A stretch of 64,000 bases of DNA from Aureicoccus marinus. Its GTDB lineage: Bacteria > Bacteroidota > Bacteroidia > Flavobacteriales > Flavobacteriaceae. The notes below the pieces were generated by a model. The model saw only the letters and a list, made by a program, of their open reading frames with translations. It did not search any database and was not told where the DNA came from. Positions 1-64,000 of this stretch are shown piece after piece; positions within the stretch are counted from its first letter, which is position 1; each line of letters starts with the position of its first letter. Location: positions 1,785,088 through 1,849,087 of the forward strand of contig NZ_MQVX01000001.1 in NCBI RefSeq assembly GCF_002954325.1, in the 5' to 3' direction. A program made the position numbers and the translations under genes.

Positions 1-672
1 CAAATTAGCCGGTAATTGCTCAACCACCAGCGGAATCAAAATTTCAATGATGTCTTTTTTGATTCGCGCTAACATGGCCTCATCCTCGTCAAATGCATCG
101 TGTTGGGTCGAAACGACGATGGTATCGATGCGTTGAGGAGTATCGTCATCAGCGTATTCGATGGTCACCTGAGCCTTGGAATCAGGACGCAAATAATTCA
201 TACGCTCATCCGTACGTCTTAAATCTGCCAAAACGGTCAAGATACGGTGCGAAATATCCAAGGCCAAGGGCATATAATTAGGGGTTTCTTTGGTCGCATA
301 ACCAAACATCATCCCTTGATCTCCTGCTCCTTGTTCCTCCTTATTGGCGCGATCTACCCCTTGATTGATGTCTTGGGATTGCTCGTGTATCAAAGAAATG
401 ACCCCACAGGAGTCTCCACTGAATTGATACTCCCCTTTGGTGTACCCAATGCGGTTAATAACATCCCGTGCAATCTGTTGAACATCAAGGTAGGTATTGC
501 TCTTTACCTCACCGGCTAAGACGACTTGTCCGGTGGTAACCAAGGTTTCGCATGCCACCTTGCTGTCTGGATCAAAGGCAAGAAAATGATCGAGTAAGGC
601 ATCGCTAATCTGGTCGGCAATTTTATCCGGGTGGCCTTCGCTGACCGATTCGGACGTAAAGAGATATGGCAT
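1..672 (-). CDS. metK: S-adenosylmethionine synthetase (MetK), partial
   Basis: Makes S-adenosylmethionine from methionine and ATP in the cytoplasm. The first 224 residues are present; the rest lies beyond the left edge, and the frame runs exactly to base 1. The N-terminus MPYLFTSESVSEGHPDKIAD carries the family's ATP/methionine-binding HPDK motif (about residues 14-17), and GAGDQGMMFGYA at 115-126 is the second hallmark. The start is the ATG at 670-672, which gives the standard N-terminus. The 209 bases upstream hold no other gene. I looked for a SAM riboswitch there and saw none. The gene lies downstream of, and on the same strand as, a small secreted-protein gene, but a terminator separates them, so it should have its own promoter. 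Confidence 0.97.
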   Translation of the reverse strand, partial: MPYLFTSESVSEGHPDKIADQISDALLDHFLAFDPDSKVACETLVTTGQVVLAGEVKSNTYLDVQQIARDVINRIGYTKGEYQFSGDSCGVISLIHEQSQDINQGVDRANKEEQGAGDQGMMFGYATKETPNYMPLALDISHRILTVLADLRRTDERMNYLRPDSKAQVTIEYADDDTPQRIDTIVVSTQHDAFDEDEAMLARIKKDIIEILIPLVVEQLPANL

Positions 673-841
673 ATCAGTACTTTATCAGCAGATTTGACGA
701 GAGTCAGCAGGAAAGATTACGCTTCCGAAGAGAAGAAATCACTGCTTTAGCATTTTTTCCAGAGGTTGCAATCAGTCAAATCTGTCCTCTATTTTTAAAC
801 TGGCACAAAATTAAGGGAATTCATCGGCCTCCACAAAAAAG

Positions 842-869
842 AAAACCCGGCAAAGAGCCGGGTTTTTTC
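842..869 (-). terminator. Rho-independent terminator after the small secreted-protein gene
   Basis: Stem CCCGGC (846-851) pairs with GCCGGG (857-862) around a 5-base loop, with a run of A on the left and T on the right. It could work on both strands. On the minus strand it lies just after the stop of the 882-1265 gene and insulates metK. Confidence 0.85.
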
Positions 870-881
870 TTGGGGTAGAGT

Positions 882-1265
882 TTAACTCTTGAACTTCCTG
901 ATCGCGGAAGTGGTTTTTTCTACATTTCGGATCATTTGGGCTCTCAGCTCCGTAGTGTCTTTGGTTTGTCCACTAACCGCTACACGCAGGCGAGGAATCG
1001 TCATAATGACGTCTTTTTCGTTTTTCACCTTGTAGTTCTTCAAGACAACTGCCACCTCAATAGAATCCTGGGCAGCATTTTCCTTAAAGACACCAAAAAT
1101 GTCATCCCAATCTACTTCATTCATCTCTTTCACCGTGTCCACCGTGAATTCTACTTTTTGAATGACTGTTTTAGAGGTAGCAAATTGAACTTCTTCTTTT
1201 TTGTCCTGGGCTTTAAGCTGAGTGGATACAAGTAAGACTACAAAGGCAATTAAAGCATTTTTCAT
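882..1265 (-). CDS. Small secreted protein of unknown function
   Basis: A 127-residue protein with a clear signal peptide (residues 1 to about 19, ending LKAQ). The rest is charged and polar with no membrane segment, so it is probably periplasmic. It contains a long stretch of alternating hydrophobic and charged residues (about 26-95) and a lysine/arginine-rich C-terminus. I do not recognise a family. It is divergent from the two-component system at 1388-3495 and shares with it a 122-base intergenic region that holds three phased GTTAAC/GTTAAG repeats. It is therefore a plausible target of that response regulator, but this is inference only. Confidence 0.7.
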   Translation of the reverse strand: MKNALIAFVVLLVSTQLKAQDKKEEVQFATSKTVIQKVEFTVDTVKEMNEVDWDDIFGVFKENAAQDSIEVAVVLKNYKVKNEKDVIMTIPRLRVAVSGQTKDTTELRAQMIRNVEKTTSAIRKFKS

Positions 1266-1320
1266 TTGGATTGTTTTTTAGATTACGAGTCAAAATTGCC
1301 CTTTGAACCTTAGTGCATGG

Positions 1321-1346
1321 GTTAACCAACGTTAACGAGTGTTAAG
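1321..1346. promoter_or_regulatory. Three direct GTTAAS repeats with exact 10-bp period (possible response-regulator box)
   Basis: GTTAAC at 1321-1326, GTTAAC at 1331-1336 and GTTAAG at 1341-1346 are spaced exactly one helical turn apart. They lie in the divergent region between the secreted-protein gene and the histidine kinase gene. OmpR-family regulators bind direct repeats spaced about 10-11 bp, and such a regulator is encoded at 2815-3495, so this is a candidate autoregulatory or target operator. Binding is inferred, not shown. Confidence 0.45.
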
Positions 1347-1387
1347 CCTGCCAATAAAGACAATACTATCCTTAGTACTTTAGAGGC

Positions 1388-2818
1388 GTGAAGAAAGTCA
1401 AACAACACTGGATCGTCCTGGCAATAGCCCTGACAATGGTTTTAACCTTGGGGACCCAATACTATTGGAATGCTATTCATTTTGAAGAAAATCGCGTTCG
1501 TGTGCTACAAGACATACAAAAAGATCTTGATCAAGCTGTAATGAACTATTACCAGCGAACCAGTGCGGCCTTCTCTTACACCCTTATCGACACCCGGTCC
1601 GAAGAAGAACAAAAAGAGAATCAACTCGCCATGTACGAGTTGGTTCAAATGGACTCCATGAGCAGGTATTTCGGAGACAAGCAAAATCACAAAATGGGCG
1701 AGTATGATTTGGGACTAAAAGAGGCCATCGTGGATTTAGAAGGATTTACCCTTGTTAGAGGTAAAACCATTTTAGAAACCCGTCCGGACCTCAAGCAGTT
1801 CACTAACCGCATGAGTTGGACAGTACATTCTGATTCCATTCCCCTTTTTGTCTTAGAACAAGAAGTAGAAAAACTGCAAACGGATGGGAAATTTGACTAT
1901 TCCTACCAGCTGAGCTATTATAAAAAAGACAGTCTAATTATTCAATCTCAGCCTATCGAAGTTGAAGAAGTCCTGATATCTCGAAGTAAATTTCTTCCGG
2001 AAAATGACCATATTGAACTCGGCGTAAATTTACCCCCAAACAGTCTCTTTAAAAAAGGGCTCTTAGGCATTGTTTTATCTGTCATCCTCTCGGCCACCGT
2101 CCTCTTCTGCCTATTATACTTGTTGCGCACCATCGCTCGCCAGAAAAAAATCTCAGAAATCAAGGACGACTTTATCGGTAACCTCACCCACGAATTCAAA
2201 ACACCCATTGCCACCGCTTCTGCGGCCCTGCAGGCACTCAATCAGACGGAGGCCGCCAAAGAAGATAGTCTGCTTCAACGCTACACAGGAATCGCTCAAG
2301 GTCAGTTGGACAAACTCAATCAGATGGTAGAAAAATTACTGGAAACCGCTTCCCTTCATGCGGAAGAAGTACAGCTGGCCAAAGAAGAAGTGAATGTTGT
2401 AGACTACACTAAAGACTGGCTGGAAAGATTAAAAGAACGCAAACCTCAAGGCAGTTTAGTCCTTCAATTTGAGGAGGGGCTTTCATCCTATTCTCTTGAC
2501 CGTTTTCATTTCGAAAATGCCTTGTCCAATATCATTGAAAACGCTTTTAAATACGGTAAGCCTCCTGTACAAGTCGCTTTTAGTGCAAAAGGAAAATCCC
2601 TTTGCATTACCATCACGGATCAAGGTCATGGAATACCCAAAGAAGAGCAAGAGCGAATCTTCGAAAAATTCTACAGGATTCCTTCAGGTAACCGCCACGA
2701 TGTCAAGGGCCACGGAATAGGACTCTACTACGCCAAGACCATCATCGAAAAACACCAAGGTCAGCTCCGTTACAGTGGAGATGAGCAGACCACCCAATTC
2801 GAAATTCTTCTTCCATGA
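1388..2818 (+). CDS. Membrane sensor histidine kinase
   Basis: Sensor kinase of 476 residues. The first membrane segment is about residues 8-27, a periplasmic sensor region follows to about 220, and the second membrane segment is about 223-246. The HisKA H-box is FIGNLTHEFKTP (262-273) with phospho-acceptor His268. The HATPase_c domain shows an N-box (NIIENAFKYG, 381-390), G1 box DQGHGIP (411-417) and G2 box GHGIGLYYAK (441-450). The start codon is GTG, and the second residue KK begins a normal inner-membrane N-terminus. Its stop overlaps the start of the response regulator gene (ATGA), so the pair is translationally coupled. The stimulus cannot be read from the sequence; the neighbouring barrel and GLPGLI genes suggest an envelope-related role. 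Confidence 0.93.
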   Translation: MKKVKQHWIVLAIALTMVLTLGTQYYWNAIHFEENRVRVLQDIQKDLDQAVMNYYQRTSAAFSYTLIDTRSEEEQKENQLAMYELVQMDSMSRYFGDKQNHKMGEYDLGLKEAIVDLEGFTLVRGKTILETRPDLKQFTNRMSWTVHSDSIPLFVLEQEVEKLQTDGKFDYSYQLSYYKKDSLIIQSQPIEVEEVLISRSKFLPENDHIELGVNLPPNSLFKKGLLGIVLSVILSATVLFCLLYLLRTIARQKKISEIKDDFIGNLTHEFKTPIATASAALQALNQTEAAKEDSLLQRYTGIAQGQLDKLNQMVEKLLETASLHAEEVQLAKEEVNVVDYTKDWLERLKERKPQGSLVLQFEEGLSSYSLDRFHFENALSNIIENAFKYGKPPVQVAFSAKGKSLCITITDQGHGIPKEEQERIFEKFYRIPSGNRHDVKGHGIGLYYAKTIIEKHQGQLRYSGDEQTTQFEILLP

Positions 2819-3495
2819 GCACCTCTACTAGACTTCTTTTGGCCGAAGACGAAGAAACCCTCGGAGGCCTGGTTGCTGAGTATCTATCAACGCAGGGCTT
2901 TGAGGTGGAGTGGGCCAAGAACGGACAGGAAGCTCTCGAACTCTACCTGAGCCAGAAGCCGGACTTGCTTATTCTCGATATTATGATGCCTCGATTGGAC
3001 GGACTGGAAGTAGCCAAAAAGGTGCGCATGGACAATGCACAGGTGCCCATTATTTTTCTTACCGCTAAAAGCCAATCGAAAGACGTTGTGGCAGGTTTTA
3101 AGGCCGGAGCAAATGACTACCTCAAAAAGCCTTTCAGCATGGAAGAGCTCAAGGTACGGACCGAAGCCCTACTGGGTCGTTTGCAAACAGAAGTGAAAAC
3201 CGAAAGCCACACGATTGGACGTTGGACCTTCAATCACATTAAGCAAGAACTCAGTATGCCGGAACAACAAATCGCACTCACTCATCGAGAAGCCGAGCTT
3301 TTGTTCTATTTGGTTCAAAATAAGAACGAGGTCCTCGACCGTTCCTTTATCCTTAAAAAACTCTGGGGGGATGATGACTTTTTTTCGGCCCGAAGTATGG
3401 ACGTCTTTATCAGTAAGTTAAGAAAAAAGCTCAAAGCCGACCCCGACGTTCAAATCCTGAACGTGCGAGGTCTGGGCTATAAATTGCTTTGTTAG
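2815..3495 (+). CDS. OmpR-family response regulator
   Basis: Response regulator of 226 residues partnering the kinase just upstream (4-base overlap). The receiver domain spans about 1-122 with acidic pocket E11/D12, phospho-acceptor Asp55 (LLILDIMMP) and conserved Lys105 (KKPF). A winged-helix DNA-binding domain follows from about 140 to 226 (typical ending RGLGYKLLC). It overlaps by four bases the 3' end of the convergent barrel gene. Likely targets are its own promoter or the divergent secreted-protein gene, where phased GTTAA repeats lie. Confidence 0.94.
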   Translation: MSTSTRLLLAEDEETLGGLVAEYLSTQGFEVEWAKNGQEALELYLSQKPDLLILDIMMPRLDGLEVAKKVRMDNAQVPIIFLTAKSQSKDVVAGFKAGANDYLKKPFSMEELKVRTEALLGRLQTEVKTESHTIGRWTFNHIKQELSMPEQQIALTHREAELLFYLVQNKNEVLDRSFILKKLWGDDDFFSARSMDVFISKLRKKLKADPDVQILNVRGLGYKLLC

Positions 3496-6182
3496 AGATC
3501 GTATTTGATCTTGAAGTAAATATAGCGCGGTTGCACTAAATACTGAGAAGTACGGAAAAACAGGTCGTTAAAGCTGTCCTGGTTCAAATCGGTATTATTC
3601 GTCAGGTTCGTCCCATTCAAACTAAATTCCCAATGACTATCGGGCTTTTGATACGAAAGACTGGCATTTAAAAATCCGTACTCATTTTCGATGGTGCCCG
3701 CTTTATCCCGGTAATTGAAGTAATCGTAATCGGCCAAAAAGATAAACCCATTCAAGAAAGAGGCATCAAATTTTACAAAAGGACGATCCGTGTAAAAAGT
3801 ACTTTCAATGGCCCCGTTCTCGTAATTGTTGATGTTGTAGCGGTATCCGATCTCTAGGTTTGGTGCCTTGCGGAAACTACTGCCCAAAGAAGCCGTATAG
3901 TCCTGGGTCAGCGAGCGTGAGTTCTGGGCCTGATCATTAATGATGTTGAAGGTGTTGGACCAGAAAACCGTGGCCCGTGTAGATACCTTTATCTTCCCAA
4001 ATGTACGTTGAAAGCTCCCGGTCCCACTCAGGGTTTCGTCCTCTAGGTTCGAATTGATCGTCGTATTCACCTGGTTGATACCTCTGATGGCTGTGCTGCT
4101 TTTGAAAGCATCAATACGTCGGCTGTAGCTGGCATTGGCAAAAATGTTCTGCAAGTTGAACATATTGAAACTGAAGAAATTCAAGGACACATTGTGGTAG
4201 AGGGCACTCTCCAGGTCTCGGTTCCCCGAATACAGGGCGTTGTAATTATTGAAAATAAGGCCCTGAGCAAAACTGTTGATGTCCGAAAAATTTCGGGTTA
4301 CACGGTAATTAAGGCGCAAACTCTCGGATTGCTTCCACTGCCAATTGATAAAGAGATCTGGTACCACATTGGTCAATTCATCGGTCACCGATGTACCCAA
4401 TTGGCGGTTCGTCGCTCTATATTGGTGGACGAAGAATCCCGGATTGATCGTAAACTTGCCAGCGATCAGTTTTAGATGCAATCCGGCGAATAAATCCGAA
4501 AAGTCAAAGCGGACATCGTTGCCCAATTCTGCCTCCTCAAATTCCAACTCCCCTCCTCCATCGAGGATTTGAAATATTCGGGAATCAAAATCCTGCGAAC
4601 TCTGGGTTGTTCCTAAGGTGAAGTTCAGATTGCTTTTAGCACCAGTCACCCAAAAGTAATCTAGCTTGGCATCGATGCGATTGGTCTTAACCCGTTGGGC
4701 CTGGTTGATATCGAAGTTACTTTGCCCTGCATCAAAAGGAATGGTCCCTGCAAAAGGCTGCTGGTCTCGAATCGCCTCGTAAAAAGGATCCTCCTCGCCA
4801 GTTTGAGACTCAATTTCAAGCGCAAAAATATGCTTGAGGTTCAGGGTGTAGTACATATTGGAATTCTGTGTCAGCGTATAAGGCTGTTGATCCTGAACTT
4901 CCTGAATCTCATCAGTCACATCTGCCACCGAAAGGGTATTGGTGTCTTCATTTTCATTACTCAAACGAAGAAGAGCATCGTACTCCCACTGAAAATTGGA
5001 TGAAGGATTAAAACTCGAATTGAGTTTGATCAGCCCTAATTTGGATCGCTGGTCAGCTGAGGTCGTGGTTTGTTCCATTTGCCCACTACTGATGAATTGA
5101 CGGGTTGCAACCGTTTCTAGGAGTGTATTGCTGTAGGAGTAAATTCCAAACCCACTTAAGCGCCAGCTGTTGCTGGGCTTGTAACTGAAATTAACCGCGC
5201 CAAACTTGGTGTTGATTTCTTTGGCCCGATTGTTTTGCAACAAGGAAAGCCCTAAACCACCCCCTGAGGTAGTAAAACTGGTCCCTGTATTTTGCTGAGT
5301 TCCCCCTCTAAAACCTCCGGTAAAGTTCCAGTAATCCCTTGAAGTAAAAGGCAACTCGCCCACATTATTCAAATCGGTGAGTACGCTTACACTGTACTTA
5401 GGGCTGTAGTAAAACAGTTTGGGATGGACCACGTAACGTTCATCTGCTCCCCCACCTGCTGTAATTTCTCCGAACCAGAACTTCTTCTTTCCTTCCTTCA
5501 ATTTGATATTCAAAGCGATGTTATCCTGGTTATTGGTGACTCCTTTGAGCTGAGAGACCTCGGAATAATTACGTAAGACCTCTACCTTGTCCAAGGCGTT
5601 GGCCGGGATGTTTTTGGATGCCAATTTGGAATCTCCGTCAAAGAAGTCTTCTCCTTCAACCATGACCTTAGATACGCGTTTACCCTCCACTTCGATTTCT
5701 CCGTCGTCATTGACTTCTACCCCTGGAAGTTTCTCGAGAACGTCCGCCAGTTTTTTCTCGGTTCCTGAAACAAAGGAATCCGTATTGTAAACAAGGGTAT
5801 CTCCCTTAATGGTAATGGGAATCTCGTAGGTCACCTCCACCTCATCCAAGTTCTGTGTTGCTTCCAGCATGGTCACATTCAAAATGATGTCTTCCGTATT
5901 GGTCGTGATGGTGAACTCCTTGGGCGCAAAACCCAGGTAACTGAATTTGATTTTATAAGAATTGTTCGCTTTGAGATTGATTTTATATTCCCCTTGTGGG
6001 TTCGTAATCCCGAAGGCTTCAAGGGCTTGATCTTTTTGATTGACCGCAACCACGTTGGCCACATCGAGAGGGTTCTGTAAACTATCACTTACCTTTCCGG
6101 TAAGGGTTATGGATTGAGCAGAAAGTCCCGTACAAGCCAGCAATACGATGAGGCTTGCCCATAGAGTGAGCTTATTTTTCAT
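3492..6182 (-). CDS. TonB-dependent-receptor-like outer-membrane barrel with CarboxypepD_reg domain
   Basis: An 896-residue outer-membrane protein. It has a signal peptide (1 to about 22, ending GLSAQ), a carboxypeptidase-regulatory-like beta-sandwich (about 24-110), a plug-like domain (about 115-235, with PGVEV and a KVEVLRNYSEV segment) and a long C-terminal region of alternating aromatic strands ending in IKYDL, as expected for a beta-barrel. No TonB box is evident. It belongs to the Bacteroidota 'outer membrane beta-barrel' branch that usually sits beside a GLPGLI gene, as here (5-base spacing to the upstream gene), so the two probably form an operon. Substrate unknown. Confidence 0.88.
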   Translation of the reverse strand: MKNKLTLWASLIVLLACTGLSAQSITLTGKVSDSLQNPLDVANVVAVNQKDQALEAFGITNPQGEYKINLKANNSYKIKFSYLGFAPKEFTITTNTEDIILNVTMLEATQNLDEVEVTYEIPITIKGDTLVYNTDSFVSGTEKKLADVLEKLPGVEVNDDGEIEVEGKRVSKVMVEGEDFFDGDSKLASKNIPANALDKVEVLRNYSEVSQLKGVTNNQDNIALNIKLKEGKKKFWFGEITAGGGADERYVVHPKLFYYSPKYSVSVLTDLNNVGELPFTSRDYWNFTGGFRGGTQQNTGTSFTTSGGGLGLSLLQNNRAKEINTKFGAVNFSYKPSNSWRLSGFGIYSYSNTLLETVATRQFISSGQMEQTTTSADQRSKLGLIKLNSSFNPSSNFQWEYDALLRLSNENEDTNTLSVADVTDEIQEVQDQQPYTLTQNSNMYYTLNLKHIFALEIESQTGEEDPFYEAIRDQQPFAGTIPFDAGQSNFDINQAQRVKTNRIDAKLDYFWVTGAKSNLNFTLGTTQSSQDFDSRIFQILDGGGELEFEEAELGNDVRFDFSDLFAGLHLKLIAGKFTINPGFFVHQYRATNRQLGTSVTDELTNVVPDLFINWQWKQSESLRLNYRVTRNFSDINSFAQGLIFNNYNALYSGNRDLESALYHNVSLNFFSFNMFNLQNIFANASYSRRIDAFKSSTAIRGINQVNTTINSNLEDETLSGTGSFQRTFGKIKVSTRATVFWSNTFNIINDQAQNSRSLTQDYTASLGSSFRKAPNLEIGYRYNINNYENGAIESTFYTDRPFVKFDASFLNGFIFLADYDYFNYRDKAGTIENEYGFLNASLSYQKPDSHWEFSLNGTNLTNNTDLNQDSFNDLFFRTSQYLVQPRYIYFKIKYDL

Positions 6183-6187
6183 AAGGC

Positions 6188-7132
6188 CTATCCGCGAATT
6201 CTGATGGTGTTTCCTCCTCCTCTGCGGTTTCCTCCTCGGAAGCGCTCAGACATCTCTTCCATCTTATCAGCCATGATTTTGTTGTACTCCTCTTGGCTGA
6301 CCACCTTGCCCTTCTTAGGTGCCGCAATGGGCTTCTTCTCTTCGGGGTTCAAGGTAATCTTCGTACAGAGAAGTGCGGTACGACCATCGCTTACTTCCAG
6401 GATGAGGCCGGGAAGTCCCCAATAAGGACCCGGGCCTTGACTTACCGGGATCTCCGGAGTAAACCAAGCGGTAATAACATCTTCTGTAGGCTCCTTTTCG
6501 ATTCGACTGAGCAAAGAATTGTTCTCTGTACTGTCTTTTTGAATGCTGTCCTTTGCCGTTTCTCCTTCTTGTCCACGACGTCCTCTCTGCCCTCGGCGAG
6601 CCATTCGACGGAAGCGCTGCATCATAGTGGTATCGCGCTTACGGATGGCCGTAGCCTTGTAGCAGGTGTAGTTCCCAATCTTCTTGGTTTCAGTCCCCAT
6701 TTTCCACTCCCATTGATTCAGACTGTCCGAGACCAAAAAGATCTTGCCGAATAATTCGGTCTGATTCTTAAAAGCCTTTTCCTGTACATTCTTGTAGTAG
6801 ATGCCATAACTACCGGCAAAAGCCATTCTGAATCCACCACCAGCTGCAGCACCCGGAGTTTCTAATTTGGCCTGCTCTTGGTAGACACTTCCTGTGCGAT
6901 CAAAATCCAAATCGAAGGTTTTCTCTGAAAATTCCTTCATGCGTTTCATGATCATTTCTTTTTGAGCAGCCGGAATATTCCGACCGTCCAGATCCATTTC
7001 GATTTTGGTCTTACTCATGTAAACAGCCTTCCCTTGGAAGTCCTGAGCATTCACCGAAAAATAAGTAAGAAAAACCAAGGTGAAAACGGTCACTAATCCC
7101 TTGGCACGAAAAAGGTGTAAAATTGATGTCAT
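6188..7132 (-). CDS. GLPGLI-family protein
   Basis: A 314-residue exported protein with a signal peptide (1 to about 29, ending SVNA). The family signature is intact in the stretch PYWGLPGLILEV, preceded by the usual KIGNYTCYKA and ITAWFTPEIPVSQGP segments. GLPGLI proteins (TIGR01200) are restricted to Bacteroidota and have no firmly established function. A low-complexity Arg/Gly-rich stretch (about 175-190) and a second near the C-terminus (FRGGNRRGGGN) are unusual. It is the first gene of a probable two-gene operon with the barrel gene. Confidence 0.93.
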   Translation of the reverse strand: MTSILHLFRAKGLVTVFTLVFLTYFSVNAQDFQGKAVYMSKTKIEMDLDGRNIPAAQKEMIMKRMKEFSEKTFDLDFDRTGSVYQEQAKLETPGAAAGGGFRMAFAGSYGIYYKNVQEKAFKNQTELFGKIFLVSDSLNQWEWKMGTETKKIGNYTCYKATAIRKRDTTMMQRFRRMARRGQRGRRGQEGETAKDSIQKDSTENNSLLSRIEKEPTEDVITAWFTPEIPVSQGPGPYWGLPGLILEVSDGRTALLCTKITLNPEEKKPIAAPKKGKVVSQEEYNKIMADKMEEMSERFRGGNRRGGGNTIRIRG

Positions 7133-7289
7133 ATGATGTTTATTACTGGAATGTGACTAATGTATTTGCTTTTGGTTTAAGGGGGACTTAAAAAAATGGT
7201 AAAATCCTGCTTTTCCGTCCTAAAGAGAACTCGTATCTTGGACCCTCTTATGGTCACCCCATCGGTGATCGCACCCTAAATTAGAACTT

Positions 7290-7910
7290 ATGCACATTGC
7301 CGTAGCTGGAAACATCGGAGCTGGAAAGACCACCCTAACTACTTTGCTCGCCAAGCACTTCAAGTGGGAAGCGCATTTCGAAGACGTAGTGGACAACCCG
7401 TATTTGGATGATTTTTACACCCAAATGGAAAGGTGGAGTTTCAACCTTCAAATCTACTTTTTGGGTTCCCGTTACGAACAAGTACTCAAAATCCGCGAGA
7501 GTGGCAAGAACGTCATCCAGGACCGAACCATTTACGAGGATGCGCACATCTTTGCTCCCAACCTCCATGCCATGGGGTTGATGACCAACCGGGATTTTGA
7601 GAATTACAAGAATCTTTTTGAGCTGATGGAGAGTCTGGTACAGCCACCGGATTTATTGATCTACCTACGCAGTTCTATTCCCAATTTGGTGAAGCAGATC
7701 CACAACCGTGGGCGGGATTACGAAAACACCATCTCCATCGATTACCTCAGCCGCCTTAACGAGCGCTACGAGGCCTGGATCGATACCTATACCCAAGGCA
7801 AGCTCCTGGTCTTTGATGTAGACAACCTGGACTTTGTCAATAACCCGGAAGACTTGGGCTCTGTGATTACCCGAATTGATGCCGAGGTACACGGTCTTTT
7901 CGAAGTCTAA
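7290..7910 (+). CDS. Deoxynucleoside kinase
   Basis: A 206-residue dNK of the dGK/dAK family, phosphorylating deoxynucleosides in salvage. The P-loop GNIGAGKTTL is at residues 8-17, the substrate-binding DRTIYEDAHIF segment lies near residue 78, and the LID arginines are in RGRDYENTI near residue 142. Length is normal. It lies alone on the + strand between two minus-strand units. A second dNK is present as a FolK fusion at 47734-48876, so this genome has at least two such kinases. Which base each prefers cannot be decided here. Confidence 0.93.
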   Translation: MHIAVAGNIGAGKTTLTTLLAKHFKWEAHFEDVVDNPYLDDFYTQMERWSFNLQIYFLGSRYEQVLKIRESGKNVIQDRTIYEDAHIFAPNLHAMGLMTNRDFENYKNLFELMESLVQPPDLLIYLRSSIPNLVKQIHNRGRDYENTISIDYLSRLNERYEAWIDTYTQGKLLVFDVDNLDFVNNPEDLGSVITRIDAEVHGLFEV

Positions 7911-7927
7911 TCCCTCAAAAAAAGACA

Positions 7928-7960
7928 CAAAAAAACCGCGCCAATGGCGCGGTTTTTTTC
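7928..7960. terminator. Bidirectional terminator between dNK and hppA
   Basis: Perfect 7-bp stem CCGCGCC (7936-7942) and GGCGCGG (7946-7952) with a 3-base loop, A-tract on the left and T-tract on the right. It lies between two convergent genes and can end both. Confidence 0.92.
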
Positions 7961-7973
7961 GTTCGGATTGGGC

Positions 7974-10373
7974 TTAGATGCCTTTTCCATTTTTGTAGTC
8001 TTCTACGTGTTGCTCCACCTCTTCACGGGTGTCGCCTTTAAAGGTTACCTTTTCTTCTACAGGCTCTCCTCCTTGACTGTAGCTGGTCTCAACAACCGCC
8101 TGGAACTTGCCGTCAACCGTGTTAGACATTTCTACACTGATTTGCTTTTGGATCTCGCGAACCTCTTTCATTCCTTCCGTAGTGATCGCAATTTCAGTTC
8201 CGTCAGGACGGGTGATAGAAACAGCAGAATCATCATCCAAAGAAACCAAACTTGGAGCGATAACAAGCGCAACAACAGACATCAATTTCAAAAGGATGTT
8301 CAAAGAAGGTCCTGAAGTATCCTTGAATGGATCTCCTACGGTATCTCCAACTACAGCTGCCTTGTGAGCGTCAGAACCTTTGCGGCCTTCACTCTCGATC
8401 GTCTTCTTCGCGTTATCCCAAGCTCCACCAGCATTTGATTGGAAGATCGCCATCAATACACCAGCAGTGGTTACTCCGGCCAAAAGACCTCCGAGCATTT
8501 CCGCTCCACCGATGAATCCTACGAGTACAGGAACAACAATAGCCAAAAGACCTGGCAATACCATTTCTTTGATCGAAGCCTTGGTTGAAATCTCAACACA
8601 TTTATCGTATTCAGCAACACCATCAGCCGCATCAAAAATCTTGCGATCCTCTGGAGTGGCTTTGGTGATATCAGAATCGTATTTTCTCATGATTTCCAAG
8701 GCATCTTTAAGTGCAGGAATATCACGGAACTGACGACGTACTTCCTCGATCATCGCCATGGCCGCACGACCTACCGCGTTCATCGAAAGGGCAGAGAATA
8801 CAAATGGCAACATACCTCCGACAAGAAGTCCAGCCATAATGTCTGGCTGAGAAACGTCGATACTTTGGATTTTGGCCGTCTTCATAAAGGCCGCAAACAA
8901 AGCCAATGCAGTCAGCGCAGCAGAAGCAATGGCGAAACCTTTACCAATCGCTGCAGTGGTGTTCCCTACTGCATCCAATTTATCAGTACGCTCGCGAACC
9001 TCGCTTGGCAATTCAGCCATCTCCGCGATACCACCAGCGTTATCAGAAATAGGTCCATAAGCATCAACAGCCAACTGGATACCGGTGTTCGCTAGCATAC
9101 CTACCGCAGCAATAGCGATACCGTAGAGTCCAGCGAAGTAGTGAGAAACCAAAATCGCAGCAGCGATCAAGATGATCGGGATAGCCGTAGACATCATCCC
9201 TACTCCAAGTCCTGCAATAATGTTGGTTGCAGCACCTGTATTGGATTGCTTAACAATATCGTTTACAGGTTTTGTTCCTGTTCCTGTGTAGTATTCTGTA
9301 ACCTTACCAACCAAAAGACCGGCTACAAGACCAGCGATAGTCGCCCAGAAAACACCCATAGCGGTGTACTCTGTTCCAGCTTCCGTCCAGCTTTCTGGAA
9401 GCATATTGGTAATCAAGAAGAAAGAAGCGATCAACATCAATAATGCAGACCCAAATTCTCCAACATTCAAAGCGGTTTGTGGGTTTCCTCCGTCCTTTAC
9501 ACGAACAAAGAATGTACCGATGATAGACATCACGATTCCAACAGCAGCAAGAGCCATAGGCAAGTAAACGGCCCCAAGTCCGTCAAAGCTTCCTTGGAAC
9601 TCAGGAAGAACAGCAAAGCTGGCTCCCAAAACCATGGTACCGATGATGGATCCAACATAAGATTCAAAAAGGTCAGCTCCCATACCGGCAACGTCCCCAA
9701 CGTTGTCCCCAACGTTGTCTGCAATGGTCGCAGGGTTTAGCGGGTGATCCTCAGGAATACCGGCTTCTACTTTACCAACAAGGTCAGCTCCAACGTCAGC
9801 AGCTTTGGTGTAGATACCACCACCCACCCGGGCGAAAAGTGCAATAGAAGAAGCTCCAAGAGAGAATCCGGAAAGTACGTTTAGTACTTCACCAATACCC
9901 CAGCCCATTGTGCCGTAAATAGCGAAAAGACCACTAAGACCTAATACCCCAAGACCAACAACACCGAGACCCATAACGGCTCCCCCGGCGAAGGCTACTT
10001 CAAGGGCTTTCCCTAGGGAAGTTCGAGCTGCTTGCGTGGTACGGACATTGGCTTTGGTTGCGACCTTCATTCCGATGAATCCAGCCAATGCAGAACAAAT
10101 GGCTCCAACGATAAACGAGACGGCTACAACACCATTGGATCCTTCTTCATTTTCTCCTTTGAAGAAAAGTAAAATGGCCACGGCGGCAACAAAAATGGCA
10201 AGAATCTTGTATTCTGCCTTGAGAAAAGACATGGCTCCATCAGCGATGTTCTTGGCAATACCTGCCATTTTTGCATCACCTTCTGATTGTTTGGATACCC
10301 ATGAATTCTTAATAAACACATAGATGAGGCCTAATAAACCGAAGGCCCACAAATAAGGTACGAGTGCTTCCAT
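7974..10373 (-). CDS. hppA: Membrane-bound ion-translocating pyrophosphatase
   Basis: A 799-residue integral-membrane pyrophosphatase, hydrolysing PPi to pump H+ or Na+ across the inner membrane. About 16 membrane segments are visible. The substrate-binding block [19 protein letters not shown] and the [12 protein letters not shown] repeat are intact, and so are the second acidic blocks near DNAGGIAEM and [17 protein letters not shown]. The segment [20 protein letters not shown] has Ala rather than Lys after GNTT, which marks the K+-dependent class; whether it moves Na+ or H+ cannot be settled by eye. The C-terminal tail of about 90 residues (after the last helix) is charged and looks like a Bacteroidota extension. 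Confidence 0.96.
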
Positions 10374-10452
10374 AAGGATTTAGTCTAGTAAAAAAATTAG
10401 GTTTTTTTTAATGCCTGCAAAAGTAGTAAAATATGCACACAACCTTGATTTT

Positions 10453-12963
10453 TTAGAAACTAAATCCAAAGCTTCCGGTCACCCCAAATCGACGGGCATC
10501 TGGATTGTCGAGGTAATTCCCTCTAAAATTGAAATCCAAGCGGAATATTTTGAAGATGTTCCCCACACCGAAAGAATACTCCCAATACGGTCGGTCAGAG
10601 GGCGCTTGCAAGGGAATATTGGTCGGAGCACTCAAGGCGATATTGCCTTGAGAGAGTTCACCCCAGGCCGCCCGGAAGCCGACGATCTCCCGTAGATTAA
10701 GTTTCCTCAAAAAAGGAAGCCGTGAAAAAAGCCGTCCATTGAAGTTGTGTTCCAAATGCAGGGTCGCATAGGTGTCGGTGACAAATTCGTAGAAATCCAG
10801 ATTGGGAAAGGTCTTGTACAGAGAGAAAACGGTTTGGTTCCCTGGGATGACACTGAGCAGTCCCAAAGGCACTTCCCCATAAGTTTTACCTAATTCCAGG
10901 GTAGAAGTCAATCGGCCGAAACCGCCGATCTGCCAAGGCTGGGTAATAGACAACTGTACCCGTTCGTAATTAAAGTCACTACCCAAAAATCCAGAAACTC
11001 CTTTGGAGTAGTTCACCAGAAAGGTGGGGAAAGGATCATCTATTGTAATGGGTTCCACCCCATAGCCAATAGTCCTTCTTCCCGGGGTATAGATTAAGGT
11101 GGTGTTCAGATCCATTTGTTGTAAGGAAGAAGAAACCCCTCCCGGCGCTTCCGGATCGACATAGTCCAAACTGAATTCGTCTGGCAAGGCCGAACTCAAA
11201 CTCCGGAATGTACTTCCAACTCGGACCCTAAAGTTCTTTACCGGTTGCCACTCGAGGTTGAAGGTACTTAAGTTGATGTTGGTCAATCGGTTGTTGTTCC
11301 CTACGGTGACAATGGCGGATGAAGCAATACTGCGACCCAGTACGTCCTGGGTGCTGGTCAGACTCAAGCCCAATTGCTCAATATCTCGCCGGTTCCCCGC
11401 CGATAAGATGAGCCGTTGTTTTCGGTCCAAGAGCACCTTGGCCGAGAAGCCATGTTTGAATTTATCGTCCTTAAAACCGTAAGCGGTATATCCCTCTAGG
11501 CGCCAGGTGTCGTTTTGCCCAAAATAGGTTCGTCCCCCCACCCGCAAGCGTATACCTTCCGCCTGGTTGTTACCGAAAGTACTGTAGACATCCCCGATAT
11601 CCAGGTTCCATTTATCAACCTCTATATAACCCGATCCCAAAATACTGACTAGGTTGTAATAGGTTTTGAACTTGGGCACCGTGTTGAGCGTATCCAATAG
11701 GGTAAATATGCCCACTTCGTCCTTATTGAGCTGCTCCAGTCGGGCATTGGCCCAAAAGGTGCTGTCCCGGTTAAACAGTCGGGGATCATAAGGATCGCTT
11801 TGTTTCTTGTAGAACTCGTCAGGCTTCTTCTGGTTGAATTGATAATTATCGTAAACCGTAGTCCGTTTTCCGTAAATCCCACGAGCATCCTCTTTTTTAG
11901 AGAAACTGAAATCACTTAACATATAATCCCGCTTGAGCAGAAAAACGGAGTCGTTCAGAACCTCAAATTCCTGAGCGATATAGATTTCTTTGACCCAGTT
12001 GATATTGGCGCTTTTGGTTACTGCCAAATTGATTTTCTTGATCGCATAGGTCGAATCGTTCACCCAAAAATCCCCTTTGAAGGTGAGTTCATTTTTCCGG
12101 CGTGGGTAATAGACAATATTGTAACACCATTTGTTGTCGATAAAGGCGCTGTCGTTCAGCACGTAGTTATACACATCCACTCCGGTGCGCGAGAGCGGGC
12201 TGGTAAAACTCTTATCAAAAAACTTGAGGTAGTTGTCGTAGATATTGTAATCCGAATAGAGATCTTCCACAAAGGCCGTTATCGCCTGGTTGCCTTCGAA
12301 TCCGGAATTCTTATTTCCGCGGACATCAACCCGTTCTTTACCTAGAGGGTTGTTACCGTAAACTCTTTCGGAAACCTCATTCAAAAAGAAAGGCAGGTAG
12401 GTCTTCCCCGTTATTCGGGAGGTATCGAGGTCATCAAAAATAAATTCCATTCCCCTGAACATTCGGCTGTTGGCCATGCTGCTGTCGATGGAATTTAAAT
12501 CGAACTGGATCTTCTCGTATTTGTCGTATTGGTAGTAGGGGTATTTGCGCAACCCGTTGACCTTCTTGTTCTTCCAAATTTTCCGGAGTAAATCAATGGC
12601 CGGATTGTTCTTTTTGGATTGCTTCCCGGTGTAGACAATCACCTCCTTCAGGGCCTGGGTCGATTCCTCCAAGCGAATTTCCATTTCGTAGGTAACCGCC
12701 TTCACCAATTCAATTTCTTGGAGGGAATAGCCTAGAAAAGAAACACTCAAACGGAAGTAACGCTCCTCACTCTCGAGGTAAAAACGCCCATTTTCATCGG
12801 TGATGGTTCCTTCGGTTGTATTGGTAAATAGCACATTTGCGAAGGCGATCGGTTCACCTTGAGTGTCCAACACCTTACCGCTGACCTTGGTTTGCGTCCA
12901 CGCAGAAAAAAAGGAACAGCATAGCAGCCCCAACAAAAATACTCTCTTCAATGACCCTCTCAT
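10453..12963 (-). CDS. DUF5686 outer-membrane protein with CarboxypepD_reg-like domain
   Basis: A protein of 836 residues from the chosen ATG. A longer in-frame reading to 13053 exists, but only the MRGSLKRVFLL start gives a proper signal peptide (ending SAWTQ), so the first 30 codons were dropped. A carboxypeptidase-regulatory-like domain (about 28-105) is followed by a DUF5686 region and a C-terminal barrel ending in GSFGFSF. Homologues are common, functionally uncharacterised envelope proteins of Bacteroidota, often co-occurring with TonB-type receptors. Monocistronic between hppA and pdhB. Confidence 0.88.
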   Translation of the reverse strand: MRGSLKRVFLLGLLCCSFFSAWTQTKVSGKVLDTQGEPIAFANVLFTNTTEGTITDENGRFYLESEERYFRLSVSFLGYSLQEIELVKAVTYEMEIRLEESTQALKEVIVYTGKQSKKNNPAIDLLRKIWKNKKVNGLRKYPYYQYDKYEKIQFDLNSIDSSMANSRMFRGMEFIFDDLDTSRITGKTYLPFFLNEVSERVYGNNPLGKERVDVRGNKNSGFEGNQAITAFVEDLYSDYNIYDNYLKFFDKSFTSPLSRTGVDVYNYVLNDSAFIDNKWCYNIVYYPRRKNELTFKGDFWVNDSTYAIKKINLAVTKSANINWVKEIYIAQEFEVLNDSVFLLKRDYMLSDFSFSKKEDARGIYGKRTTVYDNYQFNQKKPDEFYKKQSDPYDPRLFNRDSTFWANARLEQLNKDEVGIFTLLDTLNTVPKFKTYYNLVSILGSGYIEVDKWNLDIGDVYSTFGNNQAEGIRLRVGGRTYFGQNDTWRLEGYTAYGFKDDKFKHGFSAKVLLDRKQRLILSAGNRRDIEQLGLSLTSTQDVLGRSIASSAIVTVGNNNRLTNINLSTFNLEWQPVKNFRVRVGSTFRSLSSALPDEFSLDYVDPEAPGGVSSSLQQMDLNTTLIYTPGRRTIGYGVEPITIDDPFPTFLVNYSKGVSGFLGSDFNYERVQLSITQPWQIGGFGRLTSTLELGKTYGEVPLGLLSVIPGNQTVFSLYKTFPNLDFYEFVTDTYATLHLEHNFNGRLFSRLPFLRKLNLREIVGFRAAWGELSQGNIALSAPTNIPLQAPSDRPYWEYSFGVGNIFKIFRLDFNFRGNYLDNPDARRFGVTGSFGFSF

Positions 12964-13011
12964 AGGTGTTGCATTATTCAACGCATAGGCCTTTCGCAAA
13001 AACCGTACCCT

Positions 13012-13050
13012 TCTTTTAAAAAAAAGCCCTGCTCTGTAGTAGAGCAGGGC
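13012..13050 (-). terminator. Terminator of pdhB
   Basis: A 10-bp perfect stem GCCCTGCTCT (13026-13035) and AGAGCAGGGC (13041-13050) with a 5-base loop. On the minus strand it is followed by a long T run (A run at 13013-13025), just after the pdhB stop. Confidence 0.9.
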
Positions 13051-13073
13051 CAATATACCTTACTTATAAGGCA

Positions 13074-14054
13074 CTAATCTTTGTACAACACTTTTTTAAC
13101 GGCCTTGATTACATCCTGTGCATTCGGCAACCATTCAGCCAAAAGAACAGGGGAATAAGGCGCGGGAGTATCTGCTGTATTGATTTTTACAATCGGAGCA
13201 TCCAGATAATCAAAGGCTTGGTTCTGCACTTGGTAGGTGATCTCAGTCGCCACGTTACCAAAAGGCCAGGCTTCTTCAAGAATGACCAAGCGGTTCGTTT
13301 TCTTGACCGAATCCAAAATGGTTTTGTGATCCATTGGACGTACGGTTCTCAAATCGATAACCTCACAGCTAATGCCTTCTTTAGCCAATTCATCAGCTGC
13401 TTTGTAAGCCTCTTTGATAATTTTCCCGAAAGAAACGATGGTCACGTCATCTCCAGCACGTTTGATATCGGCAATGCCGATGGGAAGCAGGTACTCTCCA
13501 TCGGGCACCTCTCCTTTATCACCATACATCTGCTCAGACTCCATAAAAATAACCGGATCGTCATCGCGAATAGCCGCCTTGAGTAAACCTTTTGCGTCAT
13601 AAGGATTGGAAGGAACAATCACTTTTAAACCAGGGCAGTTGGCGTACCAGCTTTCAAAAGCCTGAGAGTGCGTTGCCGCAAGCTGACCTGCTGAAGCGGT
13701 TGGCCCTCGAAAAACCATTGGAATGTTGAATTGTCCACCGGACATCTGGCGCATTTTTGCAGCGTTGTTGATGATCTGGTCAATCCCTACCAAAGAAAAG
13801 TTGAAGGTCATGAACTCGATGATCGGACGGTTCCCCAACATGGCAGACCCTACTCCGATACCGGCAAAACCGAGCTCCGAAATAGGCGTATCCAACACAC
13901 GGTCTGGCCCAAATTCATCCAGCATTCCTTTAGAAGCTTTGTAGGCTCCATTGTATTCTGCCACTTCCTCTCCCATGAGGTAAATGGTCTCATCTCTTCG
14001 CATTTCTTCAGACATAGCCTCTGCGATGGCCTCCCTAAACTGAATTGTTCTCAT
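13074..14054 (-). CDS. pdhB: Pyruvate dehydrogenase E1 component, beta subunit
   Basis: A 326-residue transketolase-like beta chain of the 2-oxo-acid dehydrogenase E1 (thiamine diphosphate-dependent). It begins MRTIQFREAIAEAMSEEM and contains the conserved GEEVAEYNGAYKASKGM segment, RVLDTPISELGFAGIGVG and EAWPFGNVATEI. Length is standard. No E1 alpha or E2 gene lies next to it, so the complex's genes are split in this genome, as is common in Flavobacteriia. A strong terminator follows. It is divergent from etfBA, sharing a 176-base region with a palindrome at 14163-14174. Confidence 0.95.
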   Translation of the reverse strand: MRTIQFREAIAEAMSEEMRRDETIYLMGEEVAEYNGAYKASKGMLDEFGPDRVLDTPISELGFAGIGVGSAMLGNRPIIEFMTFNFSLVGIDQIINNAAKMRQMSGGQFNIPMVFRGPTASAGQLAATHSQAFESWYANCPGLKVIVPSNPYDAKGLLKAAIRDDDPVIFMESEQMYGDKGEVPDGEYLLPIGIADIKRAGDDVTIVSFGKIIKEAYKAADELAKEGISCEVIDLRTVRPMDHKTILDSVKKTNRLVILEEAWPFGNVATEITYQVQNQAFDYLDAPIVKINTADTPAPYSPVLLAEWLPNAQDVIKAVKKVLYKD

Positions 14055-14162
14055 TAATCTCTGATCAAATTTTGAATGCTTCTGCTAAAAACAAGCGCTA
14101 AAATACAACAATATGCAGCAAACCGAAGGAGCACAATTATCATTTTTTTGTGAAAAAAATAC

Positions 14163-14174
14163 TATGCATGCATA
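14163..14174. promoter_or_regulatory. TATGCATGCATA palindrome upstream of etfBA (possible operator)
   Basis: A perfect 12-bp palindrome, followed by ATAA, 57 bases upstream of the etfB start and just upstream of its -7 element, where a repressor could block RNA polymerase. Nearly the same sequence (TTATGC-AC-GCATAA) lies upstream of the SGNH lipoprotein gene at 34001-34014. A shared regulator is inferred from these two sites only. Confidence 0.4.
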
Positions 14175-14195
14175 ATAAATTCAGAAGAATAGCTT

Positions 14196-14203
14196 TATCT
14201 TTG
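14196..14203 (+). promoter_or_regulatory. -7 promoter element of etfB (TATCTTTG)
   Basis: Perfect match to the Bacteroidota -7 consensus TAnnTTTG, 27 bases upstream of the etfB ATG at 14231. No clear TTG element stands 19-21 bases upstream; the palindrome at 14163-14174 overlaps that position. Confidence 0.55.
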
Positions 14204-14230
14204 TGGAGCTTTAATCAATCCTTTTACCCT

Positions 14231-14977
14231 ATGAAAATTCTTGTGTGCATTAGCAATGTGCCGGATACAACTTCCAAGATAAATTTTACGGACGGTGATA
14301 CTCAGTTCGATAAGAACGGTGTGCAATACGTGATTAACCCAAATGATGAGTTCGGATTGACCCGAGCCATGTGGTTTAAAGAAAAGCAAGGAGCCACTGT
14401 ACACGTGGTTAGCGTGGGCGAAGCAGATGCTGAACCAACGCTTCGCAAGGCCTTGGCTATTGGTGCTGATGAAGCGATTCGCGTGAATGCACATCCTTCT
14501 GACGGATTCTTTGTCGCTCGCCAATTGGCCGAAGTTGTGCAAAAAGGAGAGTACAGTCTTGTCATCGCCGGAAGAGAATCGATTGATTACAACGGAGGAA
14601 TGGTTCCTGGGATGCTGGCACATCTACTAGGAATGAACTTCGTGAACACCTGTATCAGTCTTGAAATTGACGGAAATAATGCCACTGCGGAACGCGAAAT
14701 CGACGGAGGAAAAGAAACCCTTTCCACTTCACTACCTCTTGTTATTGGAGGACAAAAAGGATTGGTTGAAGAAAGTGATCTTCGCATCCCCAATATGCGC
14801 GGAATCATGATGGCACGCAAAAAAGCCCTCCACCTGGTTGAACCGGTAGAAGCCCCGCAGCGAACACAAGATCAAAAATTCGAAAAACCAGCTCCTAAAG
14901 GCGCTGTAAAATTGGTTGATGCCAACAACTTGGATCAATTGATCGATCTACTACACAACGAAGCAAAAGTAATTTAA
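14231..14977 (+). CDS. etfB: Electron transfer flavoprotein, beta subunit
   Basis: The 248-residue ETF small subunit. With EtfA it carries electrons from acyl-CoA dehydrogenases to the quinone pool. It begins MKILVCISNVPDTTSKINF. In-frame sequence extends upstream to 14150, but the ATG at 14231 gives the family N-terminus and has a promoter element at the right distance. The AMP-binding segment near residues 120-130 (GRESIDYNGGMVPGMLA) and the recognition region RIPNMRGIMMARKK are intact. etfA follows after 12 bases. Confidence 0.96.
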   Translation: MKILVCISNVPDTTSKINFTDGDTQFDKNGVQYVINPNDEFGLTRAMWFKEKQGATVHVVSVGEADAEPTLRKALAIGADEAIRVNAHPSDGFFVARQLAEVVQKGEYSLVIAGRESIDYNGGMVPGMLAHLLGMNFVNTCISLEIDGNNATAEREIDGGKETLSTSLPLVIGGQKGLVEESDLRIPNMRGIMMARKKALHLVEPVEAPQRTQDQKFEKPAPKGAVKLVDANNLDQLIDLLHNEAKVI

Positions 14978-14989
14978 GCCCGAGCAGAT

Positions 14990-15958
14990 ATGTCCATTCT
15001 AGTATACGCAGAAACTGAAAACGGAAAATTGAAAAAGAATGCGCTGGAGCTGGCATCCTATGCAGGAGCTCTGGCCAACACCCTGGGAGCCCAAGTAGTC
15101 GCAATGACCATTGGCGCCGAAAACGCCAGTGAACTGGGTAAATACGGGGTAAATAAAGTATTAAACGTCACTCAATCCGAATTGAGCTCCTTTAACGCAC
15201 AGGCCTATGCCTCTGCCTTAACCCAGGCTCTTCAAAGCGAAGGCGCTACTGTTGCCCTCATCGGATCCAGTGCAGATTCCAAGTATATGGCTCCCCTGTT
15301 CGCCGCCCAGGCCAACGCGAGCTATGTACCGAATGTCGTGGAGCAGCCCTTGAGCACGTCCCCTTTTCAAGTGAAAAGAACAGCCTTTTCCAACAAAGGA
15401 TTTGCCATCACAGAAATGTCTGCTGATGTCAAAGTGATCGGAGTGGCTTCCAATTCTTTTGGCCTTCAGGAAAAAGAGACGGCTTGTGAAGTGACTGATT
15501 TTAATGTTAACCTTGGAGACGGAGACTTCAAAACCAAGTCTGTAGAGGTAGATAAAGTCGTCGGGAAAGCGACCATCGCTGACGCTGATATCGTTGTCTC
15601 TGCCGGACGTGGTCTTAAAGGACCTGAGAATTGGGGCATGATTGAAGAAATGGCCGATATTCTTGGTGCCGCTACTGCTTGTTCCAAGCCTGTTTCTGAC
15701 CTGGGTTGGAGACCGCACGGAGAGCACGTAGGACAAACCGGTAAACCGGTTGCGACGAATTTGTACTTTGCGATTGGAATTTCAGGTGCCATTCAGCACC
15801 TGGCGGGAGTGAGCGCTTCCAAGGTTAAAGTGGTCATCAACACCGACCCGGAAGCTCCCTTCTTTAAGGCAGCAGATTATGGAGTGGTTGGAGACGCCTT
15901 CGAAGTTGTTCCTCAGTTGATCGAAAAATTGAAAGAATTTAAAGCGCAAAACGCTTAA
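14990..15958 (+). CDS. etfA: Electron transfer flavoprotein, alpha subunit
   Basis: The 322-residue FAD-binding ETF subunit, second gene of the etfBA operon. The C-terminal FAD domain is clear: VVSAGRGLKGPENWGM, then GATACSKPVSDLGWRPHGEHVGQTGK with the conserved Arg and the VGQTGK loop, and LYFAIGISGAIQHLAGV near the C-terminus. Length is normal. It is co-transcribed with etfB and likely used in fatty-acid or branched-chain amino-acid oxidation. Confidence 0.96.
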   Translation: MSILVYAETENGKLKKNALELASYAGALANTLGAQVVAMTIGAENASELGKYGVNKVLNVTQSELSSFNAQAYASALTQALQSEGATVALIGSSADSKYMAPLFAAQANASYVPNVVEQPLSTSPFQVKRTAFSNKGFAITEMSADVKVIGVASNSFGLQEKETACEVTDFNVNLGDGDFKTKSVEVDKVVGKATIADADIVVSAGRGLKGPENWGMIEEMADILGAATACSKPVSDLGWRPHGEHVGQTGKPVATNLYFAIGISGAIQHLAGVSASKVKVVINTDPEAPFFKAADYGVVGDAFEVVPQLIEKLKEFKAQNA

Positions 15959-16052
15959 TTTTTGTTAATTTGTCTTCCTTAAAAGCAGGAGAAATCAGGC
16001 ACTAAAGACTGTGATCTCCGGCCTTCAAGGCCCTCACTTAGGAAGCGATCAT

Positions 16053-16679
16053 ATGAGTTTAGTACGACTTAAAATCAAGGGTATTTCATACAGTCAGACC
16101 CAAAACGGTGCTTACGCCTTGATTTTGAACGAAGTAAATGGAGAGCGGAAGCTTCCCATTGTCATTGGAGCGTTCGAGGCTCAGTCCATTGCGATTGCCC
16201 TGGAGAAAGACATTAAACCTCCTAGACCTTTAACACACGATTTATTCAAGAATTTTTCGGATCGCTTTGAAATCGTCATCAAACAGGTGATTATTCACAA
16301 ATTGGTTGATGGGGTCTTTTATTCCAGTATTATTTGTGAGCGGGATAAGGTGGAAGAAATCATCGATGCTCGAACCAGCGATGCCATTGCTTTGGCTCTT
16401 CGTTTTGATGCTCCTATTTTCACTTACAAGGCCATCTTAGACAAGGCGGGGATTTTCTTGAAATTCTCTTCCAAAGAGAAGGACGAAGGTGGGGATGAAA
16501 GCATCCTTGTCGACGAAATTTTGCAGGAAGGCGAAACGGTTGAAATGGATGCAGGGAATGCACAACCTTACAAAGAATTGAGTTTAGACGAGTTGAGGCG
16601 AGAGCTTGAGAAGGCCGTTGCCAACGAAGATTACGAGAAGGCCGCCCAGCTTCGGGACGAGATTTCCAAAAGACAATAA
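16053..16679 (+). CDS. Bifunctional nuclease family protein (DUF151 plus UVR domain)
   Basis: A 208-residue protein starting MSLVRLKIKGISYSQTQNGA. An upstream in-frame extension to 16011 lacks homology-like sequence and was dropped. The DUF151/BFN domain (about 5-135) has the typical LPIVIGAFEAQSIAIALE and ARTSDAIALALR segments. A C-terminal UVR-type coiled motif (ELRRELEKAVANEDYEKAAQLRDEI, about 178-202) is as in UvrB/UvrC and chaperone-linked proteins. Proteins of this family have reported DNase/RNase activity in some organisms; here the function is family-based only. It lies 95 bases after etfA and upstream of the nucleoside transporter. Confidence 0.9.
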   Translation: MSLVRLKIKGISYSQTQNGAYALILNEVNGERKLPIVIGAFEAQSIAIALEKDIKPPRPLTHDLFKNFSDRFEIVIKQVIIHKLVDGVFYSSIICERDKVEEIIDARTSDAIALALRFDAPIFTYKAILDKAGIFLKFSSKEKDEGGDESILVDEILQEGETVEMDAGNAQPYKELSLDELRRELEKAVANEDYEKAAQLRDEISKRQ

Positions 16680-16757
16680 ACACCATTTGATCGCAGGCCA
16701 TCCGTGAACGCATTTGCAAGCACTTTTTTGACCATAGTACCTAATCAGGATTTTTCA

Positions 16758-18053
16758 ATGGAGAGCCTATTGAGAGGACTCTTGGGTCTCTTTGTGGTCC
16801 TAGCCATTGCCTTTGTCTTCAGCTCCAATAAAAAAGCCATCAATTGGAAAACCACGGCCATCGCTCTGGTGCTTCAGTTTTTGTTGGCCCTAGGGATTTT
16901 GAAGGTTCCTGCGGTTCAATGGTTCTTTAACCTGATGGGGCAATTCTTCAACAATGTTTTGGAGTATACCCGAGAAGGAAGCCTCTTTGTTTTTGGTGGC
17001 TTGATGAATCAGGAAGACCCTCATATTGGGTATGTTTTTGCCTTTCAAATCCTGCCGACTATCGTCTTCTTCTCTGCCCTGACCTCTGTTCTCTACTACT
17101 TTGGGGTCATTCAAAAAATAGTTAAAGGCTTGGCCTGGTTCCTGACCAAGAGTTTAAAAATATCCGGGGCTGAGAGCCTTTCTGTCGCCGGAAATATCTT
17201 TTTGGGCCAAACAGAAGCCCCTCTTCTGATCAAAGGCTATTTAGCCAAAATGACCCGTTCCGAAATCTTTTTGGTCATGGTTGGAGGAATGGCGACTGTA
17301 GCCGGTGGGGTACTGGCTTCTTACATTGATTTTTTGGGAGGAACGGATAAGGCTATGCGCTTGGAATTCGCACGCCACCTGATAGCGGCCTCCGTCATGG
17401 CAGCACCTGGCGCCATTCTTATCGCCAAAATCCTAGAACCCCAATCCGAAAAAGTAGACTCTACCTTGCAGATGAGTAAACAGGAAATCGGAAGCAATGT
17501 GCTCGACGCCATTTCAAAAGGAACATCTGACGGACTCAAACTTGCCATTAATGTTGGAGGAATGCTCCTGGTCTTTATCGCCTTTATCGCAATGATCAAT
17601 GGAATCCTGGGTTTTATTGGTGGATTCGGAGGCATCGATGAAGCCATTGCAGCCAACAGCTCCTTTGATGGCCTGTCTCTGGAAGCCATCTTAGGCTTTG
17701 TTTTTATGCCCTTGATGTGGCTCATTGGAGTGGCGCAAGAAGACCTAGGGCTTATGGGGCAACTATTAGGGCTTAAACTGGTTGCTTCTGAATTTATCGC
17801 CTACACAGAACTTGTTCCTTTAAAAGATGCTGCACAAACGCCTCACTTGGCCTATCAGAAATCCATTTTGATGGCTACTTATATGCTTTGTGGTTTTGCC
17901 AATTTCGCTTCCATTGGAATTCAAATCGGAGGAATTGGTTCCCTCGCGCCCAACCAACGCAAGCTCCTCTCCGAATTCGGTCTGAAGGCTGTTTTGGGAG
18001 GTACACTGGCTTCCCTCTTGTCGGCCACCTTTGCCGGCATGATTCTCGGATAA
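16758..18053 (+). CDS. NupC-type concentrative nucleoside transporter
   Basis: A 431-residue inner-membrane transporter coupling nucleoside uptake to Na+ or H+. Many hydrophobic helices are visible. The core segments AESLSVAGNIFLGQTEAPL and GGMATVAGGVLASYI (Nucleos_tra2_N and Gate regions) are intact, and the C-terminal part contains GFANFASIGIQIGGIG. The ATG at 16758 gives the usual MESLLRGLLG start. A GTG at 16704 would add 18 residues and cannot be excluded. It fits the salvage theme of the window (two dNKs, ThyA). Confidence 0.93.
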   Translation: MESLLRGLLGLFVVLAIAFVFSSNKKAINWKTTAIALVLQFLLALGILKVPAVQWFFNLMGQFFNNVLEYTREGSLFVFGGLMNQEDPHIGYVFAFQILPTIVFFSALTSVLYYFGVIQKIVKGLAWFLTKSLKISGAESLSVAGNIFLGQTEAPLLIKGYLAKMTRSEIFLVMVGGMATVAGGVLASYIDFLGGTDKAMRLEFARHLIAASVMAAPGAILIAKILEPQSEKVDSTLQMSKQEIGSNVLDAISKGTSDGLKLAINVGGMLLVFIAFIAMINGILGFIGGFGGIDEAIAANSSFDGLSLEAILGFVFMPLMWLIGVAQEDLGLMGQLLGLKLVASEFIAYTELVPLKDAAQTPHLAYQKSILMATYMLCGFANFASIGIQIGGIGSLAPNQRKLLSEFGLKAVLGGTLASLLSATFAGMILG

Positions 18054-18154
18054 GCCCTCACACCAGTTTTCGCACCTCTTTTACATTGGCTTAATCTTCT
18101 CCCCCGAAGGTTTTACTATCTTCCATAGATTCATCAAACCAAAACTCTAGGGCC

Positions 18155-18448
18155 ATGAGTACAGAAATGAAATACTCCCTCAAATAGCAACCAACTTTAT
18201 ACCAACCAGTACCGATAGCGAAATCAGGGCCCATAATTCCATTGTAAAATGGATCATTTTGGCAACGCCATCACCAATTGGTCTATTTCTGAACTCAAAA
18301 GAAACCCGGGGATGTCGTTGGCGGTGAGTTCCTAAGCCTGCCGGTAGATGGCTATCTTCGGCTTACCGTGAACTACAATAACCTCACTGAATTGGAATCC
18401 TTAGATGACGATGCAGAAGTGCAGCTAAAGAAGAAACAAAGCGGTTAA
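18155..18448 (+). pseudogene. Possible degraded membrane-protein gene
   Basis: The 480 bases between nupC and thyA hold no intact gene. From the ATG at 18155 to the stop at 18446-18448 one frame is interrupted by three stops. Its last 42 codons look coding (for example GEFLSLPVDGYLRLTVNYNN, then an acidic-lysine tail), and a second frame gives a hydrophobic segment around IVKWIILATPSPIGLFL. This looks like a remnant with small deletions, possibly of a membrane protein with a cytoplasmic tail. I do not recognise the family, and random coding-like sequence is not excluded. Confidence 0.3.
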
Positions 18449-18533
18449 TAAATCCTTGAAAACCCCTACAAAAAAACAGTATCTCCTCCGGGCTCTTCTG
18501 CTATCTTAGAAGTTGCTTAAAAGAGAGGAAAAC

Positions 18534-19358
18534 ATGCAGGAATACCACGACTTATTGAAACACATCTTAAAAAGCGGAAACCAGAAAACCGACCGCACCG
18601 GGACGGGTACCCAAAGTGTTTTTGGTTACCAAATGCGTTTCGACCTGCAAAAAGGTTTCCCCTTGGTCACGACAAAGAAAATCCACTTTAAATCCGTGGT
18701 TTACGAACTGTTGTGGTTCTTGAAAGGAGAAACCAACATTGGTTACCTGCAAGAAAACGGCGTGCGAATCTGGAATGAATGGGCCGATGAAAATGGTGAT
18801 TTAGGTCCTGTGTACGGTCATCAATGGCGCAACTGGAATAGCGAAGGAATCGATCAAATTACCCAGGCGATTGAACTGATCAAAAACAACCCGGATAGCC
18901 GGCGCATTATTGTATCGGCATGGAATCCCAGTGTTCTGCCGGATACCTCCCAGAGTTTTGCAGCAAACGTTTCACAAGGCAAGGCAGCCCTGCCACCCTG
19001 CCACGCCTTTTTCCAGTTTTACGTGGCGGACGGAAAGCTTTCCTGCCAGTTGTATCAGCGCAGTGCCGACGTCTTCTTAGGGGTTCCTTTTAATATCGCC
19101 TCCTATGCCCTGCTCACCCAGATGATGGCCCAAGTATGCGGTTTAGAAGTGGGGGATTATGTGCACACTTTCGGAGACGTACACATTTACCAGAACCACA
19201 GAGAGCAAGTGGAGCTGCAACTTCAACGTGAAGAGAAACCTCTTCCCCAATTGCATCTGAATCCAGCCATCAAATCCATTTTTGATTTTAATTACCAGGA
19301 TATTGAGCTGGTCAATTATGATCCCCACCCACTGATCAAAGCCCCCGTAGCGATTTAA
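18534..19358 (+). CDS. thyA: Thymidylate synthase
   Basis: A 274-residue folate-dependent thymidylate synthase, converting dUMP to d[22 protein letters not shown] is at residues 18-36, the nucleophile Cys sits in [13 protein letters not shown], and the dUMP-binding Arg pair is in [12 protein letters not shown]. The ATG at 18534 is preferred to an upstream in-frame TTG at 18513. Dihydrofolate reductase, which recycles its dihydrofolate product, is encoded about 4.5 kb away at 23849. egtB follows after 61 bases. Confidence 0.97.
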
Positions 19359-19419
19359 ACTCGACAAAAGGACTTTAAGGACCTGCTCTTTTTCCGTATT
19401 TTTAAGGGAAACGACTCGC

Positions 19420-20583
19420 ATGGTTCTGACCGATACCCTTCTCGATCTGTTTATCGAAACCCGGGAGCACAGTGAAGCCCTCTGTGCACCTTTAGAAACA
19501 GAGGACTATGTGGTGCAACCCCTCGTAGACGTCAGCCCACCTAAATGGCACTTGGGTCACACCACTTGGTTTTTCGAGGAATTCATCCTTAAGCCCCATG
19601 CCACCGGTTACACCGTGTACAACGAGGATTTCGCCTTTGTCTTCAACAGCTATTACGAAGCGGTCGGTAAACGTGTGATACGGGCCGATCGAGGCAATCT
19701 TTCAAGACCTTCGGTCAAGGAGGTCTATGCCTACAGGCGTTATGTGACTAAGGCGCTGGTAAAGTTCCTAAAATCGCATCCGAATGCGCCGGTACAAGAG
19801 CTTTTACAAATCGGTATCCATCACGAGAAACAACACCAAGAACTGTTGCTTTCAGATATCAAATACATTTTGGGTAACAACCCACTCCTCCCCCCTTACA
19901 AGACAAACTTCAAGGAGTCCTCTGATCAGAATAAAGGCCCTCTGGAATGGATCCCCATGGATTCTGGCATGTACTCCATCGGCCACCAAGGAAATGATTT
20001 CTGCTACGACAATGAACTGGGCCGGCACGAGGTCTACCTCGGGGAATATATGATTGCGAATCGCCTGGTAACCAACATAGAATTTCTGGAATTCATCAAA
20101 GCAGGCGGCTACTCCAATTTTGAATACTGGCATGCCGAAGGTTGGGACTGGGTCCAACGAAACAAGATCCAGGCTCCTCTTTATTGGCATCAAGTACAAG
20201 GCGAGTGGATGCACTATCAACTAAGTGGCCTTACCGACATCGATTTGAATGCCCCGGTTACCCACATCTCCTATTTTGAGGCTTTCGCCTATGCTGAATT
20301 CAGAGGCTTTCGACTTCCTACTGAATTCGAATGGGAAGCAGCTCAACAGCACCTGGGTTGGGGAGAACGTTGGGAATGGACCGGAAGTGCTTACACACCC
20401 TATCCCGGCTTTATTAAAGCTCCTGGAGCCCTTGGCGAATACAATGGCAAATTCATGGTAAGCCAGCAAGTGCTTCGAGGAGCTTCCATTGCAACTCCCT
20501 CCAAACACAGCCGACCAAGCTACCGAAACTTTTTTCATCCTCATCTGCGCTGGCAATTTACGGGCCTGCGCCTAGCCCAATAA
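19420..20583 (+). CDS. egtB: Ergothioneine biosynthesis sulfoxide synthase EgtB
   Basis: A 387-residue non-haem iron enzyme that joins trimethyl-histidine to a sulfur donor with O2, forming the sulfoxide precursor of ergothioneine. The N-terminal DinB-like iron domain carries PKWHLGHTTWFFEEF (His44, His47) and GIHHEKQHQELLLSDI (His133/134 and His138). The C-terminal FGE/sulfatase-modifying-like fold (about 170-387) contains GFRLPTEFEWEAA and QVLRGASIATPSKHSRPSYR. egtD follows after 12 bases, making a two-gene unit. EgtA and EgtC are not nearby, so whether the donor is cysteine or gamma-glutamylcysteine is open. Ovothiol synthase OvoA is a less likely alternative because no methyltransferase domain is fused. 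Confidence 0.92.
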   Translation: MVLTDTLLDLFIETREHSEALCAPLETEDYVVQPLVDVSPPKWHLGHTTWFFEEFILKPHATGYTVYNEDFAFVFNSYYEAVGKRVIRADRGNLSRPSVKEVYAYRRYVTKALVKFLKSHPNAPVQELLQIGIHHEKQHQELLLSDIKYILGNNPLLPPYKTNFKESSDQNKGPLEWIPMDSGMYSIGHQGNDFCYDNELGRHEVYLGEYMIANRLVTNIEFLEFIKAGGYSNFEYWHAEGWDWVQRNKIQAPLYWHQVQGEWMHYQLSGLTDIDLNAPVTHISYFEAFAYAEFRGFRLPTEFEWEAAQQHLGWGERWEWTGSAYTPYPGFIKAPGALGEYNGKFMVSQQVLRGASIATPSKHSRPSYRNFFHPHLRWQFTGLRLAQ

Positions 20584-20595
20584 GCAACTCATTTT

Positions 20596-21501
20596 ATGCA
20601 ATCCAAACCTAACCGCTCTTTTGAGAGTGAATTCGAAAAGGACGTTTACGAGGGACTAACCCGTTACCCTAAACGCTTGTACTCCCGTTACATTTATGAC
20701 GAAAAAGGAGACAAGCTTTTTCAAAAAATCATGGCCATGCCTTCCTACTACCTCACCGATACCGAACTGGGTATTTTGGAAGAGCACAAAACAGCCATCG
20801 CTGAGCATTTCAAATCGTTAGGAGAGGCCTTTGAACTCTACGAACTCGGTGCAGGAGACGGAAAGAAAACCAAAATCCTGCTGCGCGAATTCGTTGAACA
20901 GGGACTGCCTTTTACTTACCGTCCGATTGACATCTCGGCTCATGTACTGCAGGTTCTACAAAAAGCCGTGATAGCAGAAATACCAGAAGTACATATGGAC
21001 CCAATCCAAGGCACTTACTTCAACACCCTTCGTGAAATCAAACACCAAAGTGATCGAGCCAAGGTTGTTCTTTTTCTCGGCTCCAATATTGGGAACTTAC
21101 TGCACCCTCAAGCCGTAGAATTCCTCCGTGAATTAAAAGACTGTCTGGGCCCGAAAGACATGCTATTTATTGGTTTTGATCAAAAGAAGGACCCGCAGAC
21201 CATTTTGGAGGCCTATGACGACAAGGAGGGAATCACCGCAGCTTTTAACAAAAACCTATTGCATCGGATCAATGCAGAACTGGGTGGAAATTTTGAGATC
21301 GATGCCTTTCGGCATTGGGAAAGCTATGATCCCGAAACCGGCACAGCGCGTAGTTTCTTAGTCACAGAGTCCCCTCAGAAGATAGAAATTGAGGCCCTGG
21401 ACCTGCAGGTTGAGTTGGATGCCTGGGAAACGATTCACACCGAAATCTCTCAGAAGTATGACCAAAAGACCATTGAATGGCTTTGTGAACAAGCGACCTG
21501 A
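20596..21501 (+). CDS. egtD: L-histidine N(alpha)-methyltransferase EgtD
   Basis: A 301-residue SAM-dependent methyltransferase that trimethylates the amino group of histidine to hercynine, the EgtB substrate. SAM motif I is ELGAGDGKKTKILL (83-96), FLGSNIGNLLHPQ is at 160-172, and the C-terminal ARSFLVTESPQKI segment is typical. The N-terminus has the family stretch YPKRLYSRYIYDEKGDKLFQ. It is directly behind egtB. Confidence 0.93.
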   Translation: MQSKPNRSFESEFEKDVYEGLTRYPKRLYSRYIYDEKGDKLFQKIMAMPSYYLTDTELGILEEHKTAIAEHFKSLGEAFELYELGAGDGKKTKILLREFVEQGLPFTYRPIDISAHVLQVLQKAVIAEIPEVHMDPIQGTYFNTLREIKHQSDRAKVVLFLGSNIGNLLHPQAVEFLRELKDCLGPKDMLFIGFDQKKDPQTILEAYDDKEGITAAFNKNLLHRINAELGGNFEIDAFRHWESYDPETGTARSFLVTESPQKIEIEALDLQVELDAWETIHTEISQKYDQKTIEWLCEQAT

Positions 21502-21567
21502 AACCTGTATGTTTCTTTTCAGATTCCAGACAATGGTATAGTAATTATTTAATTAAAGTGAATTAAA

Positions 21568-21849
21568 ATGAAAGCCATTTGGAACAATACGGTACTAGCC
21601 GAAAGTGATCAAACCCTTATCATTGAGAACAACCACTACTTCCCAGAAGACAGCTTGAACAAGGACTACTTTAAGCCCTCCTCCACCCAGACCCATTGCC
21701 CTTGGAAAGGTCATGCTTCCTACTACACCCTTGAGGTAGACGGTCAAACCAATGCAGATGCCGCCTGGTATTACCCAGAGCCAAGTAAATTAGCGAAGGC
21801 AATAAAAAACCACGTCGCCTTTTGGAAAGGTGTCGACGTGGTTGAATAA
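21568..21849 (+). CDS. DUF427 domain protein
   Basis: A 93-residue single-domain protein of the DUF427 family (small beta-fold of unknown function). It is recognisable from WNNTVLAES, NNHYFPEDSLNKDYF, TQTHCPWKGHASYY and the AAWYYPEPS segment. It lies 66 bases after egtD on the same strand and may belong to the same transcript. Its last codons overlap a hairpin that looks like the terminator of the convergent gene (21808-21843). Confidence 0.88.
   Translation: MKAIWNNTVLAESDQTLIIENNHYFPEDSLNKDYFKPSSTQTHCPWKGHASYYTLEVDGQTNADAAWYYPEPSKLAKAIKNHVAFWKGVDVVE
21800..21843 (-). terminator. Terminator embedded in the 3' end of the DUF427 gene
   Basis: Stem AACCACGTCG (21808-21817) and CGACGTGGTT (21834-21843), with an inner CCTTT-TGG-AAAGG hairpin. 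On the minus strand it is followed by a T-rich run (A run at 21801-21809), so it can end the gene at 21871-22167. It lies within the convergent coding sequence. Confidence 0.65.
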
Positions 21850-21870
21850 AGTTTTATAGAACTGGATTGA

Positions 21871-22167
21871 CTAGATATCGAGTACTGCGTTTTCAACTCC
21901 AGCATAATCGTTCCACTGGTAACGATCAGCCTCCGCATCGTTAGTGTACTGGTCGTCGATCAAGTAGCGGAATTCGTAGCTGTTTTCCATTGGGAGTTCA
22001 AACGTACCCTTAAAGGTTCCGTTTTTCAATTTTTTCAAAACACTGCCTTTAGGACTCCAATTGTTGAAATCTCCAACAACGGCAACTTGTGCAGCCTCTT
22101 TTGCAGGTACAGTAAATGTGACCTTGCAGACCGGCTTGGATTTTAGATATTGTTTTTTGATAGCCAT
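21871..22167 (-). CDS. Isoamylase early-set / AMPK1-CBM-like domain protein
   Basis: A 98-residue protein consisting of one glycogen-binding-like E-set domain (about 10-90). VAVVGDFNNWSPKGSVLKKL and the YEFRYLIDD segment are diagnostic of the isoamylase N-terminal / AMPK glycogen-binding fold. The ATG at 22167 (MAIKKQYLKSKP) is chosen over an upstream extension with no similarity. Small stand-alone versions are frequent in Flavobacteriia; the role is unknown, perhaps glycogen association. Confidence 0.85.
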   Translation of the reverse strand: MAIKKQYLKSKPVCKVTFTVPAKEAAQVAVVGDFNNWSPKGSVLKKLKNGTFKGTFELPMENSYEFRYLIDDQYTNDAEADRYQWNDYAGVENAVLDI

Positions 22168-22338
22168 CTGAAATATTTTTTTTATTAACGCAAAAGAATT
22201 AAGAAAAGTATTTTCCCACAACAGCTTGCGTTCGATTTATCAATTTGGTAAAAATGCTGTAATATCAGACAGTTATCAATAAATTGTAGGGGATCAAATT
22301 TGTAATCTCCCGCCTATGCCAGATCAATTTTGGGACTT

Positions 22339-23423
22339 CTATAACAAGGAGGCTATTTGCTCAACTTCTTCTACAACGTTATAGAAATGAAAGCCCAGTC
22401 GAATTCTTCCAGAGCGGAGCGCACAATGCACTTTTGCACCCTCATTTAGGCGTCTCCATCGCTCTTCAGAATAGGCAATACTGTAGATCATTCCGTGTTG
22501 CGAGCGGTTGAAGTCTAGCTCGTCCAGCAAGCCTTTAGCCCCGATATGGGTCAGAACCGCCTGGTGTAGTTTTTGGTTTTGCTCAACAATAGTCTCTAAC
22601 CCCCAATCCATAAGCTGTTCTACAGACCGTCCCAAGGAACCCAGCGCAAGAGCATCCTGATGTCCGGGTTCCAGACATTCCGCAAGACCAATCCCAGCAC
22701 GTTTATCGGCGTCGCCTCGCACGGATCCAAATCCCAATTGCGATAGTTTGGTATTGGTCAGGGTTCTGTCATTAAAGCAGAAAAAACCATTGCCGTAACC
22801 GCCCAGTAGCCACTTATAGCCACTAGCACCTAACACATCAATGCCGGAAGTATCGAAATCAAAAGCCTCAATTCCACAATACTGTGTTCCGTCGGCTATA
22901 ATCAGCAATCCGGGATGCAGCCTTTTGATCTGCTTTAGCCACTGCATATTGATTTGAAAACCGTCCAACCACTGAACCAAACTGATGGCCAGAATATCAA
23001 TTCTTTCTTTTTTTAAAATCTCGGTGATTTCCTCTTCAACCAAAAGACTCTTAGCCACGGTTCTTATCTTATAACCACGCTCTTGAAACGGCCACAATAA
23101 AGAAGGGTATTCCCCCTCCAGACACAAAACCGTTTGCTCCTTAGGGAGTCCTTCCAAGAAGCATTGAACCCCCAACTGAAATTGGGAACCAGCGCCAGAG
23201 CCCTTTCATTTTGCACACCCAAATAACGACGCAAGCTTTTTCTGGTTTCAGAAAGAATCGCCTGCTGCTTCATAAAAACTTGCGCTCCCCCTTTCAAAAA
23301 TACCTGATCCTGCTCCCTCCTCCATTCCACAAGGGTTTTACTGATTAGACCACAGGCCGGAGTGTTGGCATATACGCCTCCCTCAAGACCAGGAAACTCG
23401 GAACGATCTGTAAATTGCGGCAT
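22339..23423 (-). pseudogene. Class-V aminotransferase, interrupted by one frameshift
   Basis: Two overlapping minus-strand frames make one PLP-dependent class-V enzyme of about 361 residues. The first part (MPQFTDRSEF onward) runs to ALALVPNFS, the second continues LGVQCFLEGLPKEQ. Adding one A on the + strand near 23174-23177 restores a continuous reading (1085+1 bases is a multiple of 3). The PLP lysine lies in GASGYKWLLGGYGNGF. It is near egtB-egtD, where a class-V enzyme could serve as the C-S lyase (EgtE role), but the family is broad and the gene points the other way, so this is only a suggestion. The frameshift may be a sequencing error. Confidence 0.75.
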
Positions 23424-23453
23424 GACTTTTGGCCTATTTTGTAAATTAGAACT

Positions 23454-23859
23454 ATGAAGCAACTCTCCTTTTTTAAAAAAATACGGCTCCCAAGGTCAAT
23501 TTGGAAGAGCACGAGATGCTCGAGTATGCCCAAAATAGGGTTTCTCAGAGAAAATGGCTTTACCAGCATATCGTTATTTTTGCGCTCGGAAGCGTATTTC
23601 TGATTTTGATCAATAAAATCCTGAAGTACGGAGCCGCTTATGACTGGTATGCCTGGGTGATGTTGCTCTGGGGATTCCTGCTGGCGCTGCACGCTATAAT
23701 GTCTTGATTGCTCACAAGTTTATGGGTAAAGACTGGGAGCGTCGCCAACGCGAAATACTGGTCGCTAAACAAAAAGAAAAGATTGCAGAGCTCCAGAAGG
23801 AGATCCAGACTGACTTTCCGCTGAATAAAGTCAATAAAAAAGAATCGATTGAGCAGTAA
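23454..23859 (+). pseudogene. 2TM-domain protein, interrupted by two frameshifts
   Basis: Coding similarity runs across three frames. MKQLSFFKK is followed by an A7 run (23475-23481); with one more A it continues NTAPKVNLEEHEMLEYAQNRV. The first membrane helix follows (WLYQHIVIFALGSVFLIL). The frame breaks again at 23694-23696, where one extra T restores HAYNVLIAHKFMGKDWERRQ. With both bases added the gene is 408 nt and 135 codons. The layout (two helices, then MGKDWERRQREILVAKQ and a charged tail) is that of the Bacteroidota 2TM family, often found beside sensory genes. Either a decayed gene or local base-calling errors. Confidence 0.72.
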
Positions 23860-24346
23860 AATAATCCTCATTGCCGCTGCGGCAGAAAACAATGCCCTGG
23901 GATTTCAGGAACGCCTTCCCTGGCATTTACCCAATGACTTCAAACGTTTTAAGCGCCTTACTTCTGGTCACAAGATTATCATGGGGCGGAAGACCCTGGA
24001 GACTTTTCCTTCTGCCTTGCCCAACCGGGAACACATTGTTATCACTCGCAATAAGAATTACCAAGCGCCCTTTGAGTGCCAGGTAGTGGGTTCCATGGAA
24101 GAAGCATTGGCGCTGGGTGACGGACAAGAAGACCTGTACATTATTGGAGGAGGTGAAATTTATGCGCTAGGACTGCCTTTTGCAACCCATATCGAACTTA
24201 CCCGTGTACATACTGAAGTACAAGGAGATGCCTTTTTTCCGGATTTTTCTGATGAAGAGTGGGTATTGGAAGAAGCCGAGATGCACCCCAGCGATGACCG
24301 GCATGCCCATGCCTTTACCTTTTTGACTTATAGCCGCAAAGCCTGA
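23849..24346 (+). CDS. folA: Dihydrofolate reductase
   Basis: A 165-residue DHFR, regenerating tetrahydrofolate with NADPH after the ThyA reaction. ALGFQERLPWHLPNDFKRFK (active-site Trp, Asp) is at about 17-36, GHKIIMGRKTLETFP follows and IIGGGEIYALGLPFATHIEL is in the C-terminal half. The start is a TTG at 23849 that overlaps the end of the 2TM gene by 11 bases; no ATG is available close to it. Its 3' end overlaps convergent murI by 19 bases. Confidence 0.95.
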   Translation: MSSKIILIAAAAENNALGFQERLPWHLPNDFKRFKRLTSGHKIIMGRKTLETFPSALPNREHIVITRNKNYQAPFECQVVGSMEEALALGDGQEDLYIIGGGEIYALGLPFATHIELTRVHTEVQGDAFFPDFSDEEWVLEEAEMHPSDDRHAHAFTFLTYSRKA

Positions 24347-25119
24347 GGTACCTCCTGGCGGTTCATACCTCGAAGAAATTCTTGCATAAGATCGGCCTTT
24401 CCGGTACTAAAAAACTGGTGCATGGCAGGAGTGTTCCCGTCCTTTTGAAGGGCATGTTGCTGCAGTACTGCCGCCGTTTGTCTGGCAACCGCTTCCCCAG
24501 AATCAAGAATCTGAACAGAAGAAGGTAAACGTTTCCGGAGTAAGGGTTCCAAAAACGGATAATGGGTACACCCGAGAACCAAGACATCGATATCCTGTTT
24601 GAGCAAGGCTTCAAGATGCCCCTCCAAGAGGTCCTGAAGGGCTGTTGCCTGAAGATCCCCTGTCTCAATCGCTTCCACTAGGCCCGTTCCTACCCTTTCG
24701 ATCACTTGTATACCCTGGGTATGCAAGTCCCGAGTTTGATGAAAAAGACTACTGGTCAAGGTGCCTTGTGTGGCCAAGACACCGACATTTCCCGTCTGGG
24801 TTTTCAGGGCGGCAGGCTTAATGGCCGGTTCGATCCCGATAAAAGGCACCGAATAGCTCTTCCTCAATTCGGCAATAGCATTGGTTGTGGCTGTATTACA
24901 AGCCACGACGATCAATTTACTGCCTTGTTCCAGTAGGTAACGCGTCATCCGGTGAGATCGTTCACGTATGACCTCCGCAGTGCGCTGTCCATAAGGCGCA
25001 AAACCACTATCAGCGACATAAACCGTCGATTCCGTGGGTAAAAGGTGGTTCACCTCTCTCCAGACGCTGAGTCCTCCTACTCCGGAATCAAAAAAACCAA
25101 TAGACTGGTTTGTGTTCAT
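24328..25119 (-). CDS. murI: Glutamate racemase
   Basis: A 263-residue enzyme making D-glutamate for peptidoglycan. The start at 25119 gives MNTNQSIGFFDSGVGGLSVW. Catalytic cysteines lie in VVACNTATTNAI and LGCTHYPFLEPL. It is the last gene of the envelope operon that runs from the CBS protein (32420) leftward, but a hairpin sits between it and the ompH gene upstream. Confidence 0.95.
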   Translation of the reverse strand: MNTNQSIGFFDSGVGGLSVWREVNHLLPTESTVYVADSGFAPYGQRTAEVIRERSHRMTRYLLEQGSKLIVVACNTATTNAIAELRKSYSVPFIGIEPAIKPAALKTQTGNVGVLATQGTLTSSLFHQTRDLHTQGIQVIERVGTGLVEAIETGDLQATALQDLLEGHLEALLKQDIDVLVLGCTHYPFLEPLLRKRLPSSVQILDSGEAVARQTAAVLQQHALQKDGNTPAMHQFFSTGKADLMQEFLRGMNRQEVPQALRL

Positions 25120-25128
25120 ATAGACTTC

Positions 25129-25166
25129 AAAAAAAACCACCTGAAGATACATCTTCAGATGGTTTT
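25129..25166 (-). terminator. Hairpin terminator after the distal ompH gene
   Basis: Stem arms AAACCA/CTGAAGA (25134-25147) and TCTTCAG/TGGTTT (25152-25165) with single mismatches, loop ATAC/TACA region, and A/T tracts on both sides. On the minus strand it follows the ompH gene at 25187 and precedes murI, so it may attenuate rather than fully end the operon. Confidence 0.75.
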
Positions 25167-25186
25167 ATCTATTGAGGGATGTCAAT

Positions 25187-25699
25187 TTAAAATCCCAATT
25201 CCTTCTTTACATCCGGCAAAAGGTTCTTCCCGTTTGCGACCAATAAGCCCAAGCCAGGACTGGCGTCGTAGACGTACTCGTACCCCTGAGCAGCGGCCAC
25301 CTTATCAATAGCAGCTTTGGCTTTCTCAGAAATAGGCGCGAACAACTCGGCTTGTTTCTTTTGCATTTCTTGAACGGCTTGCTGTTCTGCTTTTTGGATA
25401 CTTCTCTCGTAGCCTTGCAATTCATCAGCACGCTTCTTGTTTTCTTCCGCTGTTTTACCAGCAGCCTCATTTTGGTACTGTTGAAACTTATTGCGAAGCT
25501 CGGTGTATGAACTCTCAATGTCTGCACGATACGTCTCCTGCAACTTCTTTAATTCGGCATTGGCAGCGATCATTTCTGGCATCTCAGAAAGGAGCTGTTG
25601 CACGTTAATGTGCGCAACCTTGGCCTGTGCCTGTACAAACTGTGTGGTGGCAAAGCAACATACCAAGCCAATCACGGCCATTTTCAACTGATTCATCAT
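25187..25699 (-). CDS. OmpH/Skp-family periplasmic chaperone
   Basis: A 170-residue protein with a signal peptide (ending VQAQA) and a long charged coiled-coil region (about 50-125), as in Skp/OmpH proteins that hold unfolded outer-membrane proteins for BamA. KVAHINVQQLLSEMPEM begins the mature part. It is the second of two paralogous ompH genes directly downstream of bamA. Confidence 0.9.
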   Translation of the reverse strand: MMNQLKMAVIGLVCCFATTQFVQAQAKVAHINVQQLLSEMPEMIAANAELKKLQETYRADIESSYTELRNKFQQYQNEAAGKTAEENKKRADELQGYERSIQKAEQQAVQEMQKKQAELFAPISEKAKAAIDKVAAAQGYEYVYDASPGLGLLVANGKNLLPDVKKELGF

Positions 25700-25744
25700 G
25701 TTTAGTAACGTTTAAATTTGAGTGTTAATGTTTGTTTTTCTATC

Positions 25745-26596
25745 CTAACCACTCCCCTTTTGGTTAGTGGTATCTTTAGGTTGTTCTCCTTGTTCTTTTT
25801 TGTTTCTCTCTTCGAGCTTGGCCTTTCTTTTGGCTTCGCGCTCTTCTAAGAGTTTCTTTCTTCTTTCTTCGTAGGCCTTCTTTCGCTCCTCACGTAATTT
25901 GAGTTGTTCCGCTCTTCTGGTTTCCGCTTTTTTCTCTTTATCCGTCTTGGCGGCTTCCGCTGTCGCTTGGCGTTCTTTAATCGCCTCGCTTACTTCTGCG
26001 GTCGCTTCTTCTCCTTTTTTGTACTCCTTTAGCCGTTGCTGTAACTCCTGTTTTTTCTTAGAAGCACTGATCTTTCTTGTACGACCTATCTCCCTCAGCA
26101 CCAAGTCACTAATGTCGTGTCTTTTTTCGGAGTACAACATTACGACATCTGCCGATTTATCGAAAATAAAATCATACCTTTTGTTGGCACCGATTTTCTG
26201 TACTTCGTTAAAAACCTGATCCTGTATCGGCTGAATCAGCAATTGCTTTTGCAAAACCAAGTCACCTCTGGGGCCGAACCGATCTTGCTGGTAATCGATA
26301 ATTTCGCCTTCCAGGAAGCGAATTTCTTCTTCACGCTCCGCGATCAGCTCGTTGGTCAGAAGCACTTTTTCGGCTTCTAGGTCCTCCTTCATTTGTTCCA
26401 GCTTCGCCAGCCGGTCCTCAATTTCTTTTTTCCATTTGTCTGCCTTGGCATTGAGCTGGGCAGTTGCCTCCCGGTACTCTTCCACATTTTCGAGTATGTA
26501 CTCCATGTCAATGTATCCGATGCGAACGCCACGCTGGGCGTATCCCATGTTTAGCACGCACAAGAACAAGAGGACAAGAGAAAGGTGCTTTTTCAT
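25745..26596 (-). CDS. OmpH/Skp-family protein with long charged C-terminal coiled coil
   Basis: A 283-residue paralogue of the neighbouring Skp protein. Signal peptide ending GYAQ, then RIGYIDMEYILENVEEY at the mature start, coiled coil about 45-95, and the second OmpH half to about 175. An additional region of about 100 residues, very rich in Lys, Glu and Arg, follows and ends near EQPKDTTNQK. It is longer than a typical Skp (about 160-190). It is placed between bamA and the shorter ompH, so it probably also serves outer-membrane protein assembly. Confidence 0.9.
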   Translation of the reverse strand: MKKHLSLVLLFLCVLNMGYAQRGVRIGYIDMEYILENVEEYREATAQLNAKADKWKKEIEDRLAKLEQMKEDLEAEKVLLTNELIAEREEEIRFLEGEIIDYQQDRFGPRGDLVLQKQLLIQPIQDQVFNEVQKIGANKRYDFIFDKSADVVMLYSEKRHDISDLVLREIGRTRKISASKKKQELQQRLKEYKKGEEATAEVSEAIKERQATAEAAKTDKEKKAETRRAEQLKLREERKKAYEERRKKLLEEREAKRKAKLEERNKKEQGEQPKDTTNQKGSG

Positions 26597-26688
26597 CTTT
26601 CTTTCATTTTGAATCTAAGAAAATATCGTGCCAAACCAGAGAGTGAGTCACTGAAATCCGGCCCAAACACTGTTTTCTCAGGTGTTCG

Positions 26689-29343
26689 TTAGAATTGCTG
26701 GCCGATAATGAAGTGCGTTTGCCAACCACTGACCCCAATGGAATTCGGATTGTTGTCTTGGTCGAAACCATACCCAAAATCAATTCCTAAAAGGCCAAAC
26801 GCCGGCATAAATATTCGCAGCCCCATTCCGGCAGATCGTTTCAATTGAAACGGATTAAACTCACTAAAATTGTTAAACGAATTTCCAGCTTCTAAAAAGG
26901 CCAGACCGTAAATGGAGGCGGTGGGTTTTAAGGTAAATGGATACCTCAACTCCATGGAGAATTTATTATAAATGGTACCACCATCCTGTTCTAAACGTCC
27001 AGTAATCGGGTTGGTACTAAATGGAGTAAGGGAACTATTTTCATATCCACGCAACTGAATAACGTCACGACCATCCAGAGTGAAGTTACCCAAACCATCT
27101 CCTCCAACGAAGAAACGCTCGAAGGGTACATCCCCAATGTCTTTGTTGTAATTCCCTAAGAAACCAAATTCTGCATTGGTTCTCAAGACAAGTTTTCCGG
27201 TGATTCGAGAGTACCAATCTCCTTTGAATTTGATCTTGAAGAACTCGAGTAATTTAAAACGTTCTTCTTCCAAAGCTTCCAAACGAGCACCCAATGCAGG
27301 GGCAGCTGGATCATTCGGACCAATCTCAAGCAATTCTAAGGACACTTCTTCTATCTCATCACGAATTGCCTTGAAGTCCTTGCCTGAGAACAGAGAATAA
27401 GGCGGTGTAAACTTAGCCGTCAGGTTAAAGTTAGATCCACTGATTGGGAAAATTCTACTAGGACCTTGTGAGCTACGTGCGATTCCTAAGGTATAGGTCA
27501 AGGAGTTCGAACTACCGTTACCGAAGTTGAAAAGACCGTTGTTAAAATTGTTGAAATCGTAGTACTGATAGGATACACCGTGCGAAATCGAGAAGTAGTC
27601 ATCCGGCCACTGCAAACGCTTCGATAATCCAGCAGAGATACCTGTAATAGAGAAGCCTCGACTTTTATCTACGTCGATTCGACCGTTTCGAAAATTCGAA
27701 GCAAACTGTTGAGTTCTTTGAAAAGACAAATTGAATCCTACAGGCTTCTTTCCTCCTAACCAAGGTTCTGAAAAGTTCAAACTGTAGACGCGGAAAGTAC
27801 GACTCGCCTGCAAACGCAAAGAGAAGGTCTGTCCATCCCCCATGGGTACAGGCTGATAGGATTTGCCATCAAAAATATTCTGAATAGAGAAGTTATTAAA
27901 GGAAAGTCCAAGAGTTCCAATAAATCCTCCACCTCCGACTCCACCTTGGAGTTCGATTTGGCTGGAACCAGATTCTACAAGGTTGTACTTGATATCGACC
28001 GTTCCTGTATTGGGGTTCGGGTTTTGAATGTCCGGAGCGATTTGCTCAGCATCAAAGAAGCCCAACTGACCCAACTCACGAATGGTACGTACAATAGCGT
28101 CTTTGCTGTACTTCTGACCTGGTGTTGTTCGCAGCGAACGGTAAATTACGTGGTCATTGGTCTTGTCGTTACCCTCTACAACAATGTGGTCCAAGAAGGT
28201 TTCTTTTCCTTCAATAATGCGGATTTCGAAGTCAATGGTATCATTGATAGCCGAAACCTCTACAGGATTTATCTGAGAAAAAAGGTAACCGTTGTTCTGG
28301 TACTGATTCGTTATGTCCTGGGCATCGGGCTTGCTCTGATCCGCGATTCGCTCCTTTAGCAAGACACCATTATAAGGATCGCCTTTTTGAATTCCAAGGA
28401 TTTGACGCAACTGTCGATCAGAATAAACACTGTTACCCACGAAGTCTATATTACCGAAGTAGTAGCGGTCACCTTCCTCCAACTTTAAACGGAGTTCAAT
28501 ATTGTTTTCATCGACCTTGACGAAGGTATCCGAGAGAATACGGGCATCGCGGTATCCACGCTCGGCATAAGTGTCGACGATATTCTTTAAATCTTCTTCG
28601 TAATCCGCCTCAATGTATTTCGACTTCTTCCAAAAGCGATAGAACTTTTTCTTCTTGGTTTTCTTCAGTCCCTTACCACTGCGCAACAGTTTGTCGGACA
28701 ACTTTTCGTTCCCCTCAAAATGAATAGCCGAAATCTTCACTTTTTCTCCTTTTTTCACATTGATGACCATGCTGCGGGCATTGACCGCGGAGGTATCGGG
28801 CTTGGTTACTATAGTTGCACTGGCATTGAGGTAACCTTGCTTGCGGAATTTATTGACGAGGTAGTTGCGGGTATTGGCGATCAAGCTTTCCGTTAGCTTC
28901 TTCCCCTTTTTCAGATCCGTCTCGTTGATGATGTCTTCGATCTTTCTCTTCTTAACACCATAGACAGTAACATCGGTAAGTGTAGGTCTTTCGCGAATGC
29001 TTAGCTCTAACCAGATCTTCTCGCCTTCAATCTTGGTTTGGTAGATCTCTACATCAGAAAAGAGATCCAGCTTCCACAGTTTCTTGATGACGTTCGCGAT
29101 TTCTTCTCCAGGAATAGTTAGACGCTGCCCAACGGTAAGTCCGGTAAAGGTTTTCACCGTTTGTTCGTTATAACTCTGCAGACCGGTTACAGAGATTCCC
29201 GCAAGGGTGTATTCCTTGCCTTGGCCCAGGCTGGCATCCTGTGGAAAAGCGATCTGGGTTATGAATATAAGAAGGAGTAATAATTTACTCGGAGAGCGGA
29301 ATAGTTCGGTCTGCCGAATCCAACTGTTCACTAGTTTTTCCAA
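26689..29343 (-). CDS. bamA: Outer-membrane protein assembly factor BamA
   Basis: An 884-residue Omp85 protein, the central insertase for outer-membrane barrels. Five POTRA-type domains occupy about residues 45-430, followed by the bacterial surface-antigen barrel ending HFIIGQQF. The conserved segments GGDGLGNFTLDGRDVIQLRG and the late FNPFQLKRSAGMGLRIFMP are present. The N-terminus (MEKLVNSWIRQ...) overlaps the 3' end of uppS by 59 bases; the signal-like helix is LLLLLIFITQIAFP. It is coupled with uppS and two ompH genes in one operon. Confidence 0.95.
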   Translation of the reverse strand: MEKLVNSWIRQTELFRSPSKLLLLLIFITQIAFPQDASLGQGKEYTLAGISVTGLQSYNEQTVKTFTGLTVGQRLTIPGEEIANVIKKLWKLDLFSDVEIYQTKIEGEKIWLELSIRERPTLTDVTVYGVKKRKIEDIINETDLKKGKKLTESLIANTRNYLVNKFRKQGYLNASATIVTKPDTSAVNARSMVINVKKGEKVKISAIHFEGNEKLSDKLLRSGKGLKKTKKKKFYRFWKKSKYIEADYEEDLKNIVDTYAERGYRDARILSDTFVKVDENNIELRLKLEEGDRYYFGNIDFVGNSVYSDRQLRQILGIQKGDPYNGVLLKERIADQSKPDAQDITNQYQNNGYLFSQINPVEVSAINDTIDFEIRIIEGKETFLDHIVVEGNDKTNDHVIYRSLRTTPGQKYSKDAIVRTIRELGQLGFFDAEQIAPDIQNPNPNTGTVDIKYNLVESGSSQIELQGGVGGGGFIGTLGLSFNNFSIQNIFDGKSYQPVPMGDGQTFSLRLQASRTFRVYSLNFSEPWLGGKKPVGFNLSFQRTQQFASNFRNGRIDVDKSRGFSITGISAGLSKRLQWPDDYFSISHGVSYQYYDFNNFNNGLFNFGNGSSNSLTYTLGIARSSQGPSRIFPISGSNFNLTAKFTPPYSLFSGKDFKAIRDEIEEVSLELLEIGPNDPAAPALGARLEALEEERFKLLEFFKIKFKGDWYSRITGKLVLRTNAEFGFLGNYNKDIGDVPFERFFVGGDGLGNFTLDGRDVIQLRGYENSSLTPFSTNPITGRLEQDGGTIYNKFSMELRYPFTLKPTASIYGLAFLEAGNSFNNFSEFNPFQLKRSAGMGLRIFMPAFGLLGIDFGYGFDQDNNPNSIGVSGWQTHFIIGQQF

Positions 29344-30067
29344 ATCGTCGTTCCCTATTTTGGTAATTCATAATCGCCTCCACTAAATGATGCTCTTGAA
29401 AATCTGGCCAAAAAGCATCCACAAAATACAACTCCGCATAGGCAATCTGCCAAAGCAAAAAGTTGCTAATTCTGTGCTCACCACTAGTGCGAATCAACAG
29501 ATCCACGTCTGGGAGGTCATGCGTGTAAAGATGATTATTAATAATTGTTTCGTCAATATGATCGGGCGAAATTAGGTTATTTTTAACTTTGGAACAAAGC
29601 GTTTTTACTGCTGTTTTTAGCTCTTCGCGAGATCCATAGCTCAAGGCCAGTGTCAAGGTCGTTCCCGTGTGGGAACTGGTCTTTTCGATCACCTCTTTCA
29701 ATTCTTTGTGAACCCTATCCGGCAAAGAATCGATTCTTCCGATCGCATTGAGTTTTATATTATTTTCTGTTAAGGTTTTTAGCTCTCTTCTTAAAGAAGC
29801 CACCAACAGACGCATCAGCGTCTCCACCTCCAGCTTGGGGCGGTTCCAGTTTTCGGTAGAAAATGCGTAGAGTGTGAGGTAGTCTATTTTAAGGCGGGCA
29901 CAGTTCTCTACGGTTTTGCGAACAGCTTCCACACCATTCTCATGCCCAAAAACGCGAAGCTTGCCGCGCTGTTTAGCCCAACGACCGTTGCCATCCATAA
30001 TGATCGCAATGTGTTTCGGTCTTCCTGATTCCTGGACATCTGCCAGGGTTTTCCTTACTTCATTCAA
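29285..30067 (-). CDS. uppS: Isoprenyl transferase (UppS)
   Basis: A 260-residue cis-prenyltransferase making the lipid carrier for cell-wall polymers. IAIIMDGNGRWAKQRG (with catalytic Asp25) and the late RTSGEHRISNFLLWQIAYAE and DAFWPDF segments are intact. No ATG is in frame. TTG at 30067 is preferred because it overlaps the upstream stop by a few bases and gives a family-like N-terminus; TTG at 30094 would add nine residues. Confidence 0.94.
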   Translation of the reverse strand: MNEVRKTLADVQESGRPKHIAIIMDGNGRWAKQRGKLRVFGHENGVEAVRKTVENCARLKIDYLTLYAFSTENWNRPKLEVETLMRLLVASLRRELKTLTENNIKLNAIGRIDSLPDRVHKELKEVIEKTSSHTGTTLTLALSYGSREELKTAVKTLCSKVKNNLISPDHIDETIINNHLYTHDLPDVDLLIRTSGEHRISNFLLWQIAYAELYFVDAFWPDFQEHHLVEAIMNYQNRERRFGKTSEQLDSADRTIPLSE

Positions 30068-30752
30068 AACAGTCTCGGCATGGTTTCCGGCCAAAGGTAT
30101 AGGTTAAAGAAACGCCGGAAAAAACATACCAATCATCACTGAAAAAATTTCCAAAACGGAACGATTCAAAGTTTGAACCTTCAGGATTACTGGCATCCAG
30201 GTTGTCCGTTAGCGTATACCGGGCCCCAATTTCGGCCCCCAAGATAAGAAATTGATTGATACGTATTTTGCCCCCGACAACCATTGGGATAGCAAACGAG
30301 CCATCACGCTGGTCTAAAATGCGCAATTCATTTGGCGGAGTACCATCAATATAATTGTAATCATACCGAAAATAGGTTACCCCAGTGTATAAATAAGGTG
30401 TAAATGCCGGACCCAAATTATGAAGGTTGTACTCCCAAAAATGAAATTCCAGTCCAGCAGAATACTCAACAATGGTGTTGTTTACTCTATAACCACGAGT
30501 TCGTCTGGACGACAGGCTCGAGCGTGTGTCATCAAAAATAAGGTTGGCACGCGTCATACTTGCCCTCCAGGCGTAGCGCTTACTCTTGTTCCATTTGAAG
30601 ATTGCTCCAAAAGCTAAACCCTCTGGATCGACATAATTCGTTCTCCCTACATCACCAATAGCATTGGCCCCACCAAAAAATCCTCCGACTTCGAAAGTTT
30701 GGGCACTGGCCGAAACAGTGATCAATAATAAAAGGGCAACAGTAATTCTCAT
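30060..30752 (-). CDS. DUF6089 family outer-membrane-like protein
   Basis: A 230-residue exported protein with a signal peptide (MRITVALLLLITVSASAQ). It shows alternating beta-strand sequence typical of a small outer-membrane barrel: TFEVGGFFGGANAIGDVGR, LEFHFWEYNLHNLGPAFTPY, YTFGRKPCRDCFE at the end. The ATG at 30752 is preferred to the in-frame codon at 30767 because it directly begins the signal peptide. The gene overlaps uppS by 8 bases and is a constant member of this Flavobacteriia operon. Function unknown; the position next to bamA suggests envelope assembly. Confidence 0.88.
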   Translation of the reverse strand: MRITVALLLLITVSASAQTFEVGGFFGGANAIGDVGRTNYVDPEGLAFGAIFKWNKSKRYAWRASMTRANLIFDDTRSSLSSRRTRGYRVNNTIVEYSAGLEFHFWEYNLHNLGPAFTPYLYTGVTYFRYDYNYIDGTPPNELRILDQRDGSFAIPMVVGGKIRINQFLILGAEIGARYTLTDNLDASNPEGSNFESFRFGNFFSDDWYVFSGVSLTYTFGRKPCRDCFE

Positions 30753-30882
30753 ATACGCATTGTGCAAATACGACCCAGGTCGTAAACCAGGTGTAGATAG
30801 GTCATATTGTGTTCCTTGAGTAAAACATCGAAAGCGGCAAAATATTGTCTAGTTTGAAGGGATTTTTCAGAGAGAATACCCA

Positions 30883-31764
30883 CTAGTTTCGTTGGTCCTG
30901 CCCCCAGAGCAATTTAGAGCGTAATGTGTTGAAAAAACTTCCGCTTTGGTACTCCAGCATGGGTAAAGTGAAATCAGCTTTTTTGATGATCAACTCTTGG
31001 CCGTTAGGCACCGTAACAATGCGTGAATCCAAAGAAACCAGATGATTGTCTTCTCGCCCGGAGACCCGGATTCTGATTTCGGTTTCATCCGAAATAACCA
31101 AGGGGCGCGCATTGAGGTTATGCGGCGCTATAGGAGTTAACACAAAAGATCGGGCTGAAGGGGCAATCACAGGCCCTCCACAACTCAAAGAATACCCGGT
31201 AGACCCCGTTGGTGTTGCAATGATCAAACCGTCAGCCCAATAAGAAGTGAGGTATTCTCCATCCAAATAAGTCTCTACGGTAATCATCGAGGTTGTGTCT
31301 TTTCGACTGACTGTGATTTCGTTCAAGGCGAATTGAAGGTCTCCAAAAGCACCGTCCAATTGACCCGGAGCTAAGGCAACGAGCGATCGGTTTCCTACTT
31401 TATAGGCACCCGCCTTAAAGCCTTGAACCAGCTCTCGTACTTCCTCTCTTTTAAAGGTGGATAAAAAACCTAGTCGACCCGTATTGACTCCAACCATGGG
31501 AATTCCAAACTCCCTCACATAAGTGACGGCGCGAAGCATGGTTCCATCGCCACCAAAGCTCACAAAAAGATCAAAACTCGAATCCAATCCGGAGTCCAGG
31601 GTAAAAGTGGGCAGCTTTCGCACTGCCGTTTCGCGCTGAATCTGCTGATAAAAATCCCGATCTATATGAATATCGGCCTTCTGCAGATCCAATTCCTCAA
31701 TCATTTGCATCACCCAAGGAATATCTTCTGGTTGAATAAGCTGAGAAAATAAGGCGACCTTCAT
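30883..31764 (-). CDS. nadK: NAD kinase
   Basis: A 293-residue ATP-NAD kinase producing NADP+. The GGDGT motif is at residues 71-75 (SFGGDGTMLRAV), followed by NTGRLGFLSTF, LNEITVSRKDT, the glycine-rich TPTGSTGYSLSCGGP and NLNARPLV. It starts at the ATG that overlaps the CBS-protein stop (TAATG). Confidence 0.96.
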   Translation of the reverse strand: MKVALFSQLIQPEDIPWVMQMIEELDLQKADIHIDRDFYQQIQRETAVRKLPTFTLDSGLDSSFDLFVSFGGDGTMLRAVTYVREFGIPMVGVNTGRLGFLSTFKREEVRELVQGFKAGAYKVGNRSLVALAPGQLDGAFGDLQFALNEITVSRKDTTSMITVETYLDGEYLTSYWADGLIIATPTGSTGYSLSCGGPVIAPSARSFVLTPIAPHNLNARPLVISDETEIRIRVSGREDNHLVSLDSRIVTVPNGQELIIKKADFTLPMLEYQSGSFFNTLRSKLLWGQDQRN

Positions 31765-32420
31765 TATACATTAAGGTATTTGTCGAGGTAATCAGAACGC
31801 TGTTTCAGGTCTTCCATAAACTGATCGTCGTTATTACCAAAGAGGATGCTGTAGTTGTATCGGCGGAAGGTCTGAATCACCTCATTCAGGTTTTCGGACC
31901 CCAGTTTCATGGTCAACTGTACCACATCATTTTGCATGCCCGAGATAAAAGCCCCCAGGATGCGGGTATTGTTGCTCTCTACAATCTGAGCAATTTCACT
32001 GAAAGAGTAATCCTTTAGCCCAGTCGCAATAACCAAGATTCCTCCGGGCTCTCTAAAAAAAGGCGTATCGATAAATACCCCGACCACTTCATTGAGGTCG
32101 TAATACCCCTGCACCCTTTGCTTAAGATCCACCACCGGCACAATATTGGCTTCATGACGAGAAAACTCCTCCAAAATATCCAACCAGGAAGTGTCTTTGT
32201 TCACCGCAAACACCTCAAGAGATTCCCGAAAGTCCCGGATGGTTTTTTCGGGATCAAAACAGGCGAGGTCGTTTTCGGGCAGCAGCCCAATAAAGCGTCC
32301 GTCCTCCGTCACAGCCACATGCGAAAAGGAGGTGTCCTCGAAAAACGAGATCACCCCATCGAGCGTTTGCTCGATTTCGAACACCGGAAGGGTATTGAGG
32401 ATGTGCTGCGTCAGATTCAT
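31764..32420 (-). CDS. CBS-domain protein
   Basis: A 218-residue cytoplasmic protein with two CBS motifs (about 5-65 and 75-125: FSHVAVTEDGRFIGLLPEND and ANIVPVVDLKQRVQGYYD). An ACT-like C-terminal half follows (about 140-210: GILVIATGLKDYSFSEIAQI, then SENLNEVIQTFRRYNYSI). This arrangement is typical of the first gene of the nadK-bamA operon in Flavobacteriia. It probably senses an adenine nucleotide; the output is unknown. Confidence 0.9.
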   Translation of the reverse strand: MNLTQHILNTLPVFEIEQTLDGVISFFEDTSFSHVAVTEDGRFIGLLPENDLACFDPEKTIRDFRESLEVFAVNKDTSWLDILEEFSRHEANIVPVVDLKQRVQGYYDLNEVVGVFIDTPFFREPGGILVIATGLKDYSFSEIAQIVESNNTRILGAFISGMQNDVVQLTMKLGSENLNEVIQTFRRYNYSILFGNNDDQFMEDLKQRSDYLDKYLNV

Positions 32421-32467
32421 GATCTTAAATTACAATTTTAGCAGGGTAAATATACGGGGAGCCTGCG

Positions 32468-32475
32468 TATTTTTG
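32468..32475 (+). promoter_or_regulatory. -7 promoter element of pdxJ (TATTTTTG)
   Basis: Matches the Bacteroidota -7 consensus TAnnTTTG, 20 bases before the pdxJ start and in the short divergent region opposite the CBS gene. No good TTG element is seen upstream. Confidence 0.4.
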
Positions 32476-32495
32476 CGGTTTGTAAGGATAACTTT

Positions 32496-33221
32496 ATGAC
32501 TCGACTCAGTGTAAACATCAATAAATGGGCCACCCTGCGAAATGCACGAGGAGGAAACACCCCGGATCTATTGCTTACCGCTACCAGAATTCAGGAATAC
32601 GGGGCAGAAGGAATCACCATCCACCCCCGCCCGGATGAACGCCACATCCGATACCAGGACGCCTATGACCTCAAACCAATCGTCCACACCGAATACAATA
32701 TAGAAGGAAACCCCATCCCCTCTTTTTTAGAAATGGTCCTAAAAATTAAGCCTACGCAGGTCACCTTAGTCCCGGACGGACCCGATGCCCTGACCTCCGA
32801 TCACGGTTGGGATGTCAATACGCATCAGGGATTTTTACAAGACGTTATTGGGCAGTTCAAAGAAGCGGGCATTCGGACTTCGATCTTTTTAGATCCTGAT
32901 CCCGCCCTGATCACAGGTGCTGTAAAGACGGGAGCAGATCGAATTGAACTGTACACCGAAGGCTACGCCAGTCAGTATGGCCAAGACAGAGAAAAGGCCA
33001 TTCACCCTTATCACGAAACCGCCCTGGAAGCAAAAAGACAGGGAATTGGTGTAAACGCGGGGCACGACCTCAACCTGCAGAATATTGCCTTTTTTGCTGA
33101 GCATATCCCCGAGCTATTGGAGGTGTCTATTGGCCATGCACTGATTTGCGAATCCATAGAAAAAGGACTCGACAATGTGGTACGTATGTACCTTAACCGA
33201 CTCAAAAGCGATATCGAATGA
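32496..33221 (+). CDS. pdxJ: Pyridoxine 5'-phosphate synthase
   Basis: A 241-residue TIM-barrel enzyme, the last step of DXP-dependent vitamin B6 synthesis. RLSVNINKWATLRNARGG is at the N-terminus; GAEGITIHPRPDERHI, TLVPDGPDALTSDHGWD and GINAGHDL-type VNAGHDLNLQN, then EVSIGHALI are all conserved. It overlaps the following hydrolase gene by 4 bases. Confidence 0.97.
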   Translation: MTRLSVNINKWATLRNARGGNTPDLLLTATRIQEYGAEGITIHPRPDERHIRYQDAYDLKPIVHTEYNIEGNPIPSFLEMVLKIKPTQVTLVPDGPDALTSDHGWDVNTHQGFLQDVIGQFKEAGIRTSIFLDPDPALITGAVKTGADRIELYTEGYASQYGQDREKAIHPYHETALEAKRQGIGVNAGHDLNLQNIAFFAEHIPELLEVSIGHALICESIEKGLDNVVRMYLNRLKSDIE

Positions 33222-33988
33222 GCCCGCTTCACTCTCAAATACTCGGCCAAGGGCAACCCCTCTTGGTCTTGCATGGTTTTTTAGGCATGTCGGACAACTG
33301 GAAATCCCATGGTCTTCAATGGGCGAAAGAAGGCTTTGAAGTTCACTTGATTGACCAGCGCAATCACGGCAGAAGCTTTCATTCTGAGGAGTTTGACTAC
33401 AGGGTGATGAGTCGAGATCTCAATGAATACATCCAGCAACAGGAACTCAAGAATGTCTATCTACTCGGGCATTCCATGGGCGGTAAAACCGTCATGAACT
33501 ACGCTTGTGATTTTGCAGGCCAGGTGACAAAGCTCTTGGTGGCGGACATTGCCCCAAAATACTACCCCGCTCATCACGGTTATATCTTCGACGCGCTTAA
33601 CTCCCTTGACTTTTCAAAGATTAGCAGTCGCGGAGAGGCCGATAAGGCACTCGCTAAGCATCTAAGCGATTGGGGAATGCGGCAATTTCTGTTGAAAAAT
33701 CTGTATTGGATAGAACCGGGCAAACTGGCCTTCCGCTTTAATTTAGAGGTTCTTGGCAACCGCCTGGAAGAAATCGGAGAACCCCTGAGTAGTCAGCAGC
33801 AATACGATGGTCCTACCCTCTTTTTACGAGGAGATCGGTCCGAGTACATTGTTGAAGCCGACCTTTCTTTGATCCAACAGCACTTTTCGGAAGTCGAAAT
33901 AAAAACCATAGCGAATGCTGGACATTGGCTTCACGCCGAAAATCCGAAGGATTTTTTTAAGACTTCTCTGACTTTTTTTAAAGAATAG
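33218..33988 (+). CDS. Alpha/beta hydrolase (YbfF-like)
   Basis: A 256-residue serine hydrolase. The oxyanion motif is LLVLHGFLGMSDNW (about 13-26), the nucleophile elbow GHSMGGKT (about 88-95), and the catalytic His near the C-terminus is in NAGHWLHAENP. It resembles esterase YbfF. Translationally coupled to pdxJ by an ATGA overlap; a functional link to B6 is not known. Confidence 0.9.
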   Translation: MSPLHSQILGQGQPLLVLHGFLGMSDNWKSHGLQWAKEGFEVHLIDQRNHGRSFHSEEFDYRVMSRDLNEYIQQQELKNVYLLGHSMGGKTVMNYACDFAGQVTKLLVADIAPKYYPAHHGYIFDALNSLDFSKISSRGEADKALAKHLSDWGMRQFLLKNLYWIEPGKLAFRFNLEVLGNRLEEIGEPLSSQQQYDGPTLFLRGDRSEYIVEADLSLIQQHFSEVEIKTIANAGHWLHAENPKDFFKTSLTFFKE

Positions 33989-34000
33989 CCCTTTTTTTTA

Positions 34001-34014
34001 TTATGCACGCATAA
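34001..34014. promoter_or_regulatory. TTATGC-AC-GCATAA inverted repeat (possible operator)
   Basis: 6-bp arms around a 2-base centre, 18 bases upstream of the -33 element of the SGNH gene. Its core is almost identical to the palindrome before etfBA at 14163-14174, and both are followed by AT-rich sequence. Confidence 0.4.
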
Positions 34015-34031
34015 TTCTTTGCCCAAAGGAT

Positions 34032-34061
34032 TTGCAGCACAACATTTTTCAATTAGATTTG
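34032..34061 (+). promoter_or_regulatory. Promoter of the SGNH lipoprotein gene
   Basis: TTG at 34032-34034, a 19-base spacer, then TAGATTTG at 34054-34061: a full match to the Bacteroidota pattern TTG-N19-21-TAnnTTTG. The start codon lies 54 bases downstream. Confidence 0.7.
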
Positions 34062-34115
34062 TTATTAATGATTTAACTGTAAAATCATCAAAAACTAACT
34101 TAAATTTTTATCAAG

Positions 34116-35612
34116 ATGAAAAAGTTTTACGGAAGTCTGCTGGTAGTTGCCCTCCTAGCAGTAGGATGTGCGGAGGATGATCCAGTGATTGTCGACCCGA
34201 TGGATGATGATCCGATTGTCTATACTAGCGGATCAGCTGATTTCAGCTCCTACGTAGCCATAGGGAACTCGCTAACAGCAGGTTTCTCGGACAACGCCTT
34301 GTTTATTGACGGACAGACCAACTCTTTCCCGAATATGTTGGCCCAGAATTTTGCCTTAGCTGGAGGAGGATCCTTCAATACTCCATTTATGGCCGACAAC
34401 CTTGGAGGAATGACCTTAGGCGGTAATCCCATTTCCGGTAACCGTTTAATTCTATCCTTTGCATCAGGTTCACCTGCACCGGTACCAGTTGCAGGAACAG
34501 GAACAACAGAAATCTCTAACGTACTAACAGGTTCTTTCAACAATATGGGAGTTCCCGGCGCAAAAAGCTATCATGTTGTAGCACCTGGATATGGAAACTT
34601 GGCCGGTGTACCTATCGGACAGGCCAATCCCTATTACGCTCGTTTTGCAAGTAGCCCTAATGCTACTGTTTTGGGTGATGCTATGGCTCTAAGCCCAAGC
34701 TTCTTCAGTTTGTGGCTTGGAAACAATGATGTCCTCGGGTTTGCTGCAAGTGGAGGTAGCGGAGTTGATCAGGCTGGAAATTTAGACCCCGCAACTTATG
34801 CTGGTAATGACATCTCCGACCAAAACGTTTTTGCGAGTGTTATGAACGGAATTCTTCAGACCCTAACTTCTGGTGGTGCTGAAGGAGCTATCGCAAACAT
34901 TCCTGACGTTTTAAAAACGCCTTATTTCAACACGGTTCCTTTCAATGCCATTCCATTGGATCAGGCTACTGCAGATGTAGTTAACGCCGCCTACGCACCT
35001 TACAACGGAGGTTTGGCTCAGTTACAACAAGCTGGATTCATTACAGCAGAAGAACTTGCGAAGCGTACTATCAATTTCACCGCTGGAAATAACGCTGTTG
35101 TAATAATTGACGAAGACCTTACAGACCTGACGGGAGTTAATCCTGATCTGATCAACATGAGACAGGCAACAGCAGAAGACTTGTTGACCCTTCCTGCGAT
35201 CTCTTTCTTGGGAACATTGGCCAACCCTGCTGATCCTACTTCCATCAATGGAGTTGCTGTTCCTTTAGCGGACAACTGGGTCGTTACTCCGGAAGAAGGC
35301 ATGATGATCAATAATGCCATTGCTGGATACAACCAAACGATTGCAGCGCTTGCTACGCAATACGACATCGCCCTTGTGGATGCGAACACTCTATTTGATG
35401 ATTTGGTTGCCAATGGATTTACCCAAGCAGACGGATCTGTGGTTACAGCGACTTTCGCAACCGGCGGTGGTTTCTCTTTGGATGGAATTCATCCTTCTCC
35501 TCGCGGATACGCCATTTTGGCTAACGCTTTTAGTGCAGCCATCAATGCGAAATACGGATCTAATATGCCAATGATTAATCCTTTAGGATTTAAAGGACTT
35601 TACGTCAACTAA
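34116..35612 (+). CDS. SGNH/GDSL-family hydrolase lipoprotein
   Basis: A 498-residue lipoprotein with lipobox ALLAVGC (lipidated Cys18) and an acidic stretch right after it (DDPVIVDPMDDDP), consistent with outer-membrane anchoring. Catalytic Ser52 is in YVAIGNSLTAGF (block I); WLGNNDVLGFA is block III; Asp456 and His459 are in LDGIHPSPRGY (block V). A long insert separates the blocks. It probably acts as an esterase or lipase on the cell surface; the substrate is not visible. The possible shared operator with etfBA would fit a role in lipid use. Confidence 0.88.
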   Translation: MKKFYGSLLVVALLAVGCAEDDPVIVDPMDDDPIVYTSGSADFSSYVAIGNSLTAGFSDNALFIDGQTNSFPNMLAQNFALAGGGSFNTPFMADNLGGMTLGGNPISGNRLILSFASGSPAPVPVAGTGTTEISNVLTGSFNNMGVPGAKSYHVVAPGYGNLAGVPIGQANPYYARFASSPNATVLGDAMALSPSFFSLWLGNNDVLGFAASGGSGVDQAGNLDPATYAGNDISDQNVFASVMNGILQTLTSGGAEGAIANIPDVLKTPYFNTVPFNAIPLDQATADVVNAAYAPYNGGLAQLQQAGFITAEELAKRTINFTAGNNAVVIIDEDLTDLTGVNPDLINMRQATAEDLLTLPAISFLGTLANPADPTSINGVAVPLADNWVVTPEEGMMINNAIAGYNQTIAALATQYDIALVDANTLFDDLVANGFTQADGSVVTATFATGGGFSLDGIHPSPRGYAILANAFSAAINAKYGSNMPMINPLGFKGLYVN

Positions 35613-35640
35613 GTTCGCAGAACAAAGAATTTGTATTTTT

Positions 35641-35676
35641 AGGGGTACCTCCGATGGAGGTACCCCTAATTTTTTG
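35641..35676 (+). terminator. Terminator of the SGNH gene
   Basis: Perfect 12-bp stem (35641-35652 with 35656-35667; arm AGGGGTACCTCC) and a 3-base loop, followed by AATTTTTTG. Confidence 0.92.
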
Positions 35677-35679
35677 CCC

Positions 35680-36056
35680 ATGAAAGTCTTATTGCGCACC
35701 CTTTTATCTGCCTTGCCGTTATCGCTTTGGCTCACTTTTTACCTGGTGTCCACGTCGATACCTTCTTCACCGCGATTTGGGTAGCCGTAGCCTTGGGTAT
35801 TTTCAACTTCTTGGTCAAACCTTTCCTGATCATTCTGACTCTTCCCATTACCATCATAACTTTGGGATTTTTCCTGTTGGTGGTCAATGCCCTGATTATT
35901 CAACTCGCCGATTATTTTATCAGTGGATTTCAGGTAGACGGCCTCTGGTGGGCCATTCTTTTCAGCTTGTTACTCTCTCTGCTGCAATCCCTTCTCTTTA
36001 AAATGCTGAAAGAGGACCCTAAGCCACACCGAAAGCCCAGAGCAGAAGGAGAATAA
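35680..36056 (+). pseudogene. Phage-holin-family (DUF360-like) membrane protein, one frameshift
   Basis: The N-terminus MKVLLRTLLSAL and the body AHFLPGVHVDTFFTAIWVAV are in different frames. Adding one G near 35715 gives a smooth ALAVIALAHFLPG and a total of 378 nt, 125 residues with about four membrane helices. This matches the pfam04020-type 'phage holin family' protein frequent in bacterial chromosomes. The rest of the frame is intact to the stop and ends in a lysine/arginine-rich tail. One base may have been lost in sequencing. Confidence 0.75.
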
Positions 36057-36060
36057 GTAT

Positions 36061-36091
36061 TTGCTCCACCTTTTAAAATAGACTACTTTTG
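36061..36091 (+). promoter_or_regulatory. Promoter of tig
   Basis: TTG at 36061-36063, a 20-base spacer and TACTTTTG at 36084-36091, a full match to the Bacteroidota consensus. The trigger-factor ATG is 31 bases downstream. Confidence 0.7.
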
Positions 36092-36121
36092 CTCCCCCTT
36101 TTAAGGATGTAAAGTTGACGT

Positions 36122-37447
36122 ATGAATATTACTAAGGAGCAGATTGACGATCTGAACGCAGTTGTAACTGTAGCTGTAAGCAAAGAAGATTACCAAAAGA
36201 ACGTAGACGGAATTCTTCAGAATTACCGTAAACAAGCCAATATTCCTGGGTTTCGGAAAGGACAAGTACCGATTGGACTGATCCGCCAGCAATACGGAAA
36301 AGCTGTTCTGGTTGACGAGGTAAACAAACTTCTTCAAGATTCTTTGAACACTTACCTCAAAGAAGAAAAACTAGACGTTTTGGGCAACCCATTGCCTCGT
36401 CTAAAGGAAGACTTTGATTGGGACCAAGAGCCCTTGGCTTTTGAGTTTGAATTGGGTCTGGCTCCATCCTTCGACGTTAAGCTAAAAACAAGAAAAAGTA
36501 TTACCCACTTCCAAATCAAAGCCGACAAAAAGGAAGTCGATCAACAGATGGAGCGAATCCAAAAACAGTACGGCAAGTTGATCAGCAAGAACGAAGTGAC
36601 CAAAGAGGATGAAGTGACGGGTAGTTTCCGTAATGCCGAGGAAGAAATCGAGCACAAAACCACTTTTGAAGTCAGCCAAGTCGCTGCCAAGAAAGCAGCC
36701 AGCACTTTGGTTGGTGCTAAGCCTGGTGACATCGTCAAACTAAAGACAAAAGGGCTTTTCAAAGAAACCTACCAACTGGCTGGAAACCTTGGAGTCGCAG
36801 CCGATAAGGCCGAAAAACTCAATGTGGAAGTTGATTTTGAAATCGAAGAAGTCAACCACAGAGAAGCAGCCGAATTAAACCAGGAGTTATTCGACAAGAT
36901 CTTCGGCCCAGACCAAATCCATTCAGAGCAGGAAATGCGCGATAAAATCGTGGCTGATTCTGAAGCCCAGTTCGTACAGCAGTCCGACCAAAAATTGCTC
37001 AACGACATCACGGAACGTCTTATTGAACAATGCGACTTTAAACTACCGAATGACTTCCTGAAAAAATGGATCCAAGCCAGTTCTGAGGAACCCATTTCTG
37101 ATGACCAGGCCAAAGAAGAGTACGAAAAGTCTGAGAAAGGGATTCGCTACCAACTCATCGAAGCCAAAATCATCGATGAGCACGGTTTAAGCGTATCACA
37201 AGAAGAACTTATCGATTTTGCCAAAGGATTTATGAAATCTCAGATGGCTCAATACGGTCATATGAATCCTTCCGAGGAGGAGCTTTCTTCTTTGAGCATG
37301 CGTATTTTAGGGAACCCGGAAGAGGCCAAAAGACTGTCACAACAGTTGATGAGCCAAAAACTGTTGGAGCTCTATAAAAAAGAGGCAAATCTGAAGGTAA
37401 AGGAAGTTTCTTATGAAAACTTTATCAAGGAAGCCTATGGCAGTTAG
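36122..37447 (+). CDS. tig: Trigger factor
   Basis: A 441-residue ribosome-associated chaperone. The N-terminal ribosome-binding domain contains the signature NIPGFRKGQVP (residues 41-51). The PPIase middle region is divergent, as usual for Bacteroidota, and the helical C-terminal domain is long and charged. It heads a tig-clpP-clpX cluster, the classic protein-quality-control order. Confidence 0.95.
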   Translation: MNITKEQIDDLNAVVTVAVSKEDYQKNVDGILQNYRKQANIPGFRKGQVPIGLIRQQYGKAVLVDEVNKLLQDSLNTYLKEEKLDVLGNPLPRLKEDFDWDQEPLAFEFELGLAPSFDVKLKTRKSITHFQIKADKKEVDQQMERIQKQYGKLISKNEVTKEDEVTGSFRNAEEEIEHKTTFEVSQVAAKKAASTLVGAKPGDIVKLKTKGLFKETYQLAGNLGVAADKAEKLNVEVDFEIEEVNHREAAELNQELFDKIFGPDQIHSEQEMRDKIVADSEAQFVQQSDQKLLNDITERLIEQCDFKLPNDFLKKWIQASSEEPISDDQAKEEYEKSEKGIRYQLIEAKIIDEHGLSVSQEELIDFAKGFMKSQMAQYGHMNPSEEELSSLSMRILGNPEEAKRLSQQLMSQKLLELYKKEANLKVKEVSYENFIKEAYGS

Positions 37448-37523
37448 CCGGTAAAATAGCTGTATCTTTAAATCGCTTTTAGGGAAACGTTGAAGGTTTC
37501 CCTTGATTTACTTGTCGATAACT

Positions 37524-38204
37524 ATGGACTACGGAAAAGAATTCAAAAAGTTTGCTACCCTGGATCAAGGAGTAAACAGCCTTTATTACGATAAAATCAT
37601 CAGCAGCATGTTCCCGACGAGCATGACGCCGAACATCATTGAAGAACGCCAAATGAATATTGCCGTCTTTGATGTATTCTCTCGCCTGATGATGGACCGA
37701 ATCATCTTTATGGGAACAGGAATCAACGACCAGGTCGCTAACATCGTCCAGGCCCAGCTCCTTTTCTTGGAGAGTACGGATTCGACGAAAGATATTTCTA
37801 TTTACATCAACTCGCCAGGTGGCAGTGTTTATGCCGGTTTAGGTATCTACGACACCATGCAGTTTATCAAGCCTGATGTGGCGACCATCTGTACGGGGAT
37901 TGCTGCCTCTATGGCTGCCGTACTCTTGTGCGCTGGTGAAAAAGGAAAACGCAGTGGACTTACCCACAGCCGAGTGATGATTCATCAGCCCCTTTCAGGT
38001 GTGCAAGGACAGGCCTCAGACATTGAAATTGCGGCCAAGGAAGTGCTTAAACTGAAGGACGAACTCTACCATATCATTGCTAATCACAGCGGACAAACCT
38101 TCGACAAAGTTTACGAAGACAGTGACCGCGACTACTGGATGAAGGCCGAAGTGGCCAAAGAATACGGGATGATCGACGAGATTCTCGTAAGGGAAAGGGA
38201 CTAG
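37524..38204 (+). CDS. clpP: ATP-dependent Clp protease proteolytic subunit
   Basis: A 226-residue serine peptidase. Catalytic Ser129 is in TGIAASMAAVLLCAGE and His154 in SRVMIHQPLSG; the YINSPGGSVYAGLGIYD segment is intact. The ATG at 37524 (MDYGKEFKKFA) is used rather than an in-frame codon at 37503 that adds seven unsupported residues. It assembles with ClpX, encoded 81 bases downstream. Confidence 0.96.
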   Translation: MDYGKEFKKFATLDQGVNSLYYDKIISSMFPTSMTPNIIEERQMNIAVFDVFSRLMMDRIIFMGTGINDQVANIVQAQLLFLESTDSTKDISIYINSPGGSVYAGLGIYDTMQFIKPDVATICTGIAASMAAVLLCAGEKGKRSGLTHSRVMIHQPLSGVQGQASDIEIAAKEVLKLKDELYHIIANHSGQTFDKVYEDSDRDYWMKAEVAKEYGMIDEILVRERD

Positions 38205-38285
38205 TTCCGACTATTGTGATCTACTGATAATCATGTAGATACAAGAATTACTTTCGATTTTCGTTAGCTATCTTAGAGATGTATT

Positions 38286-39521
38286 ATGGCCAAGGATAAT
38301 TTAGAATGTTCATTTTGTGGGCGAAAAAAGCCAGAGACCAACCTGTTGATTGCCGGGCTTGACGCGCACATCTGTGACCGTTGCATTGAGCAGGCCCACA
38401 GCATTGTTGCTGAGGAGTCCAAGCAAAGCAAGGGCCAGGATATCAATGCTGAACTGGTCCTTAAAAAGCCCATCGAAATCAAGGAGTTCCTAGATAGCTT
38501 CATCATCGGGCAAGAGAGAACCAAAAAGGTCATGTCTGTGGCGGTATACAACCACTACAAACGTCTACTTCAACCCCGATCTCAGGAAGACGGCATTGAA
38601 ATTCAAAAAAGTAATATCGTCATGGTCGGTCAAACCGGTACCGGAAAGACCTTAATGGCTAAGACGATTGCTCGAATGCTCAATGTACCCTTAGCCATTG
38701 TAGACGCCACCGTATTGACGGAAGCCGGATACGTAGGGGAAGATGTCGAAAGTATCTTGACACGCCTGCTTCAGGCGGCTGATTACAATTTAGAGAAGGC
38801 CGAAAGAGGTATTGTCTTTATTGATGAGATCGACAAAATTGCCCGCAAGAGCGACAACCCCTCCATCACCAGAGACGTTTCTGGTGAAGGGGTGCAACAA
38901 GGTCTGTTGAAACTCCTCGAAGGAACCGTGGTTAACGTTCCACCGAAAGGAGGACGTAAGCACCCGGATCAAAAATTCATCGAAGTCAACACGGAGAATA
39001 TTCTCTTTATTGCTGGCGGAGCATTTGATGGAATTGAACGACTGATCACCAAACGCTTAAACATGCAGGCGGTCGGTTATAGTGCATCTCGTGCCGAGGA
39101 TCAGTTAGACAACGAAAACCTCTTGCAGTACATCATTCCAAAAGACCTCAAGGAGTTTGGTTTGATTCCAGAAATCATCGGACGTTTACCCGTGTTAACC
39201 CACATGAATCCGTTGGACCGCAAGACCCTACGTGCGATTCTAACGGAGCCTAAGAACGCGATCATTAAGCAGTACGAGAAGCTGTTTTCTATGGACGAAA
39301 TCGACTTCAGTATTGATGACGAAGCCCTGGAATTCATCGTAGAAAAAGCAATAGAGTACAAACTCGGCGCCCGCGGATTGCGTTCGTTGTGCGAAGCTAT
39401 CTTTACGGATGCCATGTTTACCCTGCCATCGAGCGATGACAAAGAATTCCACGTCACCAAAGCTTACGCTGAGGAGAAGCTCTCTTACGAGACCATCAAC
39501 AAATTAAAAGCGGTCAGTTAA
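38286..39521 (+). CDS. clpX: ATP-dependent Clp protease ATP-binding subunit ClpX
   Basis: A 411-residue AAA+ unfoldase. The N-terminal C4 zinc finger is CSFCGRKK (about 8-15) with CDRC (about 36-39), Walker A is GQTGTGKT (about 116-123), Walker B is [11 protein letters not shown], and the IGF-type loop region for ClpP docking is close to RLNMQAVGY. The C-terminal sensor 2 GARGLRSL is intact. The gene's end overlaps the convergent hydrolase-like gene by 4 bases. Confidence 0.97.
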
Positions 39522-40063
39522 GCCGATCGCAGGCTGTGCTCCACTTCAATCAAATGGCTGCAGATACACTGCGCGATGTGATCATCCATATACATACTGG
39601 AACCGAAACGAGGTATGATGCTCAGGTTTTTGTCTTGCGACTTCAACTTTGAGCATTCATCTCTTTCTCCGTAGTAGAAATAGGCGGGTACTTCCCCTAC
39701 ATGATCGACTGGTGCCAATTCCGTAGAAGAAACCAACCAAAGGGATTTAGGGTTTAGTTCCGGAGCAACGGTTTCCCAGACCAACTGACTTCCCAATCCG
39801 AATCCCATATAAACGGTATCCTGACCGGCACTATTTTGTTTTTCTGCTTGAATAAATGCCTGCTGAGCATGGCTCCAGGCATTGTCCAAAAAATCAGATC
39901 TCATCGAAACAAGATCCTGGGAAGAAAGACGGAATTTACCGAGTTCCTGAAGGTCGTAGTAAGTAATTTCGAAATACGGGTGAAGAGCGGCGAGGTAGGT
40001 GGTGATCCACTTGTCTTTGCGGTTTCCGGATACATCCGAAACCAGGACTAATCGTTGTGACAT
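39518..40063 (-). CDS. Small protein with an alpha/beta-hydrolase-like fold, unknown function
   Basis: A 181-residue cytoplasmic protein. [20 protein letters not shown], the nucleophile-elbow-like [15 protein letters not shown] (Gly rather than Ser at the usual nucleophile) and [12 protein letters not shown] suggest a truncated or degenerate alpha/beta-hydrolase core lacking a clear catalytic triad. I do not recognise a named family. It is convergent with clpX and lies downstream of the GH3-type gene on the same strand (57-base gap), so it may share that transcript. Confidence 0.6.
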
Positions 40064-40120
40064 GCGTTGTAGGTTAAATTTGGGTTCTACATTAACGCAA
40101 AGAAGAAGTCCAATATTGCC

Positions 40121-41631
40121 CTAATTCATCGAGAGGAGCTCATCCAGGTACTCTCGACTGTTCGAAAGTCTTGGGATTTTATGCTGCCCACCCAGCTTGT
40201 TCTTGGACTTCAACCAATCATAAAACAAGTCTTCTCGGGCAATGTGCAGGACAGGTCGACGCAAAGTGATATCGTTGGCTCGCTTGGCTTCGTAATCGGA
40301 GTTTAAATCCTTCAAGACCTCGTCCAAAACAGTAGTGAATTGTTCTAAGTCTTTGGGCGGAGTTCGGAATTCGATAAGCCATTCGTGCGCTCCCTTCTCC
40401 TTCCCTGACATAAAAATAGGCGCCGCCGTATACTCTTTAATCTCTGCACCGGTTTGAATGCATGCCTCCCGAAGGGCCATCTCGGCATTTTCTATAATGA
40501 GTTCTTCCCCGAAGGCATTGATGTGGTGTTTGGTCCGCCCGCTAATCTTCACTCGATAGGGGTTCAAAGACGTAAAGCGAACCGTATCGCCGATACTGTA
40601 TCTCCAAAGACCCGCATTGGTGGTAATGACCATGGCATAATTCACCCCGAGTTCAACCTCCCAAAGCGGTACCGCGTTTAAAGGTTGGGTATGGTATTCG
40701 TCCATGGGAACAAACTCGTAAAAAATACCGTAATCCAGCATCAACAACAGATCGTCTGCATCGTTGCGATCCTGAATCCCAAAAAAGCCTTCCGAGGCAT
40801 TGTAAATCTCGTAGTACTTGAAGTTAGCCCTTGGCAAAAGTGCTTTGTACTGCTCCCGATAGGGAGTAAAACTCACTCCTCCATGGAAGTAAACTTCTAG
40901 ATTCTCCCAGACTTCAAATAAATGCTCTTTCCCTGTCTTTTCCAACACAGCATTGAGTAGAACCAACATCCAAGAGGGCACACCCGCTAAGCTGGTCACT
41001 CTTTCATTGATACTCTCCGAGACGATGGCCTCCAGCTTAGATTCCCATTCAGACATCAAGGACACCTTGCTGCTCGGGGTACTGCTGTACTCCGCCCAAA
41101 GTGGCATATTATCGATGAGAATAGCCGAGAGGTCTCCAAAAAAAGTACCGTTGTCTTCGTAGAGTTCCTTACTCCCTCCCAGTCGCAGACTTTTACCCGT
41201 AAAGAGTTGAGAGTTTTCGTTGTTATTCAGATAAAGACACAGGAGGTCCTTGCCTGATTTGTAATGGCAATCCTCCAGAGCCTCCTGAGAAACGGGTATA
41301 AACTTACTCTTGGCATTGGTGGTTCCACTACTCTTGCAAACCAACGGATTTGGGTCGGCCAGAAAATATTTTGTTCTCCTAAGCGGGTTCTTTCGATCTG
41401 AGGGGCAATCTCTTCGTATTTGACAATAGGGATGCGTTCTGCAAAATCCCGGTAGCCATTCATAGAGCTAAAGTCGTACTGTTTTCCGATTTCGGTTCCC
41501 TTGGCAAAATAGGTCAGCTGTTGGAGTACTTCGAGCTGCACATCCGCGGGATATTTGAGAAAGAGTTCGATTTGGTGATACCGTTTGCGCAGCAACCAGG
41601 ACGCTATAGAATTAAAGAGGGGTATAGGCAT
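40121..41631 (-). pseudogene. GH3 auxin-responsive-promoter family protein, one frameshift
   Basis: An acyl-adenylate-forming enzyme family member of about 503 residues, interrupted once. The N-terminal frame (MPIPLFNSIASWLL) reaches WPTQIRWFA; the remainder continues in another frame with KSSGTTNAKSKFIPVS, the expected adenylation P-loop. Adding one T on the + strand at 41334-41335 restores the frame (1511+1 bases). The body has YEIYNASEGFFGIQD, LWRYSIGDTVRFTSL and GRTKHHINAFGEELI, all typical of bacterial GH3 proteins, which presumably ligate amino acids to a carboxylate. Its substrate is unknown. Confidence 0.8.
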
Positions 41632-41637
41632 TTTCGG

Positions 41638-41645
41638 TATCTTTG
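41638..41645 (+). promoter_or_regulatory. -7 promoter element (TATCTTTG) before the DUF2797 gene
   Basis: Perfect TAnnTTTG match in the short divergent region between the GH3 gene and the DUF2797 gene, about 62 bases before the chosen start. No clear TTG partner. Confidence 0.35.
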
Positions 41646-41707
41646 GCCCGGTGAGGCATAATGGCTAAAATAGCCTTAAATCCTCGTTTTACAAATACAA
41701 TTCAAGC

Positions 41708-42508
41708 ATGCTTTTTCAGGGGGTTCTCCGCAAAATGTCAACGGTTTTTGACCAGCCCATCCACTACTTTTGGCAATTGGGTGAAGATCGTCTTCACGTC
41801 AATCAACTATTGGGTAAACGCCTCGAAATTCAGTTTATTGGGCAACAGTGCCTGAATTGCGGCAACGAGCGTCCGATCTTTCGCCAAGGCTTTTGCAGAA
41901 GCTGTTTTTTTGAAATCCCCTCTGCCGGAGATTGGATCATGCGTCCCGAATTAAGCACCGCACATCTAGACAAAGAAGACCGGGATCTCGCCTACGAGAA
42001 AAAGGTGCAATTACAGCCCCATATTGTCTACTTGGCCAACTCGAGTCATGTCAAAGTTGGAGTAACCCGTAAAAGCCAGATTCCTACGCGCTGGATTGAC
42101 CAAGGAGCTCACCAGGCCATGGCCATTTTAGAGGTTCCCAACCGCTATTTGGCCGGAATAACCGAGGTTGCGCTGAAAGAACAAGTCAGTGACAAAACGA
42201 GCTGGCAAAAAATGCTAACCCAAAAAGAGGAAACAGCTGACTTGCAAGCCCTTTACCAAGAAGTAAAGTCACTCTTTCCGGAGGAGGTAAGGGAATATGC
42301 GGTGGAACACCCCGAACAGTGGAACCTGCATTTTCCGGTCGAAAAAACACCAGAAAAAGTCAAGAGCTTAAACCTCGAAAAGGAGCAACAGTTTGCTGGC
42401 CAACTCAGTGGCATCAAAGGGCAATACCTGATCTTTGAAGACAACCGGGTCCTCAATGTGCGGTCCAACGAAGGAACGGTCATTGGCCTAAACATCTTCA
42501 ATAGCTAA
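41708..42508 (+). CDS. DUF2797 domain protein
   Basis: A 266-residue protein with an N-terminal zinc-ribbon-like set of four cysteines (Cys48, Cys51, Cys63, Cys66: CLNCG and CRSC). A DUF2797 body follows with the GIY-YIG-like stretch HIVYLANSSHVKVGVTRKS (about residues 108-126) and RWIDQGAHQAMAILEVP. Family members have no established function; the motif suggests a nuclease-like or nucleic-acid-binding fold. The start was taken from the first plausible ATG. Confidence 0.85.
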   Translation: MLFQGVLRKMSTVFDQPIHYFWQLGEDRLHVNQLLGKRLEIQFIGQQCLNCGNERPIFRQGFCRSCFFEIPSAGDWIMRPELSTAHLDKEDRDLAYEKKVQLQPHIVYLANSSHVKVGVTRKSQIPTRWIDQGAHQAMAILEVPNRYLAGITEVALKEQVSDKTSWQKMLTQKEETADLQALYQEVKSLFPEEVREYAVEHPEQWNLHFPVEKTPEKVKSLNLEKEQQFAGQLSGIKGQYLIFEDNRVLNVRSNEGTVIGLNIFNS

Positions 42509-42514
42509 AGAGGC

Positions 42515-45133
42515 TTAGTTCTTTTTGGTGGTGGTGTCTTTTTTCTTGCCCAGTAGACCCCCAAGCAGGGATTTGGCCTTATCCTTGACCGCGTCCTCTT
42601 GCTGAGTACTGTCCTTTTTCTTCCCTCCTAAAAGACCTTCCAAAAGGTTACCGGCTTTCTTAGAACCGTTATTCAAGAGCTTGTCTTTTTGCAGTTCGAT
42701 CAGGCGCTTGCCGAGATTCGTTGTAGCCGATTGGAGATCCGACTCTAAACGAGGCGAACTGTAATAGCCCGTAATTTTACCCTCAATAGGTATGCGCAAG
42801 GCATTCAATTCCGGATCGTTCATGGACTCGAGCATACGAGTGATATCCTCGCCCAGGTAGTTTACCGGGACATCCATCCGGATGCGGTAATCCAGCAATT
42901 GATCAAAAGCATGCCCACCACTGATTTCGATAGGAATGTCTTTGTACCGAAGGGTGAAAGGCTTCAACTTTACTTGGCCATTATCAAAATCCAGCTCAGT
43001 TTTTAAGTCTTGTACAGGAAGTGACTCAAAGTCGATAAACGCAAAACCATTGTCCAGCGCCGCCAAAAGAGGAGCCTGCTCCGCATTGATCTTGGTGGTG
43101 GTAATACGTGAATTCAGGAGTCCTTTCATGGTTCCCAGATCCAAGCTCAGGTTATCCTTGAGGTTCCCTTCAAAACGGACTTCGGACTGGAGTTTTCCAT
43201 CAAGGGCCTCTCCTACTGGGGCTAAAACCTTGAACAAGGTCAAGGAGTTGAAGGCTTCCGATACTTTTAAAGACTGGGCCTTCATCCCCAGAGAAAACTC
43301 AGGCAGGGGTTCCTTGGTCGAAACCAAGCCATTCACTTGAATGCTTCCGCCCAAAAGCTCCCCTTGCAAGTTGCTGATGGTTGCGGTTTCTTCCTTGATT
43401 CGAAGTTGACCACTGACATTGCGCAGGGTCAGGTTGTCGTACAGCACCTTCTTCGCTTTGGCGTCGATGGTACAATCCAGGATGGCCGGAATCTTGATTT
43501 TTTCCTGAACCAATTCAGGGCTATTGGGTCCGCTTCCCGGGGAATCTTCGCTTTCTATGGCTTCGTCTACCATAAAATCATTGACGACAAATTGCTCCGA
43601 ATTCATCTGAAAACGTCCTTCCATACTCTCCTTATTAAAAAAGAAGCCCAGAAGGTTGTCAATACGTCCAGTAGCACTAAAATCCGTTTGTCCCAGCTTT
43701 CCGTCGAAGTACTTTAAGTCGACCATCTTTGGGGTAAACTCCACAGCAGCCAACTTGACTTGTAAGGGATTCTGTAGCTCTTCCCCTGCGTACTCAAACT
43801 CCAAAAGATTAAGGGTTCCCTGGGTCTTGGTATTCTCGTATCGCTTGGCCTCAACATCAGACATCGAAAACTTGGTGCTGATATCGGCGACCAATATCCC
43901 CCCTAAATCATAAGTGGAAGGCATTGGATAAGCCTTGGCTAGGTTACTCAAATTGAGCTTTCCTTTGATCTCGGCATCTACGGCGGTGTTGCCCGTCAGA
44001 TTTTCGATCAGGGCCTTCATTCTAAAGCGATCACCATCCAGATTAAAAGCGAGTTGCTTGAGATCCAGGTAGGTCTCTTCTGCCTTCCCAGAGGTATTTA
44101 AAATTTCGGCCTCGATATTGACCTCATTGACCGATTTGTCCAACTCCGGATACTTGAAGGAGGCATTGTCCGCGTCGATTCGAATGTCAAAGGTTGGAAT
44201 ATTGGTTTCATTCAGAATCCCTTTCACTTTTCCGTTCACCGAAAAATTCCCTCGGGTTTGCACCCCTTCGATATCTTGTGAAAAGCGTTTTGGAATTACG
44301 GCCAGAAAGTTTTTGAAATCGGAAGAAGGAGTTCTAAAATTCAAATCCAGCAGCTGGTGACTTTCGTTGAGTTGAACAAAGCCATCAAAAACCAGGGGCA
44401 ACTGATTGATTTGCGCCTCATTCTTTAAAAAGACGTACTTATTGAGATTCAAATTGATCCCTATTCCCGCTTTCAAGGCGATTCGCTGATCCGTCAAATA
44501 GGCCATACTGTCATAAGAAAAGGAAACCAAGGCTTCGGTTTCGGTCTGCAGATCTGATACCGCTAATCCCAAGTCACCCCAACCGTTGTGGCGGATATCG
44601 CGCACTTCTAAAAAGGTTCCGCTTTCCTGATCACGGTAATTCACCCGACTTCTTTTGATGTGGTATTCCTTCAAATCAAAACTCACTTGCCCTGAGGAAC
44701 CTCCATCGGTGCCCGTAGCAGACTCTCCACCACTCTTAGCAATATCATAGTTGTTACGGCCAGTGGAATCCACCACCACGTTCAGAAGGGCATCTTCCAG
44801 CTCCAATTTTTTCACTCCGATATCACTGGAACTTCCTTGAAAAATGACCCCAAGTGACATTTCCAGATCAATTTGCTCGGCCTTGAACAAGGTGTCTCCC
44901 TCAAAAGGAGCTTTATTAACCAAAGCCAGTTGATTGATGGTAATATGTGCGTCCGGAAATCCCTTCCACAAACTGAAATCGACCGACTCAAAATCCAGGG
45001 TCGCATCAATTTGCTCGTTGACCTTTTCTTTAAAGAGGTCCGCCAGCTTGCCTTCGACCAGGTAAGGCAAAGCAATAGCAATACCGGATACCAGGAGGAT
45101 AGCGTAGAATAAAAGTCGTTTGATGGTTTTCAT
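42515..45133 (-). CDS. AsmA-like inner-membrane/periplasmic protein
   Basis: An 872-residue AsmA-family protein with an N-terminal membrane anchor (residues 6-24) and a long periplasmic region of beta-strand repeats. LFKEKVNEQIDATLDFESV is the typical AsmA N-terminal segment. These resemble the bridge-like lipid-transport proteins of the envelope. The C-terminus is marked by lysine-rich repeats of the form LLEGLLGGKKKDS and LLGGLLGKKKDT (near 835-870). It is the last gene of a minus-strand group behind sppA and the queuosine transporter. Confidence 0.85.
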   Translation of the reverse strand: MKTIKRLLFYAILLVSGIAIALPYLVEGKLADLFKEKVNEQIDATLDFESVDFSLWKGFPDAHITINQLALVNKAPFEGDTLFKAEQIDLEMSLGVIFQGSSSDIGVKKLELEDALLNVVVDSTGRNNYDIAKSGGESATGTDGGSSGQVSFDLKEYHIKRSRVNYRDQESGTFLEVRDIRHNGWGDLGLAVSDLQTETEALVSFSYDSMAYLTDQRIALKAGIGINLNLNKYVFLKNEAQINQLPLVFDGFVQLNESHQLLDLNFRTPSSDFKNFLAVIPKRFSQDIEGVQTRGNFSVNGKVKGILNETNIPTFDIRIDADNASFKYPELDKSVNEVNIEAEILNTSGKAEETYLDLKQLAFNLDGDRFRMKALIENLTGNTAVDAEIKGKLNLSNLAKAYPMPSTYDLGGILVADISTKFSMSDVEAKRYENTKTQGTLNLLEFEYAGEELQNPLQVKLAAVEFTPKMVDLKYFDGKLGQTDFSATGRIDNLLGFFFNKESMEGRFQMNSEQFVVNDFMVDEAIESEDSPGSGPNSPELVQEKIKIPAILDCTIDAKAKKVLYDNLTLRNVSGQLRIKEETATISNLQGELLGGSIQVNGLVSTKEPLPEFSLGMKAQSLKVSEAFNSLTLFKVLAPVGEALDGKLQSEVRFEGNLKDNLSLDLGTMKGLLNSRITTTKINAEQAPLLAALDNGFAFIDFESLPVQDLKTELDFDNGQVKLKPFTLRYKDIPIEISGGHAFDQLLDYRIRMDVPVNYLGEDITRMLESMNDPELNALRIPIEGKITGYYSSPRLESDLQSATTNLGKRLIELQKDKLLNNGSKKAGNLLEGLLGGKKKDSTQQEDAVKDKAKSLLGGLLGKKKDTTTKKN

Positions 45134-45166
45134 ACCTCAGGCTTTTTATTGGGTTATAACAGCGCC

Positions 45167-45874
45167 CTAGTCCAAAGAAATCTCTTCTCCTACCTTTAAA
45201 CCAAAACGGCGTCGTATGATATATACGAACAAATAGAGCAAAGGGGTGTCGAAGAGGGCAATCATTACTTTAAAAAGGAAACCCGCAATAACCAAACCGT
45301 AAAATCTCGACCAGGCAATTTCTCCAAATGAACAGAGCAACAAGACCACGGTAAAGGTGTCGATAAACTGAGAAGAAAAAGTCGAAAAGTTATTTCTGAG
45401 CCACAGGTATTTACCCGCTGTCATCCGTTTCCAGAAGTGGTACACCTGAATGTCGACAAATTGAGCCAACAAATAGGCCATCATCGAAGCAAACACGGCG
45501 ACGATGGTGTTTCCAAAAACATCCGTAAACATTTCATTATTGACCGGAGACCATTCCGTAGCCGGCACAGCGGAAGCGGTGTACACAATCAACAAAGAGA
45601 AAAAGGAGGCAAAAATCCCTGCAATGACCACCTGATTGGCTTTCTTCTTTCCGAAGATTTCGGAAATCAAATCCGTAATCAAAAAAGTGATAGGATAAGG
45701 TAAAATACCGACCGATATTTCGAAGATGGGTGCACCAAATATGGTAATATCACCAAAGGGTTGCCAATAGAAAAACTTCTGAAAGATCAGGTTGGACACC
45801 ACCAAGGAGGTGATGAATAAGGCCCCCATATAGAGGTAAATCTGATAGGCCAGTCGCTTGTCGGCGAGCTTCAT
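45167..45874 (-). CDS. Queuosine precursor transporter (YhhQ family)
   Basis: A 235-residue membrane protein with about six helices. PYPITFLITDLISEIFGKKKANQ is the family signature (DLxSE-GK region), and ALFDTPLLYLFVYIIRR ends the last helix. It probably imports 7-cyano- or 7-aminomethyl-7-deazaguanine for queuosine tRNA modification. It is 4 bases downstream of sppA, so likely co-transcribed. Confidence 0.9.
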   Translation of the reverse strand: MKLADKRLAYQIYLYMGALFITSLVVSNLIFQKFFYWQPFGDITIFGAPIFEISVGILPYPITFLITDLISEIFGKKKANQVVIAGIFASFFSLLIVYTASAVPATEWSPVNNEMFTDVFGNTIVAVFASMMAYLLAQFVDIQVYHFWKRMTAGKYLWLRNNFSTFSSQFIDTFTVVLLLCSFGEIAWSRFYGLVIAGFLFKVMIALFDTPLLYLFVYIIRRRFGLKVGEEISLD

Positions 45875-45878
45875 AAGA

Positions 45879-47639
45879 CTATTTAATATTTAGCTGAAAA
45901 GGCATGTGAGCTTGCACTCCTTGGGCTTCCGACAGATTTTTAACCTGCTTGTAAGCCTTGTAGAGTTCACTACCCAATTCCTTTTCTAGGGTCTTTTCTG
46001 CCATACGGGATTGGGCTCCTCCTAAACCATCCATCAACCGCTCGAATTCCGATTTAAAGCGAGGATACTTGGTCACGCGGTAAGAAGACATTTCGGCCAG
46101 CTTGGCTGCTTCTTCTATCGCTGCTTCCAAAGATCCCAACTCATCTACCAATCCAATTTCAACAGCCTCTGCCCCGCTCCAAACACGGCCTTGGGCAATC
46201 TTATCGACCTCTTCAACAGTCATTTCGCGGCCCTCAGCCACACGGCTTAAGAAGGTATCATAAGTGCGCTCCACACTCTCCTTAACCTGAGCTCTAAAGG
46301 AGTTCGACATGGGTTCGAAAATGGAGTAATCCACGCTGTTTTTGTTGGTCCCGACCTGCTCGGCATTGATCCCAATTTCCTGAGCAAACTCACTGAAGTT
46401 AGGAATGGTTCCGAAAACACCAATCGAACCCGTAATAGTGGTCGGTTCTGCAAAGATTTTTGTGCCGGCTACGCCAATGTAGTAACCTCCGGAAGCAGCC
46501 ACATCTCCAAAAGAAACCACAACGGGCTTCACTTCTCGGGTCAGTTGTACTTCTCTCCAAATCAAATCCGAAGTCAAAGCGCTTCCTCCGGGAGAATTCA
46601 CGCGTAGAACAACTGCCTTGATGTTGTCGTTGTTACGGGCTCTTCTCAAAGCAGAATTGATCGTTCCCTGCCCGATCACCTGTGGAGACCCCGAGCCATA
46701 GCCGACTTGCCCTTGGGCATAGATCAAAGCAATTTGCTCCTTCCCCTTCTTCAGGCGTTTGGACTTGGCGTATTTCATATAATTCTTGAGACTTACAGCC
46801 GGTATTCTTGCCTTCTCTCCAATGTTTAATTCGGTTCTTAGACGGGCATCGTACTGATCTTGGTAGACCAAAGAATCGATCAATCCATTCAGCACGGCCA
46901 GCTCCGGAGTTCTACCGCCCAATTCATCGGCGATGCGGTTGAGTTCAGAGACATCAATACCTCTTGTTTCTGCAACATCTTCCAGCATGCTTCCCCAAAG
47001 TGATTCAATCAGGGATTTGATTTGCAGGCGGTTTTCGTCGCTCATGCGATCAGCTAAAAAGGGCTCCACGGCACTCTTGTACTTTCCGTGGCGCACCACT
47101 TCCATTTTAACACCGGTCTTCTCCTGAAAGTCCTTGAAGAAAAGCACTTCACTCGAAAGCCCTTTAAAGTCCATGATCCCTTGTGGGTTCAAAAAGACCT
47201 CGTCCGCGACACTGGCCAGGTAGTATTCCTTTTGACCGTAAAAATCTGCGTAGGCGTAGATGAATTTTCCCTCTGACTTAAAGTCAAGCAGGGCTTCTCG
47301 AATTTCTTCTGTTTGGGCCATTCCGGCCAACAGGCTGCTGGTCTTGATGTTGATGCCTTTGATGCGGCTATCATTCTTGGCCACGCGAATGGCGTGGAGG
47401 ATTTGATCCAATCCGGCCGATTCTTCAAACAAACCAGAAAAAGGGGCATCTGCTGGAGTCCCTACATAATCCACAATCGGCTCACTAAACTGCAGTTCCA
47501 ATACTGAGTTGTTGCGAATACTCACTGGATCCTCAGCACTGCCGAGAACAGAGATAAAAATGACAAACATGAACCAGAATATCCCCAGTGCAACCAGGGT
47601 CCCCATGATAGAGGCTAAAAAATTCCTCAAAAACTTCAT
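45879..47639 (-). CDS. sppA: Signal peptide peptidase SppA, 67-kDa type
   Basis: A 586-residue membrane-anchored serine protease, a tandem of two SppA domains. One membrane helix (residues 6-34) precedes the first domain; the second holds the catalytic Ser in FGDVAASGGYYIGVAG, and the general-base Lys region is in the first repeat near VRHGKYKSAVEPFL. RVNSPGGSALTSDLI is conserved. It degrades cleaved signal peptides in the inner membrane. Confidence 0.94.
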   Translation of the reverse strand: MKFLRNFLASIMGTLVALGIFWFMFVIFISVLGSAEDPVSIRNNSVLELQFSEPIVDYVGTPADAPFSGLFEESAGLDQILHAIRVAKNDSRIKGINIKTSSLLAGMAQTEEIREALLDFKSEGKFIYAYADFYGQKEYYLASVADEVFLNPQGIMDFKGLSSEVLFFKDFQEKTGVKMEVVRHGKYKSAVEPFLADRMSDENRLQIKSLIESLWGSMLEDVAETRGIDVSELNRIADELGGRTPELAVLNGLIDSLVYQDQYDARLRTELNIGEKARIPAVSLKNYMKYAKSKRLKKGKEQIALIYAQGQVGYGSGSPQVIGQGTINSALRRARNNDNIKAVVLRVNSPGGSALTSDLIWREVQLTREVKPVVVSFGDVAASGGYYIGVAGTKIFAEPTTITGSIGVFGTIPNFSEFAQEIGINAEQVGTNKNSVDYSIFEPMSNSFRAQVKESVERTYDTFLSRVAEGREMTVEEVDKIAQGRVWSGAEAVEIGLVDELGSLEAAIEEAAKLAEMSSYRVTKYPRFKSEFERLMDGLGGAQSRMAEKTLEKELGSELYKAYKQVKNLSEAQGVQAHMPFQLNIK

Positions 47640-47733
47640 ATAAACTTTCTTAGTGCATAGCTTAAACGCTAAAGATACGCAAAGCCGTGTTTCCTTATAT
47701 GTCTTTCTCGAAAGGGATTTGTTACTTTACATT

Positions 47734-48876
47734 ATGAATAAAAAAGGGAGCGAGCGCATCTTTATTTCTTTAGGAAGTAACCAGGGAAACCGGTGGGCTC
47801 ATCTGCAGCGCACGATCTTCATTTTAGAAGAAAAAGCGGGTTCTGTCTTACAGTGCTCTCCGGTTTATGAAAACCCAGCGGTGGGCTTTGACGGAGCTCC
47901 TTTTTACAACTGCTGTGTTGAACTAGAAACCGAGCTCAATCCCCAAGCCCTTTTGGAGGTTTTGTTGGAATGCGAAAAGGAAGCCGGACGACTGCGTTCG
48001 GGCCGGGGTTATAGCGATCGCCCCATTGATTTGGATCTTCTTTTTTACGGCGATCAACGGATCGAAAACGAAGCCCTGGAAGTCCCCCATCCCCGATTAC
48101 ATAACCGGGGTTTTGTACTTCAGCCCCTTGTCGATTTGGGCATAGGAAGCTACCACCATCCGAACTTAGAAAAGCCCGTCGCTGAACTGGCCGATAATGC
48201 CCCGGACAAAGGAGACCTGCAAGTTGTCGATGGACGTTTGTTCTGCTCTGTAACCGAGATCTTTGATCAACTAGATTACCTGGCCATTGAAGGCAATATT
48301 GGGGTCGGAAAAACCTCCCTGACCAAAAAACTAGCCGCCGATCACAACGCCAGGCTGCTGCTGGAACGCTTTGAAGACAACCCTTTTTTACCCCCTTTTT
48401 ACAAGGATCCGCAGCGATATGCCTTCCCACTCGAAATGTCCTTTTTGGCCGACCGATTTCAACAACTGCAAGAACAACTGCCCCAGAGTTCCCTCTTTAG
48501 CGACCGGGTCTTTAGCGACTACCACCTGAGTAAATCCCTGCTTTTTGCACAGGTGACCCTGGAAGCCGATGAACTTCGCTTGTACAAAAAGCTCTATACC
48601 CTGATGCAGCAATCTTTGCCCCAACCTCAGCTGTATGTGTACCTGCAACAAAACACAGAACGCCTACTCGAAAACATCAAAAAGAGAGGGCGCAGCTATG
48701 AACAAGAGATCAAACCGGACTACCTCCAGCAAGTAGAAGAGGGCTACCGCTTGTTTTTGCAGCAGTACCCCGGACCTAAATTACTCATCGATGTAAGCGA
48801 TTTGGATTTCATGGAAAATCCAGCGGATTACCACTACATCATTCGGGAGATCGGCGTCTTTTTATCGAAGAAATAA
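47734..48876 (+). CDS. folK: FolK - deoxynucleoside kinase fusion
   Basis: A 380-residue two-domain protein. Residues 1 to about 165 are 2-amino-4-hydroxy-6-hydroxymethyldihydropteridine diphosphokinase (folate synthesis): ISLGSNQGNRWAHL, RGYSDRPIDLDLLFYGD, PHPRLHNRGFVLQPL. Residues about 182-380 are a dNK: P-loop EGNIGVGKTSL (186-196), LLERFEDNPFLPPFY, DRVFSDYHLSKSLLF, RGRSYEQEI. The ATG at 47734 is chosen over a longer in-frame extension from 47653. The joining of folate and deoxynucleotide enzymes fits the ThyA/DHFR theme; such fusions occur in Flavobacteriia. Confidence 0.94.
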   Translation: MNKKGSERIFISLGSNQGNRWAHLQRTIFILEEKAGSVLQCSPVYENPAVGFDGAPFYNCCVELETELNPQALLEVLLECEKEAGRLRSGRGYSDRPIDLDLLFYGDQRIENEALEVPHPRLHNRGFVLQPLVDLGIGSYHHPNLEKPVAELADNAPDKGDLQVVDGRLFCSVTEIFDQLDYLAIEGNIGVGKTSLTKKLAADHNARLLLERFEDNPFLPPFYKDPQRYAFPLEMSFLADRFQQLQEQLPQSSLFSDRVFSDYHLSKSLLFAQVTLEADELRLYKKLYTLMQQSLPQPQLYVYLQQNTERLLENIKKRGRSYEQEIKPDYLQQVEEGYRLFLQQYPGPKLLIDVSDLDFMENPADYHYIIREIGVFLSKK

Positions 48877-48975
48877 TACCGTTTATCGATCATACAACCC
48901 AATTAAATCGATTATTTGGTCGCCGGATGATTAATCCCTTTATTGCGCGTCCTATAAACTAACTCATATTTATAT

Positions 48976-49012
48976 GAAAAACCCCGATTGCTCCTGCAGT
49001 CGGGGTTTTTTG
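48976..49012 (-). terminator. Terminator of the TrmH-type methyltransferase gene
   Basis: Stem CCCCGA (48982-48987) and TCGGGG (49000-49005), extended by flanking A and T runs. On the minus strand it directly follows the gene at 49016. It may also serve the + strand folK gene. Confidence 0.85.
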
Positions 49013-49015
49013 TAC

Positions 49016-49564
49016 TTACTGTTGTGCGAAGCGCTTTTTGCGCACAAACTCCCAAATCGCTATACCTGCCGAAACGGAAACATTGAGGGAATGCTTGGTC
49101 CCGAATTGGGGAATCTCGGCCACTCCGTCGCACTGACTCACCACCTCCTGACTCACTCCTTTGACCTCGTGCCCAAAGACCAAAGCGTAGTTCTTTTGAG
49201 GATTGACGTCGATATCTTGAAGCGCTGACGATCCTTCCGCCTGCTCTACCGCCCAGACTTCCACGCCTTCTTGCTGTAACTTCTCCACCGCATCCAGGGT
49301 CTTTTCTTCGTATTCCCATTGCACGGTTTCGGTGGCACCCAAGGCCGTCTTGTGAATGTCTTTATGAGGGGGCTTGGCCGTAATCCCACAAAGGATGATT
49401 TTATCAATCAAAAAGGCGTCTGCCGTTCGGAAAAAAGAACCCACATTGTTCAGACTTCTCACCTGGTCCAAAACGAGTACCAAACCCGCCTTGGGGCTTT
49501 CTTTAAACTCCTCTACACTGAGCCGATCCAGCTCTTCATTTTTCAGCTTCCGCATTTTTTCCAC
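49016..49564 (-). CDS. SpoU/TrmH-family RNA methyltransferase
   Basis: A 182-residue SPOUT 2'-O-methyltransferase acting on tRNA or rRNA. LVLVLDQVRSLNNVGSFFRT is motif 1, ALVFGHEVKGVSQEVV is motif 2 and IPQFGTKHSLNVSVSAGIA is motif 3 with the knot. The family's N-terminal substrate-binding extension is short. Target RNA is not determined. Confidence 0.93.
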   Translation of the reverse strand: MEKMRKLKNEELDRLSVEEFKESPKAGLVLVLDQVRSLNNVGSFFRTADAFLIDKIILCGITAKPPHKDIHKTALGATETVQWEYEEKTLDAVEKLQQEGVEVWAVEQAEGSSALQDIDVNPQKNYALVFGHEVKGVSQEVVSQCDGVAEIPQFGTKHSLNVSVSAGIAIWEFVRKKRFAQQ

Positions 49565-49660
49565 TTTAAGAGGTAAAATATCAACATTCCCGGGCTAAGC
49601 CTTGGCTTTGTCCTATTTTAGGCAAAATTAGCTCATCATAACGATTAACGACAGCAACCT

Positions 49661-52294
49661 ATGGCAAAGAAAGGGAAAGTGACCCCCTTGATGAAGCAAT
49701 ACCAAGCCATTAAGCAAAAGCATCCGGAAGCCTTGCTTTTGTTTCGGGTCGGAGATTTCTACGAAACCTTCGGACAGGATGCTGTGCGTACGGCAGAGGT
49801 CTTGGATATCGTCCTGACTCACCGCAATAACGGTGGGGATCAAACCGAGTTGGCGGGCTTTCCGCACCACGCGCTAAACACCTACCTGCCCAAGCTTGTT
49901 CGAGCTGGAGAACGGGTAGCGATTTGTGATCAATTAGAGGATCCCAAACAAACCAAGACCATCGTCAAAAGAGGCGTGACCGAATTGGTAACCCCGGGGG
50001 TCGCCCTACACGACGATATTCTGGAAAAAAAGAGCAACAACTACCTGGCCTCCCTTTTCATTGGCCGGCAAAAAACCGGACTGGCTTTACTGGACATTTC
50101 GACCGGTGAATTCCTGACGACAGAGGGTAGCCTTGGCATCATCAACAAACTCCTTCAACAGTTCGCTCCGAGTGAGATTCTGATGCCGCGGACAGATCGA
50201 AAAAAAATAGAACAAGGCGAAGTGCAATCTTCCGCCCACCCTTTTTACCTGGACGGTTGGGTTTATTCCGAGGACTACGCGCTCGAAACCCTCACCCGGC
50301 ATTTTAAGACCAAAAGTCTGCAGGGTTTCGGAATACAAAACACCCATGCCGGGGTTTTGGCCGCAGGAGCGATTTTGCACTACCTCTCCGAAACCCAGCA
50401 CAAGCAGTTGAGTCATATCAACCGCCTACAACCCCTTGGAGACGATCGGCACTTGTGGATGGACCGCTTTACTTTGCTCAACCTGGAACTCTTTAGCACG
50501 GCAAGAGGGGAAGGAACTCCCCTATTACAGATCATTGACCACACCCATACACCCATGGGCGGTCGAATGCTCAAACGCTGGTTGGCCTTTCCACTTACTG
50601 ACCGCAGTGCCATCGAAAAACGACTGGAAGCGGTTGAACTGCTTTTCGAGGCCCAGCAAAACCTCAATGAAAGTGAGTTGTCTTTTGGAGAACTGGAAGA
50701 CGCTTTAAAACAAATTGGAGACCTCGAACGCTACATGGCCAAGGTGGCCACTGCCAAGATTCAACCGAGAGAATTTTTACGTCTTGCAGAATCTTTAGCC
50801 GCTGTTCAAAAGGTTCACGAGACCTTATCTGCGGTAGAAAAAGGTCTTTTAAAAGAATTACAACCCGCACTCAAGGGTTGCCCAAAACTAGAAGAACGAC
50901 TTTCGACGGCCATTGACCAGGAAGCCCCAGCTATCGCCCAAAAAGGCGGCATCTTTGCCAAAGGCTATTCTGAAGAGCTCGATGCTCTGAGAGAAAAAGG
51001 CGCCAACAGCAAAAGCTTTTTGGACGCTCTGCTCAAAAGAGAAGTAGAACGCACCGGAATCACCTCCCTAAAAATCGCTTCCAATAACGTCTTTGGGTAC
51101 TATATCGAGGTGCGCAATACCCACAAAGACAAGGTACCGGAAGAGTGGATTCGCAAGCAGACCTTAGTCAATGCCGAGCGCTACATTACCGAGGAACTCA
51201 AAGAGTACGAGGTCGAAATTTTGGGGGCGGAAGAGAAGATCGCTCAGCTGGAAGAACAGCTCTACACTCAACTTATCACCTTCGCGCAACAACATATTCA
51301 GGAAGTACAGGGCTGTGCACAAGCCATCGCTCAGGTCGATGTACTCAGCAGTCACGCACGCCTGGCTTACCTGCGGAAATACAAAAAACCGGTCCTTCTG
51401 GATTCTGGAGAACTCCGAATCGCCGAGGGTCGTCACCCGGTAATTGAAACTCAATTACCTCCCGGGGAAGACTATATTGCCAATGATGTCTTGTTGGATC
51501 AGAGCGAACAACAACTCCTGGTCATTACCGGTCCCAACATGAGCGGTAAGTCCGCTCTTTTGCGCCAAACGGCCCTAATTGTGATTCTGGCCCAAATGGG
51601 GTCCTTTGTTCCGGCGGAACGCGCAGAATTGGGTATCGTTGATCGCCTCTTTACCCGAGTAGGCGCAAGCGATAACCTCTCGAAAGGAGAATCCACCTTT
51701 ATGGTCGAAATGAACGAGACCGCATCCATCATGAACAACCTCTCTGATCGTAGTTTGCTTTTGATGGACGAGATTGGAAGAGGTACGAGCACCTACGATG
51801 GAATCTCCATTGCCTGGGCCATTTGCGAATACTTGCACGAGCACCCGTCCAAACCAAAAACCCTTTTTGCGACTCACTACCACGAGCTCAATGAACTCAC
51901 CCACCGTTTTGATCGCATCAAAAACTTCAATGTGGCGGTAGAGGAACTAAAAGACAAGGTGCTCTTCTTGCGTAAACTGGTTCCCGGAGGCAGCGCCCAC
52001 AGTTTTGGTATACACGTGGCCCGAATGGCCGGAATGCCATCGACCATTGTAAAACGTGCAGACAAGTTGCTCATTCAAATGGAAAGTTCCCCGGAGAAGA
52101 AAGAAACTCCTATGAGTCAGGTCGCCGAAGAAGAAATGCAACTCAGCTTCTTTCAACTCGATGATCCCTTGTTGGAAGAGATCAAAGAAGAAATATTGGA
52201 CCTCAATATCGACAACCTCACCCCGGTGGAGGCCTTGATGAAACTCAACGAGATAAAACGCCTGCTAAGCCGCTCCAACAAAGCGATCTCGTAA
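49661..52294 (+). CDS. mutS: DNA mismatch repair protein MutS
   Basis: An 877-residue MutS. The mismatch-binding FRVGDFYETFG (Phe-x-Glu) is at residues 28-38, the lever and clamp are in the middle, Walker A is GPNMSGKSALLRQ, Walker B is LLMDEIGRGTSTYDG, and the helix-turn-helix end contains PSTIVKRADKLL. It is the last core gene before the tRNA pair and the cassette array. Confidence 0.97.
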   Translation: MAKKGKVTPLMKQYQAIKQKHPEALLLFRVGDFYETFGQDAVRTAEVLDIVLTHRNNGGDQTELAGFPHHALNTYLPKLVRAGERVAICDQLEDPKQTKTIVKRGVTELVTPGVALHDDILEKKSNNYLASLFIGRQKTGLALLDISTGEFLTTEGSLGIINKLLQQFAPSEILMPRTDRKKIEQGEVQSSAHPFYLDGWVYSEDYALETLTRHFKTKSLQGFGIQNTHAGVLAAGAILHYLSETQHKQLSHINRLQPLGDDRHLWMDRFTLLNLELFSTARGEGTPLLQIIDHTHTPMGGRMLKRWLAFPLTDRSAIEKRLEAVELLFEAQQNLNESELSFGELEDALKQIGDLERYMAKVATAKIQPREFLRLAESLAAVQKVHETLSAVEKGLLKELQPALKGCPKLEERLSTAIDQEAPAIAQKGGIFAKGYSEELDALREKGANSKSFLDALLKREVERTGITSLKIASNNVFGYYIEVRNTHKDKVPEEWIRKQTLVNAERYITEELKEYEVEILGAEEKIAQLEEQLYTQLITFAQQHIQEVQGCAQAIAQVDVLSSHARLAYLRKYKKPVLLDSGELRIAEGRHPVIETQLPPGEDYIANDVLLDQSEQQLLVITGPNMSGKSALLRQTALIVILAQMGSFVPAERAELGIVDRLFTRVGASDNLSKGESTFMVEMNETASIMNNLSDRSLLLMDEIGRGTSTYDGISIAWAICEYLHEHPSKPKTLFATHYHELNELTHRFDRIKNFNVAVEELKDKVLFLRKLVPGGSAHSFGIHVARMAGMPSTIVKRADKLLIQMESSPEKKETPMSQVAEEEMQLSFFQLDDPLLEEIKEEILDLNIDNLTPVEALMKLNEIKRLLSRSNKAIS

Positions 52295-52438
52295 GGTTCA
52301 AGCCCGAAAACCGAAACAGAATTTCAAGGAATATTCCTTTGTTATTCTTTCTGTTTTATAGAATTATATTAAATTTGCTCCCCGCTCTAAAGAAGACGGG
52401 TTAAGCGTAGCTTTTTAGAGTAGGGAAACCTGAATAAT

Positions 52439-52511
52439 GCGAAAATAGCTCAGTTGGTAGAGCATCACCTTGCCAAGGTGGAGGTCGCGGGTTCGAATCC
52501 CGTTTTTCGCT
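52439..52511 (+). tRNA. tRNA-Gly (GCC)
   Basis: 73-base cloverleaf. Acceptor stem GCGAAAA pairs with TTTTCGC, anticodon stem CACCT/AGGTG holds loop TGCCAAG with anticodon GCC, and the T-arm is GCGGGTTCGAATCCCGT. No encoded CCA. Confidence 0.95.
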
Positions 52512-52578
52512 CAAAAAACGCTGCTGGTCAGCGTTTTTGTTGATAGTCCAGCCTCCGCAGTACCCCTGTGGAGGATCC

Positions 52579-52663
52579 GCTCGGATGGTGGAATTGGTAG
52601 ACACGTTGGACTTAAAATCCAATGGCCATTGTGGCCGTGCGGGTTCAAGTCCCGCTCCGAGTA
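52579..52663 (+). tRNA. tRNA-Leu (TAA)
   Basis: 85-base class-II tRNA. The acceptor stem GCTCGGA pairs with TCCGAGT, the D-arm has TGGTGGAATTGGTAGACACG, the anticodon loop CTTAAAA (anticodon TAA) sits in a TTGGA/TCCAA stem, the long variable arm is GGCCATTGTGGCC, and the T-arm is GCGGGTTCAAGTCCCGC. Confidence 0.95.
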
Positions 52664-52673
52664 CGAATGAAAA

Positions 52674-52705
52674 GAAAAGTCAGAGTTTACGCTCTGACTT
52701 TTTCG
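52674..52705 (+). terminator. Terminator after tRNA-Leu
   Basis: Stem AGTCAGAG (52678-52685) and CTCTGACT (52692-52699) around a 6-base loop, A-rich before and T-rich after. Confidence 0.85.
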
Positions 52706-52897
52706 TTTCTATAGACTTTGCCAAACTTGTTTGAGTAAAGGATTAGGAACGAAAAAAAGGGCCACCGGCCTGGCTTTTATTTTCTCACCACGTTCGGCCG
52801 GGACTCTGCGAAGCGAATTCCCGCTCTTCTATTTTCTATTCTAAATGAGTGCCCCCCCCCTTTCAGGAGAGTCTTAAACGTTTAAAAGACGGCTCGT
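52706..52897 (+). promoter_or_regulatory. Non-coding region before the integrase gene, with C9 tract and palindrome
   Basis: No gene seen. It contains GC-rich segments (about 52760-52830), a run of nine C at 52852-52860, and a perfect 12-bp palindrome TTAAACGTTTAA at 52874-52885, 12 bases before the integrase ATG. The palindrome could be a repressor site and the C run a slippage-prone spacer in the promoter area; both readings are inference. Confidence 0.4.
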
Positions 52898-54073
52898 ATG
52901 AGCCCTATTAAGGATCTTGCCAAAAAACAAATAATGGAAAGACCCATAGTCACGTTTACCAAAACCACACATAGGGGTACGATGGTCCTTATAATCAGTT
53001 TTAAGTATGATCATGAGCTTAAGGAGTATATAAAGAAATTCAACGGCATTACTTGGAGCAGCTCCCTGGGATGTTTTCACATACCCTTCAGCAAAGAGGT
53101 TACCAATACCCTTTTTAAATACTTGAGACGCAAAGGATACTTTATTGATTACTCGGCGCTAAAACCTAAAAAAGCATCCTATTCCACCCATTACCAGGTG
53201 CAAAAAGCCGCTCTTGGTTCTGAGATAGCAGATGAGGTTAAAATGGACATCAACTCATTAAAAAAATGGATGGCCCAGAAAAGATACAGTATGAATACCA
53301 TCAACACTTATGAAAGCATGCTTTTGGTGTTTTTTCGTTTTATGTATCCGAAGAAATCGAATGACATCAATGAAAAAGATGTTATAGCCTTTAATGCCGA
53401 TTATATTCTGGCCAATGGATTTTCTTATACTTATCAAAACCAAGCGATAAACGCCCTTAAACTCTTCTTTAGACATTTAGACGCAGGACACACACTACCT
53501 CACCAGATAGAACGACCTAAAAAATCAAAGAAATTACCAGAAGTCCTAAGTATTGATGAGGTAAAGTCAATATTAGAAAACACGACAAATCTTAAACACA
53601 AGACCCTGTTAAGCCTTCTTTATTCCTGTGGCTTAAGAATTGGTGAAGCCTTAAAACTATCGATTAGAGACATTGATCTTAACAGAAGGTTTATGCATGT
53701 AAAATCTGCTAAAGGGGCTAAGGACCGGTATGTTCCGGTACCCACCCAAATGATCATCCTACTCAATCGATACATGAACAGTTACAAACCAGGGCACTAT
53801 GTGTTTGAGGGGCAAAAAGGTGGTCGTTATACCGATGTAAGCGCAAGACAAGTTTTAAAGCGATCAATAGAAAAGGCCGGAATCAAAAAGAATGTAACCC
53901 TGCATACTTTAAGGCATAGCCATGCCACTCACCTATTAGAAAATGGTACGGATCTAAGATTTATTCAAGAACTTCTGGGCCACAGTAGTCCCAAAACAAC
54001 CATGATTTACACACATGTGAGCACCACTAGTTTGGATAAAATAAAAAACCCCTTTGATGATTTTGAGCTATAA
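52898..54073 (+). CDS. Tyrosine recombinase at the head of the cassette array
   Basis: A 391-residue tyrosine recombinase. Residues 1 to about 90 form an extra basic N-terminal region (ITWSSSLGCFHIPFSKEV) absent from XerC/D. A core-binding SAM-like domain covers about 115-205 and the catalytic domain about 213-391. The active-site set is complete: Arg247 (CGLRIGEAL), Lys272 or Lys275, His336-x-x-Arg339 (LHTLRHSHATHLL), His362 (LLGHSSP), Tyr371 (TTMIYTHV). I see no insertion before the HxxR box like that of classical integron integrases. It lies on the same strand as, and 78 bases before, the first cassette boundary. It most likely inserts and excises the cassettes, although an IntI-independent XerC/D-like role cannot be excluded. 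Confidence 0.9.
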   Translation: MSPIKDLAKKQIMERPIVTFTKTTHRGTMVLIISFKYDHELKEYIKKFNGITWSSSLGCFHIPFSKEVTNTLFKYLRRKGYFIDYSALKPKKASYSTHYQVQKAALGSEIADEVKMDINSLKKWMAQKRYSMNTINTYESMLLVFFRFMYPKKSNDINEKDVIAFNADYILANGFSYTYQNQAINALKLFFRHLDAGHTLPHQIERPKKSKKLPEVLSIDEVKSILENTTNLKHKTLLSLLYSCGLRIGEALKLSIRDIDLNRRFMHVKSAKGAKDRYVPVPTQMIILLNRYMNSYKPGHYVFEGQKGGRYTDVSARQVLKRSIEKAGIKKNVTLHTLRHSHATHLLENGTDLRFIQELLGHSSPKTTMIYTHVSTTSLDKIKNPFDDFEL

Positions 54074-54099
54074 AATAAAGAGCAACCTTTTTCATCGGT

Positions 54100-54160
54100 T
54101 ATATTCCTATTTTAGAAGTGTATAGATGTGTTTTACATTTATATAAACAAGTTGGCAACC
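54100..54160 (+). other. Candidate attI site (integrase-proximal insertion point)
   Basis: Between the integrase stop (54073) and the first cassette gene lies GTTGGCAACC (54151-54160), with the expected crossover between 54151 and 54152. The sequence to its left has no long inverted repeat, unlike the cassette-end sites, as expected for an attI rather than attC. Exact limits cannot be seen. Confidence 0.5.
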
Positions 54161-54175
54161 ATTTAAAAAGAGAAA

Positions 54176-54769
54176 ATGAAACACATCCTAACAATTTTCG
54201 GACTTCTATTCTGTGCGATAGTTTTTGGACAGACAGATAGTAATATATGGTCTGACACTGATACCATTTCGACAGAACTGTACGAATTTCAAGTTCCAAC
54301 AAAATGGAGAAACTTTGGAAAAATGATGGGTGGAGGACAAGGACCAGAACAATTTTTCGAAGCGAGTGGACAGGGACTCCCAATAAGTTATAATGGAGGA
54401 CCTGTAAAAGTTTCTGTTTTTCTTGTAAAGATGGATCAATCAAAGAATCTCAAGAGTGCAAAAGAAAGTGTAATAAGTGGCTACTTTGAAAACCCAGACA
54501 GAGTTTTTAAAAAGGATAAAGATTACCAAGAAGAAAGCTTTATTCTTTCGGATAAAAACGAAGCCATTTTGCTAAACACAAGATTTTACAGGAAATCAAA
54601 AGGACTAAATCAAAGTCGCTTTGATTTGGCGACTTACTCTAAAAAACATAAGACTGCATATATGTTTACAGTTTCTATTCAATACGTTGACGACACTTAT
54701 GATTTCGAGACTGAAAATGACCTGAAAGATTATGCGAAAAAACTGTATTCAACCTTTATGTGGAACTAA
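54176..54769 (+). CDS. Cassette 1: secreted protein of unknown function
   Basis: A 197-residue protein with a signal peptide ending AIVFGQ. The mature part is soluble and mixed alpha/beta with no membrane segment: FQVPTKWRNFGKMMGGGQG, then ILLNTRFYRKSKGLN and a C-terminal FETENDLKDYAKKLYSTFMW. I do not recognise a family. It is the sole gene of cassette 1, 24 bases inside the cassette start, and is followed closely by the attC-like site at 54778. It would be the first cassette to be read from any promoter near the integrase. Confidence 0.75.
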   Translation: MKHILTIFGLLFCAIVFGQTDSNIWSDTDTISTELYEFQVPTKWRNFGKMMGGGQGPEQFFEASGQGLPISYNGGPVKVSVFLVKMDQSKNLKSAKESVISGYFENPDRVFKKDKDYQEESFILSDKNEAILLNTRFYRKSKGLNQSRFDLATYSKKHKTAYMFTVSIQYVDDTYDFETENDLKDYAKKLYSTFMWN

Positions 54770-54777
54770 AAAACGAT

Positions 54778-54840
54778 TTGCCAACATGGTGTATAGTGCA
54801 TACCCTTCGGGATACGCACCATACACAAACCGTTGTAGCC
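54778..54840 (+). repeat. attC-like site ending cassette 1
   Basis: R'' TTGCCAAC (54778-54785) is the exact reverse complement of the cassette 1 start GTTGGCAA. The inner arms GTGTATAGTGCATACCC and GGGATACGCACCATACAC pair with two mismatches and one extra base. Crossover is between G54832 and T54833 (GTTGTAGCC of cassette 2). Confidence 0.88.
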
Positions 54841-54850
54841 AATTTGAGAA

Positions 54851-55495
54851 ATGAGCAATAAAGGAAAAAGACATAACAAAAGGTGGCTGATTTCACGACT
54901 TAAAACTTCTGGAAGTAAAAGACGATATGTGAATGATGGTGACTACTCGGATACCCGAAACACGAAAAAGAATAAGAATACGAACTGGGACGAATTGCCA
55001 ACCTTTGAGGGCATGGGACAAAGTTTTAAATTCTTTAATAGTAAAATAAATTATGGATTACTTATTCGATTCTTAAGAGGTAAAAATGGTTCCAATTGGA
55101 ATGATGTACAAAAAGAAGTTTCGGAAAGAATACCAAGTAACTTAAGCGAGTATAAGGATTGTTTAAAATGGTTTGTTGCCGATTTAATCGAAAAACGGGA
55201 AGACGGACTTTGGGATAAAAGAGAACAGAAATATTTACTCCTTAATCCCAATGAACCATATGATTGGAACATACATATCTCTAAAGAGTTTTATGTTGAC
55301 CCTGACTCAAATGAATTAGTCAAAATTGCGGATTTTCCTTCCAATAGAAAAACCAAAGGAATGAGTAGTGAAGAATTGCGGAAATTCAGAGAGACTGAAA
55401 AGAATTTGAAATTAAAAGAAAAGCAATTCAAAATATTGGAACAGAAAAAAGTTGAACGAGAAGTTGAAGTAATTTTAAAAAACAAAGAAGAATAA
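54851..55495 (+). CDS. Cassette 2: basic cytoplasmic protein of unknown function
   Basis: A 214-residue protein, no signal peptide, strongly basic N-terminus (MSNKGKRHNKRWLISRLK) and a Lys/Glu-rich coiled-coil tail (about 170-214). The middle has a WNDVQKEVSERIPSNL helix, a GLWDKREQKYLLL segment and NEPYDWNIHISKEFYVDP. No family recognised. Its basic start and coiled coil could suit nucleic-acid or ribosome contact, but nothing specific is visible. Sole gene of cassette 2. Confidence 0.72.
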   Translation: MSNKGKRHNKRWLISRLKTSGSKRRYVNDGDYSDTRNTKKNKNTNWDELPTFEGMGQSFKFFNSKINYGLLIRFLRGKNGSNWNDVQKEVSERIPSNLSEYKDCLKWFVADLIEKREDGLWDKREQKYLLLNPNEPYDWNIHISKEFYVDPDSNELVKIADFPSNRKTKGMSSEELRKFRETEKNLKLKEKQFKILEQKKVEREVEVILKNKEE

Positions 55496-55502
55496 AAACT
55501 GT

Positions 55503-55557
55503 CTACAACAAGGTGTAAAAATGCATTAAAACGCATTTTACATTAAACGTTATGGCC
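55503..55557 (+). repeat. attC-like site ending cassette 2
   Basis: R'' CTACAAC (55503-55509) matches the reverse complement of the cassette 2 start GTTGTAG (7 of 7). Inner arms TGTAAAAATGC and GCATTTTACA pair with one bulge. Crossover is between G55549 and T55550 (GTTATGGCC of cassette 3). Confidence 0.86.
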
Positions 55558-55571
55558 AAGCAAAAACAACA

Positions 55572-56063
55572 ATGAGAATGACATACATACTTTCAATTTT
55601 AATTTTCTTCAGTTGTGGACAACCAATTGTGACTGAAAACGAATCTGAAGTGACAAGCATTTCAGAAGTTACTCAAAATGGTCAATTAAGAACGGGATGG
55701 TATTTCTTAAGCGATAAGGATAATGGAATTGAAAAGACCCTTAACGGAACTAAAGAAATCTACTATTTGAACCCTTCGCCAATCGTGACAGCTGACAACT
55801 TCACTGAACTCGAGATTTACCAAAGCAATTATGGCGATTACGGTATGACAATTCGACTTGACAAAAAAGGGACTAAACAATGGAGCATTGCAACAGGCAA
55901 ATCAATTGGAAAAAAATTAGCCTTGGTTATTGACAATGAATTGTACTTCTTGCCTCAAGTAAACGCCCAAATTGATGTTGGTATAACTGCTTTAAATCGT
56001 GGTGACTTGTCAGAAACAGAGTTGAAGGCGATTAAAAATATAATTGAAAAAGAGAAAAAATAA
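55572..56063 (+). CDS. Cassette 3: lipoprotein with a SecD P1-head-like domain
   Basis: A 163-residue protein with a lipoprotein-like leader (FFSC, Cys15). The C-terminal part (about 85-160) resembles the head of SecD/SecF P1: GTKQWSIATGKSIGKKLALV, then IDNELYFLPQVNAQIDVG. Outside the SecDF complex, such single-head lipoproteins occur in Bacteroidota with unknown roles. As the only gene of cassette 3 it is not linked to a translocase here. The start could also be the second Met; 55572 is kept because it gives the leader. Confidence 0.68.
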   Translation: MRMTYILSILIFFSCGQPIVTENESEVTSISEVTQNGQLRTGWYFLSDKDNGIEKTLNGTKEIYYLNPSPIVTADNFTELEIYQSNYGDYGMTIRLDKKGTKQWSIATGKSIGKKLALVIDNELYFLPQVNAQIDVGITALNRGDLSETELKAIKNIIEKEKK

Positions 56064-56072
56064 AAAAGGCCA

Positions 56073-56149
56073 GGCCATAACAATGGCTAAAAAACATAGA
56101 CCTAACCAAACAAACCGTTTCTACGCTTTTTAGCCGGAACGTTGTAGCC
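56073..56149 (+). repeat. attC-like site ending cassette 3
   Basis: R'' GGCCATAAC (56073-56081) is the exact reverse complement of cassette 3's start GTTATGGCC (9 of 9). Inner arms GGCTAAAAAACATAGA and TCTACGCTTTTTAGCC pair with two mismatches. Crossover is between G56141 and T56142 (GTTGTAGCC of cassette 4). Confidence 0.88.
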
Positions 56150-56170
56150 AATGTGAAAAAACGAACGTGA

Positions 56171-56965
56171 ATGAACAAAACAATATTTGAGATTACCAAA
56201 ATGGACTGTCCTTCGGAAGAGAATCTAATCCGAATGAAATTGGACGGAATTTCGAGTATTGAAAATTTGGACTTTGATATTCCAAACCGAAAACTGACCG
56301 TTTTTCATAACGGAGAAATTGACCAAATCGAACAGTCAGTTCTGGAATTGAATTTGGGCGGTAAGAAAATCTCGACAGAACAAACTGACCAAACGGAATT
56401 TAAGGAAACTACAAACCAGAAAAAACTACTCTGGACAGTACTTGCAATAAACTTCGCCTTTTTCCTAATCGAGATGACAACAGGACTCATTTCAAAATCA
56501 ATGGGATTGGTGGCTGACAGTTTGGATATGCTTGCCGACAGTTTCGTTTACGGCATTAGCTTGTTTGCAGTTGGCGGAACCTTGATTAGAAAAAAACGGA
56601 TTGCCAAGATTGCAGGATATTTCCAAATAACACTTGCGATTGTCGGATTTGTAGAAGTGTTGAGAAGATTTTTAGGAGCGGAAAAACTACCTGATTTCTC
56701 GACAATGATAATCGTTTCGATTTTCGCCCTTATTGCAAACGGAATTTGTTTGTATTTACTTCAAAAGTCAAAAAGTAAAGAAGAAGCTCATATGAAAGCA
56801 AGCATGATTTTCACTTCAAATGACGTGATCATCAATTCAGGTGTAATTACGGCTGGTGTTTTGGTCAATTGGTTGAATTCAAATAAACCTGATTTGATTA
56901 TCGGAACAATCGTTTTTGGATTAGTAATTCAAGGCGCAATAAGAATATTAAAACTTGGAAAATAA
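56171..56965 (+). CDS. Cassette 4: HMA-domain cation efflux (CDF) transporter
   Basis: A 264-residue membrane protein with an N-terminal heavy-metal-associated-like domain (residues 1 to about 70; FEITKMDCPSEENLI has a single Cys in place of the usual CxxC). A CDF/CzcD-type transmembrane region follows (about 80-264). The GLVADSLDMLADSFVYGISL helix has the first metal-site acidic set, and SNDVIINSGVI stands where CDF proteins usually have the second. It is short compared with full CDF exporters (about 300-330) and lacks the cytoplasmic C-terminal domain. It probably exports a divalent metal such as Zn or Co. Confidence 0.82.
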   Translation: MNKTIFEITKMDCPSEENLIRMKLDGISSIENLDFDIPNRKLTVFHNGEIDQIEQSVLELNLGGKKISTEQTDQTEFKETTNQKKLLWTVLAINFAFFLIEMTTGLISKSMGLVADSLDMLADSFVYGISLFAVGGTLIRKKRIAKIAGYFQITLAIVGFVEVLRRFLGAEKLPDFSTMIIVSIFALIANGICLYLLQKSKSKEEAHMKASMIFTSNDVIINSGVITAGVLVNWLNSNKPDLIIGTIVFGLVIQGAIRILKLGK

Positions 56966-56971
56966 AAACAC

Positions 56972-57168
56972 TGGCTACAACACTGTATATAGCAAATAGG
57001 GCGTTCGGTGGTTAACGAAAGCTCAGTGCTACTTACAAACACCGCCAAATCGTTGATTTGGCTTTTAAAATGGATAAAATAAAAACAAAATACAACGCTT
57101 TGGCTCAGTGTAAACTTGAAAGGTTAGTCCTTTCTACTGCCCTACTTGCCATATACTAACCGTTGTGC
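56972..57168 (+). repeat. Long attC-like site ending cassette 4
   Basis: R'' TGGCTACAAC (56972-56981) is an exact reverse complement of the cassette 4 start GTTGTAGCCA (10 of 10). The outer part of the stem pairs TGTATATAGCAAATAGGGC with GCCCTACTTGCCATATAC. The 197-base centre holds an inner 8-bp hairpin (57044-57051 with 57055-57062, GCCAAATC/GATTTGGC) and two copies of GCTCAGTG (57021, 57103). Crossover G57162/T57163. Confidence 0.84.
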
Positions 57169-57182
57169 TTCATACAAGAAAA

Positions 57183-57818
57183 ATGTATATACCAAAACAC
57201 TATAATGGAAAAGATAAGCAAGAATCGATCGCTTTTATGAAGCGATTCAATTTTGGAACGATTATTACCTCAATCGACAATATACCTTTTGCAACTCATC
57301 TTCCCTTTATCATTGCTGAAAGAGATAATGAAATAATTATATCATCTCACTTTTCAAAAGCCAATGAGCATTGGAAACATATAGAATCCAATGAAAGTCT
57401 AATAATTTTCTCCGAGCCACACGCTTATATCTCTCCAAAGAATTATGTAAAACAAGAAAATGTTCCAACCTGGAATTATATTTCCGTGCATGCATATGGC
57501 AAGGCAAAAATTAAAGGCAATCCAAAAGAAGTTACTGAAATGTTAGAGCATATGATGGATGACTTTGATCCCGATTACAAAAAACAATGGAATTCGATTT
57601 CAGATGATTACAAAACGAGAATGGCTAAAGGAATTGTAGCTTTTGAGGTTCAAGTCTCTAAGCTACAGTCTAAAGAAAAGCTTAGTCAAAATAAGATGGA
57701 AACGGAAAGAAAATCAATAATCAAATCATTGTCAAAAAGTAAGACAACTAATGAGAAAATAATTAGTGAATACATGAAATTGAATGAACTAAACACAACA
57801 AAACCTAAACTGCATTGA
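57183..57818 (+). CDS. Cassette 5: PaiB-like FMN-binding protein
   Basis: A 211-residue protein of the FMN-binding negative-regulator / PaiB family: MYIPKHYNGKDKQESIAFMK, ATHLPFIIAERDN, SHFSKANEHWKHI, FSEPHAYISPKNY, PTWNYISVHAYGKAKI. The flavin-binding segments are all present. An in-frame GTG at 57165 would add six residues but lies inside the recombination site, so the ATG at 57183 is used. Family members bind FMN and are proposed repressors or oxidoreductases; here it stands alone. Its last codons run into the R'' arm of the cassette end. Confidence 0.88.
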   Translation: MYIPKHYNGKDKQESIAFMKRFNFGTIITSIDNIPFATHLPFIIAERDNEIIISSHFSKANEHWKHIESNESLIIFSEPHAYISPKNYVKQENVPTWNYISVHAYGKAKIKGNPKEVTEMLEHMMDDFDPDYKKQWNSISDDYKTRMAKGIVAFEVQVSKLQSKEKLSQNKMETERKSIIKSLSKSKTTNEKIISEYMKLNELNTTKPKLH

Positions 57819-57847
57819 AACGCAGTTTAGCCGAAACGTTGGCAATA
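57793..57847 (+). repeat. attC-like site ending cassette 5
   Basis: R'' ACACAAC (57793-57799) matches the reverse complement of the cassette 5 start GTTGTGC in 6 of 7 positions. Inner arms CTAAACTGC and GCAGTTTAG pair perfectly. The R'' arm lies inside the 3' end of the PaiB gene. Crossover G57838/T57839 (GTTGGCAATA of cassette 6). Confidence 0.85.
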
Positions 57848-57890
57848 ATTAAAAGAAACTGAAAATCTAAAATAATAAGCCTGCTAAAAA

Positions 57891-58877
57891 ATGAAATACT
57901 TCTCTGCAAATCTATACGTAAAAATGCTTAACTGTGCCATTGCAGAGGGGATGGATAAAAATGAGTTCGAGAAACTACAAACACCCTTGAGTAAGATTAA
58001 CGAAATTCAAGCGGTGCCAGCCGAAGAGTTTTTTGAATTGCACGAATGGCTAGATAACGAACTTGGGCCTGGCTTTGGTGTAAGGGTTGGCCAGCAGATG
58101 AAAATTGAAGACTACGGTGTACTGGGATTATCGTGGCGAACTTGCTCGTGGGCTGGTGAAATCTTTGAACGTAGTGAACGCTACTTCAAACTTTTGTCTG
58201 ACACCTTTATGTGGCAAATTGTTGAATCCAATGGTATTTCGGAAGTGAGGCTTAATAGAGAGACGCATCGAAGGGGTTTAGAGTTATCTACCGAAGCCAG
58301 TCTTTCAGCAACGGTTGTGGTAATGCAAGCTGTAACCGAGAAGAACATTCGCCCCATTCAGGTCTCCTTTAAACATGGCCCACCAAGCAATATGGAGCAT
58401 CACAATAAGGCTTTTCAATGCGAAATTCTGTTTAACCAAGAGCATTATTCGATTTCTTACAGAACCAAAGATTTACATTCCAGAACAGCAAAAGCTGATA
58501 AAAGCATCAATCGGTTCTTAGTAGAACGCGTGCAAGAAGAAACTGAGAACTTAGAAATAGCTGGTAACAAATTGGTTTTTGAATTGAACGAAATCATTAC
58601 GGATGCTCTTCCAAGTGGAATTCCGAGTGTTGACCATGTGGCCGAACTCATAGGAATGAGTAGGAGAACGCTAACCCGAAGACTTTCTGAAGCTGGATTT
58701 ACCTTTAGAAATTTGGTTAAAGCCAAACAACAAGAAATTGCAAAAACTTTATTACACGACAATTCGCGCAGTATAGCCGAAATTGCTTTTGAAACAGGTT
58801 TTTCAGAGCAGAGTGCATTTAATCGCGCCTTCAAAAGCTGGACTGGACTTTCTCCCTTGCAATATCGAAAAAACTAG
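57891..58877 (+). CDS. Cassette 6: AraC-family transcriptional regulator
   Basis: A 328-residue regulator. An N-terminal arabinose-binding-like (pfam12625-type) effector domain covers about 20-190: DYGVLGLSWRTCSWAGEIFE. A C-terminal AraC helix-turn-helix pair covers about 235-328 (GMSRRTLTRRLSEAGFTFR, then SIAEIAFETGFSEQSAFNRA and the FKSWTGLSPLQYRK end). It is the first gene of the largest cassette and is followed by 633 bases without a clear gene, then an operon it probably controls. Confidence 0.9.
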   Translation: MKYFSANLYVKMLNCAIAEGMDKNEFEKLQTPLSKINEIQAVPAEEFFELHEWLDNELGPGFGVRVGQQMKIEDYGVLGLSWRTCSWAGEIFERSERYFKLLSDTFMWQIVESNGISEVRLNRETHRRGLELSTEASLSATVVVMQAVTEKNIRPIQVSFKHGPPSNMEHHNKAFQCEILFNQEHYSISYRTKDLHSRTAKADKSINRFLVERVQEETENLEIAGNKLVFELNEIITDALPSGIPSVDHVAELIGMSRRTLTRRLSEAGFTFRNLVKAKQQEIAKTLLHDNSRSIAEIAFETGFSEQSAFNRAFKSWTGLSPLQYRKN

Positions 58878-59510
58878 CCCGTTCTTCCTTTGTGAAGGAA
58901 ATCAAATGAGCTCAATAAGGATATATACTTTCTAATTGTTACCAAACTTGATATAACTAAGTCAAACCCCTTCCTAGAAATTTTCATAAAATCACATTCC
59001 CCCTTCTCAGTGGGGAGGATTTTAACACACCCCTATTCCGATCGGAATAGAATAACGAATTCTTCTCTAAGTATTTCACAACGAAGAAATTGAAGTATAA
59101 AAATTCCGAAGCAGTCTCCAATTTTTATTGAAATTGCTTTGTTCTGCTTTACCATTCTCGCCAAGACAATGGACTTAATTATACCTAGCATAAGTGCATT
59201 TATTTTTACACGCTTGGCTCAAAGTATCAAAACATTGGCGTTTTCAGTCAAGTTCTAGAGCTGCGTAATCTTCACTTTTACATCATAATTTAAAACAAGG
59301 ATAAAATGAACTACAGTTACAAGCTTCTTTTAGACTATGTCTTTCTATTATTTCTGTATAGCTATCAACGAGAAGATCGTTTTTCAGTATCGAATGTCAG
59401 ACAGACTCAACAGATAGAATCAAGATCTAAATCCACTGAGGTTTCGGCTTTCAGTGGCGTTTCAAAACCACATCTCATCCAGGCTTTTTTCAATTAATCC
59501 CCCTCAAATC
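58878..59510 (+). promoter_or_regulatory. AraC-operon intergenic region with a perfect 18-bp palindrome
   Basis: No convincing gene. A perfect palindrome CTATTCCGATCGGAATAG lies at 59033-59050. A 63-codon open frame at 59306-59497 looks non-coding to me. The remainder is AT-rich. Because it sits between a regulator gene and its probable target operon, the palindrome is a candidate operator, though AraC proteins usually use direct repeats, so a different regulator or a structural role is possible. Confidence 0.45.
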
Positions 59511-60008
59511 ATGGAAATTTCATTCAAAGCAATCAGCATATTTCTAGCAATTATTCTTACCGGCCTGTCGGCAGGGCTGTTTTATGGTTGGCAAGTATCT
59601 GTAATTCCAGGCACCAAAAAGATACTTGATATTTACTACTTAGAAACCATGCAGTCGATAAACAGAGCCATCTTGAATCCTGCCTTTTTTGCCAGCTTTT
59701 TCGGAAGTCTCATTTTTCTAGTGCTAGCAAGTATTGTGCATTACGGCACTAATACTAGTGTTTTTGTACTACTTGTTGCCTCCACAATCATTTATCTCAT
59801 AGGTACGTTTGGTGTTACTGCTTTTGGCAATGTACCGCTTAACAATCAACTCGACGCACTTTCGCTGTCAGAACTAAATATCAACGAGTTAAAGGACTTT
59901 CGGCTTGAGTATGAACTAAAGTGGAACAAGCTGCACTTGATTCGGTCAGTTTTTGGAGTACTGTCCTTTTCATTGGCACTTCTAGCGCTCTTTTTTCAAC
60001 ATAAATAA
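59511..60008 (+). CDS. Cassette 6: DUF1772 / anthrone-oxygenase-like membrane protein
   Basis: A 165-residue protein with four membrane helices (about 5-25, 50-75, 82-100, 140-162). The DUF1772 signature is visible in GLSAGLFYGWQVSVIPG, AILNPAFFASFFGSLI and VTAFGNVPLNNQLD. The family includes anthrone oxygenases of quinone biosynthesis; most members are uncharacterised. The ATG at 59511 gives the usual start; an upstream extension to 59454 is not family-like. First gene of a run of five genes with short gaps. Confidence 0.85.
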   Translation: MEISFKAISIFLAIILTGLSAGLFYGWQVSVIPGTKKILDIYYLETMQSINRAILNPAFFASFFGSLIFLVLASIVHYGTNTSVFVLLVASTIIYLIGTFGVTAFGNVPLNNQLDALSLSELNINELKDFRLEYELKWNKLHLIRSVFGVLSFSLALLALFFQHK

Positions 60009-60052
60009 TCACTCAACCCCTGTATTTATTCATTATTAAAAATATAAAAATC

Positions 60053-60655
60053 ATGGCATATTTTAGCTATTTAGACGAGAACTCAGACATTACAGACATC
60101 ACCTTTCATGATCGCCTGCGCTTGGGACCACTAGATAAAGCCTCACAAGCAATTATGCGAGGCAAATCAGAATTTACTGAAGCAGAACGCGAAATCATGG
60201 CAGCCTATGTATCAGGCCTCAACGCGTGTTCCTTTTGCTTGGGGTCGCATACTGCTGTCGCAGAACTATTTGGCATTGATCCTTCGCTCATAGAGCAATT
60301 GGTAGAAGATGTGGAAACAGCACCTATTGACGAAAAATTAAAACCTGTTTTCCAGTATTTAAAAAAGCTGACGCTTTCACCAAGTAAAATCTGGGAGCAA
60401 GATGTAGAAAAGGTAATTAAGGTTGGGTGGAGTGAAGAAGCGCTACATCAAGCTATCGTGGTAGGTTGCCTATTCAATTTTTACAATCGATTGCTCGATG
60501 GACATGGCGTAAAAGGAAACAAAGCCATTTACAAGTTTGGTGGTAATCACCTCTTTAAAAATGGGTACGGAGTGCCTTGGTTCATAGGCCTTATCAAGAA
60601 TGTAATCAAGAAAAGTAAACTCAAAAAGCTGCAAGAGTTCGAAGAGGCAGCATAA
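60053..60655 (+). CDS. Cassette 6: AhpD-like / carboxymuconolactone decarboxylase family peroxidase
   Basis: A 200-residue protein of the 'peroxidase-related' AhpD-like branch. The CxxCxxxH motif is CSFCLGSH (about 57-64), with LSEFTEAEREIMAAYVSGLN-type sequence before it and AIVVGCLFNFYNRLLDG after it. The redox-active cysteine pair and His suggest hydroperoxide reduction. It lies 44 bases after the DUF1772 gene and is probably co-transcribed. Confidence 0.88.
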   Translation: MAYFSYLDENSDITDITFHDRLRLGPLDKASQAIMRGKSEFTEAEREIMAAYVSGLNACSFCLGSHTAVAELFGIDPSLIEQLVEDVETAPIDEKLKPVFQYLKKLTLSPSKIWEQDVEKVIKVGWSEEALHQAIVVGCLFNFYNRLLDGHGVKGNKAIYKFGGNHLFKNGYGVPWFIGLIKNVIKKSKLKKLQEFEEAA

Positions 60656-60683
60656 TTCTTTACACATATTAATTCAAAACAAA

Positions 60684-61523
60684 ATGAAAAAGAACATTTT
60701 AGTAATTGGGGGCACTGGAAAAACAGGTCGCCTTGTAGTAGAAAATCTGACCAAACAAGGACACAATGTTCGTTTGGGAACAAGAAAAAATTCTCCAACT
60801 TTTGATTGGGATAAACCTGAAACCTTTGCCGAAGCTCTCCAAGGAATGGATAGAGCCTACATTGTATACTATCCTGATTTGGCTATACCTGGAGCAAAAG
60901 AGTCTATTCAAGCTTTGGCCAATACAGCTTTGTTAGCTGGATTAGAAAAAGTGGTATTGCTTTCTGGTAAAGGAGAAAAAGAGGCCGAAGCCTGTGAGCA
61001 AATAATTGCCAAATCAGGACTTAACTACACCTTGGTTAGAGCTTCTTGGTTTAACCAAAACTTCAGTGAAGGAGCCTTTACAGGTTATATCATGTCTGGA
61101 GTATTGGCCTTACCTATGCCAGAAGCTAAAATTCCATATACCGACACCAAAGATATTGCCGATATAGTTTCAAAAGTATTGCTAGATGATAGCTATAATG
61201 GACAAACCATAACCGTAACTGGCCCTGCTAAATTGACCTTCAGAGAAGTAGCAGAAATCATTTCTAAGGCTATAGGTAGGAAAATTCAATACCAGCCCAT
61301 TTCAATGGCCGAATTCAAATCTAGCTTGGAAGCTGCACGACTTCCTGAACCCGTTATTTGGCTCTTGACTTACTTGTTTACCGAAGTATTGGGACATTCA
61401 GAAAATCAGACCATTTCTCATGACGTTGAGAAAATTCTGGGTCGCTATCCCATCACTTTCGAAGAATACGCTAAAGAAGTATCTGCCATTGGTACTTGGA
61501 ATCAAATTGAAGCTGGAATATAA
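60684..61523 (+). CDS. Cassette 6: NmrA-like NAD(P)-binding reductase
   Basis: A 279-residue Rossmann protein with the motif NILVIGGTGKTGRLVVENL at residues 4-22. NmrA-type segments include LGTRKNSPTFDWDKPETF, VVLLSGKGEKEAEA, LVRASWFNQNFSEG and PYTDTKDIADIV. Such proteins act as NADPH-sensing regulators or quinone reductases (QorB-like). Placed between the AhpD-like and di-haem peroxidase genes, a quinone- or redox-related role is likely but inferred. Confidence 0.88.
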   Translation: MKKNILVIGGTGKTGRLVVENLTKQGHNVRLGTRKNSPTFDWDKPETFAEALQGMDRAYIVYYPDLAIPGAKESIQALANTALLAGLEKVVLLSGKGEKEAEACEQIIAKSGLNYTLVRASWFNQNFSEGAFTGYIMSGVLALPMPEAKIPYTDTKDIADIVSKVLLDDSYNGQTITVTGPAKLTFREVAEIISKAIGRKIQYQPISMAEFKSSLEAARLPEPVIWLLTYLFTEVLGHSENQTISHDVEKILGRYPITFEEYAKEVSAIGTWNQIEAGI

Positions 61524-61578
61524 TTCAAAAATGGCTGCTCAACAAATTGAGTAGTCATTATACTTTTTCCATAAAATC

Positions 61579-62676
61579 ATGCAGAAATATTATACATACC
61601 TTATCATTTTGCTCATGCTTACATTGATAATGAGTTTTAGCAAACTTGAAATCGTTGCAGACCGATACACTGGCTTAAGCCCTTTGCCATTTTCTGCATC
61701 TGCACCAAAAGACAATCCTATTACAGATGAAAAAATAGAGTTAGGCAAACTGCTTTTTTTTGACCCCATTTTATCGGGAAACAACAAGATTTCCTGTTCC
61801 TCCTGTCACTCACCTGAAAAAGGATTTACGGATGGCTTAGATAGGTCAGCTGGTTTTTTGGATGGAACAAAAACCAAGCGAAATGCTCCCACGATCTTGA
61901 ACGCGGCATTTAATGGATTGGATACTGATGGAAATATGAATCCAACACACAGCCCTCAATTTTACGACAATAGAGCAATGAGTCTCGAAGAACAATGCAT
62001 GGGACCACTGCTTAGTCCTGATGAAATGAAAGGCCCAGAATTATCTGCGCAGGAATACATAGCTGTGCTAGAAGAAAAAGTGTCAAATATTTCAGCTTAT
62101 CGCATGCTGTTTTACCAGGCTTTTAACGATTCAGTAATTTCAATTGAAAATATCGCTAAGGCAATCGCCACATACGAGCGTACGCTTATAACTCCAAATT
62201 CGCCTTTTGACAGCTACATGAGAGGAGATGAAAACGCTATGTCGGCTATTCAAGTTAGGGGAATGGAAGCTTTTGTTTCCAGGGGATGTGTCAGTTGTCA
62301 TTCTGGACCAATGTTTAGTGACTACAAATTGCATGTGTTGGGAGTGGAGGCTCATCCCGGTGTATATCCTTATGACAAGGGAGATGGAAACTATGCGTTT
62401 AGAACAACAACATTACGCAACTTAAACTATACCGCACCTTATATGCACAATGGCATGCATCAAACCATTGAAGAGGTAATGCACTTTTACGAGCGTAAGC
62501 AAAGCCGACATCAACAAGTACCAAACAGAGCGTTGGCTCCAGAATTCAAAGACTTAAAATTGAATCCCCTTACACGATCTAAGGTGGATGACATTATTGC
62601 GTTTTTAGAAGCATTAAACGATCCCGATTTCGATCAAACCATTCCTGATAGTGTTCCAAGCGGGTTACCCTTCTAG
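61579..62676 (+). CDS. Cassette 6: di-haem cytochrome-c peroxidase (MauG/CcpA family)
   Basis: A 365-residue exported protein: a signal or anchor helix at residues 5-22, then two c-type haem sites, CSSCH (about residues 74-78) and CVSCH (about 234-238), as in MauG and bacterial cytochrome-c peroxidase. NAPTILNAAFNGLD, MSLEEQCMGPLLSP and TLRNLNYTAPYMHNGMH (with the distal Met/His region) are family-typical. It likely reduces H2O2 or oxidises a partner in the periplasm. It is part of the five-gene run of cassette 6. Confidence 0.9.
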   Translation: MQKYYTYLIILLMLTLIMSFSKLEIVADRYTGLSPLPFSASAPKDNPITDEKIELGKLLFFDPILSGNNKISCSSCHSPEKGFTDGLDRSAGFLDGTKTKRNAPTILNAAFNGLDTDGNMNPTHSPQFYDNRAMSLEEQCMGPLLSPDEMKGPELSAQEYIAVLEEKVSNISAYRMLFYQAFNDSVISIENIAKAIATYERTLITPNSPFDSYMRGDENAMSAIQVRGMEAFVSRGCVSCHSGPMFSDYKLHVLGVEAHPGVYPYDKGDGNYAFRTTTLRNLNYTAPYMHNGMHQTIEEVMHFYERKQSRHQQVPNRALAPEFKDLKLNPLTRSKVDDIIAFLEALNDPDFDQTIPDSVPSGLPF

Positions 62677-62748
62677 TTAATTACAAAAAAAATATTTTGA
62701 AGAATACTAACTAAAAATAGCCTGTACTTCAAAAAAACGAGACTAGAT

Positions 62749-63189
62749 ATGAGAAAAATAATTGGTTTTAAAACTGCAATCCTTGCGAGCTTATTCATTC
62801 TAGGAATGCTTGCTATATTTCATACTGCTATAGTAATTGGGATACTATTTTTTGACTATGTACCGATAGATTTTTTGTGGGGAGGACAAATAAAAACAGA
62901 AGCACAATTATTAAATTTTGAAATTGTTTCATTGCTAACTACAGTCATTTTTGTTTTTCTTTTATTCATACGATCAAAATGGCTAAATCTACCCAAATTA
63001 TTGGGTGTCACAAGAGTTGCAATGTGGGTGTTATTTATCTTTTTTTCATTAAATACAATTGGGAACGTACTGGCGATAACTACGCTTGAAAGAATGGTTG
63101 CAATTGTCTCCGGAGTGTTAGCTCTTCTTTTTTTGAGGATTGCCATAGAAAAAAAGGGTGATAACGTTTTAAAAACAAATCAGCCATAA
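62749..63189 (+). CDS. Cassette 6: small four-helix membrane protein, unknown function
   Basis: A 146-residue membrane protein with helices at about 9-32, 55-75, 87-108 and 112-132. The loop VPIDFLWGGQIKTEAQLLNF after helix 1 is its most distinctive part. No family recognised with certainty. It is the last gene before the cassette end site. Confidence 0.7.
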   Translation: MRKIIGFKTAILASLFILGMLAIFHTAIVIGILFFDYVPIDFLWGGQIKTEAQLLNFEIVSLLTTVIFVFLLFIRSKWLNLPKLLGVTRVAMWVLFIFFSLNTIGNVLAITTLERMVAIVSGVLALLFLRIAIEKKGDNVLKTNQP

Positions 63190-63264
63190 AAATTGAAAAA
63201 CAGCAACTCTTTAAATAGATTCACATGAAAGCATGAAAATGCATTTTAAAATAGAATAAAAAAC

Positions 63265-63402
63265 TATTGCCAACATTGTGTATGAGCAATAGCAGGTTAA
63301 GTATTAATTTGAAACAAAGAAACTTTAAATTAAGATCAGTACTAACTGACAATTTGGTGGTTTGAAATCCGCTACTGCTCATACACGAAATCGTTATGCT
63401 TA
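63265..63402 (+). repeat. attC-like site ending cassette 6
   Basis: R'' TATTGCCAAC (63265-63274) is an exact reverse complement of the cassette 6 start GTTGGCAATA, 5.4 kb upstream (10 of 10). Inner arms GTGTATGAGCAATAGC and GCTACTGCTCATACAC pair with one mismatch. Crossover G63393/T63394 (GTTATGCTTA of cassette 7). Confidence 0.88.
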
Positions 63403-63416
63403 ATAAGGAAGAGCCT

Positions 63417-63947
63417 ATGGAAGTAAGGTTAGGTAAAGAGCTAGACGTTTGTCAAATTTTAGACATTCAGAAATACTGGCTGAATCAAAAACCAGATAAC
63501 AAAGAAGGCTTTCTATTTGGAGAACCCTACACATATAATGATCTGATCGAATTAGTCTTACTTAAACAACTAGCGGTCGCCACTGTTGAAAATATAGTTT
63601 ATGGGTACTTCCTATTTGATGATTATTCGAAAAACAGCACCACATCTAGTTATTTAGTCTTCATTCAAGATTTAATAAATAAAAAGCAACTCAATAAATT
63701 TGAAAAAATTTGCCCTCGAGCACAAATTGCAATTCACAAATCGCATTTAGGACTAAATATTTCAAAAAAACTAACGCTATTTCTAATTGATCAGTGTAAA
63801 GATAGGTTTGACACCATTTTTTCTGCGGTATCTAAAAAGAATAAGAAAATCAATGAACACATTACAAACGGATGGATAGTTGTAGGAGAAAATGACGATT
63901 TGTATTTTGTAACAATGAGATTAAATACTAAGCATAACACCAACTAA
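63417..63947 (+). CDS. Cassette 7: GNAT-like acetyltransferase
   Basis: A 176-residue protein with a GNAT-type layout: MEVRLGKELDVCQILDIQKY at the N-terminus, GYFLFDDYS as strand 4, and a CoA-binding-like QIAIHKSHLGLNISKKLTLF loop and helix (about residues 105-125). The pyrophosphate loop is only weakly conserved, so an acetyltransferase call is likely but not sure. An in-frame ATG at 63396, three bases inside the cassette, is an alternative start. The 3' end overlaps the R'' arm (63929-63938). Confidence 0.68.
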   Translation: MEVRLGKELDVCQILDIQKYWLNQKPDNKEGFLFGEPYTYNDLIELVLLKQLAVATVENIVYGYFLFDDYSKNSTTSSYLVFIQDLINKKQLNKFEKICPRAQIAIHKSHLGLNISKKLTLFLIDQCKDRFDTIFSAVSKKNKKINEHITNGWIVVGENDDLYFVTMRLNTKHNTN

Positions 63948-64000
63948 AAGCCACGGGCTGAACAACCACATCCGAAAAGCCCGCGTCTCCTAGTTGAGAA
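63929..64000 (+). repeat. attC-like site ending cassette 7, cut by the window edge
   Basis: R'' TAAGCATAAC (63929-63938) is an exact reverse complement of the cassette 7 start GTTATGCTTA (10 of 10). Inner arms CAACTAAAAGCCACGGGCT and AGCCCGCGTCTCCTAGTTG pair with mismatches. The expected GTT core site lies just past base 64000, so the array probably continues. Confidence 0.82.

What the first reader, a model, noticed from the sequence alone, without database searches (positions are those of the whole stretch)
52898..64000. Integron-like cassette array in a Flavobacteriia-type genome
Seven consecutive units are each bounded by a G^TT core site and end in a hairpin-forming site. Within every unit the start and the end arm are reverse complements: cassette 1, 8/8; 2, 7/7; 3, 9/9; 4, 10/10; 5, 6/7; 6, 10/10; 7, 10/10. 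Across the junctions the pairing is lost. That is exactly what is expected if each unit existed as a circle whose ends meet to form its own recombination site. Genes are unrelated, on one strand, mostly one per unit, and more AT-rich than the core. Integrons are best known from Proteobacteria; a system of this kind with its own recombinase type would be notable.
Basis: partly seen in the sequence, partly recalled or inferred. Interest (0 to 1): 0.95.

Follow-up and report, generated by a model that had tools for sequence, protein, structure and literature searches.

The report
Second kind of integron in Bacteroidota
A row of gene cassettes sits beside a recombinase gene in a Flavobacteriaceae-type genome; the arrangement recurs across the phylum Bacteroidota, the recombinase lacks the domain that defines known integron integrases, and it likely captures genes by recognising cassette ends folded as hairpins in one DNA strand.

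Summary
Seven units follow a tyrosine recombinase, and each start matches its own end (64 of 70 positions; among 5040 assignments only the true one and its tie do as well). The array goes on beyond an assembly gap at the window edge.

It is a phylum-wide integron-like system. Of 20 Bacteroidota loci picked by recombinase match, 17 have a first cassette closed on a GTT just past the gene; an earlier set gave 22 of 37, 0.35 expected. Two Chryseobacterium plasmids share recombinase and attI at 95.8% and diverge at G^TT. In 212 sites, top-strand A·C mismatches outnumber G·T 366 to 62 (57 loci to 0, 9 ties): the bottom strand is kept able to fold.

It is not a canonical integron: the IntI-specific domain is absent (0 of 60 family genomes pass TIGR02249; K-H spacing 63-66 against 105), and conserved extrahelical bases were not seen. 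Most such recombinases in my tree carry an N-terminal domain, possibly HARP/XPB-like. Recombination itself is inferred. Nine searches of an open library found no such system; one 2026 paper reports unexplained attC-like capture in Riemerella.

The parts
52898..54073 (+). tyrosine recombinase, 391 aa: residues 17-84 small alpha/beta domain (possibly HARP/XPB-like), 120-194 core-binding domain, 216-376 catalytic domain with R247 K272 H336 R339 H362 Y371 (assignment as catalytic residues recalled); no IntI-specific insert
   Evidence: Pfam, NCBIfam, these residues invariant in an alignment of 47, models
54110..54153 (+). attI-like site; crossover inferred at ...TATATAAACAAG^TT (GTT at 54151), just past the recombinase stop
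   Evidence: semi-conserved motif in 47 anchored loci; breakpoint at ATAAACAAGTT in Chryseobacterium plasmids
54151..54785 (+). cassette 1 (gene 54176-54769, 197 aa, no family)
   Evidence: 8 contiguous bases start/end
54776..54841 (+). attC-like site 1 (end of cassette 1 + start of cassette 2); bottom strand folds with z -4.28, top -1.47
54832..55509 (+). cassette 2 (gene 54851-55495, 214 aa, no family)
   Evidence: 7 bases
55500..55558 (+). attC-like site 2, weakly folding (bottom z -1.02)
55549..56081 (+). cassette 3 (gene 55572-56063, SecDF P1-head-like)
   Evidence: 9 bases
56070..56152 (+). attC-like site 3; bottom z -2.79, top -1.37
56141..56981 (+). cassette 4 (gene 56171-56965, cation-efflux family); DNA matches of 83-85% in L078, L056, L199 and a 413-bp match of 75% in L189
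   Evidence: 10 bases
56970..57171 (+). attC-like site 4 (long loop; not folded separately)
57162..57799 (+). cassette 5 (gene 57165-57818, FMN_bind_2; its frame overlaps both end sites)
   Evidence: 6 contiguous, 8 of 10
57790..57850 (+). attC-like site 5; bottom z -3.24, top -2.64
57838..63274 (+). cassette 6, 5.4 kb, six genes (AraC regulator, anthrone-oxygenase-like, CMD-like, NmrA-like, di-haem MauG-like, 146-aa protein)
   Evidence: 10 bases
63263..63404 (+). attC-like site 6; bottom z -4.12, top -3.67
63393..63938 (+). cassette 7 (gene 63396-63947, 183 aa, no family; its frame overlaps both end sites)
   Evidence: 10 bases
63929..64000 (+). attC-like site 7, cut by the run of N that begins at 64001; not folded

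Best explanation
This is a recombinase gene, an attI-like site and a cassette array, together likely an integron-like gene-capture system that recurs across Bacteroidota, in which a Xer-type tyrosine recombinase without the IntI-specific domain would insert circular cassettes at G^TT by recognising the folded bottom strand of each cassette end. Shown by sequence: closed units, an attI-like motif next to the recombinase gene, polarity of the hairpins, breaks at G^TT, an exact cassette duplication. Inferred: that the neighbouring recombinase does the cutting, that the substrate is single-stranded, and that cassettes pass through circles. Predicted: that the N-terminal domain (possibly HARP/XPB-like), present in most but not all of these recombinases, takes over the hairpin reading that the IntI domain does through extrahelical bases.
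For: Window permutation test. Sites chosen by hairpin and AAC/GTT context alone, without using start/end pairing, in 124 loci: own-unit match of at least 6/7 in 54 of 100 pairs, 6 of 182 within one site, 20 of 526 other pairs. attI-anchored first cassette in 22 of 37 loci with an N-terminal extension (0.35 expected from shuffles) against 2 of 40 without (0.55 expected) (47 further loci had under 2.5 kb downstream and were left out), and in 17 of 20 further loci. Top strand A·C 366 to G·T 62 in 212 sites; 57 loci one way, 0 the other, 9 ties. In five of six loci examined for arrays on the 5' side of the gene the sign is reversed, G·T 42 to A·C 5 over 21 units, so polarity follows the array; the sixth had no unit. 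Plasmid pair with 95.8% identity ending at G^TT. 849-bp stretch 100% identical at attI and 7 kb downstream in L056. Longest gene on the array strand in 198 of 203 cassettes. Catalytic residues invariant in 47. HARP model PF07443 over 118 Bacteroidota genomes: its three best places are N-termini of these recombinases (positions).
Confidence: 0.86

Rival explanations
1. It is an ordinary integron whose integrase is a true IntI that lost its specific domain secondarily, so only a divergent member of the known family.
For: A tree does not reject the Bacteroidota recombinases plus IntI as one clade (p-AU 0.435); G^TT, attI, attC logic and bottom-strand folding are shared; an integron integrase ranks second among PDB fold matches; reviews already list Bacteroidota among phyla with integrons (PMC8618304 and PMC2426708 passages).
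Against: 0 of 60 family genomes reach the IntI cut-off while IntI controls do; the insert is absent in all 45 tree rows with the extension; the one-sided bulges seen in class 1 sites were rarely seen here; an extra N-terminal domain is present.
Confidence: 0.2
2. The array is a cluster of attC sites moved by some other integrase, and the neighbouring recombinase is a chance neighbour (for example a Xer-type dimer resolvase or phage integrase).
For: Xer-like relatives without the extension are common; 15 of 37 loci with an extension had no anchored unit.
Against: First cassette starts within 250 bp of the recombinase gene in 39 of 57 tested loci; an AT-rich motif before G^TT recurs with the gene; the window's genome has two separate Xer-like genes.
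Confidence: 0.04
3. Hairpins are terminators or dispersed repeats (REP/MITE type) between ordinary genes.
For: The sites are palindromic and mostly intergenic.
Against: Own-unit start/end pairing, G^TT breaks, exact cassette duplication and strand polarity are not expected.
Confidence: 0.02

Closest known systems
Integron (IntI integrase, attI, attC cassette array; e.g. class 1, Vibrio superintegron)
   Same: G^TT crossover, attI beside the recombinase gene, short co-oriented cassettes, start and end of one cassette complementary, bottom strand the folding strand
   Different: recombinase lacks the IntI-specific domain; conserved extrahelical bases not seen, which PMC2727003 (abstract) names as the main strand-choice signal; extra N-terminal domain in most; in most loci tested the recombinase gene points into the array, in five the array lies on its 5' side
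XerA / Xer tyrosine recombinases
   Same: best PDB match is XerA; NCBIfam XerA model passed with 231.5 against 220
   Different: linked to cassette arrays, extra N-terminal domain
'Integron-like' subgroup of simple tyrosine recombinases in PMC8138268 (passages)
   Same: simple Xer-related recombinases; [quoted passage not shown]
   Different: whether this family belongs to it was not tested; the passages seen do not describe arrays for members without the insert
Homology-independent gene capture in Riemerella anatipestifer (PMC13148043, section 11 read)
   Same: single gene with a 27-bp 5' and a 140-bp 3' flank taken up without homology; the 3' flank folds like attC; Flavobacteriales; a cdf gene at the insertion place
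   Different: no recombinase is named in that section; its genome was not available to test here
XPB damage-recognition domain, UvsW N-terminal domain, HARP domain (SMARCAL1)
   Different: those sit on helicases; that they bind forked or branched DNA is recalled, not from a call; the eIF1/YciH fold scores nearly as well

Membership tests
canonical integron | integrase with IntI-specific domain | tested here: not met
   TIGR02249 209.1 bits against cut-off 265, in two stretches; genome matches leave out profile positions about 182-237, 0 of 60 over cut-off; K-H spacing 63 against 105 in four IntI
canonical integron | attI insertion site next to the integrase gene with G^TT | tested here: met
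canonical integron | array of short cassettes in one orientation | tested here: met
   212 cassettes, median 782 bp; longest gene on the array strand in 198 of the 203 with a frame of 60 aa or more
canonical integron | attC with own-cassette R'/R'' complementarity and folded bottom strand | tested here: met
canonical integron | attC extrahelical bases on one side of the stem | tested here: not met
   first break in the stem is a 1x1 mismatch in 91 of 192 folded sites, a single L''-side base in 9 and a single L'-side base in 10 (only the first break examined). Control: of four class 1 cassette ends folded alike, three (two of identical sequence) show a single L''-side bulge, one gave no clear hairpin
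canonical integron | integrase-dependent cassette excision and insertion | not testable with these tools
   needs experiment; natural traces
Xer dimer resolvase (XerC/XerD) | groups with the chromosomal Xer proteins | tested here: not met
   the genome's two Xer-like genes fall in a separate group with support 100; dif itself not examined
HARP / XPB-DRD domain | profile match over curated cut-off | tested here: inconclusive

The most novel reading that the evidence does not exclude
Bacteroidota carry a second kind of integron, phylum-wide, in which a Xer-type recombinase reads single-stranded hairpins without extrahelical bases: a HARP-type fork-binding domain replaces the IntI domain, and strand choice rests on G·T wobbles that let only the bottom strand fold. 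It would also be the unknown machinery behind homology-independent uptake of single genes in Riemerella and its relatives.
Probability: 0.4. Interest if true: 0.95.

Novelty: new variant of a known kind. Interest (0 to 1): 0.88.

Why it matters
Integron surveys look for the IntI-specific domain (PMC9668308 passages), so this system should escape them: IntegronFinder 2.0 names one complete integron in Bacteroidetes proper, Salinibacter (PMC9024848 passages), while 95 of 296 Bacteroidota genomes hold a relative of this recombinase at 1e-40, some of them without the extension. If active, a large gene-exchange network in a major phylum has been missed, and a second solution to recombining folded single-stranded DNA becomes testable, including what part of an integrase is really needed. 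It also offers a concrete candidate for the unexplained gene capture in Riemerella.

Tried and rejected
Canonical integron: rejected on the missing domain. Rfam at gathering threshold: no family on the array. HARP by sequence: the PDB profile search gave nothing useful; weak Pfam hits of N-terminal pieces were to TAF1D and BRAP2 for the window and to DUF5710/DUF7397 for three of seven relatives; XPB_DRD gave no hit in 118 Bacteroidota genomes. Independent origin from IntI: not shown, p-AU 0.435. Same chromosomal place in relatives: mutS was not found in L038-L077 and of 13 relatives' loci scanned for tRNAs one had a gene, so a shared address is not supported. Phage origin: 64 phage records matched, none covering 80% of the protein. 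A covariance model of the sites was considered and not built; a hairpin scanner of my own was used. attI inverted repeats: arms of 7 or more in 16 of 47 against 7.1% in shuffles, reported as weak.

Rows: the loci were high-ranking matches; the 20 were chosen by me from the matches for score or long contigs. The 212 sites come from 66 of 144 loci and include a few in loci without the extension (L117, L136, L144, L156) that are probably chance. In 'extension' is by length, so an unrelated one (L146) is among the 37; of the two hits without it, L076 has the N-terminal motif with an inner deletion and L056 lacks it. Tree rows were chosen by me. Of 162 distinct cassette proteins 80 were scanned.
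Full report
What is in the window. A 391-residue tyrosine recombinase (52898-54073) is followed by a row of units that point the same way. Each unit starts with GTT and ends with AAC, followed by a hairpin. The start and end of one unit are reverse complements, 8, 7, 9, 10, 6, 10 and 10 bases in a row. Over ten positions own pairs match 64 of 70; of the 5040 ways to assign ends to starts only the true one and its tie (units 2 and 4 have the same start) reach that, and pairs across one site match 4 to 7 of 10. The window ends at a run of N; after it the genome continues with three more closed units of 10, 9 and 10 bases.

A test that does not use the pairing to find the sites. In 124 loci (window, relatives, named genomes, plasmids), on the 3' side of the recombinase, I picked sites by hairpin strength and AAC/GTT context alone. 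Own-unit pairs matched at least 6 of 7 in 54 of 100; pairs within one site in 6 of 182; other pairs of the same locus in 20 of 526. Missed sites make some of the 100 pairs not true neighbours.

Link to the recombinase. Many members of the family have an N-terminal extension, mostly of 70-115 residues. Of loci with at least 2.5 kb downstream, 22 of 37 with an extension have a GTT within 250 bp past the gene that closes on a hairpin site further on with 8 or more bases (0.35 expected from shuffles), and 2 of 40 without (0.55 expected); one of the two, L076, keeps the N-terminal motif, the other, L056, does not. Of the 15 without such a unit, 8 have verified sites further down and two have the array on the 5' side. 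A phylum-wide search found relatives at 1e-40 in 95 of 296 Bacteroidota genomes. Of 20 further loci taken from it, 17 have the anchored first cassette; of the other three, one has 224 bp of sequence left and two have four closed units with sites at both ends. Before the first GTT stands a semi-conserved AT-rich motif: in the window TATATAAACAAG^TT, in many others ATATAACNAG^TT or GTTTATCCAATTG^TT.

Natural experiments. Plasmids of Chryseobacterium sp. SNU WT5 and C. oryzae share recombinase and downstream DNA at 95.8% up to ...ATAAACAAGTT and differ from there on (annotations); the scanner found closed cassettes in the first and none in the second. In L056 an 849-bp stretch from GTT to the next GTT is present twice at 100% identity, once at attI and once 7 kb on, with unrelated DNA outside. 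The window's cassette 4 (cation efflux) recurs at 83-85% in L078, L056 and L199; the matches to L078 and L056 start within 4 bp of G^TT and end 10 bp past the closing AAC.

The folding strand. For 212 sites with a verified closure, from 66 of 144 loci, I compared the two stem arms with a score that treats the two kinds of transition mismatch alike. On the top strand A·C mismatches number 366 and G·T pairs 62; 168 sites lean to A·C, 6 to G·T; 57 loci lean one way, none the other, 9 tie. A top-strand A·C is a bottom-strand G·T wobble, so the bottom strand is the one kept able to fold, the same strand as in integrons (PMC3053210 abstract and passages). Copies of one site within an array are not independent; the count by locus deals with that. 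In the window the bottom strands of sites 1, 3, 5 and 6 fold better than all 200 shuffles, site 2 does not, and sites 4 and 7 were not folded; the top strands of sites 5 and 6 also fold well. Six loci were examined for arrays on the 5' side of the gene: five have them, 21 units, and there the sign is reversed, G·T 42 to A·C 5, as expected for arrays that point away. Of 11 loci read on that side, L064, L069 and L061 have a unit anchored close to the gene, 10, 10 and 9 bases.

Why it is not a canonical integron. Integron integrases carry a specific domain, which survey tools require (PMC9668308 passages). TIGR02249 matches the window's protein at 209 bits against a cut-off of 265, in two pieces; of 60 family genomes none passes, their matches leaving out profile positions of about 182-237, while four IntI in three of 14 control records pass at full length. 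The spacing between catalytic K and H is 63-66 residues in the 45 tree rows with the extension, 105 in IntI, 69 and 71 in the genome's Xer-like proteins. IntI reads extrahelical bases with residues including the I2 helix and beta-4,5 strands (PMC3053210 passages), and strand choice depends mainly on the first such base (PMC2727003 abstract). Here the first break in the stem is a symmetric 1x1 mismatch in 91 of 192 folded sites, a single L''-side base in 9 and a single L'-side base in 10. As a control I folded four class 1 cassette ends: three, two of them identical in sequence, show a single L''-side bulge, one gave no clear hairpin. Missing domain and missing bases fit together; breaks deeper in the stems were not counted.

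Relation to IntI. In the tree, whose rows I chose, the Bacteroidota recombinases (42 with and 7 without the extension) form one side of a branch with support 82-83; IntI lies elsewhere, but holding both together is not rejected (p-AU 0.435). Convergence or common origin is open.

Cargo. Of 80 cassette proteins scanned, out of 162 distinct ones, the families include cation efflux (3), lincosamide-nucleotidyltransferase-like (2), ParE toxin (2), a beta-lactamase family protein (1), restriction enzymes and methylases, AbiU and PD-Lambda-2 (1 each); each report lists only 25 families.

Literature. Nine searches of the open PMC library on integrons, gene cassettes, attC, Bacteroidetes/Bacteroidota, Flavobacteria, integron-like recombinases and Riemerella listed no description of this system as far as titles, abstract starts and the passages I opened show; subscription journals and preprints are not held. 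Bacteroidota are already listed among phyla with integrons (PMC8618304 and PMC2426708 passages), and IntegronFinder 2.0 names a complete one in Salinibacter (PMC9024848 passages). A set of 11 taxon-specific attC models does not include Bacteroidota (PMC8352920 passages). A 2026 paper on Riemerella anatipestifer reports uptake of a single gene with a 27-bp 5' and 140-bp 3' flank, without homology, the 3' flank folding like attC, at a place next to a cdf gene, mechanism unknown, and says two other genes behaved alike (PMC13148043, section 11 read). The present system would explain it; that genome was not in reach.

Certainty. The array, its closure, the attI-like site and the strand polarity are direct sequence results. 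That this recombinase moves the cassettes, on single-stranded DNA, is inferred with high confidence. The role of the N-terminal domain is a prediction.

Noticed in passing
57838-63274: Unit 6 is 5.4 kb with six genes and no inner site seen; either a multi-gene cassette or several cassettes whose inner sites decayed.
   Followed up: partly
L061, L064, L068, L069, L108: Second layout: array on the 5' side of the recombinase gene and pointing away, as in classical integrons; L061, L068 and L108 have recombinases without the N-terminal domain.
   Followed up: partly
L158:13272-17054: IS110-family transposase and a group II intron inside the Chryseobacterium plasmid array; such elements are known (recalled) to target attC sites.
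   Followed up: no
L103, L109, L112: N-extended recombinases in MAGs labelled Spirochaetota, Firmicutes and Undinarchaeales, grouping weakly with IntI; L103 has one anchored unit. Mis-binning is possible.
   Followed up: partly
L046, L052, L054, L192, L204: Several contigs end shortly after these recombinases, as expected if repeated sites break assemblies; arrays are probably under-counted in draft genomes.
   Followed up: no
cassette proteins of alignment A5: Cassette cargo includes restriction enzymes (HaeII-like, PvuRts1I-like), AbiU, PD-Lambda-2 and ParE toxin families.
   Followed up: partly
47653-48873: Fused gene: HPPK (folate synthesis) and deoxynucleoside kinase domains in one 407-aa frame.
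   Followed up: no
737-795 (- strand): SAM-II riboswitch.
   Followed up: no
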